This document shows positions 1 to 64,000 of a DNA stretch of 64,000 nucleotides, piece after piece. The stretch covers positions 248,001 through 312,000 of the forward strand of contig CAJQUW010016185.1 in the NCBI GenBank assembly GCA_907163375.1, read 5' to 3'. Positions within the stretch are counted from its first letter, which is position 1. Every line of letters begins with the position of its first letter. The DNA is from Prostheceraeus crozeri (Eukaryota > Platyhelminthes > Polycladida > Euryleptidae). Both the position numbers and the translations under genes were made by a program. The notes below the pieces were generated by a model. The model did no database searches and was not told where the DNA came from. It saw nothing but the letters and a program-made list of their open reading frames with translations.

Positions 1-350
1 TAAGTATAATCATCATTGTGTGGAGTAAATTGGGCAATATGTTTACACGCTTTATTCAAGAAATCATATATAAACTTTTTACATGATAAGAGATCTTTCT
101 TTGGCCACTGTGGAATGTATACTCGGCAGCCCTTTTCACATTGGTAAGCAGCTGTACGTCTCATATTAATAGTCATCACCTCATGATCAAAAGTATAGAC
201 ACAGTTGCTATAAACAAGTTGAGTGACACCCACTTCCCAATTCCCATTTAGCTGTTGTGCATGATCAATGGGAGTAGAAAAGAGTGCGGCTCGATTACTA
301 GTAAATCTCTTTGTAGCCGCATTGCTAAGCAAAATATGATAAAACGACAT
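1..350 (-). CDS. Penton-like minor capsid protein, N-terminal part, runs off the window
   Basis: An open frame starts at the ATG complementary to 348-350 and stays open to base 1 (116 codons seen). The first 60 residues follow the pattern typical of the Polinton/adintovirus penton-like protein: a start of the form F.hlLSNAAT, then F.......aqqLNGNWEVGVTQLVYSN. This protein forms the fivefold vertices of the capsid in the family model. It starts 36 bp from the divergent plus-strand gene at 386, so the two must share a very short intergenic region. That region carries an ATGCAAAG motif in this gene's sense direction 22 nt before the start. The assignment rests on pattern recognition, not a search. 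Confidence 0.72.
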   Translation of the reverse strand, partial: MSFYHILLSNAATKRFTSNRAALFSTPIDHAQQLNGNWEVGVTQLVYSNCVYTFDHEVMTINMRRTAAYQCEKGCRVYIPQWPKKDLLSCKKFIYDFLNKACKHIAQFTPHNDDYT

Positions 351-372
351 TTTTATATTGCTAATCTGCAAC

Positions 373-379
373 TTTGCAT
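373..379 (-). promoter_or_regulatory. ATGCAAA motif upstream of the penton-like gene
   Basis: ATGCAAAG is read on the minus strand, 22 nt before the penton-like ATG. The same motif in the same sense orientation lies before four other genes of the element (730, 3856, 6868 and 7641). It also sits 7 nt before the plus-strand gene at 386, in the opposite sense. Confidence 0.4.
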
Positions 380-385
380 AACATC

Positions 386-742
386 ATGAAGACTTGGATT
401 TTGGACTCTCTACAATATATCAGAGTTGATCGTGATGGAAACGTACATTTCAAAAATTCTCATGGTCATACATCAAGAGGAATTACATTAACATGGCGAC
501 AATTTGTCAACCTCAATGATATCATGAGGGATTTGGAATATTTTGAAACATTAAGATTCATCTCCCTGGGTGATCAAGTTTGGCTTCAACATTACAGAAA
601 TGAAATTCAAATCTACCATTCTCATTCCGCAAACTGTTTCTCATTTCGCAAATACAATTGGGAGAAGTATAGAAGATACATACATCGCTCCATCATGACA
701 TTTATTCGTCGTGAGTTCATCGCCCTACTATGCAAATCTTAA
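386..742 (+). CDS. PC4-like candidate ssDNA-binding protein, copy 1
   Basis: Encodes 118 residues from the ATG at 386. It is clearly paralogous to the next gene: DSLQ, then N.(H/Y)FK(N/D)S, I..DL.YF, Q(I/L)YHS, F.F and WEKY.R..HRSI occur at equivalent places in both. Each protein reads as two similar halves, a run of beta-type residues ending in a helix (GITLTWRQFVNLNDIM, then CFSFRKYNWEKYRRYI). The first half resembles the beta-hairpin plus helix of the PC4/p15 ssDNA-binding fold, where a G.SL...QW..L motif precedes the helix. This is a pattern match only. The neighbouring TBP-like gene makes a transcription or replication role plausible. A conserved Polinton protein of unknown fold is the alternative. 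Confidence 0.6.
   Translation: MKTWILDSLQYIRVDRDGNVHFKNSHGHTSRGITLTWRQFVNLNDIMRDLEYFETLRFISLGDQVWLQHYRNEIQIYHSHSANCFSFRKYNWEKYRRYIHRSIMTFIRREFIALLCKS
730..736 (+). promoter_or_regulatory. ATGCAAA motif upstream of PC4-like copy 2
   Basis: ATGCAAAT lies on the plus strand, 28 nt before the ATG at 765, in the gene's sense direction. It overlaps the last codons of copy 1, so its conservation there could be coincidental. Confidence 0.35.
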
Positions 743-764
743 TCAGACATGACTATCACGCACC

Positions 765-1415
765 ATGAGTTGGAAATTAGATTCCCTACAACGTATTGAA
801 ACGGATCATGATCGAAACGTCTATTTCAAAGATTCAACTGGAAATGTGAGAAGAGAGTTTGCTTTATCTTATCGCCATTTTCAATCTCTACATCATATCA
901 TGAAGGATTTGAAATACTTCTATATGAAAAGACATTCACGTATTGGAAATCGCATCTGGTTGCGCGTCAACAATCGGCGAATTCAACTCTATCATTCCCA
1001 ACTTCATACTAACTTCACATTTCATCAAGGTAGTTGGGAAAAGTATAAAAGGAAGGTACATCGCTCAATTTACTCATTCTTTCATCATGAAGCGCCATCG
1101 CTACACCATCGTCAACATTCTCCGTCGCTTCAGACTCTACACCAAAATCGATCTCACAACATTACACCAACAGCTTCCAAACAGCAAGTATTACCCGGGT
1201 CGTCCTCAAATGTTAGTGGTGAAGATGAACAATTCACGGAATCTTCAACTCTTCCCAAATGGGACTGTACAGATTCTCGGCGCCCTTTCTCATTCATCGG
1301 CGCAGTCAATGCGCTTAGAGCTACAAAGACTACTACGTCGGATATGGAAGAGGGAGAGGTGTGTGATGTCGAATCTGACTGTGGACAATATGGTGATCTC
1401 TACTCAATTGAGTGA
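765..1415 (+). CDS. PC4-like candidate ssDNA-binding protein, copy 2, with long C-terminal tail
   Basis: 216 residues from the ATG at 765, 22 nt after copy 1. The first 107 residues align end to end with copy 1 (DSLQRIETDHDRNVYFKDS, FALSYRHFQSL, WEKYKRKVHRSIYSF), so the pair arose by tandem duplication. The remaining 109 residues are Ser/Thr-rich with an acidic end and have no counterpart in copy 1. From 1087 onward the same DNA encodes the TBP-like protein in another frame, so the tail may be a by-product of that constraint or a true overprinted extension. The N-terminal half shows the G/hydrophobic-then-helix pattern of PC4-type folds. Function is inferred, not shown. Confidence 0.6.
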   Translation: MSWKLDSLQRIETDHDRNVYFKDSTGNVRREFALSYRHFQSLHHIMKDLKYFYMKRHSRIGNRIWLRVNNRRIQLYHSQLHTNFTFHQGSWEKYKRKVHRSIYSFFHHEAPSLHHRQHSPSLQTLHQNRSHNITPTASKQQVLPGSSSNVSGEDEQFTESSTLPKWDCTDSRRPFSFIGAVNALRATKTTTSDMEEGEVCDVESDCGQYGDLYSIE

Positions 1416-1631
1416 CAGTCTATCATTTTTGAAGATTCGTACCAGCAGTTACAGTTTGTGTTATGAACCCGAACTTTTTCTGCAGCTCTCATTAGTTGTT
1501 GGTTACCTGTGCATGTGGCAATCTTTCATAATAGTAAAGTGATCATTACTGGACTAAAATCTCATGTACAAGCAAATATGATCCTAGACTATCTCATTGA
1601 GTATGTACGTACCCAGCGGATTGTAAAATAA
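1087..1631 (+). CDS. TATA-binding-protein-like (TBP core) protein, one frameshift
   Basis: From ATG 1087 the frame encodes the first TBP lobe: KIDL...L (residues 20-26), KYYPGR (34-39), then R..L.LFPNGTV..LGA.S (51-68), matching the canonical K.DLK..AL, EYNPKR and TALIFSSGKMV.TGAKS blocks. The second lobe starts with LTVDNMV and reaches YEPELF (126-131), identical to the signature in eukaryotic TBPs. At a T5 run (1475-1479) the homology moves to the -1 frame and continues through VAIFHNSKVIITGLKS to TAA 1629-1631. The joined length, about 181 residues, equals a TBP core. Of the four DNA-intercalating phenylalanines, three positions keep F and the first (KRF in TBPs) reads GRP. It overlaps the tail of the preceding gene. 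The break may be a mutation, an assembly error or programmed slippage. Confidence 0.85.
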
Positions 1632-1632
1632 A
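1627..1632 (+). terminator. AATAAA polyadenylation signal of the plus-strand genes
   Basis: AATAAA overlaps the TAA stop of the TBP-like gene. It lies 25 bp from the opposing signal of the minus-strand protease gene. Confidence 0.6.
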
Positions 1633-1656
1633 AAACAATTTTTCCAACATGATGTT

Positions 1657-1662
1657 TTTATT
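1657..1662 (-). terminator. AATAAA polyadenylation signal of the protease transcript
   Basis: The complement of TTTATT gives AATAAA on the minus strand, overlapping the TAA stop of the protease (1658-1660). Two convergent transcripts therefore end within about 35 bp. Confidence 0.6.
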
Positions 1663-2119
1663 TCAAATCATGATAGAACTTACAAATCATTTTTTCATTA
1701 GAGGATGGATTACATGAAAAGTTTTGAATAACAGATGCAAATCGAGATACATGTAAACGTCTTAAGATGAAGTACAGTACAAAAGCACCACACGTTGATG
1801 AAAGTGGATGTTGTAGTATGCGTTCATTTCGCTGATATTGACGCGTATGTTTTCTCAACCACTGCTGTGTTGGTATATTTGGAGGTTGAGCAAGAGAGTC
1901 AAATAGTTCACCACGTCGGTCTTCTCCAATAAAGATCGCTTTCCAATGCTCACCGCCTAAATTCTGCGAATGAGTGTTTAGTACAATAAAGATGGGATAG
2001 TGATTTACTGCAGGTGGTAAGGTATCGAGTGAATAGACATTATCGAAAGCTTTCAACGTCGCTTCGTCTGCATTACGCTGCACTTTAGTCTTAATATCGT
2101 CAGCAGTCAACCAACTCAT
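1658..2119 (-). CDS. Adenain-like cysteine protease (maturation protease)
   Basis: 153 residues, the usual size of Polinton/adintovirus proteases. It carries the adenain order of catalytic residues: His58 in GGEHWKA, Asp74 in LFDSL, Gln103 and Cys110 in SSTCGAFVLYF. Family members cleave capsid and core precursors during virion maturation in the nucleus. The ATG overlaps the stop of the capsid gene by one base (TAATG), an arrangement known from termination-reinitiation. An AATAAA signal overlaps its own stop. All key residues are present, so the protein could be active. Last gene of the capsid-protease group. Confidence 0.88.
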   Translation of the reverse strand: MSWLTADDIKTKVQRNADEATLKAFDNVYSLDTLPPAVNHYPIFIVLNTHSQNLGGEHWKAIFIGEDRRGELFDSLAQPPNIPTQQWLRKHTRQYQRNERILQHPLSSTCGAFVLYFILRRLHVSRFASVIQNFSCNPSSNEKMICKFYHDLK

Positions 2120-3396
2120 TAACGATTATACTGAAGAATTACGTCACGATACTTTGTAATTTCAATATTTGAATCGAAGACTGCATAAATTAATACATTG
2201 ATCGTCTCAGGTAGTGTTCTTTTGAACGTTAAATCCAAACGAATATTATGAGGCACGTTCGCTTGACGATAGGGTGCACTAATATCGCTGTCAGCAGTCA
2301 AATCAAATGCATAAATAGTATATCCACTCTTAAACTCTTTCATAGTCAGTCCGTTGGTGTCATCCGTATTGTAAAAGCCAAAAACATCCATAAAATCAAC
2401 ATAACTGCGCATAAATTGATCTGAAGCAAAATCTGGTTTGTAGGGTGGACCAGGATGACTCACACCATTTACACGTAAAGCAATTTCACTTAAATGATTG
2501 TGTTTAAAATTGAAAGGATTCTTCTTTATATTACCATTAAATGCATCATTTTCAACCATTGCCACCATGAGGAGCTTCGGTGCTTCCGATGGAAAGAGGC
2601 CATCTTTCATGAAACTCTTTTGATCTTTCGGAATTGTAAAGGTGAGAAGCTTTGTATGCTGAATGGGGTAAATGGCATTTTGGCGGTTAAGGCCTTCAGC
2701 ATGCCCTCTAATGACACTTGGATTCGGTACTACTCGACGAATGTAAAGTGCAATATCTTCCACATGAATTCTAAAATTGTCAACTTTAGCAAATGCATTC
2801 AGCGCAAATTCAGGCTTATTCAATGTCAGCTTGAGTCGCATGCTGGTATTACACAGTAAAAACTTTGACTGTCTAAAGAAGTCTAAATTCAGCGGACCAT
2901 ATAGCTGACATACTCTACTATCTTTAATCATAGCAGATCGCTTTACAAAGCCACTGTTTGTTTCAACATCAAATTTTCCTGCTTCATCTCTGTACCATCC
3001 CATGGCTTCCATATGACTTTTTTGTGCTGCTGGATGAAACTGTGATACATGATTGAAATATGATTTATAGGGATAATCGCTTTGACCACCTTCCACTTGC
3101 TGCTCTCCAATCGTTAGAGAAACATCACGAAGTAATGTAGTCAATGGTAAATTGTTCAGTCCAACTTTATGTGCATCGTCAATAGCAGTTCCATCTGCTT
3201 GCTGAATTCTAAACCTCAAATCAAGCATCGCATAACTCAAATCTATGTAGTCATCACTACCACCAGGAATAGCAAATTCAATGGGGCCAGCATTCTCAGC
3301 TGTTCGAGGATGATAATCTACAATACTTGAACTAAGAATATCTGTCTGTATGGCTTGTTGATCGAACTAACAAAAACCGGAAGTTTTACACTCCAT
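2119..3396 (-). CDS. Major-capsid-like protein (F54H12.2-like), early in-frame stop
   Basis: The frame is open from 3366 down to 2119 (415 codons), with in-frame DNA continuing to an ATG at 3394-3396 after a TAG at 3367-3369. Near the N-terminus the pattern PIEF.IPG..DDYIDLSYAML matches the hallmark of the invertebrate F54H12.2 family, the Polinton/adintovirus major capsid (double jelly-roll) candidate. Further blocks are DLTF near the end and a conserved central SMRLKL. Homology begins upstream of the first internal ATG, so translation must start earlier than that. The TAG interrupts the short N-terminal arm. Possible explanations are a nonsense mutation, readthrough or an alternative start. 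The start is 3 bp after the stop of the pX-like gene, and its stop overlaps the protease ATG. Confidence 0.8.
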
Positions 3397-3398
3397 GA

Positions 3399-3824
3399 TT
3401 AGAAGTTATAGCAGCGTCGTCGTTTAGCGCCTGATGAATGATTAGAGCCTCTGCGACGTTTGCGTGAATGCCTTTTGACTGAAGATCGCACCTTATTCAT
3501 TCGTTTAGGTGATTTCTTTCCTTGAGTAACACCAGCAATGGTCTGCTTCAATGTTTTTAAACCGCGTTCCTTCCCACGATTCAACAAACTGCTCTTAAAA
3601 CTTCTACCTCTGGAAAGATCACTAGCAACATCACCAGCAAAGCCAACGGCATTACTTAAAACATTTCGTTTTAAAGATCTACCGACATTGGATATGAGAG
3701 GTGCTACAACAGATTTCAGTGCACCAAGTATGCTACCTCCACGTTGGCGGCGAGCACCGATGTAAATTTGTCCTCCGCCACTTACATAGGAGGGTCGTGA
3801 ATAAAATGAGGCAGTTGGATTCAT
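3399..3824 (-). CDS. Small basic glycine-rich core protein (adenovirus pX/pVII-like in character)
   Basis: 141 residues beginning MNPTASFYSRPSYVSGGGQ. A Gly/Arg N-terminal segment (GARRQRGGSILGAL), a middle hydrophobic-to-basic part and a very basic tail (KRHSRKRRRGS, AKRRRC) suggest DNA condensation in the virion and nuclear targeting. GG dipeptides could be adenain sites, but I cannot verify that. It opens the pX-capsid-protease group; an ATGCAAAG motif lies 31 nt before its ATG in the sense direction. Similar small basic proteins sit beside the capsid gene in other Polintons. The sequence itself is low in information, so the family call is tentative. Confidence 0.6.
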   Translation of the reverse strand: MNPTASFYSRPSYVSGGGQIYIGARRQRGGSILGALKSVVAPLISNVGRSLKRNVLSNAVGFAGDVASDLSRGRSFKSSLLNRGKERGLKTLKQTIAGVTQGKKSPKRMNKVRSSVKRHSRKRRRGSNHSSGAKRRRCYNF

Positions 3825-3855
3825 AGCTCAAACCCTAAACATTGTTAGTTACAAC

Positions 3856-3862
3856 TTTGCAT
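3856..3862 (-). promoter_or_regulatory. ATGCAAA motif upstream of the pX-like/capsid/protease group
   Basis: ATGCAAAGTT on the minus strand, 31 nt before the ATG at 3824. Its ten bases are identical to those before the penton-like gene. Confidence 0.45.
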
Positions 3863-3865
3863 GAA

Positions 3866-5086
3866 TCACTGTCGATCACTTAGATGAAAGATGTCGGCAC
3901 GACGCATCCAAGAGTTCATACTTGAAGGATAACCAGTCCATTTAACAAGACACCATTCTTCACCTTGCCGTTTTTTACATCGAATGATTTTCTCTACCAA
4001 ATATGTTTCACTTTCAGTGACTACCTCAATCTCATCGCGGTAAAAGCTACCCTCAATTTCTTCATTATCGTAATCTTTCAACTTGTAGGTGGTCGGAGAG
4101 TCTTTTTGATTAATCCTTGATACTGTAAATACCTCCTCTGTCCAATTCGGAAGGTACCCTTTAGCAAAAACACTTTTCACTTTTGAGATACGAACTTTAT
4201 CGCCAATTTTCACATCACTTTTCACATGAGTGCGTTTACGTTGGAATGATTCGCGCACTTTATCTACATTGTCAGCATTTACATCTACTGGTCTGAGTCC
4301 AATAGAACGATGGATAGAGTGATTGTAGGCATGGAGTGTATCTTGTAGAACCTTTGTCCAATTTTGTGTCAAGTTGGCAGTAAAATGTCGCCACAAGCGA
4401 TTTTTTAATGTGCGATTAAAACGTTCAACGAGTGCAGCTTTATAAGCGCTCTTTACACTAAACAACTCAATGTCATGGCTCTCAAATAATCTTGTCACAT
4501 GCTGATTTTCAAACTCTTTTCCTTGATCACTCTGAATTCTTTTTGGAATGCGACCTTCTCGAAAAATTGTTTGGAATGCTTTTGCTACTCCTTTCCCTTC
4601 TTTAGTTTTTAAAGGTTGAGCCCACGCATAACGCGAGAAAATATCAATGACGGTTAAAATAAAATTATTGCCCGAGTTATGTTTTGAAATGGAGGCAACA
4701 TCGCACAAATCTGCTTGCCACTGTTCATCGATGTCATGAACAATATAATGGCGGGTGTGGTACTTCTTTTTCGCTTGTTTGTGGAGTGTATAGGTAGCCT
4801 GACCCTTTAACCATCGTTTCACTTGTGATTGTGGAAGACCACTCGCTTTTGATAATTTCTTGATAGATGCAAATCCTGCCGGATGTTTTACATCATAATA
4901 GATTGACTTCAAACGTTCAGTCGATGACGGCTGACTCTTTTTCCTCCTTCTCATCTTTTTTCTTTCTTGCCTTTCTACATTTACAACAACTGCAGCATTT
5001 AGCTTTAGCGGTTTTGCGATCGTGTTCACATTGCTTAGGGGTTTCATTATGAGAGCTGGCGCAGCAAGTGCAAGTGACAACGACAT
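3866..5086 (-). CDS. Retroviral-type (rve) integrase with C-terminal chromodomain
   Basis: 406 residues. The zinc-binding/HTH-like N-terminal part includes IYYDVKHPAGF and LPQSQVKRWL, typical of Polinton integrases. The catalytic core carries D126 (WQADL), D187 (QSDQGKEFEN) and E221 (LVERFNRTLKNR). A chromodomain ends the protein (YLVEKIIR, EEWCLVKWTGY, NSWMR). The enzyme would insert the linear element DNA into the host genome; the chromodomain probably reads histone marks. The first 45 or so residues overlap the Cys-rich ORF in another frame and lack homology that I can see, so the true start may be an internal ATG such as that at residue 45. No broken codon is visible and the enzyme may be intact. 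Confidence 0.9.
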   Translation of the reverse strand: MSLSLALAAPALIMKPLSNVNTIAKPLKLNAAVVVNVERQERKKMRRRKKSQPSSTERLKSIYYDVKHPAGFASIKKLSKASGLPQSQVKRWLKGQATYTLHKQAKKKYHTRHYIVHDIDEQWQADLCDVASISKHNSGNNFILTVIDIFSRYAWAQPLKTKEGKGVAKAFQTIFREGRIPKRIQSDQGKEFENQHVTRLFESHDIELFSVKSAYKAALVERFNRTLKNRLWRHFTANLTQNWTKVLQDTLHAYNHSIHRSIGLRPVDVNADNVDKVRESFQRKRTHVKSDVKIGDKVRISKVKSVFAKGYLPNWTEEVFTVSRINQKDSPTTYKLKDYDNEEIEGSFYRDEIEVVTESETYLVEKIIRCKKRQGEEWCLVKWTGYPSSMNSWMRRADIFHLSDRQ

Positions 5087-5132
5087 TCACCTCTGGCGGC
5101 TCATTACATGGCAAGCAACACATCTGCTTCAT
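4917..5132 (-). CDS. Cys-rich small protein overlapping the integrase N-terminus
   Basis: 71 residues with CCLPC, CTCC, CEH and KCCSCCKC clusters, then a Lys/Glu-rich tail, suggesting a compact zinc-binding protein. The ATG is separated by one base from the TAA of the preceding gene (TAATATG), which supports real use. It shares about 170 bases with the annotated integrase start in another frame; possibly only one of the two is translated there, or the two are joined by splicing. No homologue recognised. Confidence 0.5.
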   Translation of the reverse strand: MKQMCCLPCNEPPEVNVVVTCTCCASSHNETPKQCEHDRKTAKAKCCSCCKCRKARKKKDEKEEKESAVID

Positions 5133-5133
5133 A

Positions 5134-5826
5134 TTAATAGTCTGAGAACATGTATTTCCTAGGAGGAGCTGTTTTACGTTTTCCTTTTACCAGTTTTAGT
5201 GGCGATGTAGATCTACGTCGAGTTCTTCCTCTTGTTTGCTTAGTGAGTGTGGGAGGGGATGTAGCAGGTGACGTCTTAAACCAATTTGTTGGCATTTTCA
5301 TCGCCTGAAGCATTGGAGTAGTAGCCACTGTTGAATCAAGTTCTTTCAATGTCTCATTATTTAAAGCAAATTTTGGCACATTATGCTTTTTCAATAGTTT
5401 AAGAAAGTATGACCAACCAGGTGGAACATAGCCCTGACGGCGCTTTCTACGTGTCGCATACTGAATCAAGTCTTCATAACGTGAAGCATCAATCACTTTA
5501 TTTTCATCTGTAATGATTTCTCCTCTATCATTTACATTGAGATGGGGTTCAATACTGTTGAAAAGAGATATGGCATGTGCGCGAGATGCTAAAGGTGTAG
5601 CAGTCGATACAGAGTCACGCATCTTATTCTTCAAGTTTTTCAATTGCTCAACAGTTTCCAATTGTAATAATACAGCACGATGTGGATCTTTGATGTGAAC
5701 ATTTTGCTGATAATCTATTTCTTTCCTATACATTTGATTTGCAAGAGGTTGCTTTACTTGCTGCATGGCAGTCAATTGTACATATTCATCCTGAGGAATA
5801 ACAATCATGCGAGAATAAGAACTCAT
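5134..5826 (-). CDS. Conserved-looking Polinton protein of unknown function, basic C-terminus
   Basis: 230 residues beginning MSSYSRMIVIPQDEY. It has helix-forming Gln/Leu-rich segments (AVLLQLETVEQLKNLKNK), a GYVPPGWSYFLKLLKKHNVP block in the second half and a strongly basic Ser/Thr/Pro-rich tail ending MFSDY. Proteins of this general form occur between the ATPase and integrase in related elements as I remember them, but I cannot name the function. The ATG overlaps the ATPase stop (ATGA). The basic tail would suit nucleic acid binding or a core role. Fully open, no sign of decay. Confidence 0.65.
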   Translation of the reverse strand: MSSYSRMIVIPQDEYVQLTAMQQVKQPLANQMYRKEIDYQQNVHIKDPHRAVLLQLETVEQLKNLKNKMRDSVSTATPLASRAHAISLFNSIEPHLNVNDRGEIITDENKVIDASRYEDLIQYATRRKRRQGYVPPGWSYFLKLLKKHNVPKFALNNETLKELDSTVATTPMLQAMKMPTNWFKTSPATSPPTLTKQTRGRTRRRSTSPLKLVKGKRKTAPPRKYMFSDY

Positions 5827-6488
5827 AGTTTGTAGATAATCATGGGAGTTTTCAAAATATCACTTCGAAATCTAAATTCTTCCGGACACTCTTGCGTAAA
5901 GTCAATGAATAAGTAACCGTATGGTTTTTCAGTAGCTGCTTGAAAAATTTCAATTAAGGCTTTTGATCCTCTGGGTGCAACTTGTCGCGCTAAAATTTCA
6001 AATTGACTTTTATCTCGCGGATTCTTGAAAATAGCATAATAGTGTGTATTCAGGTTTCGTGTACGAGCTTCTTTTCCATCAGGAAACAAATTTTGTGTAA
6101 TATAGATGATAAAACACCTTTTATGGTGTGCTGCGCGAGTGAACATATCTGTAACATCTTTTGAATTCTTACTTTCTTTTAATAAATCATCCAATACAAC
6201 AACATCATTAGACTGAAGTTTATCCACTGGAATAATTCCTTCATGTCGAATAAAGTTGCGACTTTGCAATTCCTGAAACAGCGACGGTTGATAAATACCA
6301 TAACACCAAATCACTCGATTGATAGGTTCCTTAAACAACTCAATTCTTTTATCCAATAAATTCAGCGTGAAAACAGTTTTACCTGCATGAGATGGACCTG
6401 ATACAGTCAGAACTTTATCGCATTGAAGTCTGAAATCCATTTTATTACTTTGAGACTCAACATTTGCATAATTAACGCTTAGAGCCAA
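5823..6488 (-). CDS. FtsK/HerA-superfamily DNA-packaging ATPase
   Basis: 221 residues, normal length for the Polinton/adintovirus packaging ATPase. Walker A is GPSHAGKT (residues 31-38), Walker B is VVVLDD (96-101), and a sensor-like IIYITQN follows. The A32-like family drives genome packaging into capsids. The first 17 bases overlap the preceding basic gene and the stop overlaps the next start as ATGA, so the transcript appears polycistronic. All motifs are intact. Confidence 0.9.
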   Translation of the reverse strand: MALSVNYANVESQSNKMDFRLQCDKVLTVSGPSHAGKTVFTLNLLDKRIELFKEPINRVIWCYGIYQPSLFQELQSRNFIRHEGIIPVDKLQSNDVVVLDDLLKESKNSKDVTDMFTRAAHHKRCFIIYITQNLFPDGKEARTRNLNTHYYAIFKNPRDKSQFEILARQVAPRGSKALIEIFQAATEKPYGYLFIDFTQECPEEFRFRSDILKTPMIIYKL

Positions 6489-6828
6489 AGATATTTCCCA
6501 ATAGGTTGCCCACGGCAGGAGCTATCATTGGAAGTATTGCTGAAAGGAAACCGCCCTTTTGTGTTAGAGTTTTCCTCTTTCTTTGAAGGGCGACTTTAGG
6601 ATTGGAGATGAAACGCAATTTTGTAGCATATCGCTTAAGTAACTTTCGTTGTTTTGGTGCTAATTTCTTCGTCCTCAACTTTCTCACATGAGAAATAATT
6701 TCACAAATGAATTTATCGTTAGCATGTCGTATAGCATTGTATCGCTGATTTGCTTTCATTCGTCGGAGAGCTTGAATGGCTGAAGAAAACTTTTGACTTT
6801 TACGTTTCGTCATTTTACGTTTCGCCAT
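6472..6828 (-). CDS. Small basic protein with GG-flanked amphipathic tail (pVI-like in character)
   Basis: 118 residues. A Lys/Arg-rich body (MAKRKMTKRKSQKF, RKLRTKKLAPKQRKLLKR) is followed by QKGGFLSAILPMIAPAVGN, a hydrophobic amphipathic stretch after a diglycine, then GNIFGSKR. Related elements carry a similar KGGFL-type tail; by analogy with adenovirus pVI a protease-released membrane-active helix is possible, but this is inference. It leads the ATPase group, with an ATGCAAAT motif 39 nt before its ATG. Confidence 0.6.
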   Translation of the reverse strand: MAKRKMTKRKSQKFSSAIQALRRMKANQRYNAIRHANDKFICEIISHVRKLRTKKLAPKQRKLLKRYATKLRFISNPKVALQRKRKTLTQKGGFLSAILPMIAPAVGNLLGNIFGSKR

Positions 6829-6867
6829 TTTCCGTGTTAGTCTTTGCTAAAACCTATCTTTACCACA

Positions 6868-6874
6868 TTTGCAT
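6868..6874 (-). promoter_or_regulatory. ATGCAAA motif upstream of the ATPase group
   Basis: ATGCAAATG on the minus strand, 39 nt before the ATG at 6828, in the sense direction of the five-gene group ending with the integrase. Confidence 0.45.
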
Positions 6875-6879
6875 AGGTA

Positions 6880-7203
6880 CTAACTATTGCGGCATAAGTG
6901 ACACTCGAAATGAGCAATATCACAGTGGTTACATTGGCAAAGTTGAATGCAATTACGTATGAAACAGCGTTGACAAAAAGCATGCTTACATCTCTTGAAG
7001 ATGCGCTTTTCATTTCCATCCTTTCGTTTACATACATCGCAACACATAGTTTCACCGTTACTGATGTCTATAGCAAGTCTTTTTGAAGATATGAATTTGC
7101 TAGCCTTTTCTAAATAATAGACGCATGTACAGAAGGAATATACTTCGAGAGTGAGCAGACATAGCTCGAAAACCAGTTGTGCTACAATCAAGTACCACTG
7201 CAT
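6880..7203 (-). CDS. Membrane-anchored RING-like protein
   Basis: About 107 residues from the ATG at 7203. Residues 1-30 are strongly hydrophobic (MQWYLIVAQLVFELCLLTLE) and could be a signal anchor. The C-terminal half has a RING-type metal-ligand series: CDVC, then CKHAFCQRC (C-x-H-x2-C-x2-C), then CQCNHC and CHLC. RING proteins are usually E3 ubiquitin ligases; a membrane-bound viral one could act on host surface or defence proteins, but nothing here proves that. The ATG follows the preceding stop by two bases (TGAAAATG). Confidence 0.6.
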   Translation of the reverse strand: MQWYLIVAQLVFELCLLTLEVYSFCTCVYYLEKASKFISSKRLAIDISNGETMCCDVCKRKDGNEKRIFKRCKHAFCQRCFIRNCIQLCQCNHCDIAHFECHLCRNS

Positions 7204-7205
7204 TT

Positions 7206-7616
7206 TCAATTTTTCTTTATGGAAAGTTGAATGTGAATATCTGAAATCGCTTCAATCACTAGACTGCTACCATGATGGTTAAATGCGTTAAGACGTTCAG
7301 CAATTTTTATCATATGTCTTTTAAAAAATTCTTCGGGGTGATCTACCACTTCCATTGAATAAGAAGTAAAATGGAAAGAGCGAGTTTCCACCTCTTCCTT
7401 TCCAAAATGACTAAACTTAATTTTCGCAACTAATCGCGCCATGACAATGCTATCAGAGAATGTATTCATTAACTCTAGAAATAGAGTGCTAGCATCATCG
7501 AGCACTGCTTCGATGTCAGTCTCATCTTTATGAAAATTTATCACATAATCTTGAACAGCTCCTTTTAAACTTTGCCTATGAAAACGTAATGTTCCGCAGT
7601 CGTTTGAGAAAGACAT
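7206..7616 (-). CDS. Small conserved-looking protein of unknown function
   Basis: 136 residues starting MSFSNDCGTLRFHRQSLKGA. The second half, with RSFHFTSYSME, EEFFKRHMIKIAERLNAF and GSSLVIEAISDIHIQL, resembles a domain that in other Polintons precedes or forms the N-terminus of protein-primed DNA polymerase B. If so, this is either a stand-alone version or the remnant of a lost polymerase. That link is from memory and weak. An ATGCAAT motif lies 24 nt before the ATG. Confidence 0.55.
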   Translation of the reverse strand: MSFSNDCGTLRFHRQSLKGAVQDYVINFHKDETDIEAVLDDASTLFLELMNTFSDSIVMARLVAKIKFSHFGKEEVETRSFHFTSYSMEVVDHPEEFFKRHMIKIAERLNAFNHHGSSLVIEAISDIHIQLSIKKN

Positions 7617-7640
7617 GATCGCCCTTTATCTAACCCATCC

Positions 7641-7647
7641 ATTGCAT
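7641..7647 (-). promoter_or_regulatory. ATGCAAT motif upstream of the gene at 7616
   Basis: A minus-strand ATGCAATGG, 24 nt before the ATG. One base differs from the ATGCAAA form elsewhere in the element. Confidence 0.35.
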
Positions 7648-7703
7648 GAAAACAACAACTCTTCTCATAGTAACATTTATTGAATAACGGTAACAAGCAT
7701 GCA

Positions 7704-8234
7704 TTATAAATCAATGGTTTGAAAGAGATAAAATAGATACAGCTGATAACTATCATACAGCGAGCAATGATAACCATACAGGACTTTGGCAGTGTTGAGG
7801 TAAGGAGGAAAGAAGCATTGGTTATGAACGTAGCTACTACAACGAACAGACAAAATAGGAACACACAAATCCTTAAAACGTTTCGTGACTTCATGATAAT
7901 GTTGATTCACTCTACTATCCCAAGGCGGGAGCAAAATATCATCAATGATTAGATTGGGAAATACTTTCCTCTCCTTACCAGGATTATTACAAAAGATGCG
8001 TATAACATTGAAAGCAGCTAACCATCGTTTAAAGTCAATAAGAAGAGCACTCTCACAAGAAAAGCCATAGTCTTGCAAATATTTCAGATTAAGTCCATGA
8101 ATGTGTTTTCTCGCCCATTGATCAACATTGGGATCGCAGTTGGCATGTTGATGATAGACACTAACAATCTGATATGTCCAATTGTTCATAGCAATAGCAC
8201 TGAGCTCCTGTACAGGTTCACCCTCACAATCCAT
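7704..8234 (-). CDS. DEDDh-type 3'-5' exonuclease candidate
   Basis: 176 residues. It begins MDCEGE, a D-x-E exonuclease motif I directly preceded in the same frame by an Ile/Phe-rich strand (codons for SIIIF) after a stop. The middle has ARKHIHGLN and CESALLIDFKRWL, and the end has HCSLYDSYQLYLFYLF, an H-x4-D that fits motif III of DnaQ-like enzymes. A probable motif II Asp lies in between. A proofreading-type exonuclease separate from a polymerase would suit a virus with a reduced or host polymerase. The 5' end may be longer: a TTTTAG acceptor-like site sits at 8253, but I found no in-phase donor. The fold needs a structure prediction. Confidence 0.55.
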   Translation of the reverse strand: MDCEGEPVQELSAIAMNNWTYQIVSVYHQHANCDPNVDQWARKHIHGLNLKYLQDYGFSCESALLIDFKRWLAAFNVIRIFCNNPGKERKVFPNLIIDDILLPPWDSRVNQHYHEVTKRFKDLCVPILSVRCSSYVHNQCFFPPYLNTAKVLYGYHCSLYDSYQLYLFYLFQTIDL

Positions 8235-8286
8235 AAAAATGATGATAGAAGCCTAAAACGGAAATTTACACATCTAAGGAAGCGTT

Positions 8287-8487
8287 CTATAACATATTAC
8301 AAAATGAAGAATTACATCGATGCTTTTCACGACAAAATACACAAATGATATGATGGCAACGAAGATGTAAAATGTATCTAATAAGACCACGTCTACGACA
8401 CTCAAAGCACATAAGCGAATTGTCATAGGGTAGAGTTAGGAAAGGACTAGTAATTCTCCTTCTTTGATTTGCGTTTTGATGTAGCAT
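8287..8487 (-). CDS. Small RING-like zinc finger protein
   Basis: 66 residues from the ATG at 8485-8487. Ligand series CFEC, then CHHIICVFC (C-x-H-x2-C-x2-C), then HRCNSSFC fits a short RING. It overlaps the 3' end of the preceding gene by 41 bases in another frame, so its translation would need reinitiation or alternative splicing. It is the second RING-like ORF of the element; the two show no clear similarity outside the ligands. Confidence 0.5.
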   Translation of the reverse strand: MLHQNANQRRRITSPFLTLPYDNSLMCFECRRRGLIRYILHLRCHHIICVFCREKHRCNSSFCNML

Positions 8488-9222
8488 TCTTCTCCGACTT
8501 GCGCTTCGTACCACTGCTGTTGAGGATTTGATCAATTATGTCATCTACGCTGGCTGGTTTTGGAATATATAGGATGGATTCCATATGCATGGAGAGAGAG
8601 GCTATTTTATTATCTTTGTGCTGACCATAATATAGTCCATTCACTTTGAAAAGGATATCCCAAGTACCTTCTCCGAGCTCGTCGCATGTGATGATTGTTG
8701 AATGATCTCCCTCCTTCTTATAGTAAGTACACCAATGTGATACCGGTAGGCAAATTTGGTTACCATCCCAAATCTTTCTATAGGGAGTATCCTTGTCATC
8801 TCTCGCTTTCCACTCTTGAGCAAGAGGAGTAGGAATGTCCATATTTAATGTCACGTACTCCTCAATAATATCGAGTTGGCGGCGAATGTACGTACTCACG
8901 GGGATCAGTATGTAGTCCCCATACTGATTGCGCATTATCTTGACATCCGTGGAAGGGAGCATTCCCGTTTGGAGTACTACGCTATGATCGTCATAACGCA
9001 AGACTTGTTTAAATTTACGCTGTAGCGGTGTAGGATTATGTACCTTGGTTGTTTCTTCCACTGGCCTCAGTTGTAGATGATCTGATCGGAGCGAACCTTG
9101 TAACGTTTGACCGTCATTTTGTCCTACTAGTGCAGCAGATGGAGTAGATGCCTGAAAATGAAAAAAGATTGTATTAAGTTTACGTTCAAGGGAGGAGAGG
9201 GAGGGAAGTAGCGACTTACCAT
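8447..9222 (-). CDS. Unknown protein of a spliced gene (ATG | 68-bp intron | main exon)
   Basis: Main exon 8447-9151 encodes 234 residues; the start codon comes from a 3-base coding exon at 9220-9222. The ATG is followed directly by GTAAGT (9219-9214), and the 68-bp intron ends TTTTCATTTTCAG at 9152, giving a phase-0 join M|ASTPS. No ATG is present before residue 40 in the main exon, so splicing decides the N-terminus. The protein has YGDYILIPVSTYIRRQLD and WCTYYKKEGDHS segments and a Lys-rich, probably nuclear-targeting tail (GTKRKSEKN, SKRKSKKE). No family recognised. A TATA box lies about 95 bp upstream of the ATG, so this is the best-defined transcription unit of the element. Confidence 0.65.
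9152..9219 (-). other. Spliceosomal intron directly after a start codon
   Basis: Donor GTAAGT and acceptor TTTTCATTTTCAG with a pyrimidine-rich stretch between. Removal joins ATG to an open frame of 234 codons. Confidence 0.7.
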
Positions 9223-9311
9223 TTTAGTTGGATAATAGAATAGAGAGAGAAAATGTGCGTCCGTCACTCGTGTGATTCAACGATGGAATGATTCTCACTG
9301 TGGAAGGCTCG

Positions 9312-9322
9312 CTATTTATAAA
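9312..9322 (-). promoter_or_regulatory. TATA box of the spliced gene
   Basis: TTTATAAATAG on the minus strand, 90 to 100 bp before the ATG at 9222. With a usual TATA-to-start spacing the leader would be about 65 nt. An element-encoded TBP-like protein makes this site of special interest. Confidence 0.6.
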
Positions 9323-9388
9323 GAAATGCTTGATTCTCATTGGATGATGATCCTCATTGGACAATAACATCATGCTGATTCCAAAGCC

Positions 9389-10360
9389 GTCAGCGAAATT
9401 TGATGAAACAACCTTTGGTAAAGGTCCCAGGTCGAAATTCCACACTTTGGAAAATTTTTAATTTTTCCCATACAAAGTCACTCTGACACTTAGGATTTTT
9501 TCAGGTGAGCTCCGACCTAAAATCTTGTAACCGCTCTAACTTTTGAACGGCTGCTCCGATTGACTCGCAACGAAAAATGCGGTCGAGCAATGTTTCATCC
9601 TCTTTCCAATGCAAGTCGAACGAACAAAATCCGTCCACTAGAACCAAAGTTAGAACAAAGGGGGGGGTCAGCGAAATTTGATGAAACAACCTTTGGTAAA
9701 GGTCCCAGGTCGAAATTCCACACTTTGGAAAATTTTTAATTTTTCCCATACAAAGTCACTCTGACACTTAGGATTTTTTCAGGTGAGCTCCGACCTAAAA
9801 TCTTGTAACCGCTCTAACTTTTGAACGGCTGCTCCGATTGACTCGCAACGAAAAATGCGGTCGAGCAGTGTTTCATCCTCTTTCCAATGCAAGTCGAACG
9901 AACAAAATCCGTCCACTAGAACCAAAGTTAGAACAAAGGGGGGGGGTCAGCGAAATTTGATGAAACAACCTTTGGTAAAGGTCCCAGGTCGAAATTCCAC
10001 ACTTTGGAAAATTTTTAATTTTTCCCATACAAAGTCACTCTGACACTTAGGATTTTTTCAGGTGAGCTCCGACCTAAAATCTTGTAACCGCTCTAACTTT
10101 TGAACGGCTGCTCCGATTGACTCGCAACGAAAAATGCGGTCGAGCAGTGTTTCATCCTCTTTCCAATGCAAGTCGAACGAACAAAATCCGTCCACTAGAA
10201 CCAAAGTTAGAACAAAGGGGGGGGTCAGCGAAATTTGATGAAACAACCTTTGGTAAAGGTCCCAGGTCGAAATTCCACACTTTGGAAAATTTTTAATTTT
10301 TCCCATACAAAGTCACTCTGACACTTAGGATTTTTTCAGGTGAGCTCCGACCTAAAATCT
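9389..10360. repeat. 278-bp tandem repeat array near the element end (3.5 copies)
   Basis: Units begin with GTCAGCGAAATTTGATG at 9389, 9667, 9946 and 10224 (periods 278, 279, 278) and are nearly identical, differing mainly in the length of a G-run (7 to 8 G) at each junction. The last copy stops around 10,360. A decayed further unit is recognisable at 10,450-10,530 (AAATCCGTCCACTAGAA, then a G-run). The near identity implies recent homogenisation. Identical 82-codon open frames in the units are a consequence of the repeat. Position beside the inferred end suggests part of the terminal inverted repeat. Confidence 0.9.
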
Positions 10361-10825
10361 TAAATGGCGTCTCACATGTAAACGAAGACAGATAGGAACA
10401 AGCCGTTTGTTTCAGTGAATTTGTCTCACTCTTAGCTTTCAAATGACACCTCACTCGACAAAATCCGTCCACTAGAAGCCAAGATCGAAGCAAGCTGTCC
10501 AGAGGGGGGGGGACGTCAGCGAAAAATTTTTATCTCCGATTGCTTTCAAATTCACCATACAGATGCAGAATTTCACGCTGAATCCGAATCTGGCCTCCGT
10601 TTTCACATCCGAGGCCGCGTTTGGACACTACACACCAAAACATCCCACAGTTTAACCAAGACAACCTAGACGGTCGCCCACGTCAACCTAGACGGTCGCC
10701 CAAGTCCACCAGGCGGTCGGACACAGACACCCAAGGCTCACACACTGACGGTCCAGAGGGGGGGGGGACTCAGACACGACGGCGGCCATCTTGCGCTATC
10801 TGGTGTTCGCCGTTTTCTTACTACT
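10361..10825. repeat. Terminal region of the Polinton with G-runs and a 22-bp repeat
   Basis: G-runs of 9 to 10 at about 10,503 and 10,757 follow the diverged last tandem unit. Two copies of CAACCTAGACGGTCGCCCA, 22 bp apart, lie at 10,660-10,705 with a weaker third. GC content is higher than in the AT-rich DNA to the right. The boundary near 10,825 is inferred from this change. Confidence 0.55.
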
Positions 10826-12619
10826 AGAGGGGTTTAATATGAAAAGATTGAAACGATAAAACAAAGTAAGAAAGGAAATAAAGAAATGCGTAAAAATGTA
10901 AGTTTCAAATGTAATAAATGATGAGCAAAACACAAGACAACACACTGAATTGCCAACACAAATTGATGTCAAAATTTTAATGATCAACTGCATACAAAAG
11001 TTAACTATCATTTTGTTGACATAAAACCGCAGAAATGCATGTATTTCAATAAACAACACATTTTTTGAAATTTTTTTATCAGACAAGAGAAGAAAAGTAT
11101 TTTTGAGACAATCCAACGGATTCAAAAGTGCAAACATCAAAGGCGAAGTGAATTACTTTTACCTCTACTAAGTAAACATGAAAGCATTCAACACCAGTTG
11201 TAAAGCAGACTGCATCATATCGAACATATAAATTAGTGGCAAAATTAATCGCCCATTTCGAGGAATTCTTATCACAGATTTTGGTAATAATATGAAATAA
11301 TTCTACAATTCTTAAAAGACGGCATTAGTTTCAATGTGGTAAAAAGGGGCCATTACGTTTTTGCACAATTTTGGGTTGTTTGAATTCAATATTGAGGAAT
11401 GTGCTAGGATTTTATTATGTTCTCATTTAAGTTCATTCTAGGAACCTAATGTCGGGCCTTTTTAGTTGTACTGTATATAAGACACTTTGGATAATGGAGC
11501 CTTGACAAGTAACTCGTTAAGTCAGACGCTCGAATATTACAAGAGGCTGAGTCTGTCTGTTATTTTGCATAAAGTATTATCTGATTGCCAATCTTTCTAC
11601 TTCTGCATACATTGAACACAGTATAATATATATTGAATATAATGCCAGCATCAGTGAATTTGCATAATCACGATGTATTTTCGCTTAGATTAGATAACAA
11701 GAAATAATGAAGTTCTAAATTCTCATTTATCGTCATTCGAGCCGCGATTTCAAGCATTACGTTTTTCAAAGGAAAGCAAAACATCCGTCACATAAAAAAA
11801 GAGATTATTGTTGCGTAAAGTAAGAAGCAATCAGTATAAAGCAGCTGATACCCCACCCATAGAATTGTCATGTATGGAGAGGCACATCCATTCCCATGTG
11901 ACTCAACAAAAGCAAGTCCATCCGTATCTGACCGCAATTGCCTCCGGTGACTGAGTTATCAATCGTTCAAAAACAAAACCAGAAAAATGAATATAAGTTT
12001 CAGTAATGCAGTTGCAGATAACTTGTTGACCATTAAAAAACGATTTTAAAATATCTTGTAAATACTTGCTGTGCACGCACTTGCACGCTAGTGCGCTGGA
12101 ATGAGGTATATACAGCCTTAGGTAGCATAATTAACTACCACCCCCAATGTCAACAAATATGACGTTTGCTCTATGTGCTGCACACGCCCCGAATGCTAAA
12201 TGTTACTTTTCTACGTTTCACCAGGTAAGTATATTGTGCATTTGAAGTGCATCAGAATATACCTGCGCATGCTGGCTTAAAATGTCCACATGTTTTCCAA
12301 GTTTAATACTACATCAATTGGAATCAATGGGCCAAATTAGAAATACCCAGAACATGGTTCCCTGGAGGTAGGGGCGATGTGCGAACAAGTGCTCTAGAGT
12401 GTCAATTTTTCACATGAGGCAAACGGTGTGTTTTAATTATACTGGAAGTGGGCAATTTTGCTACCTGAGACTGCAGTTGTTTCCCACAACGCAATTTTCA
12501 TCAAAGTGCTGGGGCGGTCAACTTCATCACTGCGCTAGGTTTACCAATTTCACAATCGAGCGACATATGTCATCTTGTTACCTTCAGTGGCTTCTCCTAA
12601 CTTAGTACTAGTCTGCATA
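10826..12619. other. AT-rich DNA without recognisable gene
   Basis: Only short open frames with no family resemblance. No TIR, LTR or tail recognised. Confidence 0.5.
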
Positions 12620-14588
12620 CCGTATTCGTCCTATTAGACGCCCTGGCTTCTATTAATTTTCCAATTTGTAAGAGGGGCCTCTATTTGAACAGGGGCGTGT
12701 ATTTGAGCAGAGACGTTTATTTACACTATTAATTTTTGAAATATTTTTCTTTAAAATATATCTTTTTCTATCCATTATAACTTATGAATTGTTCTTGATC
12801 TTTAGCACAGTATTTTGAACTATTTTCATTAATTCAAGATCTACATGTACAAACAAAAAATATCCAATATTCTTTGCCAAAAAACAGTTAACAAAATAGT
12901 ATAAATCAGTTATATCATTATATAATCAATGATACCATCAGTTCAGAATCTATCATTCCGATTCATCGCTATCTTCCTGGCATTCTATGATGCTTTCGTC
13001 CGAGGAGCTTGCTTCATCCTCAATATTGAAAGTCATCTTTTGCCTGCGATCATGCAGACTCTCCAGAATATCCAATTCCTTCACAGCATGAATGTTACAG
13101 TCTTCACTTCCATCCAGCGAAGTAGTCAATCTGCAAACATAAAACGACTTTTTGATGAGGTCCTTGTGCAATGAACTCCAAGCTGCAACTACCCACTTGC
13201 ACATGCGGAGTTTGATTGGAGGTTTCGGATTTCCCGCTGCAGTTTTGTTTGTTTCTGACACGCCGATTGCACGAGCCCATTCTTCATAGTTCTCTAAGTA
13301 TGCGGCCTTAAAGAGTTTATTCCAAGAAACGTCCGGCGCCTGAAGTAGAGATGTGCATCCTCCAGGAATTACCACTGTGTCAGTGCAAGTAGTCTTCAGC
13401 TGTTTCTTGACAGGGTCTGTTCTATGAGCTCGGAAAGCATCCCAAGCGAGAAGTCGTCGTCCGAAAGAGAACGCACCCCATCATCGTTTCAACCAGTCGA
13501 GAGTGGTAGATTCGTTCATCCATCCATTATCAGATACGGTAACGACCGCATCCTTGAAATCAAGTAGCTCCTTGGGAATCCTTATACCTTTGAAGACGAT
13601 ATATGGGAGAAGTTTTCGCGCGTCCGCCATTGCTGTGAGCATAACGGTGAGTTTTGCCTTGTGATTTCCTGATGAAAATAGTGAAATTGTCTTTGCACCT
13701 GCAAATAAAAAAGACACGTTTTGAGTTAGATCAAGTTGCTATATGAAAGAACAAATACATGAAGCCTTACATAACTGTCATTTCGATTGTCGTATTTTGT
13801 ATCGGATCTATCCAATCGCAGTTTTATCTGCTGCTCTAATTGAATCCATTCTGTAGCTGAAATTTTTTTCGTAGATTGCCTATATATGCCAAGCGACTTA
13901 TGACTTTCTCCTTGACATCATCAGGCGTTTTCTGAGACACAGAAGTTCTTTTCCGTAGGCTTAATCGATTACGTCGCAGAAATCGCTTACGCCAGCCGTC
14001 ACTTGCATGAAACTCCTCATCAGCTCTCACTTCAATTATTCTCTTTACTTCTTTTGAATCATTTTTCGGATGATTCGAAGGCCTTCAGTCCACCAAATAA
14101 GTTGTTCTTCCATGAAATCATATTTTATATGTCGTCCTGCGCCGGGAAGCCTTTTGCAATTCTTGTGTTGTTGATTCTCCTTTAAATCTTGTTCTTGTTG
14201 ACACCATTCACGTACACGTTTTTTGTCGACTTTGTAAACTTTCGCAGCATTTGTCTTTGAAGTGAATTTGGCGAAATTAACAATTTGAAGTTTTTTCTGT
14301 ATTGTAAAGGAACGCCTTTGCTCATCTTGGCAGCAGCCTCACATTAGTCTTTTACAAATCAAGAGTATTCCGTTTTGAGAGGAACACGCATACATGACAA
14401 TACCTATCAGAAGAGACGCAAAACAGTTAGTTATAGTCACGTGTGTGTGAGCAAATAGCATTCAACCACTGAAGATAGGGACTTCTAATTGGACAGAGGA
14501 CTCTATTAAGTTGTTGAAAGCAAAAAGGGGGCGTCTATTAAGGAAGAGGCTTTAAAAAGAGCAGGGGCTTCTAATAGGAGGAATACGG
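12620..14588 (-). mobile_element. pogo-like DNA transposon with TIRs and TA target duplication
   Basis: The left end CCGTATTCGTCCTATTAGACGCC and the right end (complement CCGTATTCCTCCTATTAGAAGCC) match at 21 of 23 positions, each flanked by TA (12,618-12,619 and 14,589-14,590). Subterminal copies of a GGGGC(G/T)T..ATT motif follow on both sides. The minus strand encodes a decayed pogo-type transposase. Length 1,969 bp, typical of the group. Confidence 0.85.
12953..14330 (-). pseudogene. pogo-type transposase (HTH + CENP-B-like HTH + DDE), decayed
   Basis: Recognisable parts in order are: an N-terminal HTH (TIQKKLQIVNFAKF, RLPGAGRHIKYDFMEEQL) up to about 14,060; a frameshift; a CENP-B-type HTH (EEFHASDGWRKRFLRRNRLS) at 13,836-14,030; and a DDE part at 12,953-13,717 with SGNHKAKLTVMLTAMADA, GWMNES, LLAWDAFRAH and VIPGGCTSLLQAPDVSWNKLF. 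The DDE part is interrupted by one TGA (13,481-13,483). Between the HTH and DDE parts frames break, and an intron-like TTTTTATTTGCAG precedes GAKTIS. It is not functional as it stands. Confidence 0.85.
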
Positions 14589-14910
14589 TAATTGTTACGG
14601 TCGTTCAATAGTATGGCCACAGTACGTGTAGGTTCTCGGAAAATGCATTCACAACAATTTTCCAAAATTCTCTCTCTTTAGCATCTATGTCTTACAATTG
14701 TTTTTTAATGAAACATTTTACGGGATAATTGCGACAAATATTGAATATATTAGCACATGTGTGCTAAATGGTCGCAAGCAGCCTGTTTTCCTGACCGCAC
14801 CTCTTCTGACCAGGATTAGAACCAATGGCGTCTTCTCCGTACCTGCGAGGCCTTCGCCGCATCCTCAAAAATAATTTTCCAACAATTATAAAAATGAAAA
14901 GTGTCATTCA

Positions 14911-16277
14911 CAGGGTGTCCGCGCTCCCTGGAAAACCTGGAAAACCTGGAAATCCTGGAAATCCTGGAGAAGTCCTGGAAATTTTGAGACTAATTAAAAC
15001 ACTTATTGAAAGTTGTTGAAGTCATGCTTATTCTATGGTTGAAGTGTTTTTTCTATTTTTCCAGATTTTATCTTCTTCATATCTCTACTTATTTGTTACA
15101 ATTATAGCCTTCATTCGCATACAATTTTTTGTTTTTAGAATATTTCAGTGACTGGAATCTCTTATCATAACGTATACAACATGAATGAGACTGAACTGCG
15201 TGGTATGGTCAACTATGAACTGTTGTCGAACTCCTAATCGTTGTACAGTATGGTGAATTAGTAGCCTAGCTGTGAATTCCCTCACAGAAGTTGTAAATTC
15301 CCTCATTAACGTCGTGTGGTATGGGGAACTAGGAGCCGTAATCTAGGATTAATGCTATTACACACTTAATTGCCGTGTGGCAGAATCTACTGACGCAAAA
15401 TGGTACTGAACATATACACTATTTAAGCACCAGGCTTGTTCCGAATTATCCTAATATCGAATATTTCCAAACACATTTCAAGTAGGTTTTTAATATGCCC
15501 CAATATTATTCTCGGTTTTCAATATTATTCCCGACACGTCGTGTGCCAATGAGCTTTCCTCGATCAATTCTTCTCTGTGTCATTCTCTTAAACTGATTGT
15601 GATTACTCTCATGCATATGTAGCACATCAACCATTATGTTCATCTTTCTGGCTCTTGATCTTCCTCCTTCCACGGATTCACGCTGCAATGCTTCAGTTCA
15701 AATAGGAGAACAAGCTAGAAAAAGAGTATAACAATAGGCCTAAATAACGAAAAATATAAGACTTAACAATGAAATGTGACTTTACACATATTCCGTTTAT
15801 GTTACATTTCATAGTTAGTCTTATATCTTTCGTTATTTATTGTCATACTCTTTCTCTATTTTGTTCTCCTCAATCCGCAAGCTTTAAATTTGTTACGATC
15901 GATTATATTTTCATTTTTTTATAAATATAATGTAGCCGTCTGATGCATATATTGGTATTTTTTATTTAGAATCACCTGCGCCTTCAAAATTCAACCAATT
16001 TCACGCCACTTTTCAAATTTTTTTCGTTAATAATATTAATTTTATGGTGTGTAAGCTCCTTAGCCACAGAACTTTGGATAGATTTCTCCCGTAGATTTTC
16101 TTTAAATTTGACGCGTGCATTTGAGCAAAATTTTCTTGCAGAAAGTCTGGAAATTTTCGTTCAAATTGGACCCCCTTATTTTGGTAAATTTCCCTGGAAA
16201 ACCTGGAAAATGAATTTTACCCTGGAAATCATGGAAAACACCTGGAAATTTTCATTCAAATTTGCACGGATACCCTG
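14911..16277. mobile_element. Non-autonomous DNA element with 6-bp duplication CATTCA
   Basis: Starts CAGGGTGTCCGCGC, ends with the complement of CAGGGTATCCGTGC (12 of 14), and is flanked by CATTCA at 14,905-14,910 and 16,278-16,283. Both ends carry runs of CCTGGAAA(A) units just inside the TIR, in the same orientation. No transposase frame inside. A 6-bp duplication would suit IS3EU or Dada groups, but the superfamily is undetermined. Confidence 0.7.
15705..15870. repeat. Inverted repeat with arms of about 70 bp
   Basis: GGAGAACAA...AAAGAGTAT.ACAATA at 15,705 recurs inverted, ending at 15,870, with ATAACGAAA.ATATAAGACT in both arms. It lies inside the non-autonomous element and would form a long hairpin. 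Confidence 0.75.
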
Positions 16278-17320
16278 CATTCATTTAAATTCGATAGCTT
16301 CTCGTGATAGCCGTGCACAGCTTTCCGTCTCAAAATCAGACGCTCAACCTCAAGAGTGAACAGTTTTGCAGCATGTGCTCGAATCACAGCTGTTTTCTTC
16401 GAACAATTAGTCACACAAGCTGGTCATGTGTTCAGATAGAGCATTGATGTTCAGACAGCGAGCAGCGAAAGAGAGCTGTGTGCATGTGAGGCAGTAAGCG
16501 CACGCGCCCGCGCCAATATTGGCTTTCTCGGTAGACATAATGCTTTGCCTTCTCCAATTTTTGCAATGAAATTCTACGCGATTCTTGATTGAGGTGCGGT
16601 ATCTAAATATAGTAAGGGAAGCGTAACACAATTGTTCCTGGATTCGCTTTATGTCAAGGAGGCCACTACGTCAACAGTAGCAGATGGCTGACGTTCAGAC
16701 AAGACTGCGATCAGATTTTTAAACGTTCTCCAATGAATGCAGAGTAATGCATCTGACTCGAACACCCAGATTCGGTAGAATTCCATAATTTGTTTTTACG
16801 TGATTGATGTGACACTATGTTTAGTACTGCAGATGAGATCATAACCACACCTTTCGTCCGAAGGGAATATACTGAAAAGATGACAGTTGTCAAGCAGGGT
16901 AAGTCAACACCTGATATAAAAATTGAAAGTACTCACATAGAAAGAAATAAGAAATACACAAGACATTTTAATGCATCAAAATTTCAAACATGTGAGTGAC
17001 TGACCGGCCATGAGAAACGCAAGAAACTGTAGACCTTGCCTCCTTTTTTCTCGAAAAAATGTGGTTTGGACAGAGCGGATATAGTGATCTCAGCCACTTG
17101 AGTAATGCGGTTAAGAGACATGAGCAATTACTTCTCATGTGCACTTTCACTTGCCCTTAAAAGATGTTCGGGAAATTGTCATTAAAAATCCAACTTTTAT
17201 TAATGTTGCAACATAAAAAATGTCTGGTATAGAAATAGTATTCCAATGCCGAGTGAATGCCTATGGTCTGGGCGCACGCGACGCCACTGATTAGAGCACA
17301 AGTCAGCCGGAAAACTAAAC
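16278..17320. other. No recognisable gene or repeat
   Basis: Short open frames only; none resembles a known family. Confidence 0.4.
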
Positions 17321-17329
17321 AACTGCTTC

Positions 17330-18060
17330 TAGTCTGGCAACCAGAGCGAGTTTCTGCCGGGAACGAGGTCGAAAATGAGACTTTTACATACATGTAAATG
17401 ATGTTCACCCAATTCCTATTCCGAATCTGCGCGTCTACCGAGTTCTAGCTAGTTAATCTTCTTGTCAGACGGGATCAAAGAAATACACATGTCAATGCAA
17501 TGGGACGCAGGTTGACGCTTTTGGTAAAAATGAAATGCTCCCTGTTTTCTCTGATTAAGCCAAAAGTACTAAGCCTTGTGTCATCATTTTTGACATGGAA
17601 TATCTTTAGATAATTTGCTATCATGCTCATGCACCCCTAAATAAGGTAAATAAATTTGAAGTTGACAAGCCTCCTAATGTCGGCAGACGCAAGCATCTTC
17701 AACAATTTAATCCACATTTTAATTCATTCTCGCATACTTTACCGATCAGAAACATGATAATGATGCACGCATGTCATGTGAGATGATCTAAAGATATTCC
17801 ACGTCAAAAATTGTGACTCTGGGCTTAGTACTTTTGGCTTAATCAGATATAACATGGAAAATTTCATTTCTGCCAAAAACGTCAATCTGCGTTCGATTGG
17901 ATGAATATGTATTTTTCTTTGATCCTGTCTGACAAGAAGTTGGAACTAGTTAGAACTCGGCAGACGCGCAGATTCGTAGAAGTTACAGGGTGTACATCAT
18001 TCTGTGAAAGTCTCATTTTCGGTCTCGTTCCCTGCAGAAACTCGTTGTGGCTGCCGGACT
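17330..18060. repeat. Large imperfect foldback (arms of about 290 bp)
   Basis: Left arm 17,330-17,620 and right arm 17,770-18,060 are inverted copies with substitutions and small indels: CGAGTTTCTGCCGGGAACGA against TCGTTCCCTGCAGAAACTCG, TTAAGCCAAAAGTACTAAG against CTTAGTACTTTTGGCTTAA, and GGAATATCTTTAGAT against ATCTAAAGATATTCC. The spacer is about 150 bp. No coding sequence. It could be a foldback element or an old hairpin-type transposon. Confidence 0.75.
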
Positions 18061-19915
18061 ATAACATGGTCAGCAGGGCGGCATTCTTGTCATGTCATTG
18101 CGAAGCTGATACGAGAATGCATTCGTACTTCTATCACGGAGGAGGCAGGGAGATACTGTCAAAACAACCTCTATAATTAATCATGACACTTTTCAACGAA
18201 CAAATTTTCCTGGGTGTGTGTGATCAACATATACAAATAACCTATATCAACATAGAGTCGCCCGTGTTTATCATGCGAATAAAGAACATGTTTATCTTTT
18301 TTGCTGACTTGTGCTCAAATCCTTGTTAGACAAGTTGTTAGTCGAAGTTCATGCATGCTTTTATATTAAACTTAGATCTTTCAAATTCAAGGACTTTCTG
18401 AATATATTTCTAACACGTATCCTTTAGAAGACATTCATATTTTTTGTCATTTCTGAATTTGTTAAAGAGTGCAGGGAATTTAGTCCTCTGCTTGAACAGT
18501 TATGGAATTTAGCAAATTTACTCTTTTGAAACTTTATGCGCTTTCTATGGAGGGCGACAACATGGAACAAAATGAAAGTCACTGTCAGATAAAGTATGCT
18601 CGAATTGTCTACAATCTATAATTGTCCATATTGTGTCAAGGAATTTAAAGTGTCAAATTCGAAGATCTTGAGAGTGGCGAATCCCAATCCAAATATCATG
18701 TCGACAAGAAATAGCATAGCGTGAGGAAAAAATGTTGATTGTGGGGACCTATGAATCTGAAAATCTTTTGAGTCGAATCGAATCGGGTCGTGATTCGCGA
18801 ATCGAATCTTTGAAAATTGCAAGTGTCTACTTTAGGTTTCGACTTGTCGTTTGCTTAGCATTCATTGTTTACTGACGGTCAATGTCAATCGTTCAGGTGA
18901 AAAGTACGCCAGAAGGAACAGATAATTTTAATCATGTCAAGTAGAGGCTTCCCCAATTTAAGACAGAACACTTCCAAGATAGAACACTTCCTTCTTGTGC
19001 GAGATCTTTCGGTCTATATCGTAGGCCATTCTCAAGCAACTGCTCTGCATGGTTGAATCACAACTGAATCTGTCTGATATCTTTGTGATTCCATGTGAGA
19101 TGTGTTAATCGGTTGTGATTCAGCACTACAATGATCAAGGATGCGTACTTTTCACTTGACAGGCCTGCAATCTGACCGTTGAAGTTCGTGTGTTCCCTAA
19201 CACGAGCTACTGTTACTTCTGAGCTGCGCGTGCTTGGCCAATCACACAGGCCAAAGGGAGACGAATCTCTTCATCTCTATCGCCAGCTACCTTTGAAAAC
19301 ACTGGCTGGGATAGGATTATGTCCGCTCTACACTAGTCCACACGCAAATGAATCCATCTCTGTGACAAAAATGCAATTCTAATATACAAGTTTCAAAGAT
19401 TTTCAGCATTTTCGAAATGAATTTCAATATTCATGCATAATTTACTTTTACATTTCAAAACGTTTCTATGATACTTATCAGAGTTGTCGTGGGATACGAA
19501 ACTTTGTTCCAACAGCCAAAGACAGTGGAAGATAAAAACGCAGAAATGCAGCTTGTGTGAAATTTAGAAACTTAAGATATTTGTGGTCAGTAAAAAATTG
19601 GATAATTTTATTTTTCATTAAGGACAAATTGTTTACAAAAGCTTAGTATCCAGAGAAAGAGAAGTTTTTCTTCTTTGAATGTTACACAGTCTTTCCTCAA
19701 GGCCAAGATTGTGAACAACACTGCCAAACAAACCGCAGAAAATTTCAGTGGAAATCCTGTGGGAATACGTTTTTATTCTACACAGCTTCGTAAATAATAT
19801 GAGCCACATGGTTGCCACAAACCTGGTAGCATTGTGTTTATGGTCCTTGTATTTAATTTTTTTCTTTATAATATTGTAGCTTCTTGCCAGTTTTCCTGCA
19901 TTCTGGTGCCATTAT
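18061..19915. other. No recognisable gene; one short inverted pair
   Basis: GTGAAAAGTACGC at about 18,897 recurs inverted near 19,145 (GCGTACTTTTCAC), which could be the ends of a MITE of about 260 bp, but no duplication is evident. The rest is AT-rich without clear features. Confidence 0.35.
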
Positions 19916-20170
19916 TGTTGTATTGGTATCGATGCATACAACTACAATGATGCTAATAATATATCAATGTTGTACAGATATCAATGTGCATATACATGCT
20001 ACATTGATATCTAATGAATCGTTGGGGACTCATATTTGAATATTGAACGTCTCAATATTGTTACTTGTGTTTGTGCTGGTGATGCATAAAGTTGTCAGAT
20101 AATCTTGACTCTGATTAAAGACAATTCTGAAATAGAGGCTCGATGTTCTGAACCGGGCACGAACATAACA
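19916..20170 (+). repeat. 5' LTR
   Basis: 255 bp from TGTTG to AACA, repeated at 24,220 and 25,342 onward after removal of the insert in the 3' copy. Confidence 0.88.
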
Positions 20171-20172
20171 AT

Positions 20173-20187
20173 TGGCGACAAGGATGG
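20173..20187 (+). promoter_or_regulatory. Primer-binding site (tRNA-Ser-like)
   Basis: TGGCGACAAGGATGG two bases after the LTR. TGGCGACGAGG complements the 3' end of animal tRNA-Ser; one mismatch here. Confidence 0.6.
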
Positions 20188-23100
20188 CGGAAACCAAGTT
20201 TGAAGATGCAGTCAAATCCATTGGACTCGGTCTTCTCAGACCATATTTGGATCATGATGTTTAACCACCGATGCCTTTTCCGATGTGGTTAAGTTACTTT
20301 GAACAATACATTGGTGCAGCAAATTTGAAACTTGCAAAGGAATCTCAACTGGATGAATCTTGCAAGAAGATCAAATTATTGTTTAGTCTTGGATCTGTGG
20401 GTATGACTAGGTTTTCTTCTCACCCATATGCAACGAATCATGCTGACATCTCATACAAAAAATTGTGCAGGCTGTAAAGGACACACTTGTAACCCCTGTC
20501 AATCGCTGTAGAGCAATATTTGAGTTCAGAAACAGACTTCAAGGATCAAACGAAACCACAAATGAATTTTTGAGTGCATTGCGGGACATTGCTGTAGATT
20601 GTAACTTTCCGGATATGGACTTCTTGAATCGCGAATTAGCAATACAGCTTGTCTTGGGATGTGAATGCAAAGAAACGCAAGAAAAACTATTACTACGTCC
20701 AGACTTTGATCTTGAATATACTATACAATCGATGAAAAATGAAGAATCAGCAAGAATTACGGCAAATGCCATTCGAAACAATCAGGTGTCAAAAATCAAT
20801 CAAAGAATGAGTATCGATAAACAGCCAAGCTACACACAAAATAGAAAGAATTGGAGGCATGATAAATCGTTCAGAGCTACAAATGAAAATCAGGCGACAA
20901 ATATAAAACAAAATTGCGGAAACTGCGGTCGATTTGGTCATGTCGATCGCGATGTCTCTTGCCCTGCAAGAAATATCATATGCAACTTTTGTGACATAAG
21001 AGGACACTATGAACGGTGTTGCAGAAAGAAACAAATGGACTTTACTCAAAACATGTTGAGGTTGAATTCCATATCATCAAAACAGAAGCCTACGATGTGC
21101 GAGATTTCCATAATAATGGACAATGATGTATCTACAACATTATATGGCGAAATTGACACTGGATCTGATGTTACGACAATGAGAGAAAGAGAGTTTCTTC
21201 GAAAACTTCCTTCTGTGAAATTGAATCGACCGAAAGAGCCCATGTTTGGTTATGGTGAGAGTCTCATACAAGGAGTGAAGGGATATTTCGAAGCTACGGT
21301 ACGTTATCAGGATCGAGAATGTTACACTGAAATTTATGTGGTACCAAATCAGTATTGTCCTGTTATCGGAAAGAACGTGACCAACACATTGGAAATGCTT
21401 GTAGATTGCGGAACCAATACTGTCAAAACCATAAAACAAGAATCATTCAATGATATACTGCGCTCATTTCCACATTTGTGTCAAGCTGAACCTGTAGAAT
21501 ATCCTGATTATGAACACAATATCGTCCTACTTGACGACATAATACCGAAACAGTCAAAATTGAGGTCAATCTCAATCGCTTTACGAGAATCTGCTGAAAG
21601 AGAAGCACAAAATATGATCGATTCTGATATTTGGGAACCTGTTGAGAGATCATCATGGAGTCATGGAAAGCCTGTTGTTCCTAAGAATCAGCAGACATCA
21701 GGTATTTCTCCGCAAGTTCGAATAACAACAGACTTACGTCCACTGAACAAATCAGTTATTCCATTCACATATCCAACTCCAGGAATCAATGACATCTTTA
21801 TAGAAATGGAGGAAGCCAAATGCTTTACAAAATTGGACATCAGAAAGGGATTTTTTCACATCAAGTTGTCGGAAGACTGTCGACATTTGACCACAGCAGT
21901 TGCTCCACTTGGACTGATGCAATACAAAAGAATGCCCATGGGACTTAAAGATAGCAGTGCTGTCTTTCAATCATGCATAAACAGAACTCTTGATGGACTG
22001 CCCGGAGTGGTTCCATACATTGACGGCATACTTGTGTTTTGGAAAACACGAAGTGAACATGACGAAAATCTCTTGCGAGTTCTGAATGCCCCCAAAATTC
22101 AAAGAATTTTCGGTTGAATGTAGACAAATGTGAATATGTCCGCGAAAAAGTCAATTATCTAGGACATATTGTGAGTGCTGATGCCAGCATCCAGCCTGAT
22201 CCCAAAAATCTTGATGCAATACGCAACGTACAAACACCGAAATCCGCACATGACGTTCAAAAATTCCTTGGCATGATCAACTACCATCATGAATTTCTTC
22301 CCAATTTAGCTGACATAGCAGAACCCTTGAAAGCATTTACACGAAAAAATGCTATTTTCTATTGGACACATTCATGCGATGTCTCGTTCAATCGGTTGAA
22401 AGACATGCTCAGTGAAAGACTGAAGATATTCATCTTTGATCCGGCAGCAGACACTAGTCACAACAGATGCAAGTGATGTGGGGATCGGCGGACTGCTTTC
22501 ACAGATACAAAATGGAAGAGAAGTGCCAATCGCCTTTGGATCTCATACGCTGTCACCAACAGAAAGAAATTACTCTGTTTCGGAGCGCGAGGCTTTAGCA
22601 TGTGTGTACTTTGTCGAACTTTGGGAAAAATTCTTGTATGGCAAGAGGTTCACTTTGCGAACCGATCATCAGGCATTGACGATTCTACTTGATAGACCTG
22701 GAAAGCAAAGACAATCCAGCAAATTTTTGCGATGGTATGAAAGATTGTCAATTTTTGACTTCGATATGAAGTATCAAAATGGAAAAAACAATCAAGTTGC
22801 AGATGCACTTTCACGACTACCAAACCAAAGAAGTATTCAAGCTGGTAATCAAACTGAAGCCAAATGCGTCAAAATATTGCGCATGTGGGGAATATCTTTA
22901 CAAAAAATTCGAGATGAAACTGCTTCCGACCAGAAACTCAAAAAAGTATCGCAATATGCGCGCTCGCAATGGCCGTCCAAGTAAAAAGTGGATAAAGAAT
23001 TGCTATCTTTTTGGCATGTTAGGGATGAACTGGAATTTGATGATGGATTTTTATCACGTCAGGATGACAGAATTGTGGTGCCTCAATCTCTACGCTCAGA

Positions 23101-24090
23101 GATGCTTCGCTTAGCTCACACAGGACACCCTGGAATAGTCAAAATGAAAAGAAAACTCAGAGAATCATACTGGTGGCCCCGAATGGATATTGAAACAGAA
23201 GAATTCTGCAAACGTTGTTCATCCTGTCAGCAAAGTGATAAATCCACAGCAAACCTTCCAAGATTTCAAACTTCATCACCAGAGGTTACAGAGCCTGGAG
23301 AATTGTATTCGATTGACATATTAGGACCATACCACACTGCCCCAAACAATCAAAGATTTTTGATGGTCTTGATGGACCATTTATCTGGATTTCCAGAAGT
23401 CAAGTTAACTCATGACATCAAAAGCAAAAATGTTGTTGAATGGCTCGAAGAGACTTTTTCACGATATGGAAATCCAAAGCAGATTCTCACTGACAATGGT
23501 CCACAGTTCACAAGCGTTGAATTTTCAGACTTTCTCCATGGACGTGACATAAAACATTTGCGAAATCCAGTGTACAATCCACAATCGAATGGAAAAGTAG
23601 AACGTTTCAATAGATTTTTTGAAAAATGGAATGCAGTGTTACTCAGGAACAAATGTCATGTGGACAAAGGGACTAAATGATATTCTTTCTCACTCTATAC
23701 AGAGCAACTGCACCTACAGCAAATTCAAAGAGTCCAGCTGTATTATTTCTTGGTCATAAAATGCGGCTCCCCTTCAAGTTGTAATTCATCGATCTAAAGA
23801 TCAATCAACAGAACCGGGGAAAGAAATCAAAGAACCAGACAGACCAGCTTCTAGTCAGAGAAACAGACATTTGATGTGCAGAGGACCGTTTCACATTGGT
23901 GATAGAGTTATGTATCGAAAACCGCGTGTAATGAAGGGCGAATCTCCATTCTCAAAACCAATGAAAGTCATTGAGGTACTCGGGAATTACACTTACAAAT
24001 TAAGTAACAACACAGTATGGAATGCGAGAAGGTTGTGAAACGATATTTGGACCCTTATGACATTGATTCGGTAGTCAGACAGTCAGAAGA
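20184..24090 (+). pseudogene. gypsy gag-pol, multiple breaks
   Basis: Starts at ATG 20,184 and meets TAA at 20,262. The gag part continues (PMWLSYFEQYIGAANLKLA) with breaks to 20,465, then runs open to 22,117. Zinc knuckles CGNCGRFGH and CNFCDIRGHYERC are followed by the aspartic protease motif DTGSDVT at about 21,150. RT spans about 21,600-22,400, with VPYIDGILVF where an active enzyme has YxDD, so the second catalytic Asp is lost. Frame changes occur near 22,110 and 22,440. RNase H (TTDASDVGIGG) and an integrase from about 22,990 follow, with HTGHPGIVKMKRKL, CSSCQ, DNGPQFTS and VERFNR, after a TAA at 22,982. The C-terminal tail beyond 23,680 is degraded. Not functional. Confidence 0.9.
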
Positions 24091-24198
24091 CGAATTTCGG
24101 GCGAAACCTTCGGTCAAATAGATGTCCAACAAAGTTCTACAAAAGTGTTGATTACAGAAGATAAATCAAGATTGACTGCTAAAAATATTACACACTTT

Positions 24199-24219
24199 CA
24201 AGAAAAAAAAGGGGGGTGA
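24199..24219 (+). promoter_or_regulatory. Polypurine tract
   Basis: An A-run followed by GGGGGG lies immediately before the TGTTG start of the 3' LTR, as needed for plus-strand priming. Confidence 0.65.
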
Positions 24220-25522
24220 TGTTGTATTGGCATCGATGAGTACAACTATGATGCTAATAATATATCAATGTTGTACAGATATCAATGTGCATATCATAGA
24301 AATTAACAATACCATAGAACGTCCTAGAATGGAAATTGCATGAAAATTATGGCGCACTCCGGGGGAACTTAGTTGGGGCAAAAAGCAAATTTTGTGAAAT
24401 AGCTTTCTTGTTTTCGGGTTGGTATTTTTAATTATCAAGTCAATTTGTGATCTGGATTGTTGCCCCTAGTCCAACGATCATGTACAGAAAAGCAATAGTG
24501 AATTTACAAAATAGTGCAGCGACAGGATGACAAAGAAGGAAATCCTGTAAAACGTTCTGTACGTTCATCATTTTGAAATATCGCTCCTATAATCAATCAA
24601 GAGTATAATCAGACACAAATGCAACTTGTAATGTCGATTTACAGAGCATGCATTGCTCCAGCTTGAAATCAGAGGCCAAGAAATCTTATAGCATTCATTT
24701 TGCTTTGAAGGATACCCCTGTTCAATATATTTGAACAATTTTCAATACCTTTGCATGCTTTCGAATATGAGCCTCCAAAATATCATCACATTATATTACA
24801 TCTGTCATTTAGTGATTAATTGAAAAGTTCCAGCGACATTCCATTTATCTGATAAATGACTGTCGCTAAAGAAGCTACCGATGTGTTTATTCCAGAAAAC
24901 TGCTAGGTTTCTTGACCGCCAGAAGGAGAAATTATCCAATAATTAGAATTTTTTATCTTTGAATTCTTGAGATGTTCTTACAACCCGTACACCGACTACT
25001 TTCGATATGACTCTGTGAACCAAATGTCAATTCGTATTCCAGTGTTGAAAAATTGCAAAATTGTTGTCAATGATTGGTACAAATAGACGCAGTATATTAA
25101 TCCATGGAATAGTAGGCTATTTCACATAAAAGAATGCCACCATCTCAATTAAAATTGTCTTCATGAAAATCCTGCAATTTGCTGTCAACAACTTCCACAA
25201 CCAACTTGGCAAATAGTCTGACTATGATGTAATGTTTTAGATCGAAGCAGATCTACAAACCATAGATTTTTCCATGTGCCATCATTGTACATAGGCAAGA
25301 TATCAAACTTCCATTCTAGTGTACTATTATCTACTTCTATGGTGCATATACATGCTACATTGATATCTAATCGTTGGGAATTCATATTTGAATATTGAAC
25401 GCCTCAATATTGTTACTTTTGTTTGTGCTGGTGATGCATAAAGTTGTCAGATAATCCTGACTCTGATTAAAGACAATTCTGAAATAGATGCTCGATGTTC
25501 TGAACCGGTCACGAACATAGCA
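24220..25522 (+). repeat. 3' LTR, split by an insertion
   Basis: 24,220-24,294 and 25,350-25,522 together match the 5' LTR. The break falls after GTGCATAT, which is duplicated on the far side of the insert (25,342-25,349). Confidence 0.9.
24295..25341. mobile_element. hAT-like non-autonomous insert, 8-bp duplication GTGCATAT
   Basis: 1,047 bp flanked by GTGCATAT on both sides. The ends are CATAGAA at the left and its complement TTCTATG at the right, with CTAGAATGGAA about 25 to 30 bp inside each end in inverted orientation. An 8-bp duplication and the lack of coding sequence fit a hAT MITE, although the termini are not the canonical CAGNG. Confidence 0.75.
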
Positions 25523-27592
25523 ATTATTTCCACATATTGATGCCATTTCTCTGCCGTTAACTTCAGCTATAGCTTCAGGAATTTGCGCTCGCAGTCAACC
25601 ACTAAATTGTTCCATGAAAGATCTGGATATGTACAACCACAGGTTGTGGAAATCGAGTAATTAATTACTAAACTATCAAATCTCCATCTAACATTCTCAA
25701 AAACTATGGTCTCAGTTTGATGACATGGGCTGGTGACCAGGGAAATTATTGTTATAAGCTTATGTGGTGAATGCAAATGATTTTTGACATATACCCAGGT
25801 GATTATGAAAATGGACCATCGGCAACCTTATGCTTGAACGCAAACACAACCAGAATTCTTGAAAGTTTTACTTGTCAAAATCAAATGTGATAAATGCATC
25901 ACATATTGTTATTCGTCCTTCATATACATGTGATCGAAAAATGCACTTCAGCAGGTTGTATTGTAATCATCTTTTGACAAACAGTGTTTAGGCAGTGCTG
26001 TTTTCTATGTTATGCATTCACAGTTAACACAAAGTTAAAGTCACAGAAAATCAATTTATATGAATGATTGTCACTATGCTCAAAAGATGCCCTAAATATG
26101 ACCTTCCAACGGATTAAATCCAAAGATTTTTCCGAGATCCGGAGATCCAAAAAAAGCCGGATCACGCATTTCAAGTTCAAAAAACCACGTCAAAATTGTG
26201 ACGGGGGCAATCGACCCCGGTATGGATAGGGAACTTTTTCGACATGGAAGTTAAATTGCATCGAGAATTTGATGCATGTCATTCTTACTCTGATACAATT
26301 CTGTTCAAGTCGGTGTCAATTCTCTAATGAACGTCTCCGAAAAACTTGATTTGCAATAATTGCTCCTTCTTGAGCATGTCTGTCACTATGACCTCGAGCA
26401 GTTATCTACACTGTATAAAGACTAACTAAGTATAAAACCTCTTATTAAGCTTCATTTACTATTTTATGACTATTTAGCTATTAAATTTCAAGCAGACTTT
26501 TGAGTGAATTTTGACAATGCAATTTTTTCTCATTAATGATCACTGCAAGAACTTGATAGGTAATTAGTAGTTCAAGCAATAATATAATGGCAGTACGAAA
26601 AACTGTCTCTCATTAACGAAAATGCTACGACTTGAATTAAACTGACTTGTCACTGCATTTAGAAAAGGCATTGTTAAAAGATTATTCCAGTTTCATTTTT
26701 GAATTTTGCGCGAAATTAATTGCTTAGTCTAATCGAATGTCAGATTGCTGTTGTAATCATAAGCAAAATAACATCACGGAAGCAAATCATGCATGACAGT
26801 AAACCAATATAACAAACTTGGGTATGAAGTGTATGGAAATCCGCATGCAAGTTCAATTCTGATTCTGCAGAGAAGAAACTTCTAGAATGGAGTATAATTA
26901 GGGATGGAAAAGCATATTTGCGCGAAAAAATAATCGATGGAACATTGGCTATGTACAATTACCTCGTAAAATTCAATTATTTCATTATATCATTTTATTG
27001 AATTATCTATTCAATCATCCACAATATAATCATTATGAAACCTGTAACCTAGTTTCTGATATGATGTGTTAATATGATGACGCTGATGCGTCGATGTGAT
27101 GACCGAAAATCAATGTTTGTCTAAAATTTGAATCGGCAGTTTGCTGTGAGTACATGCATGTCAATCTTTTACATCTCGTAACAAGTTGCGAAGTAATTCA
27201 TTAAGCTGACAATCCAAACCCACGATGCAATAAAGGTAGGCCTTATAGCTTGCAATAACACGATTCTTCATTTAGATTTCAGAGCTGTTTAGCGCTTTCA
27301 TGCTGATTTATAATAACAAATTTAACAACTGAAAACTTCTTGAATATCTTTATCTACATGCATTCATGGTTGCATATTCAATCCACCAGTGTCAAAATTT
27401 ACTGGAAGTGATGGACTAAATCTAACATAATTACATTTGAGTGTTCGAATGAAAAAGATATTCGCAGGTCTTGGAATTATTACGACTCGAATGTTGTGCT
27501 CTTTATAAAATTTCAATGGAAATTTTATAATTTAGCTCTATTGATACTAGGCTTAGTACACACTTTGAGACTGCCCACGGTCTAGACTATAC
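25523..27592. other. No recognisable gene
   Basis: AT-rich with short open frames only. A GC-richer patch near 26,130-26,220 (GGATC and CCGG repeats) is not identifiable. Confidence 0.4.
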
Positions 27593-27604
27593 ACACTCAC
27601 AAAA

Positions 27605-27835
27605 GTAACGGTATAATAACGGCTGCACAACGGTAGTATCCGTTAGATGCTAGAAGAATAACGTTAGTACATGACGGAATGGTGTTAGATTAATATACCT
27701 AACGCCAAATTATCCTAACGGATTTTAGAATTTACAAATAACGTTATCAAATAATAACGCTAATGATAATTAAAATAGCGTTATGAAATAATAGGTTTTC
27801 AAATGTTTAATAACGTTATCAAATTGGCTTTAGTG
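27605..27835. repeat. Left subterminal array of TAACG/CGTTA motifs
   Basis: About a dozen TAACGG, TAACGCC, CCGTTAG, TAACGTTA and related 6-mers within 230 bp, in both orientations. Candidate transposase-binding sites. Confidence 0.75.
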
Positions 27836-27965
27836 ATGTTTTGAAGTTTTAATTGTCATCGTTGTTGAAAGTTTCTACATATATATAGGCCTAGACATGT
27901 TATTTTTTTTCGTTTAAGAATATAACGACATGAACGCATTCATGATGTTCCCGGTGAAAAAAAAT

Positions 27966-28150
27966 CGTCGGCGATGCCTCGTCAATTAGTCGGGCAGTGT
28001 CGGCTGTCAACCGTATCGGCGCACCGAGTGAATGCCGACACAGGAGTTGTCGGTACCCATCGGCTAGGTGACGGCTGCGCCGACATGATGATTAGAAAAT
28101 TGGGAAGTATCGGCTTGTTCTCCCTATATGCCGACAGTAGCTATAGCCGG
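27966..28150. repeat. GC-rich patch with repeated TCGGC/GCCGA
   Basis: About ten TCGGC or GCCGA pentamers in 185 bp within otherwise AT-rich DNA, mixed orientation. It may be a second type of protein-binding array of the same element or the end of another element. Confidence 0.5.
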
Positions 28151-29225
28151 ACCAATATTATCAAATCTCGTCCACTCCAATTCGTATGATCTATATAACT
28201 TAAACACTGCTGTGATTTACAACAGAAAGACTCCTGCTGCGCTCGAGGAGCATAGTCAGCACATTCTGCTTCTTTGCAAGTGGCACAGATGAAAGACAAA
28301 AAGGCAACCTCTTGCAAAAAGGATTACAGAATTCCTCATACCAGATATCAGGACCACATTTCCGACAGCATGTGGTAAGTTAAGATATCAATACATGTCT
28401 ACATATAGCGGCAGATATGGGTCAACAGTTCTGTCTCCGTTCCTTGTATTTTCTTTTTGAGTGATTCAAAATGTAGATAGAATTACATGGAAATTCACAG
28501 AACATCCTGACAAAAAGAAAAACGCATGTTAATGTATTAGATGTGTATACAATCCTACATTAACACAGCCTGATTTTAATCGGTGCATTAATCTGTTGCA
28601 CATTCTTCGCTGCAGCGCAGAAAATGTTGCTAGTACTCTAACGCAACGAGAAAGCAAATTAAAGGAAAAAATTCTTTCGAAAGTTGAAAACCCTGCTCAG
28701 AACACATTGTTGCGTTGTTTTCAGTAGCCGTTTATCTGTCTATTTTCGCTTTCTCCGAACGACCGTGAATTAGGGTAATTCCTTTTGAAAGAGGAATAGA
28801 AGAGCTTCTTCCAACCTTCTATTTCTAACCATTGTCGGATGTCTAGAGCACCGGGATATGCAACTCCTAAATTTTCACGAATAACCCACAGTCTATACTA
28901 TAGAGTGAAGACTGATAGATTTCATTGTTCGATAGCGCAAAGCGCATTTCAATGCGCTGCTGTTGACGGGAAGTTTCATACAGGTCAGCACAACAGTGTG
29001 TGCATACGCAGTCATAATACTGCCTTTGTCCTTCGATTCCCTCCTCACAGTGATCTGCCGAATCTGCATGCAAATATGTGAGGCTAGCGTCATCTGATTG
29101 ATCGATACGTTGCTATAGCATCAAGTTGGTTAGCTTGTCTCAAAGCATGTCATTTATGCGTGTGCCGGCACACGGAGTGCAGCCAGTCTACGATAATAAA
29201 CAGCAAGTGCACATAAAGCACATCA

Positions 29226-29893
29226 GATAACTCAACGAATGTGCATATATCGTTTTTTGAATTTTCTCATGACCAAACTCTTCGCGACAAATGGATAAGA
29301 GCAATTGAACGAGAGGATGTCGATAATTTTGGCCAAAGAAGCGTCTTCGTTCCAACCTTGTTTTCGCGAATTTGTTCTGTATTTTCTCGAAAATGATTTG
29401 ATCAAGACAGGTCAACAATTCAAGATCATCTAAGCGTCCAAGAAAAGAATTGAAACTATTGCAACTCAAATCTTCGGCAGTTCCCAGTGTTTTCAACAAC
29501 TTTCCATCATACTATACCTCGGCATCTTCATCAAATACACTTCATCCTTCACTTAACAAAAGAAGAATCAACGACAGCGGCTCGCATGGAAGGAGAGAAC
29601 ACAAGAATGGAAACTTGATAATTCGAATTCCCAAGGATGATATCACCGATTTCGAGGATCTCTTAGATTGGCTTCCTTCAATAAATCTCCCAACAAATTA
29701 CACATATATTACGACTTCCGAGTGCGCAGTGTTTTCTCATTTTTCTTCAGAATCATTTAACAATAAATTGTTTCCACATTTTCAAAGTTTCATTCGTATA
29801 TTTCATGATTTGTCATTTGACTTCTACATCGATGGAATCGGGATACATGGCAATCGATTTTATTATCCCTTGAAAGCGAATGACACAATCTAA
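29226..29893 (+). pseudogene. THAP-domain protein remnant
   Basis: In one frame from about 29,250 the DNA reads SFFEFSHDQTLRDKWIRAIE and then FSRICSVFSRK, the middle of a THAP domain (FF.FP.D..LR.KWI.AI and S.ICS.HF), with Phe in place of the zinc-ligand His. After a frameshift the frame 29,450-29,893 continues SSAVPSVFNNFPS, the AVPTIF-type end of the domain, then about 120 residues I cannot assign. The N-terminal C-x-C pair is not recognisable. THAP domains bind DNA and occur in P-element and Kolobok transposases. Confidence 0.7.
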
Positions 29894-30892
29894 GAAACGG
29901 AATTGACTAATTTATGCAAAATTTAAGTCATTGCTGTAACTCGAACAATCAGGTTGTTAATAGGTAAGCTGATCTATAACTATTTCTTTCTCTCCATCGG
30001 TTGTTAGTTATAATTTGTACAGGATTTAGTAATTCTATTATTGTACGCATAGGTCTATCACTGGCAATATTTGTTCAGAAATAAAGGCGTTCCACATTTT
30101 ACATCGTTAAGCTTATCCTGATGTTATTACAATGACATGATAATTAGCATTTTTCATGATGAATTGATGACAGTATATAACACGTCTACTCATTACCTAA
30201 TGTGCCTCTAGAGAAAACCCACTTAATAAATCACAATTTTTAAACATGAAATCGTGTTGATGAAGAGATGAAGCCCGCATGAGATGAACAGTCAAATGAG
30301 TATTCATCGCATTGTTCATCGAGATACGTCAACGTTTAGTGAAAATGTGTGATTATGACATTAAAAATCTGCTTGATTGCTTACATCGAATAGCTGCCAT
30401 TATTAATTCAAGTTAAACTGCTTTTGGTTGTGAGTCACTCGCGTATTTGTTACAGCATTCAATTTGTGGTTGCGAACTTCGATGAGAATCTGTTGACATG
30501 TGTATTTATATTTAATAACACCATGCCATGCAGTCATAACGAAGTACATGTACAAATCAATTTTCGAATTATAGTTGTGATTAGTTGATACTGGCTTTGA
30601 CAGGGCAATCCAAAGTTAGCAATATACTGACGTCAATCTTCAATACATTTCGCGGTACATTTCAAACAGTGATCAGTCAGGGGACTTGCTGCATCTCCAT
30701 TCTTGATAGGGGCGGGTGGGGCACATTGAACATGTTTTTGATCTTTTCTCAACAGTTTGAATATACTAAATCAAATGAACCAAAATCAAACTCGGATGAA
30801 AGGTTGAGGGTATCCCTAGTAATCTCTGAGTTGTTGGACGTTTTTGTGACATTTAATCTCCTCACAATTTTAATTTTAAAATTTCTACCAAA

Positions 30893-30932
30893 GTGGTTCA
30901 ATGTGCCCCACGCATGGGGCACATTGAACCAC
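30893..30932. repeat. Perfect 18-bp inverted repeat, 4-bp loop
   Basis: GTGGTTCAATGTGCCCCA, CGCA, then the exact complement. A related GTGGGGCACATTGAAC occurs at 30,716, suggesting a small MITE between about 30,700 and 30,935. Confidence 0.8.
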
Positions 30933-32479
30933 CCACTGGGGTGGCTACTTTGCGATGTTCATCAAATCTCAAACGAAAAGGGCGTGAAGATCATCTATGT
31001 AACTATTAGAACTAAAATGACGAATAAGCGGATAAACAACAACTAATATTGCGATTATTATGATTAAGAAGTTACAACAAAGAAAACAATTAGTTAGCGT
31101 ATTATTATTATTCTTGTTTCGAAATAAGTAACATAATTTTATCTTACTTTAATTTGCGAATTTAACGTCAAGTTTATATTTACGAATACGATAATTAATT
31201 TTGCGGGAAAAACTATCACTAATAAAATCAATATTTAGAACAACTTTATTTTCATTAAAATAGTTTTTGATTTACGCGAGCGTTTGTTAATAACGAAATC
31301 TCTATCAGAGCGACCATCACACTTGAGACGAGATTTGGTTTTGTTTCCAGCTTCGATGCCAAGAGAGTTAGAGCTGTACTTCTTTTATCGATGCTGTCAA
31401 AGGTGTTGAGAGTGAAGTTTCTCTTTACATAACTGGAGACCCAACTATCTTTAGTAAAGGACGGGTACAACTTGACACGATTTCATTTTGATAATGGCAA
31501 AAATTAATTTTGCTTAACCCATAGTGAAATTTTTAATAGTTCAAGTAGTTATTTTCAGGGATATCGGTCGCAAACTTAGTATCCTTATTGAGTGAGTTTA
31601 ACACTTTTTAGCTTTTAACTCAGTAAATAAAGATGAAGTTTAATAAAGTTTATAGATATAAATAATAATATACAATAAGAAAAGTTAATCCTTTTTATAA
31701 ATAAGTCTATTAATAATAATTTTTCTTCTAATTTATGTCATTTTTTTATTCTCAAGAATGAGTGATCAATAATCAATGATGTCAAGCAATAATCAATCAT
31801 TGAAGCGATAGTAAGTATTCGTGTTCGAAATAGGTTATAAAACTTCTATGTGAAAGTGAAAATACCGCAGTGGGGCCTGCACTATCGTCTCTTGGACTGT
31901 GAACCAAGGCTAAACGTTTCGGATGAGTTACTGAATGACAAAGACTTTTGAATTGTGTAGTCGCAATCTTCATCTATCTAAAATTGGTTTAGTGACAACA
32001 CAACGATGATAAAAACCTTTCGCTTTGGCTTGAACACGGACAATAAAACAAAAGACCTTAAAATTGGACATTTATATCAGGACATTTTGATTTAATCTCA
32101 GTGAGATTCATTGTCTTATCCACATATCCGTAGTCCGTGCTCGTATCAACGCATAGGGATACTTTTCTCTCTTATTATATTCAAACATGATTTCTGAACA
32201 GGAAAGGACAGTGTAGGAATATTGCCATTTTAGATATGGGCATTTTCACGCGAGATCGTAATGTATTAAACGAATATATGTACATGTATATGGCAAGGTC
32301 ATCGTTCGAATTTTTCTAGGCGTTCTCCTATGAGATAATCATCAGTTACCTAATAAATTTCCATTGCAACAAATAAGCCTGTGAATAACTGAATTAAAGG
32401 AACTTATGATTAACTGAGAAACAGAACGTCCACGCAATTTGAACATAGATTGTGAACTTGTCATTTGTAGGTCGTAACT

Positions 32480-33560
32480 GCAACGTACATGTACAATTAC
32501 GAAATTGAGTACAATGGTAAATTTTATATTCAAACGCAGGGCTGTCCCATGGATGCACATTCTGCTCCTCTTTTCGCGATTATTTTTATGAACGATATTG
32601 AGACGGAAGTTCTTTACAAATTGAAGCAGGACCATAAAATTGAACCACTCATTTTCAAGCGTTATATTGACGATGTAATCATGGGTCCGTTTGATCATGA
32701 CATGGAAATATTTAAGATGATCAGAAATGTTTTTAATTCCATCAATGAGAGCATTCAGTTTACTTTAGATGTTCCTAATAGCGAAACCAAATTGAATTTT
32801 TTGGACATTTCTGTATTCGTAAAAAATGAATGCAGCCACTATAAAATTCAACAATCAACTTTATCAAAATGGTTACAAAAAAACTAAAGTATGACAACAA
32901 AAGAAAATTACAAAATAAGCCAGACTTAAAAAATTTCGTTATTTGGAAATGTAATTTCCTCAATGATACATGCAACAGAAAGTTGACGGCTTTAGTAAAA
33001 AAAATACGATCTTCCCATAAAATTAGTTAACAAACATGGCAGGTACTTAAAGCAGTGTATTAATCAACCTGTAAATAGAGACAATAAACATCAGAATTGT
33101 GATATCTGCGACAAATTACCAGATCAGCAAAGCTGCAGTGACAAGTTCACAGTGTATAAATTTACTTGTATTCTTTGCCATAAATTTTACATTGGTCAAA
33201 CTGCCCGTCCTTTTTATCAGAGATACAATAATAAACGTTGCTTAGTTACCAATAACAACAATAGCGCGCTGTCAGACCACGCGAGACATGAACACGAAAA
33301 CAGTTTGACTATTCATCACTTTACCATAGAATTCTTGAACAAATTTCAGAGTCCTGTAGAGGCAAGAATCGCCGAAGCCAAATACATTCAACAACAGTGT
33401 CCGTCTCTCAATAGAAGAGAGGAGCTCACCCAGTGGTAGCCGATCTCTCAACCTATATTATGCCACCGCACCATCGCGGTTTAGGCCTACTCCTTGCTGG
33501 ACCCGAGGATGCTGCTGCGCAGCGAAAGCTCGTCCGCCTGTATATATTTTTAGCTTGTAC
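32480..33560 (+). mobile_element. Penelope-like retroelement fragment (RT and GIY-YIG)
   Basis: Frame 32,489-32,887 has RT motifs of the Penelope type: QTQGCPMDAHSAPLFAIIF, FKRYIDDVIMG (YxDD intact) and LNFLDISVFV. After frame breaks, 33,152-33,439 encodes a GIY-YIG endonuclease domain with KFYIGQTARPF.QRY, SDHARHEH, RIAEAKYIQQ and CPSLNRREEL. The 5' part of the RT is missing. Behind the stop, at 33,498-33,540, a stem-forming stretch (GAGGATGCTGCTGCGCAGCGAAAGC shortened here to its halves GCTGCTG and CGAAAGC) resembles sequences found in Penelope-like 3' ends. Confidence 0.85.
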
Positions 33561-34347
33561 ATAATCCTTTTATTTTACTAATGCGGATTAAACTACTTGG
33601 GAGTGCCTTTTGCTTTACGGACTTCATAGCCACGTTTATTATGAATCGCCCGTATACCGCAATCAACTATGTGCTATGAGTTGTCTAAAAATTTCCCACG
33701 AATAAAGCCCACAAAAATCATGGTTAAAATTGTGGATAAATAGGAAGATTCATTTATGATATTGTTGCATTCATGCGCTTTTCTCTTTTCCCTATCTAGT
33801 ACACATTGTTGCCATCATCCGATAACTATATTAACATTTTCTGCATAACCAAGATTTGTGTAAACAGTAAATCTACGAAATATGACTGCGTAGGAAATAT
33901 CAAATAATTCCTGATTACCCGAGCAACTATTATGGAACACTTAGTATAGTCTCCCCATTTCAGGATGAAGTATATGAAAGGAAGAAAATATCTGGAAGCC
34001 GATATGGACCACAAATAGTTATGGACCGCAAACAGCTGATGATTGTCTTCCGTAATCCGACCGTCATTTTTGAATCAACACCCGTGGAGTTCACCGTAGC
34101 TGTTGTATGCAGCGCGATCATTTGTGTTTATTACCTCCTCGATTTGACTTATCCTTCCTCATTTGGTCAAATGCTTGGTCTACTACAAGAACAAATTCTG
34201 AAAACATCTTTCCCTTTGAAAAATAAGCGTTCCCAAAGTCTTTCATCGTTAATGGGAAATTTAAAATAGTTGTATGTTCTGGATTTGTATATGACTGGTC
34301 TTCATGCATTTCTATGTTATAGCAGGTTTCAGAAGATATATTTCATT

Positions 34348-34560
34348 TTTTTGTAGATTTGTTTTATGAATTGATTTATTTTCAGATGTATAGCCAATTT
34401 CAGGTTTTTGTAGATTTGTTTTATGAATTGATATATTTTCAGATGTATAGCCTATTTCGGATTTTTGTAGATTTGTTTTATGAATTGATTTATTTTCAGA
34501 TGTATAGCCTATTTCAGATTTTTGTAGATTTGTTTCATGAATTGATACATTTTTGTAATT
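34348..34560. repeat. 57-bp tandem repeat, 3.7 copies
   Basis: TTTTTGTAGATTTGTTT recurs at about 34,348, 34,405, 34,462 and 34,519. As 57 is a multiple of three, a 19-codon repeat stays open, but nothing supports translation. Confidence 0.9.
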
Positions 34561-34616
34561 CCTAAGAATATTCCTAATTTTATGCAGTCTGATTCTTTTT
34601 GTAACCTCATTATTTT

Positions 34617-34965
34617 CTAACGGGTTTGTAGAGGAATTTTGCCGTTAGGTGAAACCATGGATGATAACGCTATTATGACGGTATTCTAACGGCAGAGTTG
34701 TGCGTTTCAGCTGGCATTTCAAGCGTTATTATTTGAAAACTAACGCCAGTTCTTATCTATAAAAACCGTTATTGATGCATAAGTAACAGATATCTAACGC
34801 TGAATCCGATGTTATATTACGTATAATAACACTAAAACATGTGTTAGATTAGCGTTAGCTCTTAATAACTAATTGATACATAGCTCAATATATGCCGTTA
34901 TTACACAAGAAAACCCGTCGAATCAGCCGTTATCGGTGCGCAACTAAAGCGTTAGTGAAATAACG
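34617..34965. repeat. Right subterminal array of TAACG/CGTTA motifs
   Basis: About fourteen TAACGG, GCGTTAG, CCGTTA and TAACGTTA copies in 350 bp, both orientations, mirroring the left array. Confidence 0.75.
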
Positions 34966-35671
34966 TTATTCATTTTGAGAGTGTAGATACATGTGAGACT
35001 TTTTGAAGAACACCGATCTTGTTAAATATATCAGTGTATTAAAATGAAGGTACTTAGAGAATCGAATATCATAATATAGGAGACTTATTTTCGCTTCGTA
35101 TAGCTTTATCGTCAAGAATAGTTACTGTTTTCTCCTGTGTTTTCTCTAATCCTCATCCTTTAACGCCATCTTCTGAAACTGATAATTTTTTCTAAGATTT
35201 CGCTTGAACTGATTCAGCCGAGCCAACTTCAAGAGGTATCGATGTGATGAGGAAAACGCCGTCGATATGACGCCAGAAAAGTTGTGGACAACTATCTTCC
35301 CGCCGTTTTTGCCTTCTTTCAATTGCCTTGTTGCAACTGAAGTCCGCTAACTTGAAAAGCCTTCCGTTTCAGCTGTATTTCTGCGTAACTTATCATCATT
35401 TCAATACTTTTTCTGTGACTTCATTGCTGATATAATGCTGACCCATTCATTGACATTGGTTACACAGCAGATAGAATATCGAAATTGCAACAATCGTCTC
35501 GTTTGCCATTGCATTCAATTGTGAAGAGGCTAAAAGAATGTTTGTTGACAAATTTAGAACAGATCCGCCGCAGGCACGCACCCTTCATGGCTGGAAAGAA
35601 CGGTTTCCAGACACTCTGATGGTCGCACCTCGGAAGCCAGTCGGTGATCATCAAAACAGAAGAGTATCAAC

Positions 35672-36530
35672 CAGGGGTCATCAAAAATTGATTGCAATTA
35701 AATTGCTCAGTCCAATCAATTAATTGTAATTGATATTTTTACCAATCAATTAATATTAATTGAAAGTTTGAACAATCAATTAATTGATATTGAAATGTAC
35801 CCAATCAATTAATTGATAATTGAATTTATCAATTAACTGATCGATAATTATTAATTAGTCAATGGAAAAACATGTAGGCCTATATTTTATAAAATAGAGT
35901 TAGCCTAGAATAATTGTGTTCACATTGGAACTCGATTCAATCAGTTAAAATGCCGGTATTAATATTGTATGATCATTGTACATCCCCATAGTTTTGATGT
36001 TCACTGATTTTACTGATTCAGATTTCAATAATTATCATCGCTTTATGAACTCTCAGCTTAATACTAGGCTACTTTATCAACATAATTTCAAATACCATGG
36101 ATAATGACTTTCGAAGCTTGACAAGTAAGGGCAATCATGTTAGAATAGAATAGAATTTATTCAATAAATGAAAATCATTTAAGTTACAGTATGTTGAAAA
36201 ATATACAGTAGATCAGAGAGCTGAGAGGTGTCAGATTGAGTCAGCAGAATGAATTTTGTATAGTGGATGCGCAGGAAGAAGCAAAAATCTTAGGTGAATT
36301 GTAATGCTATATATTACAATGGAGTGAAACTTGATAATATAATTGAACCAATTAATTGATTCTGAATCAATTAATCAATTGATATTGGGACATACAGCAA
36401 TCAATTAATTGAGAATTGGAATTGAAAACAATCAATTAATTGATATTGAGTTGAATACAATAAGTTAATCGATAAATGAAATTCAGCGCAATCAATTAAT
36501 TGAGGTTCAATTAATTTTTGATGACCCCTG
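35672..36530. mobile_element. hAT MITE, 8-bp duplication GTATCAAC
   Basis: Begins CAGGGGTCATCAAAAATT and ends with its complement; GTATCAAC flanks both sides (35,664-35,671 and 36,531-36,538). Canonical hAT ends and duplication size. Both halves contain repeated CAATCAATTAATTGAT motifs (about five at each end), which may be binding sites; the middle is unremarkable. Confidence 0.93.
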
Positions 36531-36663
36531 GTATCAACAGAAAAAAAGGAAAATGTTCTTGCAGCATCCGGAGACGACCCATCCTTTCTCAGCGTTAAGT
36601 GGCCGAAGAATTTGGTATAGAACAGTCCTCAGTCAACAAGATTCTTAAGGAAGAAGGCTTAAG

Positions 36664-37566
36664 GACTTGTACTTCTTGTATAAGCTGTACCACAATCATT
36701 TCGACTTGTCACTCATCTCTTTCTTTACCACCTACCTTTCATTTCAAATTACTCGGGGTCAATCACGTAACAGCTGTCAGATTGTGCCAGTCTTAAAAGT
36801 TAATTCGAACTATCTCAATGGATTGTTTTTCTTTCGCGTCATTAAAATATGGAATTCATTGAACGATTCAATAGTGAAAGCTCCAACCTTCATGATGTTC
36901 AAGAAAAAACTCAAATCAGTTGATCTAAGTGAATTTTGCTCATACTGTGACTGCTAATATGTGATTTCGTATAAAATTATTTGACAAGTGCTTTTTATAC
37001 CTGACGGTAAACTTTATTTAGATACATTCCTACATTCCATATTGAAGACGATTCTCATCATAATGAAGATCAAGAAGAGTCTCAATCTCATTGATCCGAG
37101 TGAATTTGTATATATTGTGACCATGATCATGAAAGTGTAAATTTTATATAGATGATTTTGTTACATTCATTTCTATATTAGATGTTAAGCATTTACGTTC
37201 TTTTGCTCCATTGTGAGGACTCCCATCCAGTAAACTCTTATCATGTCGTGATCATCACTTTTCAAATTTGTAAATATAGGCCCTATAGATCTCACGTATT
37301 TTGTATGTGGTATATGATGTATATCATGATGACTCTTAAAATTTGTAAATATGCAGGTCTCATATAACTTGTTTATGATGTGCATGTACTTCATGATCAC
37401 TCGGTAAATCTGTAAATATAAGTCTCATGTATTTTTTATTGATGCTAAACTTTGCGTATGCATATGTTGCACGTGTCATCAACGCTTACTTGTAAGTGCC
37501 CTTGCGGCTATCGCTTTGCGTTTTCTGTATATTTCAGAATAAACATTTATGACTTATGACTTATAA
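36664..37566 (+). mobile_element. CR1-like non-LTR retrotransposon, 3' end
   Basis: 36,667-36,957 encodes the C-terminus of a LINE reverse transcriptase protein (LYKLYHNHFDL, SNYLNGLFFFRVIKIWNSLNDSIVKAPTF..FKKKL). A 600-bp 3' UTR with diverged repeats of a GTAAATAT..G(T)CTCATGTA unit follows, and the element ends in a short TGACTTA repeat (about 37,546-37,562), typical of CR1/L2-type tails. 5'-truncated. It lies inside the fossil transposase. Confidence 0.8.
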
Positions 37567-38324
37567 AACCGTGGAATATGGTATCTGTTCAAGAGTTGCT
37601 TCCAGACGACCCAAGGAAACGGCGGGAATTCTGCAGAATTGTGCTGATGCAGTTAAATGTGATGCACATTCAGTGACGAGGCAACATTCCACCTTTATGG
37701 ATGTGTTAACAAATACGACCGTTTCATCTATGCTATGGATAATCCGAGGATGATTGCTGAAGACAAGACAATGAACTCTCCTGGAATTACGTGTTGGGGT
37801 GTTAGTCATTGGTGTCGTGTATGAGCTGTTGGATGCCACCTTGAATTCTGAGCGTATCTCACTCACGTCATCCTGCCTCTGAACCAACGTCGGTAAAAGA
37901 GTAGAATTTATCAACAAGGTGGAGACCCTCCGCTTTTTTTGACAGCAGTTCGAAAGTTACTCCACAACCAGCTGAACAACCGATGGATTGGTCGTGGTGG
38001 GCCTATCCAATGGCCTTCAAGAAGTCCCGATCTTTCAGTGTGCGACTTTTGGCTGTAGGGATACATCCGTAACGGATTGTACAAGTCCCCAAGACCATCT
38101 ACAGCCGCCACATTGAAGGAAGGATTAAAGAATTTGGTTAACAGCATTCAGAATGTAATGATCTGAAAAGCATATGGATCCTTCGAAGATCGGTGCAACT
38201 TATGCGAGGAATCCAATGGTAGACACTTTGAACAGAACCTATAATTTTTTGCTGAATTCGGTTATGTCAGTGCTTGTATTTGCTGTTTGTAACATGATTT
38301 CAGGCTTAGAACTTGTTTTATTAC

Positions 38325-38380
38325 TGTGTATACAGAGTGATTAAAAACGGCGGGAAGATCGCGATCACCCTGTATATCTG
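38325..38380. repeat. Short inverted pair ATACAG(A)GTGAT / ATCACCCTGTAT
   Basis: The two 12-mers at 38,331 and 38,365 face each other. CAGGGTG..T.AAAA ends are common in the transposase family of the preceding fossil, so this may be its right end. Confidence 0.4.
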
Positions 38381-38922
38381 ATTGCAATAAGTTTGATTCC
38401 TCAACTCTTGATATTCATTTGATCCAAGGCCGCTAGCGGTACTTTGAGCCAAAAAACCTGAGCTATATTTCTTTGTTGTATAGCCATCCGAAAGAATGCT
38501 TTTTTCGTTTGGACATGCAAAATTGGATTTCGAATGAATTTTAGTTAAAAATCCTGCATGAAATTTAAAATGATAGACGTATTCAGTTGGAGCAGACAAA
38601 GGCCGCTTGAATGGTGTTTTGAATGTTGACAATATGCCAATATACCTACATCTTGACCACAAAATGCGAAAGACAATAACCTCTCCAAAATACACAACAA
38701 ATTCTGAATTTTACCAATTGCAAACCTTTTAATCATGAAGTTGATCAGCATGCGATAGCATAGTCAGAAGTACTAGTTGTATTTTCCAACCGGATTAGGA
38801 GCATAGACGAAATGGGGAACATACACAATATGACTGCATAGTTAAATACTCACATCACGCATCAGTTTTTCATTTTAAAATGCCATTTATAAAAAAAAGT
38901 TTCTTACTCAATGTATATTGTA

Positions 38923-40319
38923 TTTGGCGTGGCTAATAAGTTCCCTCACTGAGCATATTTTGCGTAATCGACAAAACTATTAAATCTAATAAAGTATTAT
39001 TCCCAGAAATCTTAATCATTATGCATTTTTTAGAGCCTAAAACCAACGGTCAAGCAGCTCTAGCTGATGTCTTTGTAACTTTTTTAACGCGAGCTTTGTC
39101 ATATAGTAAGTTGAAAAATGTTCCGCGAAAATGTAGAATTGTATGTATTGAAGTTGATTTTGGATTCTGTGTATTGAAGTTGATTTTTAATTTATTTCAC
39201 TCACTTTTTTACGACCGTTTGTGATCACCGATCTACATGTGATTTCAAAATTTCTATTAGATAGTTTAAACCTCCTCATTGTCAAAGTGATCTTTTCGAC
39301 TTCTTGATTTTTCTCTAGATTTAGAAACATTACTTTGGTCAACTCAATAGTGCAAGCAGTCAACTTTGATCAATGTGGAATTAAACAAGACACACTTTCG
39401 AGCATAAATTTTTCTCAGATTGCATCAGGATCGTAAGTCTATTGAAATTTTTAATCAACTTCGACAAATAAAGCTTACAAGTCCTTCACGTAGAACAGCT
39501 CGAGTGGTGCAAGCGGTTGAAAATGGAAACACCGTCAATCGAAGACGATGAACGATGGGGAAGATCGATCACATCAGTTACAGTGGAAACCGTGTATCAC
39601 TCGAGAGAAATTATCGAAAAAGAACCGAGAATCAATCTTCAGGCGTTTGGTCACATACGAAAGTTGGTTCTTTTACGAAGCAGCTCTGACGAAGCAACAA
39701 AATAAAACTTGGTGTCATCCTCACGAACCGAGACCAACTGTTGTCCATCCAAAAATGACCAAAGATGACGAACAAAAAGACATTCCTGCTTATTGCTTTT
39801 ACAGGCAACGGAAAAATTAGCGCCGATGTTTGTACCCAGGTCAAACGCTCAACTCACAAACTTAGATGGAATTTTCGTCCGTGCTGGTGTTAGGCGGTGA
39901 AGAAGTTCTTTCTCATGCAGTGTGAACTTCTCATTCTCTTACAAGGAAGAAGTTTCAAAATGAATTTGAACATGCTCTTGAGCAGTGTCACAAAATGCTG
40001 CTCCATACTGGTAAATAAGTCCCTTGAATAGGCCATCGCATGCACCGTTTGTTATTTCTCAATCAACCTACATTCTTTTAATCTGAGTGTAAGTCGTGTT
40101 TCTGTCAGTACATATAATTTTACATTTTCGCGGAGCATTTTTCAGCTTACTATACACAGCTTCGGTTAATAAAGTTACAAAGACATCAGCTAGACCGCTG
40201 GTTTTTAGGCTCTACAAAGCATAATGATAAGGATTTCTAGGAATAATGGTAAATAGCTTTAATAGTTTTGTCGATTGCGCAAAATATGCCCAGTGCGGGA
40301 ACTTATTAGACACGCCAAA
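38923..40319. mobile_element. mariner-like element with TIRs of about 220 bp
   Basis: Left 38,923-39,147 and right about 40,109-40,319 are inverted copies: TTTGGCGTGGCTAATAAG against CTTATTAGACACGCCAAA, and ATTTTGCG.AATCGACAAAA near both ends. A remnant transposase lies between. No clear TA duplication found. Confidence 0.8.
39510..39820 (+). pseudogene. mariner transposase fragment
   Basis: One frame gives IEDDERWGRS...VETVYHSREIIEK (HTH part), another VTYESWFFYEAALTKQQNKTW.HPHEPRP, matching the TGDESW.F...TKQQ..W.....PRP region of mariners with the first catalytic Asp replaced (TYES). Two overlapping frames and missing flanks show decay. Confidence 0.7.
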
Positions 40320-43300
40320 AATTTTGAAATCTTCATGCTATAGGCATACTGAGATAGGCCCATCGCTTATTATTTTCTATAGCAACTTGAAATCCTCCTG
40401 ACTGAGTAAGAAAATGCATTTAATTTTACAATATAGTTAGTTCTTTGTTAAAAAGTTTGCAAGACACTTGGAAACTTTTTAATTGAAACGGAGATGCCAG
40501 ACATATATATCATTTGAGTCTTCATTCATCACTTATCTTTTACGTTGTACTATACATATAGGTCATGAAACTTGTTCTCCAGCGCGCAAATCTTAGCGTC
40601 TAAGACAGTGTTTACTACATTGCTTCCTGTAAGACACCATGAAGAAATTTCAAGCTTTTCTTATATTTCAAGCTTTCATTCGTTTCCTTTCTGGAGGTTT
40701 TTAAACGAAACAAATATGGCCATTCGAAAAATATCCCCATCACATGAATGTTTGAACTCATTGCCGATAGGTCTTGCCGAATTTCTTATTATTTTCATTA
40801 TAAGCTTGCATAAACGAGAAATCCCCAACAGCAATCGTTCGCTGTAAGTGATCTCAAACATCATAGAGGAAATTCAATATTTGTCGGTTCTCATCTTCAG
40901 AGCTCGAATGCCATATAGTCTATCCAAATCTGCTTCGATTCATGACTTTTCTTTAATGTGTGAACTGCAAATAATTGAATGAATTTGTATATAATTTTAG
41001 ACGCTGTGATTCGTGAAGCATTTGCCTCTCCATCACAGTTTAAAAGAGAAAGTTTTCAAGTTTTCTGATAAGTTATGTCATCAATTCTATCATGTCCTTT
41101 CACCTTTGGATAGAAGTAATCAGATAATTATTTGCAGAAAATTGAATGAGTCTAATTTACTTGGAAGATTAATCTTCATTCAATGGATACAGTGGAAATT
41201 TCAGCTTTTTATGAAAGTCAAAACTACTTCAAAAGGCAGTTTTCATACGATCTTCCTGACTGAATATACTGGCACATGTATAAGAAGCGGGGGTATCCAA
41301 GTGTCGGGATTTCTCTGAATTGAAATACTTGACATGAGCTTAAATAGGTAGCAGACGAAAGTGGCTAAAAAACATTGGTTTTCTTCATTCATTATCAAAA
41401 AAAGGAAAAACGTCTAAATTTTGCTATTTTTTTCAAGATTGATATTTTTCGAAGACTACATGACCATGAAAAGGAAATTCTATTAAATGGTTGCACATTT
41501 TTTAGTAACTTTGGATCGTGTTCTTGAAGTTCCTTTTTTCGTCAAATTTATGAATGCAGTTATATCTTAGTAAGAGCACATTTGGCAAGAGAAGACTACC
41601 ATCGGGGAAGTAGAAACTTGGTCAAATTATCGCATAGGCTACATCGGTACGTTGATGCTGAGAGTCCTCGGTTTGTTCTCAATAGTGGCTACCAACTCTA
41701 GCCTGGTGACAACGTATGAATGTCACACTGTCCCTAACTGGAAAACATTTATCAGGGCCTTTGGTTGAGTAGGGAAAACTGAAAAGTAATTCATTGAGAT
41801 CGCAGTGAATAATAAATAGTCATCTTCATATAATGCACTAAAGATATTTTCCTCAGAAACTACCATTCCCGAAAACATTTCAAAAAGAAATTAGAACAAT
41901 TTGAAGCTAAGCTTGGACAATATCTGGAAATATCTCCAGCCTCCGGCAGAACCCAAACGCAAAAAATACTCATTATCTGAAACCTCAAATGTCATCCACC
42001 TAAATACATCCCAAAAGGCTTCAGAATTTAAAACGACGACGATTTCCACGTCTGTTCATCGACTAATTCAGTATTCGTGCCGCAGCAAATTACATTATCT
42101 TTCTGCAGAATCTGAACTTTCTTCAATTCAAGTAAGAAATTAGTTCCATGACATTAATGAGACTTCTAATTTCGCTCTTACTTACATCACTTGTGCTGGA
42201 AGAAATGAGCTTCTAATCTTGCGACTGCATGAGAATGTCATATCTTTCGCTTTCAGATCCCTTGTTTAAGAAAATCATCTTTGCGGTCTTTCACTTCATC
42301 TACAAAGGAATTCCCTCTTCAGTAATTTACGGTAATGATCTTCAAGACTGCACCCAAGAGAATCACTGCAGTCAGCTTCGAATATCTACAATCCTATTCA
42401 ACCATTCATGAATGCAGTATTTCTCAGGGCCATTAATGACATTAATGATTTGCATGATCTTTAAAGTTTGAGTGCACCTTAAATAGAAACCACGTATTGG
42501 TTATGAATTTTTCTACAAGCTTAATCTAATGGATATCATTCAAACTTCAAACGATGTCTGAAAATTCATCAAATTTCATTGCATGACAGATGGTAGTTGC
42601 GAGATGCGATAAGTGCAGTGAACAAATGCACTTACTCAGACAGCAGCGCATGACAATCGTGAATCGAATTATGACTTCGGTAGCAATTCATTGTATTAAA
42701 TGAATTCTTATCCATGATGCAATCCTGATTCCCGCAGAAAGTGATATTATGGCATGTGATGAAAATTATTTGTTGGCTTGATCATCATTTTTTCTTATTT
42801 CAATTAATATTAGGCCTACAAGAAAATTGATGCGCGGAAGGATATCTCGTGCAAAACGCCCACTCTCAATCTCAAATCAAAACACCACAGAAAACACGCA
42901 CGTGATGGAATAATCTAAAAAAATTAAAACATTCAAGAAGCTCGACAACGAATGTTTCTTTTATTTCAAACAAGCATGTTACTCATACCTGGCAACCGAT
43001 AGTGACAACAGAAATCGGAAATCAGTGGAAGCAATTCGATTTTTATGATTGTACGATTATGAATGTATGATTGTACCATAACCACAAATAGAACTTCATT
43101 GATCACGAAAAGATACCTTAAAAACACCACTTGGAGTACTTCATATGTTAAAATGTCTCATCTTTAAAATGTCGATAGTTAATTATTATAATTTCTAGTG
43201 AAGTTTCTATCAGAAAAAAGAAAGCACTCTAAGTTTTCGTGTTTCCTCTCGTTATAATGTCCATGGCATTTGAAATATAATGGAAAGCGTGTTCAGCGTG

Positions 43301-45739
43301 TCACGATAACGCTGTTCAGAGTGCTGCAATGGAAGATTGCATTGAATGAGTGGGAGTAATTGAAGTATAAGATACCAGCGATATTTACCTAGGCGTGTCT
43401 TTTAAGATTAAAAAAATGCTCATCATGTCACGTCAGATCTCGAAATATAAGCTGAACATCATCTACTTCTAATGATGATATAAATCTGATGATAATAAGG
43501 CGTATATCTTTGTAAGGCAATGAAAATCGACATGATGCATGAGCTAATTACAAATAAATACAGGAAATCATAGAAGTCAAAATGATTGCAATTGCAGTAG
43601 TGATCAGAAGGATAGAACAATTGTTCACAAGAAAAGTTCCAAACCATCGCCATTTATCAAAATGCCAGTCCAAGGAAAGAAAGAGTTCAGGCGTCTTGTT
43701 GAGCAGGAGGGCAATGCATAATGACCTGTACGAGGTAATATTGGTGGAATATAATAGTGCAGGGGATGTTCGAGAGTATTAAAGTTCAACAAGAAATCCC
43801 GAGGCATCTAACTTCGGGTATCATTCAAATTACTTTTATGCAAGTAGCATTTCAAAATCAACTAATTGCAATCCCACAGTGTTAGGTAGGTACAAACTAC
43901 CTAACATTGATGAATAAAATTGAAATTAATTGTTTAAAATAATAAAAGGACATCGAACGACCAGATATCGCTGCTTCACAAATCCAAAATGAAATCACAG
44001 TCAAGATATCTGTTGTGCGAATCTTTTTAGATACTGTTTGTAGTTTTCGGTTTTCCTTGTATCCAATTTTTCATCTGCTAAATCCCCGAATCAATTTGCA
44101 GGGCGGTATTGAAACATTGACAGCTTATTAAAACTTTTAAGCCATATGTTGATAGCATTTTTCATATAGCCTGTGTTGATAAACATCTTACAGTAGCTAT
44201 CTTACAGAAATCTTATGAAGAATTAAATGAAAATTTGATGTACAATTAAGCAATTTGTGTCAGCCATTTTGTGTTCAACAAATTTGTCACTTAACAGTGG
44301 AGGAGTATAGGAACCCCCCGATTATAACTATGCGTGATAATGGCCTGGTCATCATCCACCATGATCAGTTTAGAATTACGCGCAACTGTCATGAAAACCA
44401 CCCGACCATCTATTTTTTGAGGTGTGCCAGCATGGGCCAACACCTACTCCCACTAATTTTACACGAAAGTCCTCTCCTCAGGCAACTTGGCCTGAGGCAA
44501 TCGCCGGAGCAACGGAAAGACGTTGAAACCCCGACTTTTCTCCATGCGCATGACTGATCTATGTCAATCCACCCATCAGGTTCAGTTTGTAAAACTACAC
44601 AAATGCACTCCTTCTCGATTGCATGTGAAGTCCTCATGATCTAACTTCACAGCCCGGCCATTGGACCGGTTCACAACCGGCATATCATTACTGCTTCACT
44701 GATTCATATGAAATGAGGCACATTCATTATATTAATGGGTTTGCACGGTTTTATTGACGAGCGTAATTGAATATGCCGAACTTCGACCTCACATATGAGG
44801 ACGATGTTTTTTGTAAAAAATAAGTGGTGGCATATTCTGGCATACCTAAAAAATAGTTAGTGTTGGGTGGTTTTCAAGAGTGGCACATGCATGATAAAAA
44901 TGGCTGGGGTGGATGACCGGGCTAACTTCACAGACGTTGACTGAAATAATAATTTTTTTCGAAATATATAAAAACGAAAATTAACTTTCCAACGCTTCGC
45001 TCATTCTCTCTTGAGCATTATTAAGGTATGAGATTGGAAAAGCGCTAAAACCACCAGTAGATGATGAGAAGGATTCTGTCCAACTAAAAACTTCTCTGTG
45101 CATTCTACTTTCATTGCTATGAAATATTCAGGCTTAAAGTTCACATAATTTTTCATAATTCTTCAGCTAGTAAATTAGACTTATAATTACTAAGTCGACC
45201 AAGTACACCTTGATAATGCTCAATTATTGACAATGAGCGAAGCACTGCCGGAAATTCATTTGTCGCTTAATATTTGCTTAATCATTGAGCGTCAAGATTT
45301 TTTAATCAAAATATTGATCATGAAATCAAGAAGTAGGCTTATTTAAGCTTCAACGAAAAGCAGTTGCAGAGCAGATGCGGTGTGGCTCGGCTGACACATA
45401 TCAAAGTCTCAGAATAACAGAGATAACTAATCTACCAAAACTTTTATGCAAGTAGGATATATGCGTTCATTGAAGTTCATCTAATCGCATCAAATAACAC
45501 ATGCTGCGACATGTAAACTGCTATATGTATCTTTCTTTGAAAATAGGCATCCTGAGTAATTTTTTGATAGAAAAGACTTTTAACAATTTAATCACAAGTT
45601 TTCACAACCGAAATTCCGACGGTGCGTCGTCAAGTGTTAACAAAACGTATATGATCGGGCTACTTCTTCGGGGCAGTTAACTAAATAATATTCCTCGTTA
45701 TTTCAGTAAACATAAAAATTCCCGTTTATTCATTACTTA
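40320..45739. other. Long stretch without recognisable gene
   Basis: Short open frames only, none convincing. A 9-bp-arm hairpin (GTTAGGTAG ... CTACCTAAC) lies at 43,881-43,905. No TIR, LTR or tail recognised. Confidence 0.4.
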
Positions 45740-46240
45740 ACCTCAGGCCTAACAGCCTTTAACATTAGGAAAAGAGTTATTTTTGAAAATCACAATAAAT
45801 GTATCAATGGTAGATTGTTAAATATCCCAATTTGAGCAATTCTTTAACGTACGTGACAGCACCGATCTAATTGCAGCAATTTTGTACTTTTTGTCAACTC
45901 CTGTGTTAGTTTAGTTGATTTCATGAAATCTTTAGTTTGAACAGTGAACTCAGCATCCAGAAATGTAGTACAGTAGCTGTTGTTATTGCTCTACGCTACA
46001 GTGAATTAGAGCTATCATCAAAAAGATTCAAAAAATTCAAAAAGACGTTGGCTTCGTTGCTGTCTCTGATTTTGACGAAGCAATCGTTCACATAGCGACG
46101 TTAAAAAAGGCTCTTTGCCTTCGAGCTAATAAAATATACTTTCTATCATATCTAGCGCAAAGGCAGCCATGGTAGGGATAGAGTTTTAGCCTATGGCCAT
46201 ACCGTCTACCTGATGAACCGGTTTGTTATCAAAACAACTA
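45740..46240 (-). pseudogene. Penelope-like reverse transcriptase fragment, decayed
   Basis: Read on the minus strand: QVDGMAIG, then SLCERLL/RRYVNDCFVK (YxDD changed to YVND), NEANVFLNFLN, FLDAEFTVQTK and IRSVLSRTLKNCSNW. These follow the RT-to-thumb order of Penelope-like elements, in shifting frames with stops. It lies on the other side of, and in the wrong order relative to, the GIY-YIG ORF at 47.4 kb, so the two are separate fragments or rearranged. Confidence 0.7.
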
Positions 46241-47230
46241 GATGATCATGCAGATAATGTGGTCGATAATTTTTTTTCACCGGTATGTTTGCGAAAAGAT
46301 TCTTATTCTCGTGTGAGTACGCACCGAAACAAGACAATTTCACTAATTTGGCTTATTGCAAATCTCCGTTTATTCTTGCAATAATGTAATATTTAATGTT
46401 ACATTTATGTTAATATTGTAATATTTGGATGCAAACTTTTCATTTTGAATTCTGACACATCTTTATGACTTCAATATAATTTGGACACTCAAATGCCAAT
46501 TTTACTATCAAGAAGAACAAATATTCTCAACTGATAACTGCTTGTTTTAGAGAATATATAGACTATTTCTGCCTTAGCTTGTGAGAGACGTTTCCGTTCA
46601 AATAATTTGACAACTTATTTAAAATTGAATACCACCTACGCCAGCGCAAGTAATTTGCGTGCGTAAGATATTTATCAGAATACATCAATCATGCATTTTT
46701 TAGATAGTGTCGCATTAATATCGTAAAAGTGGGATGAAAAGTCTTAAGATAAGTTATCCCACGTAAGTTACAAGCATCGGATTTTAAATAAAAGTCACTG
46801 TCATTCACTTAGTGTTGACAATTCTACTTTATTTTGACGGAAATATAAATGTATCATTTAAATTGAATTCCGATTTGTATGAAATTGAACGCGTTCAACG
46901 AGGGCAGTTGTTAAGAATCAAGAATACTTGCTGCCGTTAGAGAATGCAGTGAATATTGGAACATGAGTTACATAGTTGCATTATGAAAAGACCTATCGAT
47001 GAAGTTATCCTGTCGACCAAAAGACTTGCATATGAAGTGAGCCACCACCATACATTTGTGTGCCTGCAGACTTTTTCAACGTAGTCATAGACTGCATGCT
47101 ATACTTCTACCATTTAAATTCGAAGGCTTCTGGATTCAAGAAATACATTAATGCCCAAGCCAGTTGCAATTAGACAGTGGTCATGGAAGATACATGTATA
47201 TAAATGTTGATGACTATGCTCAGTAACCGG
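46241..47230. other. No recognisable feature
   Basis: AT-rich with a few short direct repeats (TAATGTTA / TAATATT) near 46,380; nothing else. Confidence 0.35.
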
Positions 47231-47948
47231 AGAAAAATATATAGAGAAATTTGAATAAAAAACACGACTTTTACTTATAAGCATAAGCGCTTTCTTTTCT
47301 TCAGATGCTTAACAAGTAAAGAGATTCAGGCCTTTTACAAAATTTGAAACATACATCATAAAGTAAGATGGAAATTCTGGAACATACAAGTTCAAAGTGA
47401 TAGGATTATGTGCAGCATAGATTTCTGTTTAGGATAAGATAGTTAAGTGGAACTGAGTAATGGATGAAAGGATTCTATAAAGTACCTTTCTTTGTTTTTT
47501 CTTTCTACATCACAATCAGAAAACATCTTATAAAAGGGGAAAATAGAAAAAGATTTTTGTCCACATGCATCTAAATGTTCACTTACACTTATCTGTCTAT
47601 AATTAGGGCTGTTCATCTGTTGTTTGTGAATTCTTGTTCTGCACCTTATTGTATTTTTAGTCTCGCCAATTGAATATTGATTGCAACCGTGGCATGTAAT
47701 TACGTAGATGACATTTTCCGTTGAACATGACATGTCATATCTTATTGTAAAAATCTTTCCAGTGAAATGATATGTAGATCCTTCCCTCAAATAATTGCAA
47801 GTTCCACATCTTATACTTTATGAAGTATATTTCAAACTTTGTAAATAGCATGTTATCTGAATCCCATTACTTATAAAGCATCTGAAGAAAAGAAAGCGCT
47901 TATGCCTATAAGTAAAAGTCGTGTTTTTCATTTAAATTTCTCTATATA
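47231..47948. repeat. Inverted repeat (arms of about 170 bp) enclosing a GIY-YIG ORF
   Basis: Left 47,231-47,400 and right about 47,775-47,948 are inverted copies: GACTTTTACTTATA.GCATAAG and CTTTCTTTTCTTCAGATGCTT in both, then GATTCAG and TCATAAAGTA further in. Inverted terminal copies are known from Penelope-like elements. Confidence 0.8.
47443..47790 (-). CDS. GIY-YIG endonuclease domain, Penelope-like fragment
   Basis: 115 codons. VIYVITCHGCNQYSIGETKN matches the two-strand GIY-YIG core (Y.I.C..C...YIG.T), followed by R.RTRIHKQQ, YRQISVSEHLDACG, FPFYKMFS and ERYFIESFHPLL, the order seen in C-terminal endonuclease domains of Penelope-like elements. No RT precedes it, and the start is arbitrary because the ORF begins in the inverted repeat. 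Probably a relic that has remained open. Confidence 0.7.
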   Translation of the reverse strand: MREGSTYHFTGKIFTIRYDMSCSTENVIYVITCHGCNQYSIGETKNTIRCRTRIHKQQMNSPNYRQISVSEHLDACGQKSFSIFPFYKMFSDCDVERKNKERYFIESFHPLLSST

Positions 47949-48073
47949 AGCAATGTTGAAAACTCAAAATAGAAAGTAGGCCTATATGATGAATTAACCC
48001 AAATGACGGACAATCAAAACAAATATCTTCCCCGACCGGTGCCGTCTCGTCAAGAGAATTTGTTCAATCAAGA

Positions 48074-48520
48074 GGTCGTGCACATATTACGTGATACCAA
48101 AATTACGTAAAAATTGTAATCCCCCCGTGATGCGGTGTGATGTATCCTGTGAACACCTTTCCCATATCACGTGATATTCTGGTCTACCCCCCCCAAAAAA
48201 AAATAATTCCATGATTCTATTCTAGGCTATACATTTAATTGAATTTTGTTGAACGTGTTTTGCATTTAAGCCGCTTGTGTTTTTATCAAAAATTCGATCG
48301 ATTTCTGCTTCGAGATACTTCAAGGTATCAGCAACATTTATTTTCGTCAAAGTAACAACTTCTAATTGATAATGCATTTTATTTGAAAGAACAGCATAAG
48401 TTTATGGTAGGCTATATCACGTGATATTGTCTCTGTACCACCTGCCCCCATGTGATAACGCGTGATATATCGGTTGAGACCCCCCCCTCCCCCCTTCCGT
48501 ATCACGTTATGTGCACGACC
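48074..48520. mobile_element. 447-bp MITE with TIR GGTCGTGCACATA
   Basis: Starts GGTCGTGCACATATTACGTGAT and ends with the complement of GGTCGTGCACATAACGTGAT. C-rich runs near both ends and several TATCACGTGATA palindromes inside (about 48,165 and 48,417). No coding potential. Target duplication not clear. Confidence 0.75.
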
Positions 48521-51500
48521 CCCAAGTTCCAAATTCGACATGGAATTCTCAAGAAATACCGTTGATATCTACAATTCCATATCAAATAAAGATAGATTTT
48601 AGACAGCTGTAAAATTCTGATAGTCACAGATTCTGACGATCCTGTGAAATATAAAGTTACTTCGGCAACTCGTGCAAAGATATCCATCTCAATTGCATTA
48701 TTCTCGATAAACGAACTATTGCTCGCCCTTCGGACTCGTGCATAGACAGGTTGTAATTGCAAACAGTTGAAAGTTACAGCACACATGAAAGACGATAAGA
48801 AATATGCCAGAATGTAGCAATAACTAACGATGAAAAATCATTTCACATCGAGAAATTCACATTCAGAACAATTTGCTTTCATTCAGTACCTACATGTTCA
48901 GAATTTGTTGTCGTTATCAATCCTTATACAGATTGGCTTCATTATCTAAATATTGTGATGTAAAATTGAGATGACTATAAGTACTTTTACTTGCTCATGT
49001 GATTTTGAAGCGAATTTTGAATTCCACTGACTTAATTGTATGGAAGGATAAATAGATAGACTACACAGAGATTTATATTTGCATTGTTTATACACGTACA
49101 TGTACATGTAAATGTGCAATAATATCTTGTTTATTCAGTTCGCTTGTAAAACGGTTGAATGATTCTGCACTCTCAAAACTGGTTTGTCCAGAGTCCTGCA
49201 CAAAAAGCTTAGAACTTCTTTAGTCAAGGCATGTGTATCTTTGACATTTCTTTTGTTGGAAAATAGTCTTGCATGCCTTTCCAAGTGAGAAAATGAAGCT
49301 TTAGAGAAAGAGAGAGACTCTCCCCTTGCTTCGGAAGCCCCGTGTTTCGCTTAAAATTTTAGTCGCCTCAGCAACTTAGATACACGAAGATAGGCCAGCT
49401 TTCTCGCTATGTTGCTAAAATCGTGCAAGTGAAATGTTGTCTGATTAATGTGAGTAACAATGTGTGTTAAACCGATGATTTCAGATTTCTGTGTTTAGTG
49501 CAGCTGTGCAGGCGAGCTACGAAACATATTTCCAATTTTTTCTGTGGTCAGTAAATGAACTACTATGAATTAGTCTTGTAGAAGTATCTATAAGTAGTCT
49601 ACATGGATTAAACTTATAGTTAATTGCTGATACCGTGATAGTGACGTCATCTAAACTTTCCTGTCCGATGTGATTATCCTTTTAAAGGCTTTTCTGTCTG
49701 TTATTGCAATGCTCGATGAGTGCATTTGGACTGGATGTAGACTACATGTATTCAGAACATTTAAAATGCTGGCGATCGAGAACGATTGTGGATCCCTCAC
49801 AAAGCCACTTCCGCATTGTTCGCAGTTATCATTATTGCTCCTCATGAAGGCACTATTTTTTCTGATAAGTGCCTCAAAACATACCTGGAATAGATGTACG
49901 CCAAAGCATTTACACCTCAATGTGAACTATAGTTTTTAATTCGTCATCGAGGCTGGTAGCAAAACATGCCACATAGAAGCTATGTGGTATAGTTGTAAAC
50001 GGCCTATTCATCTATGTAAAAGTTACATATACATGCAGGTCAGTGCTTCTCAAGCTTTTATTCGTTCTTACCCCCGTCTACTATTGAATTTCTTCCAAAA
50101 TATCCCCTCCATATTTCTTCTATTGAACGTCATGAGTCATTGAAAAATGCGTCATTTGAGGTTTGTGCTCTGCAAAAATTGCTTAGTGTGTGCATTTTGC
50201 TCTGGATCACACTCCGCACTGTCGGATGTTTCTGAAACCGTACACTGAGGCAACTCTGGCTCCAGGGAATATTTCTTGACTCCAGGAAATGGATCTGTTG
50301 ACCTTGGAGAGCAGTTCCATCGACAGCTGGCAAAGACCGAACAACGAGATTGCTGCTGGCAGCACGTAAGACGGAGAGTGGTTGCTTGATGGCTGTATCT
50401 GGGGTAGCGATAATTTGGTCTGGTTACTTGGAGTCAGGGTTGATTTTTGCTGGGTTCCTGGCCCCTGCGAGTTGGTGGTCATGACTGGGGGAGACACCCC
50501 TGTAACTGGCAATGTGTCCCTGAGATATCAGAGTGAGCGCGTTCCTGATAATGTGGAGGATTGCTGACAGGATTATCAGAAACGCCGGCACGACTTTAGG
50601 GCAGGTGTTGCAACGATCTGGAGGAGGGCACCTTGGAGTATTTATCATCCCTACACTCCCTTACCCAAATTTCATGCTTCAAATCTGCTAGGTTTTGTAT
50701 AAGTCCACAAAAAACATGCTAATTTGACAACAACTGTGAGGCTGCCGGTACGTATGAGTATCATGAGCACATTAATCAAATGAGTAAAGATGAAGTTGTT
50801 GCCAATTTTAGCCTTAGTTTTGCATTTTAATAACAAGTTTAATTCTGTAAATTTACTTCACGACATGCATGTACAATTTTACGTGCATTTCGTGAATTGT
50901 ACATCCTTTTACTGCAATACAAATAAAAAGTCTAATTCTATTCAAACAGATCTTATGTTAAGCAAAACCTTCTCTTTCTCCTTGGAAATGACTTGCAATT
51001 TTCCAGAGGAAGAGAACTTCTATATTGCATTGCTTTTCCAGTATGAAATGAATATCAATATAGCCTGCCAAGTGTCTTTACAAATTCAACTATAAAACAT
51101 GCTCTAAAACAATTGCAAATCTTAAACAGCTGCAGCTCTTGAATGAATTATAATGGATCAGAGAAAACAGCATGAATTTAGAAATTTGCAATTCTCAGAT
51201 ATTGCCTTATGCATAGGAAAATTTGTAATGCAATTCAAATACTAAACCTGATGAAGAATCTCAGCACATCATGATATGAGACGGCTCCCATAGAATACGT
51301 ATCTAGGCATTTCTAATTATCAGTACAGGAGTATGCTATTTGTCTAGAAAGTCAAAATTGCAGTGGATTGCATTTCTACGATGAAAAAATTGAATATTTT
51401 GACAATTTTCACTAAAATCTCACTTGTTCAGAATACGACAATAATTCTAAGATAGACATTCTAAGGGGAAGACGTGTCAATGAATTTATTGTGCTTTAAA

Positions 51501-54500
51501 AGGTCAAGGAACGTCTAAAATATGTTCAATACAAAGAAAAGATACAAAACTCCGCACTTTCATCACACTTTGGATCTTGGTGCATGGTAAGCAAGCAAAT
51601 ATGAAATATTTGGAAAAATACAAATTATTTTTCAAAAATATACGCCCACGAATATATGCAAAATCACGTCAATTTTGTGATAATAGACCTAATAAATCAA
51701 GAAAAAAAAATCTTGCATTGTTTTGTCAAACACATTCCGAAAAACATTCGTAAATGCTAATTTGCAACATCACGTCAGCGCATCACTAATTCATAACAAT
51801 TGTAAAGGGAATGTTGTTCAAAAGACGAGATAATTTGCTCGCTGCATCAAACGATTCTACGATTTGTTTGTTAATAATTTTGTTATCAGTTCAGAAGCAT
51901 CGTAGCCATCTTTGTAATTTCCTAATGCACGTAAAAACAAGTTTATGTGCACCAAAATGGCTTACTTTCAGGACGCCAAACGGTGACCACAGCATTGCAG
52001 GTTTATTAGAGAATATTTCGGCAATTCATGAAGATGAAGAACACCTGCAACACGTGGTTTAGAGCATGTGTTGCATCTGCTACATGTTGTAATAGTTGAG
52101 GGAATAAACCGCGATAGTGAAAAAAAGGATTGTCATTTCACTCGGTGATTTAGTAGAGAAGATAATCCTTCCTAGCCTCGATCACACATACGCACCAGAG
52201 GTCACATCAGAGACAAAAGTAAGGTATTAGTTTGTTTGAGAACATTTTCTCTTACCCTAACGTCGATCGTGTGTGATGGTTCCTCCAAAGCGCATATTAA
52301 AATCGAAAGTGTACTCATGTTTTTTGGAGAAGGATGGGGATTTTCCTGCCTGGTAGAGACTGGAGAAAAACCGTGTGAAGCAAACAACAAGTGATGTGCA
52401 AAATTGATAAACTTTCATAGAAAATAATTGATCTGATACAGCAATGATCACTAAAATCAGGCTCAGGTAAGCCTATAATGATCTATGATGTAGGTTATCA
52501 GAAAAACCAGAAAAAATCTAGTCAGTGCACCAAATTTCGATCATCGAAATTTCGAAAACTGAAATTTGTTCATTTGATGCGGTAACTAGATTCTCTTTCC
52601 TGTTGAGATTTGATCTATGGCTGATACAGACGAAATGTTTCTCGTATCCTGAGTCATATGTATCTCAGAGATGAAATTAATCAGACGTCTAGCACAAAGT
52701 TTAAATGAGCTTAAGTACAAAATATAGTTTATTGTCGATTTATGGTGTTTCATTAATAGATTTTCCCATAGGCTACGGCTAGCCACTGGATTTCCTAACG
52801 TCACTGATTTTTCATTTGCAAGCTGGCAGGTACAAGACTACAATAATTAGTTAGACTGCACATCAAAGTGCTCAAAGTCTTCAGTAATCCTTTGCTTATA
52901 TGAGCCTGAGCAAAACTTTAAGTAGAAGTCCACATAGATAATTTCATAATTCATTTTGAATAACTTAGATAGCCATTGCGGACAGCGACAGCATGGGAAG
53001 TTGGATGCAAAAGTCGATTGTTGTCAATATTCCATTATTGTCTTCTGATCTGAAAATTGCGATAAAAATTATAGAATCTGCTGATTGTTTGCTCATGAAA
53101 ATGGGTGCTTTCTCGGGCTCAAGATTAAATTCCACCCATCTTCCCGGGCCATGAAAATTGCATGACTGCTAGACCCGCTTTCTTAAAAGATATCGGCATA
53201 GCTGGCTAAGTACTCAAAATTGTACACAGATGAAGCTCAAGTAGGCCTATTTAAGTTTTCTATGATTCGATTCGATTCAATTCGCAGGTCCCTAATGTTT
53301 CAGGAATAATTCAAGAAGCTTTCAGCAAAGCGGGCTTAAAATCGCGTCTTTAAACATGGCTTCAAGCAAGTCCTAGTGAAAATTAGACAAAATATGCCCA
53401 ACATTGATGCCCACAGTTCATGAACTTTGAGAAGTGCATACATGTAGATCATCACAAAAATTCGTTTTCAAATAGAGAGGCTCTTATATATTTAAATTAA
53501 TCATTCTCTATTTATATCAAGCTTTATATACATCTTCTATATTCGAAGAGATTTTTTATCGGATCTGCCTTCATTAATGGCTTCGTTTGCTCAATCTAAG
53601 CTGAGTTGCGTTCTACATGGAATTCTTGATGATTGTACTGTATTCAGTCTTACAACTCTGCGGGTAATTGACGAGGCATTGTATTTGACAGCAGAGCATT
53701 CCTGAACATGTATGTCATAATGATGAAACGTAATGTGTTTGCCTTCGCTGTAAAGTAAGGAATTCTTGTCAATTTAGCTCTTATTTCATATCTCCGAAAT
53801 GTTATTGCTGTTCATGCAATTTGTACAATAATAAGGCGCAGTGATTTAAATCGATTTAAGCCAATACATCTTAATCTATTGAGATTATTCAAAAATTGAA
53901 AATTGCAATTGGTGAATTCAATCTCAATTATGTTTCTCTATCAATTACTGCTATAAGTTGAAATTTATCAAAATAAAGAGATCTCGAGATTCAAATTTAT
54001 AAATAGTATACACTAACTAGTAATACAACTATTTATAAATTGTAATTGACTACACGCATTACAGCAATTTCCAATTTCAATTACGTAGTCCTATTTGCAA
54101 TTCATTAACAAAATATGCGTACAGTTTGTCCGCGAAGAAAACCGCAATATAATTTGTTTGAAAAAGTACAACCTGTCACCAGGTAGGTCTATGGTTAGCA
54201 AAATAACTTAGGTTGAATAAGTTTACATAAATCACTTTTGAACAAATTATATATACATACAGGGTGTTAACATAATTGCGCCCATAGGAATCTCAGGAAG
54301 TTGGCATCGGTCATGTGAGCTATTTCGAGATTCTAAAGAAAAGAAAATTGAAAATCTATGGTCCACGCTTTATCCATGCACTGTGTGATGGCGACTAAGA
54401 CAAACAATTTGGATTCTCCGAGTTGTTTTTGAATATTTTTTTGGTTGACACAATTATAGATCGAGTCTAGTGGTCATATGAAGCATGTATCAAGCTTAGC

Positions 54501-54703
54501 GAGCAAATAAGCCACCACAATTGTGTTTATTGGGATTCTGACAATCCTGGGGCTACAATTGGCAAATCTGTGAATTTGCCTAGAGTAACTGTCTGTTATT
54601 GCTTCTTTTGGGATAATCGGGCCATATTACTAAGACGATGCTGTTACTGGCCAATCCTATCTGAAAATGGTACAGACTTTCTTTCAACCAAGAGCTCAAC
54701 ATC
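48521..54703. other. Long stretch without recognisable gene
   Basis: Only short open frames, several overlapping on opposite strands. An ACAGGGTGTTAACATAATT sequence at 54,261 looks like a transposon end, without a partner. Confidence 0.4.
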
Positions 54704-54707
54704 AGCA

Positions 54708-55207
54708 CACACCCGTCGGCTGGGTCGATCAAGCGGTCAAAAATGCGAGCCCTTAGCGACCACTTTTTTGACATCTACTATCATATCTAAGAACTACTAC
54801 ATAGGTCTCTCAAATCATCTATTGCCTATTCGCCTGCAAGACCAATTTTTAAAAAAATTCAAATTTCAAATATTAAATTCCATTATACAATTTTTTGATT
54901 TCTCTGTATCTGGTTGCAAATGATTTGTACTGTCATATTTTGATAAAGTCTTATCTAGAAATACCCAAAGATTATGCAGAAACACATTCTAACAAATTTA
55001 GACCTACTTAGCCGTCAAAATTCAAATATTTTTGAAAAAAAATCAAATTTTAAATTTGAATTTCATGATATATATCTTTTTCATCTCTATAACTGCATAG
55101 ATACGATTTCTATTGCCATTATTTGATAATTATGTATTCATAGTTGTTTCAGATTATTCAGAAGCACATTTAAATGTACTAATAAAGAGAAATTTAACGA
55201 TCAAAAT
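54708..55207. repeat. Left terminal inverted repeat
   Basis: About 500 bp, mirrored at 59,967-60,468 with only a few differences (for example AAGTCTTAT here against complement AGAGTCTTAT). Confidence 0.92.
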
Positions 55208-55406
55208 ACTTTCTAATATTAGTAAAAATAGGTTTTATTTACGAACCCCGATATCCCTGACGAGCCCTCATTCGCAGTACCAAAAAATATATGCATTTCA
55301 ATTTTGAGTCACTTATATTAACTAATACATTGACATCAACTTATAAAATGCCATTATCAATATCGCAAATGAAACAGTCATGAATATAAAGTTTGAAGTC
55401 ATCCAT

Positions 55407-57439
55407 TTACAAGTGGCGTCCATTATAGCGCACAACACATTCCAAAAGACTGTTGCCGTATTTTGGATTTGATTCTCCAAATTTGCTGCTACTGCAATAC
55501 ATTGCCGAGAAGTCCGAATGAACGGACTCAGAGGCCTGCTCACTATATGGTCCAAGAGCTGAATGTTTTAGTTTGCAGAACTGTATGAGATGCTTCGTTA
55601 CAATGTGGACGCTGGTAGTGACACTAATGGCAATTCGCTGTAACTTTTTTCAAATGCTTTAATAGAACAATTGAAGTTTGGGTCCAATTCTTGTCCGAAA
55701 CAAGTGATACGAACACGATTGAACTGTTGAAGTAATTGCTTGTAGGGAACAAGTTCCAGACAACCATTTGACTCGCATATTGCTTGGAGCATATCAGTTT
55801 TCATCAGCAACAAGCGGCACATGTTGCCTGTAAATTCGCCGGAATGCATTTTTGGGCGAGTTATTCCTACGCGACAAACCCACTGCCGACAAACTTCAGC
55901 AGAACGTGGGGATAATGACTCCATTTGGCGAAAAACTTTGTTGAATGCACGCAACATTAAGTGTAATTCCGGAGGTGCGAGACGGCTGATTATCATTTCA
56001 TGATCTTCTCCATTGATTAATGGGGGATTCGTTGTGCTCTGGCATGATCTTGCAATTCCAGTATCACGATACCTATTTGCCTCGGTTTTCACTGATCCTA
56101 TTGTGCGAAGAGGATAGCTTCCTGAAGGAGTCCCAAATTTTATTTTCGGACAACTGCAGAAAGCACATGGGTATGAACTCCCGTGTGCTTGTATCCCAGC
56201 CAAAATATCAGCCAATTTAAGATCAACTGCGTAGGTGTATTTGAAATCCAGATTAGCTACTTTGAGTAAGTCCAATAATAACCGTACATTTGTGTAACTT
56301 TCTTTTATATCAGGAACAATTGCCAGTATTATAATTCGTTTGACACTCGAATCCAAAAATCCTGTCGCAGAAGACGATGAAACATTGTCAATTGAGGTAC
56401 GTATGGACATACAAATCTTGAAATAGCCTCCACCACCGTCGAGTCCTAATTTCAATTGAAGGTTAGTGTGGCTGCTGTCAATCTGTCGATCATTGCAGAT
56501 GTGCTGGATTAATTGGACTAAGTCATTACAAAACACAACAGGCTTAGATATCTCATCAAATACTTGGAATTCTAAAGAGAACAAGTCACTGAGAGCACTA
56601 TCTCGACTTCGAAAATAATCATCACTGTTTGACTCAATAACACTTTTACCAAGAGTACATGTACTTCGCAGGAACGGCATAACCTTGTGAATCATGGCGG
56701 AGTTCGAAGCTCCCAGGGACAATTGTAAATTGCTCAGATTTTTCGCAGAAATGCTTCTTGGTGATTGATCATTTATAGCAAGGTTGATTCGGTTTGGCCC
56801 TCTTGTTTCGAGATCTAAATGCTGATGAAGATTTGGTTCATGATGTCGCTCAGAAGATGATTCTCTCCTTCTATGTGAAATCATACTGCTGGCTACAACA
56901 TCCTGCGTACGTTTATCAGAATCTTTGCACATATCTATTATATTTTGTCGAAGAGTGCTGACTGTACATTTATGAGTGATACCACGGCCAACCGGAGATT
57001 TGCATAACTTGCACACTATTTCTTGTATCATGAGACATCATTGAATCAGGGGACTTGATAGTAGGACGACCTTTTTTACGTTTTGGTATACACGTTCCTT
57101 TTTTTCTTGCAATTTGACATATCAAGCATTCACAAAATGTATAGCCAACTGATCGCGTGTTTATTTCAAAAGCTGGTTTCACAAGGCTAAAATCATAAAC
57201 TTCCGGCAAGATACCCCGTTCCTTCACACCACTTTCAATTTTGAGAAGATTTGAGCGACAATTCGAGCAAATGGCAGCAGGTAGGCAGACATTGTTTGTT
57301 GTATTTCTATAAAGAAAGCTCGGATTCTTCGTAAAACGGCATCCGTGATTGGACAGTCTTCTTTTTCCATACATATAAGGCATACTCTATATCTGTTTTC
57401 TTCATGACTTCTAGCTTTGTTTGTATGTGCATGTGCCAT
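55407..57439 (-). pseudogene. N-RAG-TP-like transposon protein, three frameshifts
   Basis: Starts at ATG 57,439 (MAHAHTNKARSHEENRYRVC). Frame 1 gives CLICMEK..CPITDAVLRR; near 57,330 it shifts to LPAAICSNCRSNLLKIESG, LPEVYDFS and CECLICQIARKKG; near 57,032 to IVCKLCKSPVGRGITHKC and a long core (56,990-55,598) with NLQLKLGLDGGGGYFKICMS, IIILAIVPDIKESY, YAVDLKLADIL, SSYPCAFC and CFG; near 55,605 to KHLIQFCK, GPYSEQASESVHSDF, ending YNGRHL and TAA (55,407-55,409). The Cys-pair order and the LPEV..F..V...C.IC..ARKKG stretch resemble the RAG1 N-terminal zinc-binding region. The Asp and Glu blocks suggest an RNase H-like transposase core. Resemblance is by eye. Confidence 0.7.
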
Positions 57440-57839
57440 CACAAAATATAACACGCGATAAGAATCAAGTCGTAATGTCGTATCGTTAGAATATTGGCAC
57501 TGTTAATTGTGATCAAGCGCACCAGTTGCTGCTGATAAACAGTTTGGAAGCTCGCGCATTAAAATCAATTATGTTGACACGGCGTTCATGAATAGAATTC
57601 ATCCTGTTTTATACCATTATCAGACAGACAGATATTCTTGACAGAGCAGATACAGGTTTTCCAGTTCAACAATGCGACTATCAGATTAAAGAATACGTTT
57701 TAAGATGCAACAACGGTATTTCTGTTAATCAGCAGCGTTTTCAATTGAATGATATTGTCTTTAATCGGTAGTGATAATAAGTGAGTTTATTAATAGATTT
57801 ATAAGTTTAATGAGCGGCAACCTGAAATCATAAACGGCT

Positions 57840-58070
57840 TTTCATATTCAATTATATTTTATTTAACAGGTAAGTCAATACAAAAAGTTTTGATAATTTT
57901 TTTAATTCGAAAAGGTAAAATATGTCAAAAGGAAAAGCTTGGTAATTATTTTAATTCATAAAGGTAATACAGTAAGTCATTAAAAACTTTTTTTACGAAA
58001 AGGTAAGTCAATACGAAAAAGTTTTGATAATCTTGAAATTTTTTATTCCATTATGAAACAAAACAAGTAC
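57840..58070. repeat. Diverged direct repeats GGTAAGTCAATAC.AAAA.GTTTTGATAAT
   Basis: Two clear copies at about 57,869 and 58,005 and weaker ones between them, AT-rich, without coding potential. Confidence 0.55.
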
Positions 58071-58117
58071 CGTAATATTCATTGATGGTTTTGTAAGACA
58101 TCCTCGCGATTTCTTAG

Positions 58118-59107
58118 TCAAGGCATCAATCTGCCCATACGTCTGGAAGACCTTCCCATCTTATTTGCAGTGATGGCACTCATGTTTTGGGAGGCGAGTT
58201 TTAGTAAGGTCAAATTCCTCTGTTGTCCAGTGTAGTTGTGTAACTGCTCACGAATCTCAGCTACTTCTCTCTTGAAAGCCGCTTTCCACATGGAAAACGC
58301 GTTCTCTGCGATATTGAGAAATGGAGAGTAGGGCGGTAAGTACCTAATAGAGTGTCCCTCTCGCAAACTGACTTCACGGGCTCTTGTGGCACGGAGCATT
58401 ATCCATGACGAATACAAGAGGTCCAGCCCCAGCCGCAACGGGCGCCAGCCAGGAGTTAAATCTCTAACAGGAGGTTCCGCCTTCGTAGAATTCATGATGG
58501 ACGACACCTTCATTAGAGACCGCCAAGATGAGAGTAAAATTCCGCCCGCGCTGTCCATGAACAATCCTGACAGCTCGCTCTCCCCGTCTGGCACGACCTC
58601 GTGTGCGACTGAGCCATAAATTAAAGCCGGATTCGTCCACAAAAAAAAATGTTGGCGGATGGTTTGCGTTGATCGTGTGCAGATACCAGTTCGCATACTC
58701 GGCCCTTTCCACTTTGACGTCATGGCTATTGCGGTTGACTTGAACAGTCCATTTTCTTTAAGATGATAAGACGATTTCTCAGACATGTGCTGATAGTTTG
58801 AATTGAGACAAGATGGCTTGTCCGGCATCCGCGCTTGTAGAGCAGCTTTGATTTGGGCTAACGTGAATTCCGGTTGGGATTCAACAATCTCTACCACAGT
58901 ATTTGCCATATCTTCATCCATCTTTTGGTGTCGTCTTCCTCCTCTGGGACGCTCAATGACTCCTTCAAGTATATAACGATGTACTATTGAATGCGCAGTA
59001 CCCCGTTTTACACCGAATACTCGAGCGGCTTCAATATAATCATCTCCGGCTTCGTGAGCCATAATGATTCTGCGTTTAACATCAGAAGGTATTCGCTGGC
59101 GCTCCAT
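58118..59107 (-). pseudogene. Tc1/IS630-like transposase nested in the TIR element
   Basis: The N-terminal paired HTH (MERQRIPSDVKRRIIMAHEA, RGTAHSIVHRYI, ERPRGGRRHQKMDED) is in one frame to about 58,740. The DDE part is in a second frame (58,464-58,712: FFFVDESGFNLWLSRTRGRA) and then GPLVFVMDNAPCHKS at about 58,390-58,434. The first frame resumes with IRYLPPYSPFLNIAENAFS. All three acidic residues are recognisable, but at least two frameshifts separate them. No own TIR identified; it may be a later insertion. Confidence 0.82.
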
Positions 59108-59966
59108 ATTGATAAGTTAATTTAGCAGATGTGAAGACATCTATATAGGGCTTTGGATCAAACCGAATATATATAATTTATTCTTCATGTGAAATACCGC
59201 TCACTAATCTGATAGAGACACAATTGAACTATTTTGCTGCAGTTTATTTATTGTTGTCGCTCTCAATTGTGAAATGACGTAATATTTTATCTTTTAACGT
59301 TTTAGAAATTAAAGTGCCGCTCTTGATTCGGTCGTTGCCGTTGTCGTGTAGGAAAACCTGTACTGTAGTGCATAGAGGTCGGATTATTAGATATCTATGT
59401 TAGGAGAGGACAATAGCATGGACATCGGAACTCTATGCTGCAGCGCGAGTGAATAGTGATCAAATCAATGAATTACTGCGGTGTCAGTGAGAAGGAGAGA
59501 CAAGAATTTCAGGCGTTCGGTTTTCATTGCCGCTGAACACTCAGCGGCAATGACAATCTACACAGTTTGTCAAACAACAACAAGATCTTTAATGTTATAT
59601 CCGAAGCATCTTTTCGTATAAGAGTTCCCATGAAGGAAATGGATATTGTGATAATCACGGTACAAGAAAAAATACGTCTGCAGTGCATAAAGTCATGTAG
59701 ATAACAAATTTATATATAATGTCATAAAATTCGCATAGGTTTGTTAACCAGAATATCATTATGTCGGTAACTTATGAACCGCCACGTTGCATATATGGCT
59801 AACAATATCATCATATGATTGTTTGATATATTGTCGTTGCTATCAATGTAGTACATTAATGTACATAACAGATGTGATATAAGCCTACGCCTCAATATTG
59901 CACTCACAGAAACAGAGATAATGGGGAAAATATTTTGGAATTCATTTTTCTAATTAGAAATTTCGA

Positions 59967-60468
59967 ATTTTGATCGTTAAATTTCTCTTTATTAGTACAT
60001 TTAAATGTGCTTCTGAATAATCTGAAACAACTATGAATACATAATTATCAAATAATGGCAATAGAAATCGTATCTATGCAGTTATAGAGATGAAAAAGAT
60101 ATATATCATGAAATTCAAATTTAAAATTTGATTTTTTTTTCAAAAATATTTGAATTTTGACGGCTAAGTAGGTCTAAATTTGTTAGAATGTGTTTCTGCA
60201 TAATCTTTGGGTATTTCTAGATAAGACTCTATCAAAATATGACAGTACAAATCATTTGCAACCAGATACAGAGAAATCAAAAAATTGTATAATGGAATTT
60301 AATATTTGAAATTTGAATTTTTTTAAAAATTGGTCTTGCAGGCGAATAGGCAATAGATGATTTGAGAGACCTATGTAGTAGTTCTTAGATATGATAGTAG
60401 ATGTCAAAAAAAGTGGTCGCTAAGGGCTCGCATTTTTGACCGCTTGATCGACCCAGCCGACGGGTGTG
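59967..60468. repeat. Right terminal inverted repeat
   Basis: Inverted copy of 54,708-55,207. Confidence 0.92.
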
Positions 60469-60472
60469 AGCA

Positions 60473-63400
60473 GAGTGTTATTTCAAACAAGATGGGCACT
60501 ACAGCTGACTGGCACGAGAATGGCTAAACTCTCATTTCACAGGCAAATGAATTAAACGACGCGAGTGGTTCGAGACAATGGTCACCCCGATCGGCCGATT
60601 TTTTCCAATGGGGAGTTATCAAGGACCTTGTTTTAGGCCGATATGATGAACAATTGAGAGGAAATTCTTAGCAATTGATTTGGAACTGTTCCCGAAAGGT
60701 TGCAAATGTATTTGACAAAATGGCGAACTGCTTGAACATTTCAATCAGCGAGTGCTTTCCTGTAAACTTAAATGACCTCCTTGACTGCTTAGTACTCCAG
60801 CAGTGTTCCGTTACTTTTGAAATACCGTACAACTTTGAAAGTAAGCCGGGAGGAATTTTGCTAACACATGAAAGTTTGAATCCAAAAGCTAAACGATTGA
60901 AAATCTCAAAAAGATTTCAGCTCTAGATTGTAGCACAATCGCTGAAATCAAATCGAACCTTACTCGCAATTATTACTGATGCTGTTTGGGTAATAATTAC
61001 TGGTAATCATTAGCCGTAATCACCACCCTTTACAACACTAATACATATGGTAGGGCTGCAAAGGCGGAGGCGGTCGGAGAAGGATGCGGCTGTTGGAAAA
61101 ATTGCTTCCAAAGTCCTACTTTAAGAGAGAGAGAGTGTGTGTCGTTTATTCTTCGCCAATGAGAAGCATGCATGTCGCAAGTCACTTTACAAATTAATTT
61201 TGAAAACCAGACTTGTGTCACATACTAGTGAAATGTGGTTGATTACAATTACAAATTGCTCCACTTTTTTTCAATTACCTCTCAAATACTTTACAATTGC
61301 TGTAGATGACTCCCGGTTCGAAAATTTAGATTTTGACAGTAACTTTTGTCTTAAATTTCATTAGAAAAAGTTACCCGTAGTTATACCCCTGGTACACATC
61401 TAAATAAAATGTCCCAATGTCGCATTAGTTATTGTAGTTGTTGTAACGTATGATCGACGAGGAGAACAGAGAAATCTATACATTACTGAATGTTGAATGA
61501 ATGCTTAACAGCACTGACTGGAAAGTAACAACCTCCAGAGTTGATGATATGGCGATTGGATTCTATCCAAAAGTGAATGAATTTGATATTATTGACCAAA
61601 AAATGTTTAGAAAGCACCTTCACGTTGTCACAAACTGGAAGAGGCTCACATGCCACTGCCACCCTCCGCGATAACCATCCGTTGGAGCAGATGAATAGAA
61701 GCAGTGGATACTACCATGCTCATAATCCGGCTCTGAAAAAAAATAATTGTTGACTTGAAAGATGATAGCACATCAATCGTTTGCCTGAAGGAATTAACCT
61801 CAAAACCGGACACCGACATTGCAAGTATATTACAGATATTCCTGTAAATATGGCTCTATTCCTTGCTGTCTGAAGCAATTTCAAGGCCGCAAGTGTAATC
61901 CATCTCAAACCAAACAGCTGATTGATGGTTTCCATACAGTAAGTATATTAGGTAGATTATCAACTCAACATTTACTAAATCCCCATGTGTATACAGTATC
62001 GATATATACAGAACTCGAAGTGAACACAGTTGGAATTTTTACAAAATGTGAGATATGCAAATTTTTGCAGTTTTGAAGAACCACGGAATGACTGATCATG
62101 ATAGTAATGCAGACGGAATGATAGTATTTTGCAGATCCTCCGTGTCATGACAGCCTTGGAGAGGTAACGTTTATAAAATTAGCAATTCGATAGGCTTCTG
62201 TTAGTTTCATACTCAACCTCATGAATATTTTCTTAAGCGTGATCATCATATTACAAGCAATTCTGCCACTGGTAGAGCAAGATAACATAATCAAAGACAA
62301 TGATTTCGATAGACTTTAAAATATGTAAATGCCATGGGTCCACTATACAAATCCAAGAAGTGAAACATAAATTTAGTGAATCATAAAATCATGCCGATGA
62401 AAATGGAATTATCAAAACATGAAATTTCAGTCAAGAAAGCGCAATAAGATCTCGAATTTTCCTTGAAGACTTCCATTGTAATGCGGTTCATGAATTTTCC
62501 TTGATCATCAGCATAATTTCCGCTTAGTTACGATGCTTGTTAGCAAATATTCATTTCCCTTGATATCCAACTTGTTCCATACTACTTACAGAGTGACTTC
62601 ACGTCGGTAGTACATAAATTTACAAAAATGCACCTTTTTGAAAACTGCTCAAATATTTTTGGACCGCAGAAACGTAATCTCCGTAAAAACTGAATCTCTT
62701 CGTATAAAAATTTTCACTGAATACAGACACCTTTTTGAGTCGACCGTATATATACCTACTATATACTTGCTTTATGATGGTATCAGTGATGATTGAGAGG
62801 GACTGGTTGAGTGGCTGGTTGAGATGGACTTTGACGGATATACATTGGAAGTAAAAAATTGTTATTGTCATGATCTCCAGTTACTTCCTCTGATGCTGAC
62901 AGGGCTCTTTCCGAATACAAGGCGTTTACGAGGAGCAATCGCACTGGTATGACTAAGGAAGACATCCGGATGCATTGTGTACGAGAAATGAACTCAAAGT
63001 ACTAACGAATTATTTACCATTCATGCATGCATGCATTTCTTACTACATTTTAACAATTTCTATGATCACAAAAAAATAATTGCATAAATGCAGTTTTTAT
63101 TGCAAATGCATAAAAATTCATTGTTATGCGCATAAAATGATCAAAATGCATAATGCAAAACGATGGCACATGCAGGAACTTAGTAAGTCGGCAAAAGGAA
63201 TTCTTAATACCTTACGCAGATGCCAAGTAGGAAAAAAGTCCGTCGCTTGAGGAGTACTGTAAATTCCTTCAAAATGATTCGATTGCCACTCCTTCAGATT
63301 CGAAGAATTCAGATCATTGCGCACAAGTTTCTCGATAACGTTGGTCCGTCAGATTCTTTGTTTAGAAGTTGGCAGGCGTGCGAAAATTGGCTCACCTTAT

Positions 63401-64000
63401 GATTTCACCACTCTCTTCTCAGAATTCCTCACTGAATGTAGCTAGACAGTGATGTGCGGCCGAAATGGTATTATAGCACGCACGCCACTGACTGGTGTCC
63501 AACGCTTATTGTTCGAGAGTAATGTGTAGTGCTATTTCATATCATGTGATATACGAGTCTTCCCTTCTAGGAAGCGAAGATTGAGCGAGCGAGTTTTCCA
63601 GTTCTGCGGTCTGCATCGTGTTTGGATAAGTGCGCCACTATACAATTCTGTCACTATACAAGAAAAGTATCCAATAGTAATGTTAAAATGAAATACAAAC
63701 ATAAGTTAAACTTGCAAATTTGTGGAAATTCAATACAATTTTGGAAGTATATCAAAAGCAAAAAAGAATAGAAATGACAAGGAATCAACATTATCAATGT
63801 CGTCTCTAGTGGCCCACTTTCAAAAATTGTTTTGAGAAGAACTCAATCGATCTGAATACTTTTCAATCAAATATTGAACCAATAGCAGATAAAATATTTT
63901 CAGAAAGGTCCAAAAATAATTACTTCTACCATAAAGTCATCACTGCACGTTTTCCATTTCTATTTCAAACATTTCCAAATCGATTTCAGATCTTCCCAAA
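60473..64000. other. No recognisable gene to the window end
   Basis: Short open frames only. A (GCAT)n microsatellite lies at about 63,022-63,037, with ATGCATAA-rich DNA to 63,160. Confidence 0.4.

Follow-up and report, generated by a model that had tools for sequence, protein, structure and literature searches.

A TATA-binding protein homologue with an altered lobe-1 DNA face carried by Polinton elements of the flatworm Prostheceraeus crozeri

Background

TATA-binding proteins (TBPs) encoded by DNA viruses are already known, among them those of giant viruses and mirusviruses (available parts of PMC10132985 and PMC12085832). In herpesviruses, the TBP-like KSHV ORF24 acts on late promoters; according to Table 1 of PMC12529657, within the portion of that paper available, it is altered at A101, L114, V122, T124, V161 and L205, while F99 and V71 are kept. 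Late promoters of beta- and gammaherpesviruses carry a form of the TATA box that differs at its fourth position (excerpts of PMC12529657 and PMC4893493), which in EBV reads TATT (PMC4893493, same excerpt). The accessible text of a paper on vertebrate Mavericks names no TBP, and the words TATA, TBP and transcription are absent from it (PMC8097293). No report of a TBP in an animal Polinton was found in the literature searched, which left out the founding paper on adintoviruses.

The locus described here lies in a 64,000-nucleotide stretch of the Prostheceraeus crozeri assembly GCA_907163375.1 (contig CAJQUW010016185.1, positions 248,001 to 312,000; hereafter the window). The analysis confirmed that window positions 1087 to 1631 encode a two-lobe TBP homologue carried by a Polinton.

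Identity of the TBP-like gene

The gene occupies two frames separated by a single break within lobe 2 (Table 1). The 151-amino acid product of frame 1 covers positions 2 to 84 of the 85 in the Pfam TBP profile, and that of frame 2 has 54 amino acids. A profile derived from the family matches the former at positions 3 to 132 (E=5e-46) and the latter at positions 132 to 180 (E=7e-17). Relatives cover both lobes: seven of the 12 matches of a single-sequence search (E 1.9e-23 or better) are 177 to 202 amino acids long and include both lobes, all 12 members of the first family alignment match Pfam TBP, and one relative, P0002, does so in two stretches (E=2.1e-20). The profile of the 12 relatives aligns to positions 1 to 173 of 179 of the archaeal TBP 2z8u (E=3.7e-24). 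A profile search of public protein data gave 369 family matches at E<=1e-5, of which 120 were listed, and the family proteins encoded in the P. crozeri genome measure 173 to 181 amino acids from the likely start, that is, a TBP core only. Chance resemblance to TBP is excluded.

The first-pass annotation, made from the window sequence, had proposed a gene with both TBP lobes in order at the length of a TBP core. The order is borne out by the Pfam match of frame 1, the family-profile match of frame 2 and the 2z8u alignment of relatives, and profile matches to both lobes across the family bear out the homology. Core length holds for the relatives, but the window copy is frame-broken inside lobe 2. 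The motifs F..G.V..LGA.S and IF..SKVIITG.K had been placed correctly in lobes 1 and 2, respectively; YEPELF, which had been assigned to lobe 1, actually belongs to lobe 2, where it aligns with YEPELFPGL of the host TBP.

Table 1. Genes and candidate promoter boxes of the element in the window
Feature	Position	Strand	Remarks
Element gene cut by window edge	3..350	-	Homologous to 461-aa ORF of L011; 45.6% over 79 aa in class 2
TATGCAAA box	373..380	-	30 nt before ATG of gene 3-350
118-aa gene, same small family as 765-1415	386..742	+	No Pfam match
TATGCAAA box	729..736	+	36 nt before ATG 765
Upstream gene, 216 aa, paralogue of 386-742	765..1415	+	About 108 codons into TBP lobe 1, other frame
TATAAAA box	1044..1050	+	43 nt before TBP ATG, inside overlapping upstream ORF
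TBP-like gene, frame 1: lobe 1 and start of lobe 2	1087..1542	+	Pfam TBP E=8.8e-14
TBP-like gene, frame 2: remaining lobe 2 to stop	1467..1631	+	Pfam TBP E=0.026 on its own, below Pfam's cut-off
Cysteine protease, C48/C5-like	1658..2119	-	Pfam C48 E=0.001, just under cut-off; class-2 homologue over cut-off
Capsid-type protein (presumed)	2119..3228	-	No Pfam match; 425-aa frame in L032
Small basic protein, virion-core-like by composition only	3399..3824	-	No Pfam match over cut-off
CATGCAAA box	3856..3863	-	39 nt before ATG of 3399-3824
Integrase, rve core and chromodomain	3866..5086	-	Passes the Pfam cut-off for rve (9.6e-11) and Chromo (6.5e-07)
Packaging ATPase, A32-like (weak)	5823..6440	-	Pfam Pox_A32 E=0.0064, below cut-off
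TATGCAAA box	6463..6470	-	30 nt before ATPase ATG
Adenovirus pX-like small protein (weak)	6472..6828	-	Pfam Adeno_PX E=0.0024, below cut-off
TATGCAAA box	6868..6875	-	47 nt before pX-like ATG
CATGCAAT, weaker match	7641..7648	-	32 nt before ATG of 7206-7616

The surrounding element

As the first-pass annotation had stated, the TBP gene lies within the element's own gene block, flanked by the minus-strand element genes 3-350 and 1658-2119. The element, which extends beyond the window edge, carries two Polinton hallmarks, an rve-chromo integrase and an adenovirus-like cysteine protease (C48 over cut-off in class 2, defined below). With Polintons/Mavericks and adintoviruses it shares this integrase and the C48-type protease, to which may be added a putative, weakly matched A32-like ATPase and a large ORF of polymerase type. 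The last is a 1273-amino acid stop-to-stop ORF in L009, left of the window, with an Endonuclease VII domain (E=5.8e-07) and a candidate DTDS-type motif. It gave no polymerase match in Pfam, PHROG or PDB; it is called PolB here, after the protein-primed family B DNA polymerase, by analogy with the usual Polinton architecture. The capsid-type label of 2119-3228 is likewise provisional. In the window copy this gene is open from an internal ATG, with an in-frame stop further upstream. Candidate double jelly-roll capsid ORFs had no Pfam match over cut-off, and the one compared with PDB had no match there; the class-2 ATPase piece had no A32 match in Pfam. A comparison for terminal inverted repeats in one class-3 locus gave only 13-base matches, at chance level.

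Copies, classes and conserved neighbourhood

The window's own assembly (2.05 Gb) was scanned with Pfam TBP. All 150 candidates scored, of 10982, were over cut-off, and four of them are host exons, two of TBP (C9306) and two of a TRF2-like gene (C3829). With a class-2 protein as query, at least 150 full-length relatives were found (150 of 11199 candidates scored). Those listed are three class-2 copies and 147 others that are 53 to 55% identical to the query and cover 168 or more of 173 residues. No internal stop is present in 145 of the 150. Some loci appear in both lists, and all these counts are minimum values.

Twenty-six loci (L006, L008, L010-L028, L032 and L047-L050; L004, L005 and L007 repeat L010, L011 and L012) fall into three classes, between which TBP protein identity is 41 to 55%. 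Class 1, the window's kind, has 10 loci with TBPs 94 to 98% identical to window frame 1. In the three class-2 loci, identity is 39 to 40% for TBP, 39 to 43% for the protease, 52 to 54% over the longest piece for the capsid-type protein and, in two of the three, 64% for the integrase, which is broken in L010. The 13 class-3 loci have TBPs of 41 to 46% identity.

The protease gene adjoins TBP in every class-1 and class-2 locus (10/10 and 3/3), and a 3-350-type gene lies on the other side of TBP in nine of the 10 class-1 loci (all except L025) and in all three of class 2. In class 3, a PolB homologue is near TBP in 12 of the 13 loci, in L017 as a piece of only 61 residues; the thirteenth, L050, comprises merely 3.5 kb of sequence. 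Protease, capsid-type and integrase genes were not found around two class-3 loci, in 17 kb (C3151) and 27 kb (C11285), so that class 3 may not be a complete Polinton. Class-3 elements with polymerase-type and TBP genes are abundant (L016-L019, L021-L023, L027 and L028), and no protease, integrase or capsid-type gene was seen in the stretches of them that were examined. Outside the assembly, TBP or ATPase queries of IMG/VR confirmed no related locus, a control scan with canonical TBPs returning 12 loci there, and none was found among GTDB contigs or phage records.

Origin and constraint

The conserved protease and 3-350-type neighbours, kept even where TBP identity is 39 to 40%, support the view that the TBP gene belongs to the element, and conservation of this neighbourhood across element copies upholds the first-pass statement that it is not a flanking host gene. 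The host has an ordinary TBP of at least two exons and also a TRF2-like gene. Apart from TBP homology itself, little speaks for a host TBP captured recently or inserted by chance, an origin with a vanishingly small probability: the host TBP is split over exons and only 18 to 26% identical to the four family members compared with it, the gene's place is conserved in three classes, and the family is a separate clade. A recent host retrocopy, an outcome that would have undone the first-pass reading, is refuted by the same evidence and by the altered lobe-1 face.

The tree comprised 37 rows: 22 chosen family members, four cellular TBPs and 11 IMG/VR viral TBPs (nine distinct). The 22 members form one clade (100/100) apart from the cellular, including host and archaeal, and viral TBPs compared, as the first-pass annotation had proposed to check, and the family's origin is not resolvable in it because of long stems. 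The gene is under constraint, with a mean pairwise dN/dS of 0.42 in class 1 (seven of 10 copies), 0.45 in class 2 (three copies) and 0.40 in class 3 (nine of 13), values that come from intact frames only and are biased towards constraint; in between-class comparisons, synonymous sites are near saturation.

The overlapping upstream gene

In five copies from the three classes, the upstream gene runs 101 to 112 codons into the TBP frame. Synonymous shuffles of TBP in one to two copies per class kept the overlapping frame open in zero to three of 5000 cases, and we regard the overlap as real. It is seen in the window (765-1415 and 1087-1415), in L011 (4306-4905) and in L016 (4220-4897), and the overlap tails in all three classes share an FSF..A motif and end at or near SIE. 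The products of 386-742 and 765-1088 are small tandem paralogous proteins beside the TBP gene. The 386-742 protein has five database matches, one of them identical, and the longest contig of one relative is as long (1771 nt) as the longest one of P0002, suggesting that the 386-742/TBP pair is conserved elsewhere. A likeness to PC4/SUB1 noticed by eye in the 118-amino acid upstream genes found no support in Pfam or in profile searches of PDB and was discarded.

DNA face and TFIIB-type residues

Contact residues were scored in 81 aligned members, picked for length among the proteins listed; residue numbers are taken to be those of yeast TBP and are consistent with Table 1 of PMC12529657. In lobe 2, F190, F207 and T215 are kept in all 81 members and N159 and V161 in 80; at L205 all 81 members have A, T or S, and the residue at V213 is I, M, V or L. 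Lobe 1 retains F116 in every member and N69 in all 77 with a letter there. Its replacements include four found in 81/81 members (P at F99, M at A101, Q at V122, and L, M, F or I at T124), together with Q at L114 (74/81) and M, H, L or F at V71 (75 of the 79 members with a letter). Three of the four intercalating phenylalanines (F116, F190 and F207) are kept, with F99 being P throughout. Among TFIIB-type residues, E188 is present in 81/81 members, E186 in 79/81 and L189 in 75/81. The alignment shows that the predicted lobe-2 DNA contacts and TFIIB-type contacts are kept and that the predicted lobe-1 DNA face is rebuilt. Judged by this alignment, the loss of F99 is divergence within a family of clear sequence homology, and it could weaken DNA binding instead of retargeting it.

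Eukaryotic and archaeal TBPs (PF00352) have the same two repeats, full core length, lobe-2 phenylalanine pair, N159, V161, T215 and TFIIB-type YExELF motif, whereas the family has P, M, Q, Q and L in lobe 1 where cellular TBPs mostly have F99, A/G101, L114, V122 and T124. Neither P at F99 nor Q at V122 occurs in any of 15 comparison TBPs (four cellular and 11 other viral ORFs); F99 is kept in 14 of them, and some viral ones vary at L114 or T124. Like the giant virus and mirusvirus TBPs, the family is encoded by DNA elements of viral type, and the 11 IMG/VR TBP ORFs (nine distinct), whose contigs may not be of giant virus or mirusvirus origin, fall outside its clade. TRF2/TBPL is also a divergent animal TBP with the TFIIB motif partly kept; the host TRF2-like exon (L002), a name presumed from the sequence, differs from the Polinton TBP in its YEPELH motif and in having an exon structure. 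EBV BcRF1 and KSHV ORF24 are viral TBP-like proteins altered at overlapping DNA-contact positions, which for ORF24 are A101, L114, V122, T124 and L205 (PMC12529657, in the portion available). However, ORF24 is large and multi-domain whereas the Polinton protein is a TBP core only, and the Rpb1-binding N-terminus and C-terminal DNA-binding domain of BcRF1/ORF24 are absent from the 173- to 181-amino acid Polinton proteins. In addition, a section heading in the available text on the ORF24 model calls direct TFIIB binding incompatible, whereas the Polinton protein keeps the TFIIB motif.

Promoter boxes

Of 21 upstream regions from the three classes, 19 have TATAAA[AT] at a distance of 43 to 47 nt from the TBP start codon, the exceptions being L018 and L021 (L020 gave no start); the box is also present before TBP in five further loci. 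It doubles as Tyr-Lys codons in the overlapping gene, so a promoter role is only one of two reasons for which it may be conserved.

Some other element genes have GC-centred boxes 30 to 47 nt before the ATG, of the TATGCAAA type in class 1 and TAAGCWW in class 2. The pattern [TC]A[AT]GC[AT][AT], which was picked post hoc after inspection of the data, was counted at -55 to -20 against 10000 shuffles. It occurs in seven of 17 class-1 genes, a set including 8447-8962 and the polymerase (shuffle mean 1.03; 0/10000 shuffles reach the count), and in five of 15 class-2 genes (shuffle mean 0.74; 8/10000). In class 3 it was found before one of eight genes, no more than expected by chance (1933/10000). 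The class-1 boxes are TATGCAAA in four genes and CATGCAAA, CATGCAAT and TATGCTAA in one each. An unbiased 5-mer enumeration gave TGCAA in class 1 (reached by 57/3000 shuffles) and AGCAA in class 2 (84/3000), and in a 7-mer test ATGCAAA was present in five of 14 class-1 regions, a count reached by 0/2000 shuffles and 14/5000 random window sets. The protease, integrase, capsid-type and polymerase genes are without a box.

AAGCAA had first been noticed in six of 10 class-2 upstream windows; among class-2 genes checked afterwards, pX2 has AAGCAA, the ATPase has TAAGCTT and pX1 has neither. The boxed class-2 genes are P514, P461, pVI-like, ATPase and pX2, whose class-1 counterparts are boxed too if pX2 is assumed to be the counterpart of pX; pX1, which matches pX slightly better (37.7 vs 34.9%), is without a box. 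The chance of this overlap, calculated by hand for 13 shared genes of which seven are boxed in class 1, is 21/1287. Each box has GC at positions 4-5, which in TATA are A/T and on which V122 and T124 presumably act.

Proposed mechanism and alternatives

Little is known, to our knowledge, about how Polintons control their own genes, and a TBP of their own would give these virus-like transposons a dedicated means of redirecting host Pol II. From the sequence, we infer that the family protein would bind promoters and TFIIB at a particular time and direct Pol II. The reading that we consider probable is that host TBP reads the ordinary TATAAAA box and so initiates expression of the element's own TBP. 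The saddle of this viral protein, with its canonical lobe 2 and altered lobe 1, would then bind element promoters and recruit host TFIIB and Pol II.

An extension of this proposal is more doubtful. The viral TBP may have as its targets the GC-centred boxes, those of TATGCAAA type in class 1 and TAAGCWW in class 2, and this would give the element an early/late switch comparable to the one in beta- and gammaherpesviruses; this box reading is judged less likely because class 3 gave one of eight. Also tentative is the wider suggestion that a large lineage of animal Polintons has a re-specified TBP whose lobe 1 would read TAwGCwww, with the TBP gene also read in two overlapping frames, and that this would provide an early/late Pol II switch of its own, evolved apart from the herpesvirus late TBP and partly at the same positions. 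A naturally occurring TBP in which half of the DNA face has been exchanged, together with class-specific candidate boxes, would offer a way to study how the middle of the TATA box is recognized by TBP.

The boxes may have another reader. The textbook octamer is ATGCAAAT. It precedes three class-1 genes but is present within coding sequence too. The TATGCAAA boxes could conceivably be octamer sites for host POU factors, a suggestion as doubtful as the switch and one that competes with the box reading, not with the identity of the TBP; the class-2 counterparts, however, have at about the same spacing TAAGCWW, a sequence that does not correspond to an octamer. As for the protein, it might act as a decoy, binding host TFIIB or TFIID partners and lowering host transcription while having no part in the choice of element promoters. 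A kept TFIIB-type motif and an altered lobe-1 DNA face fit such a role, but the lobe-2 DNA contacts and lobe-1 N69 and F116 would then be retained needlessly, and the invariance of several replaced lobe-1 residues points to a specific new contact, so that a decoy seems unlikely. That the protein serves replication or packaging and not transcription, bending DNA at the termini for instance, is, if anything, slightly less likely still: the class-3 gene is near the polymerase homologue in 12 of 13 loci, but TBP in classes 1 and 2 has the protease and the 3-350-type gene as its closest neighbours, and residues of the TFIIB-contact type would hardly be near-invariant if no pre-initiation complex were formed.

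Other features of the window

Several further features were noticed by eye. The right end of the element holds a probable intron-containing gene (9220-9340, ORF 8447-8962): on the minus strand GTAAGT comes directly after an ATG near 9216, and upstream there is a TATA box resembling TTTATAAAT. Just beyond the last element gene, 9370-10360 is a tandem array of near-identical units of about 270 bp. Other mobile elements appear as well. A reverse transcriptase ORF at 20615-23680 matches Pfam RVT_1 (E=2.6e-17) and appears to have integrase-like ORFs beside it; a second reverse transcriptase-like fragment is at 32489-32887, and a mariner-like transposase at 58118-59107.
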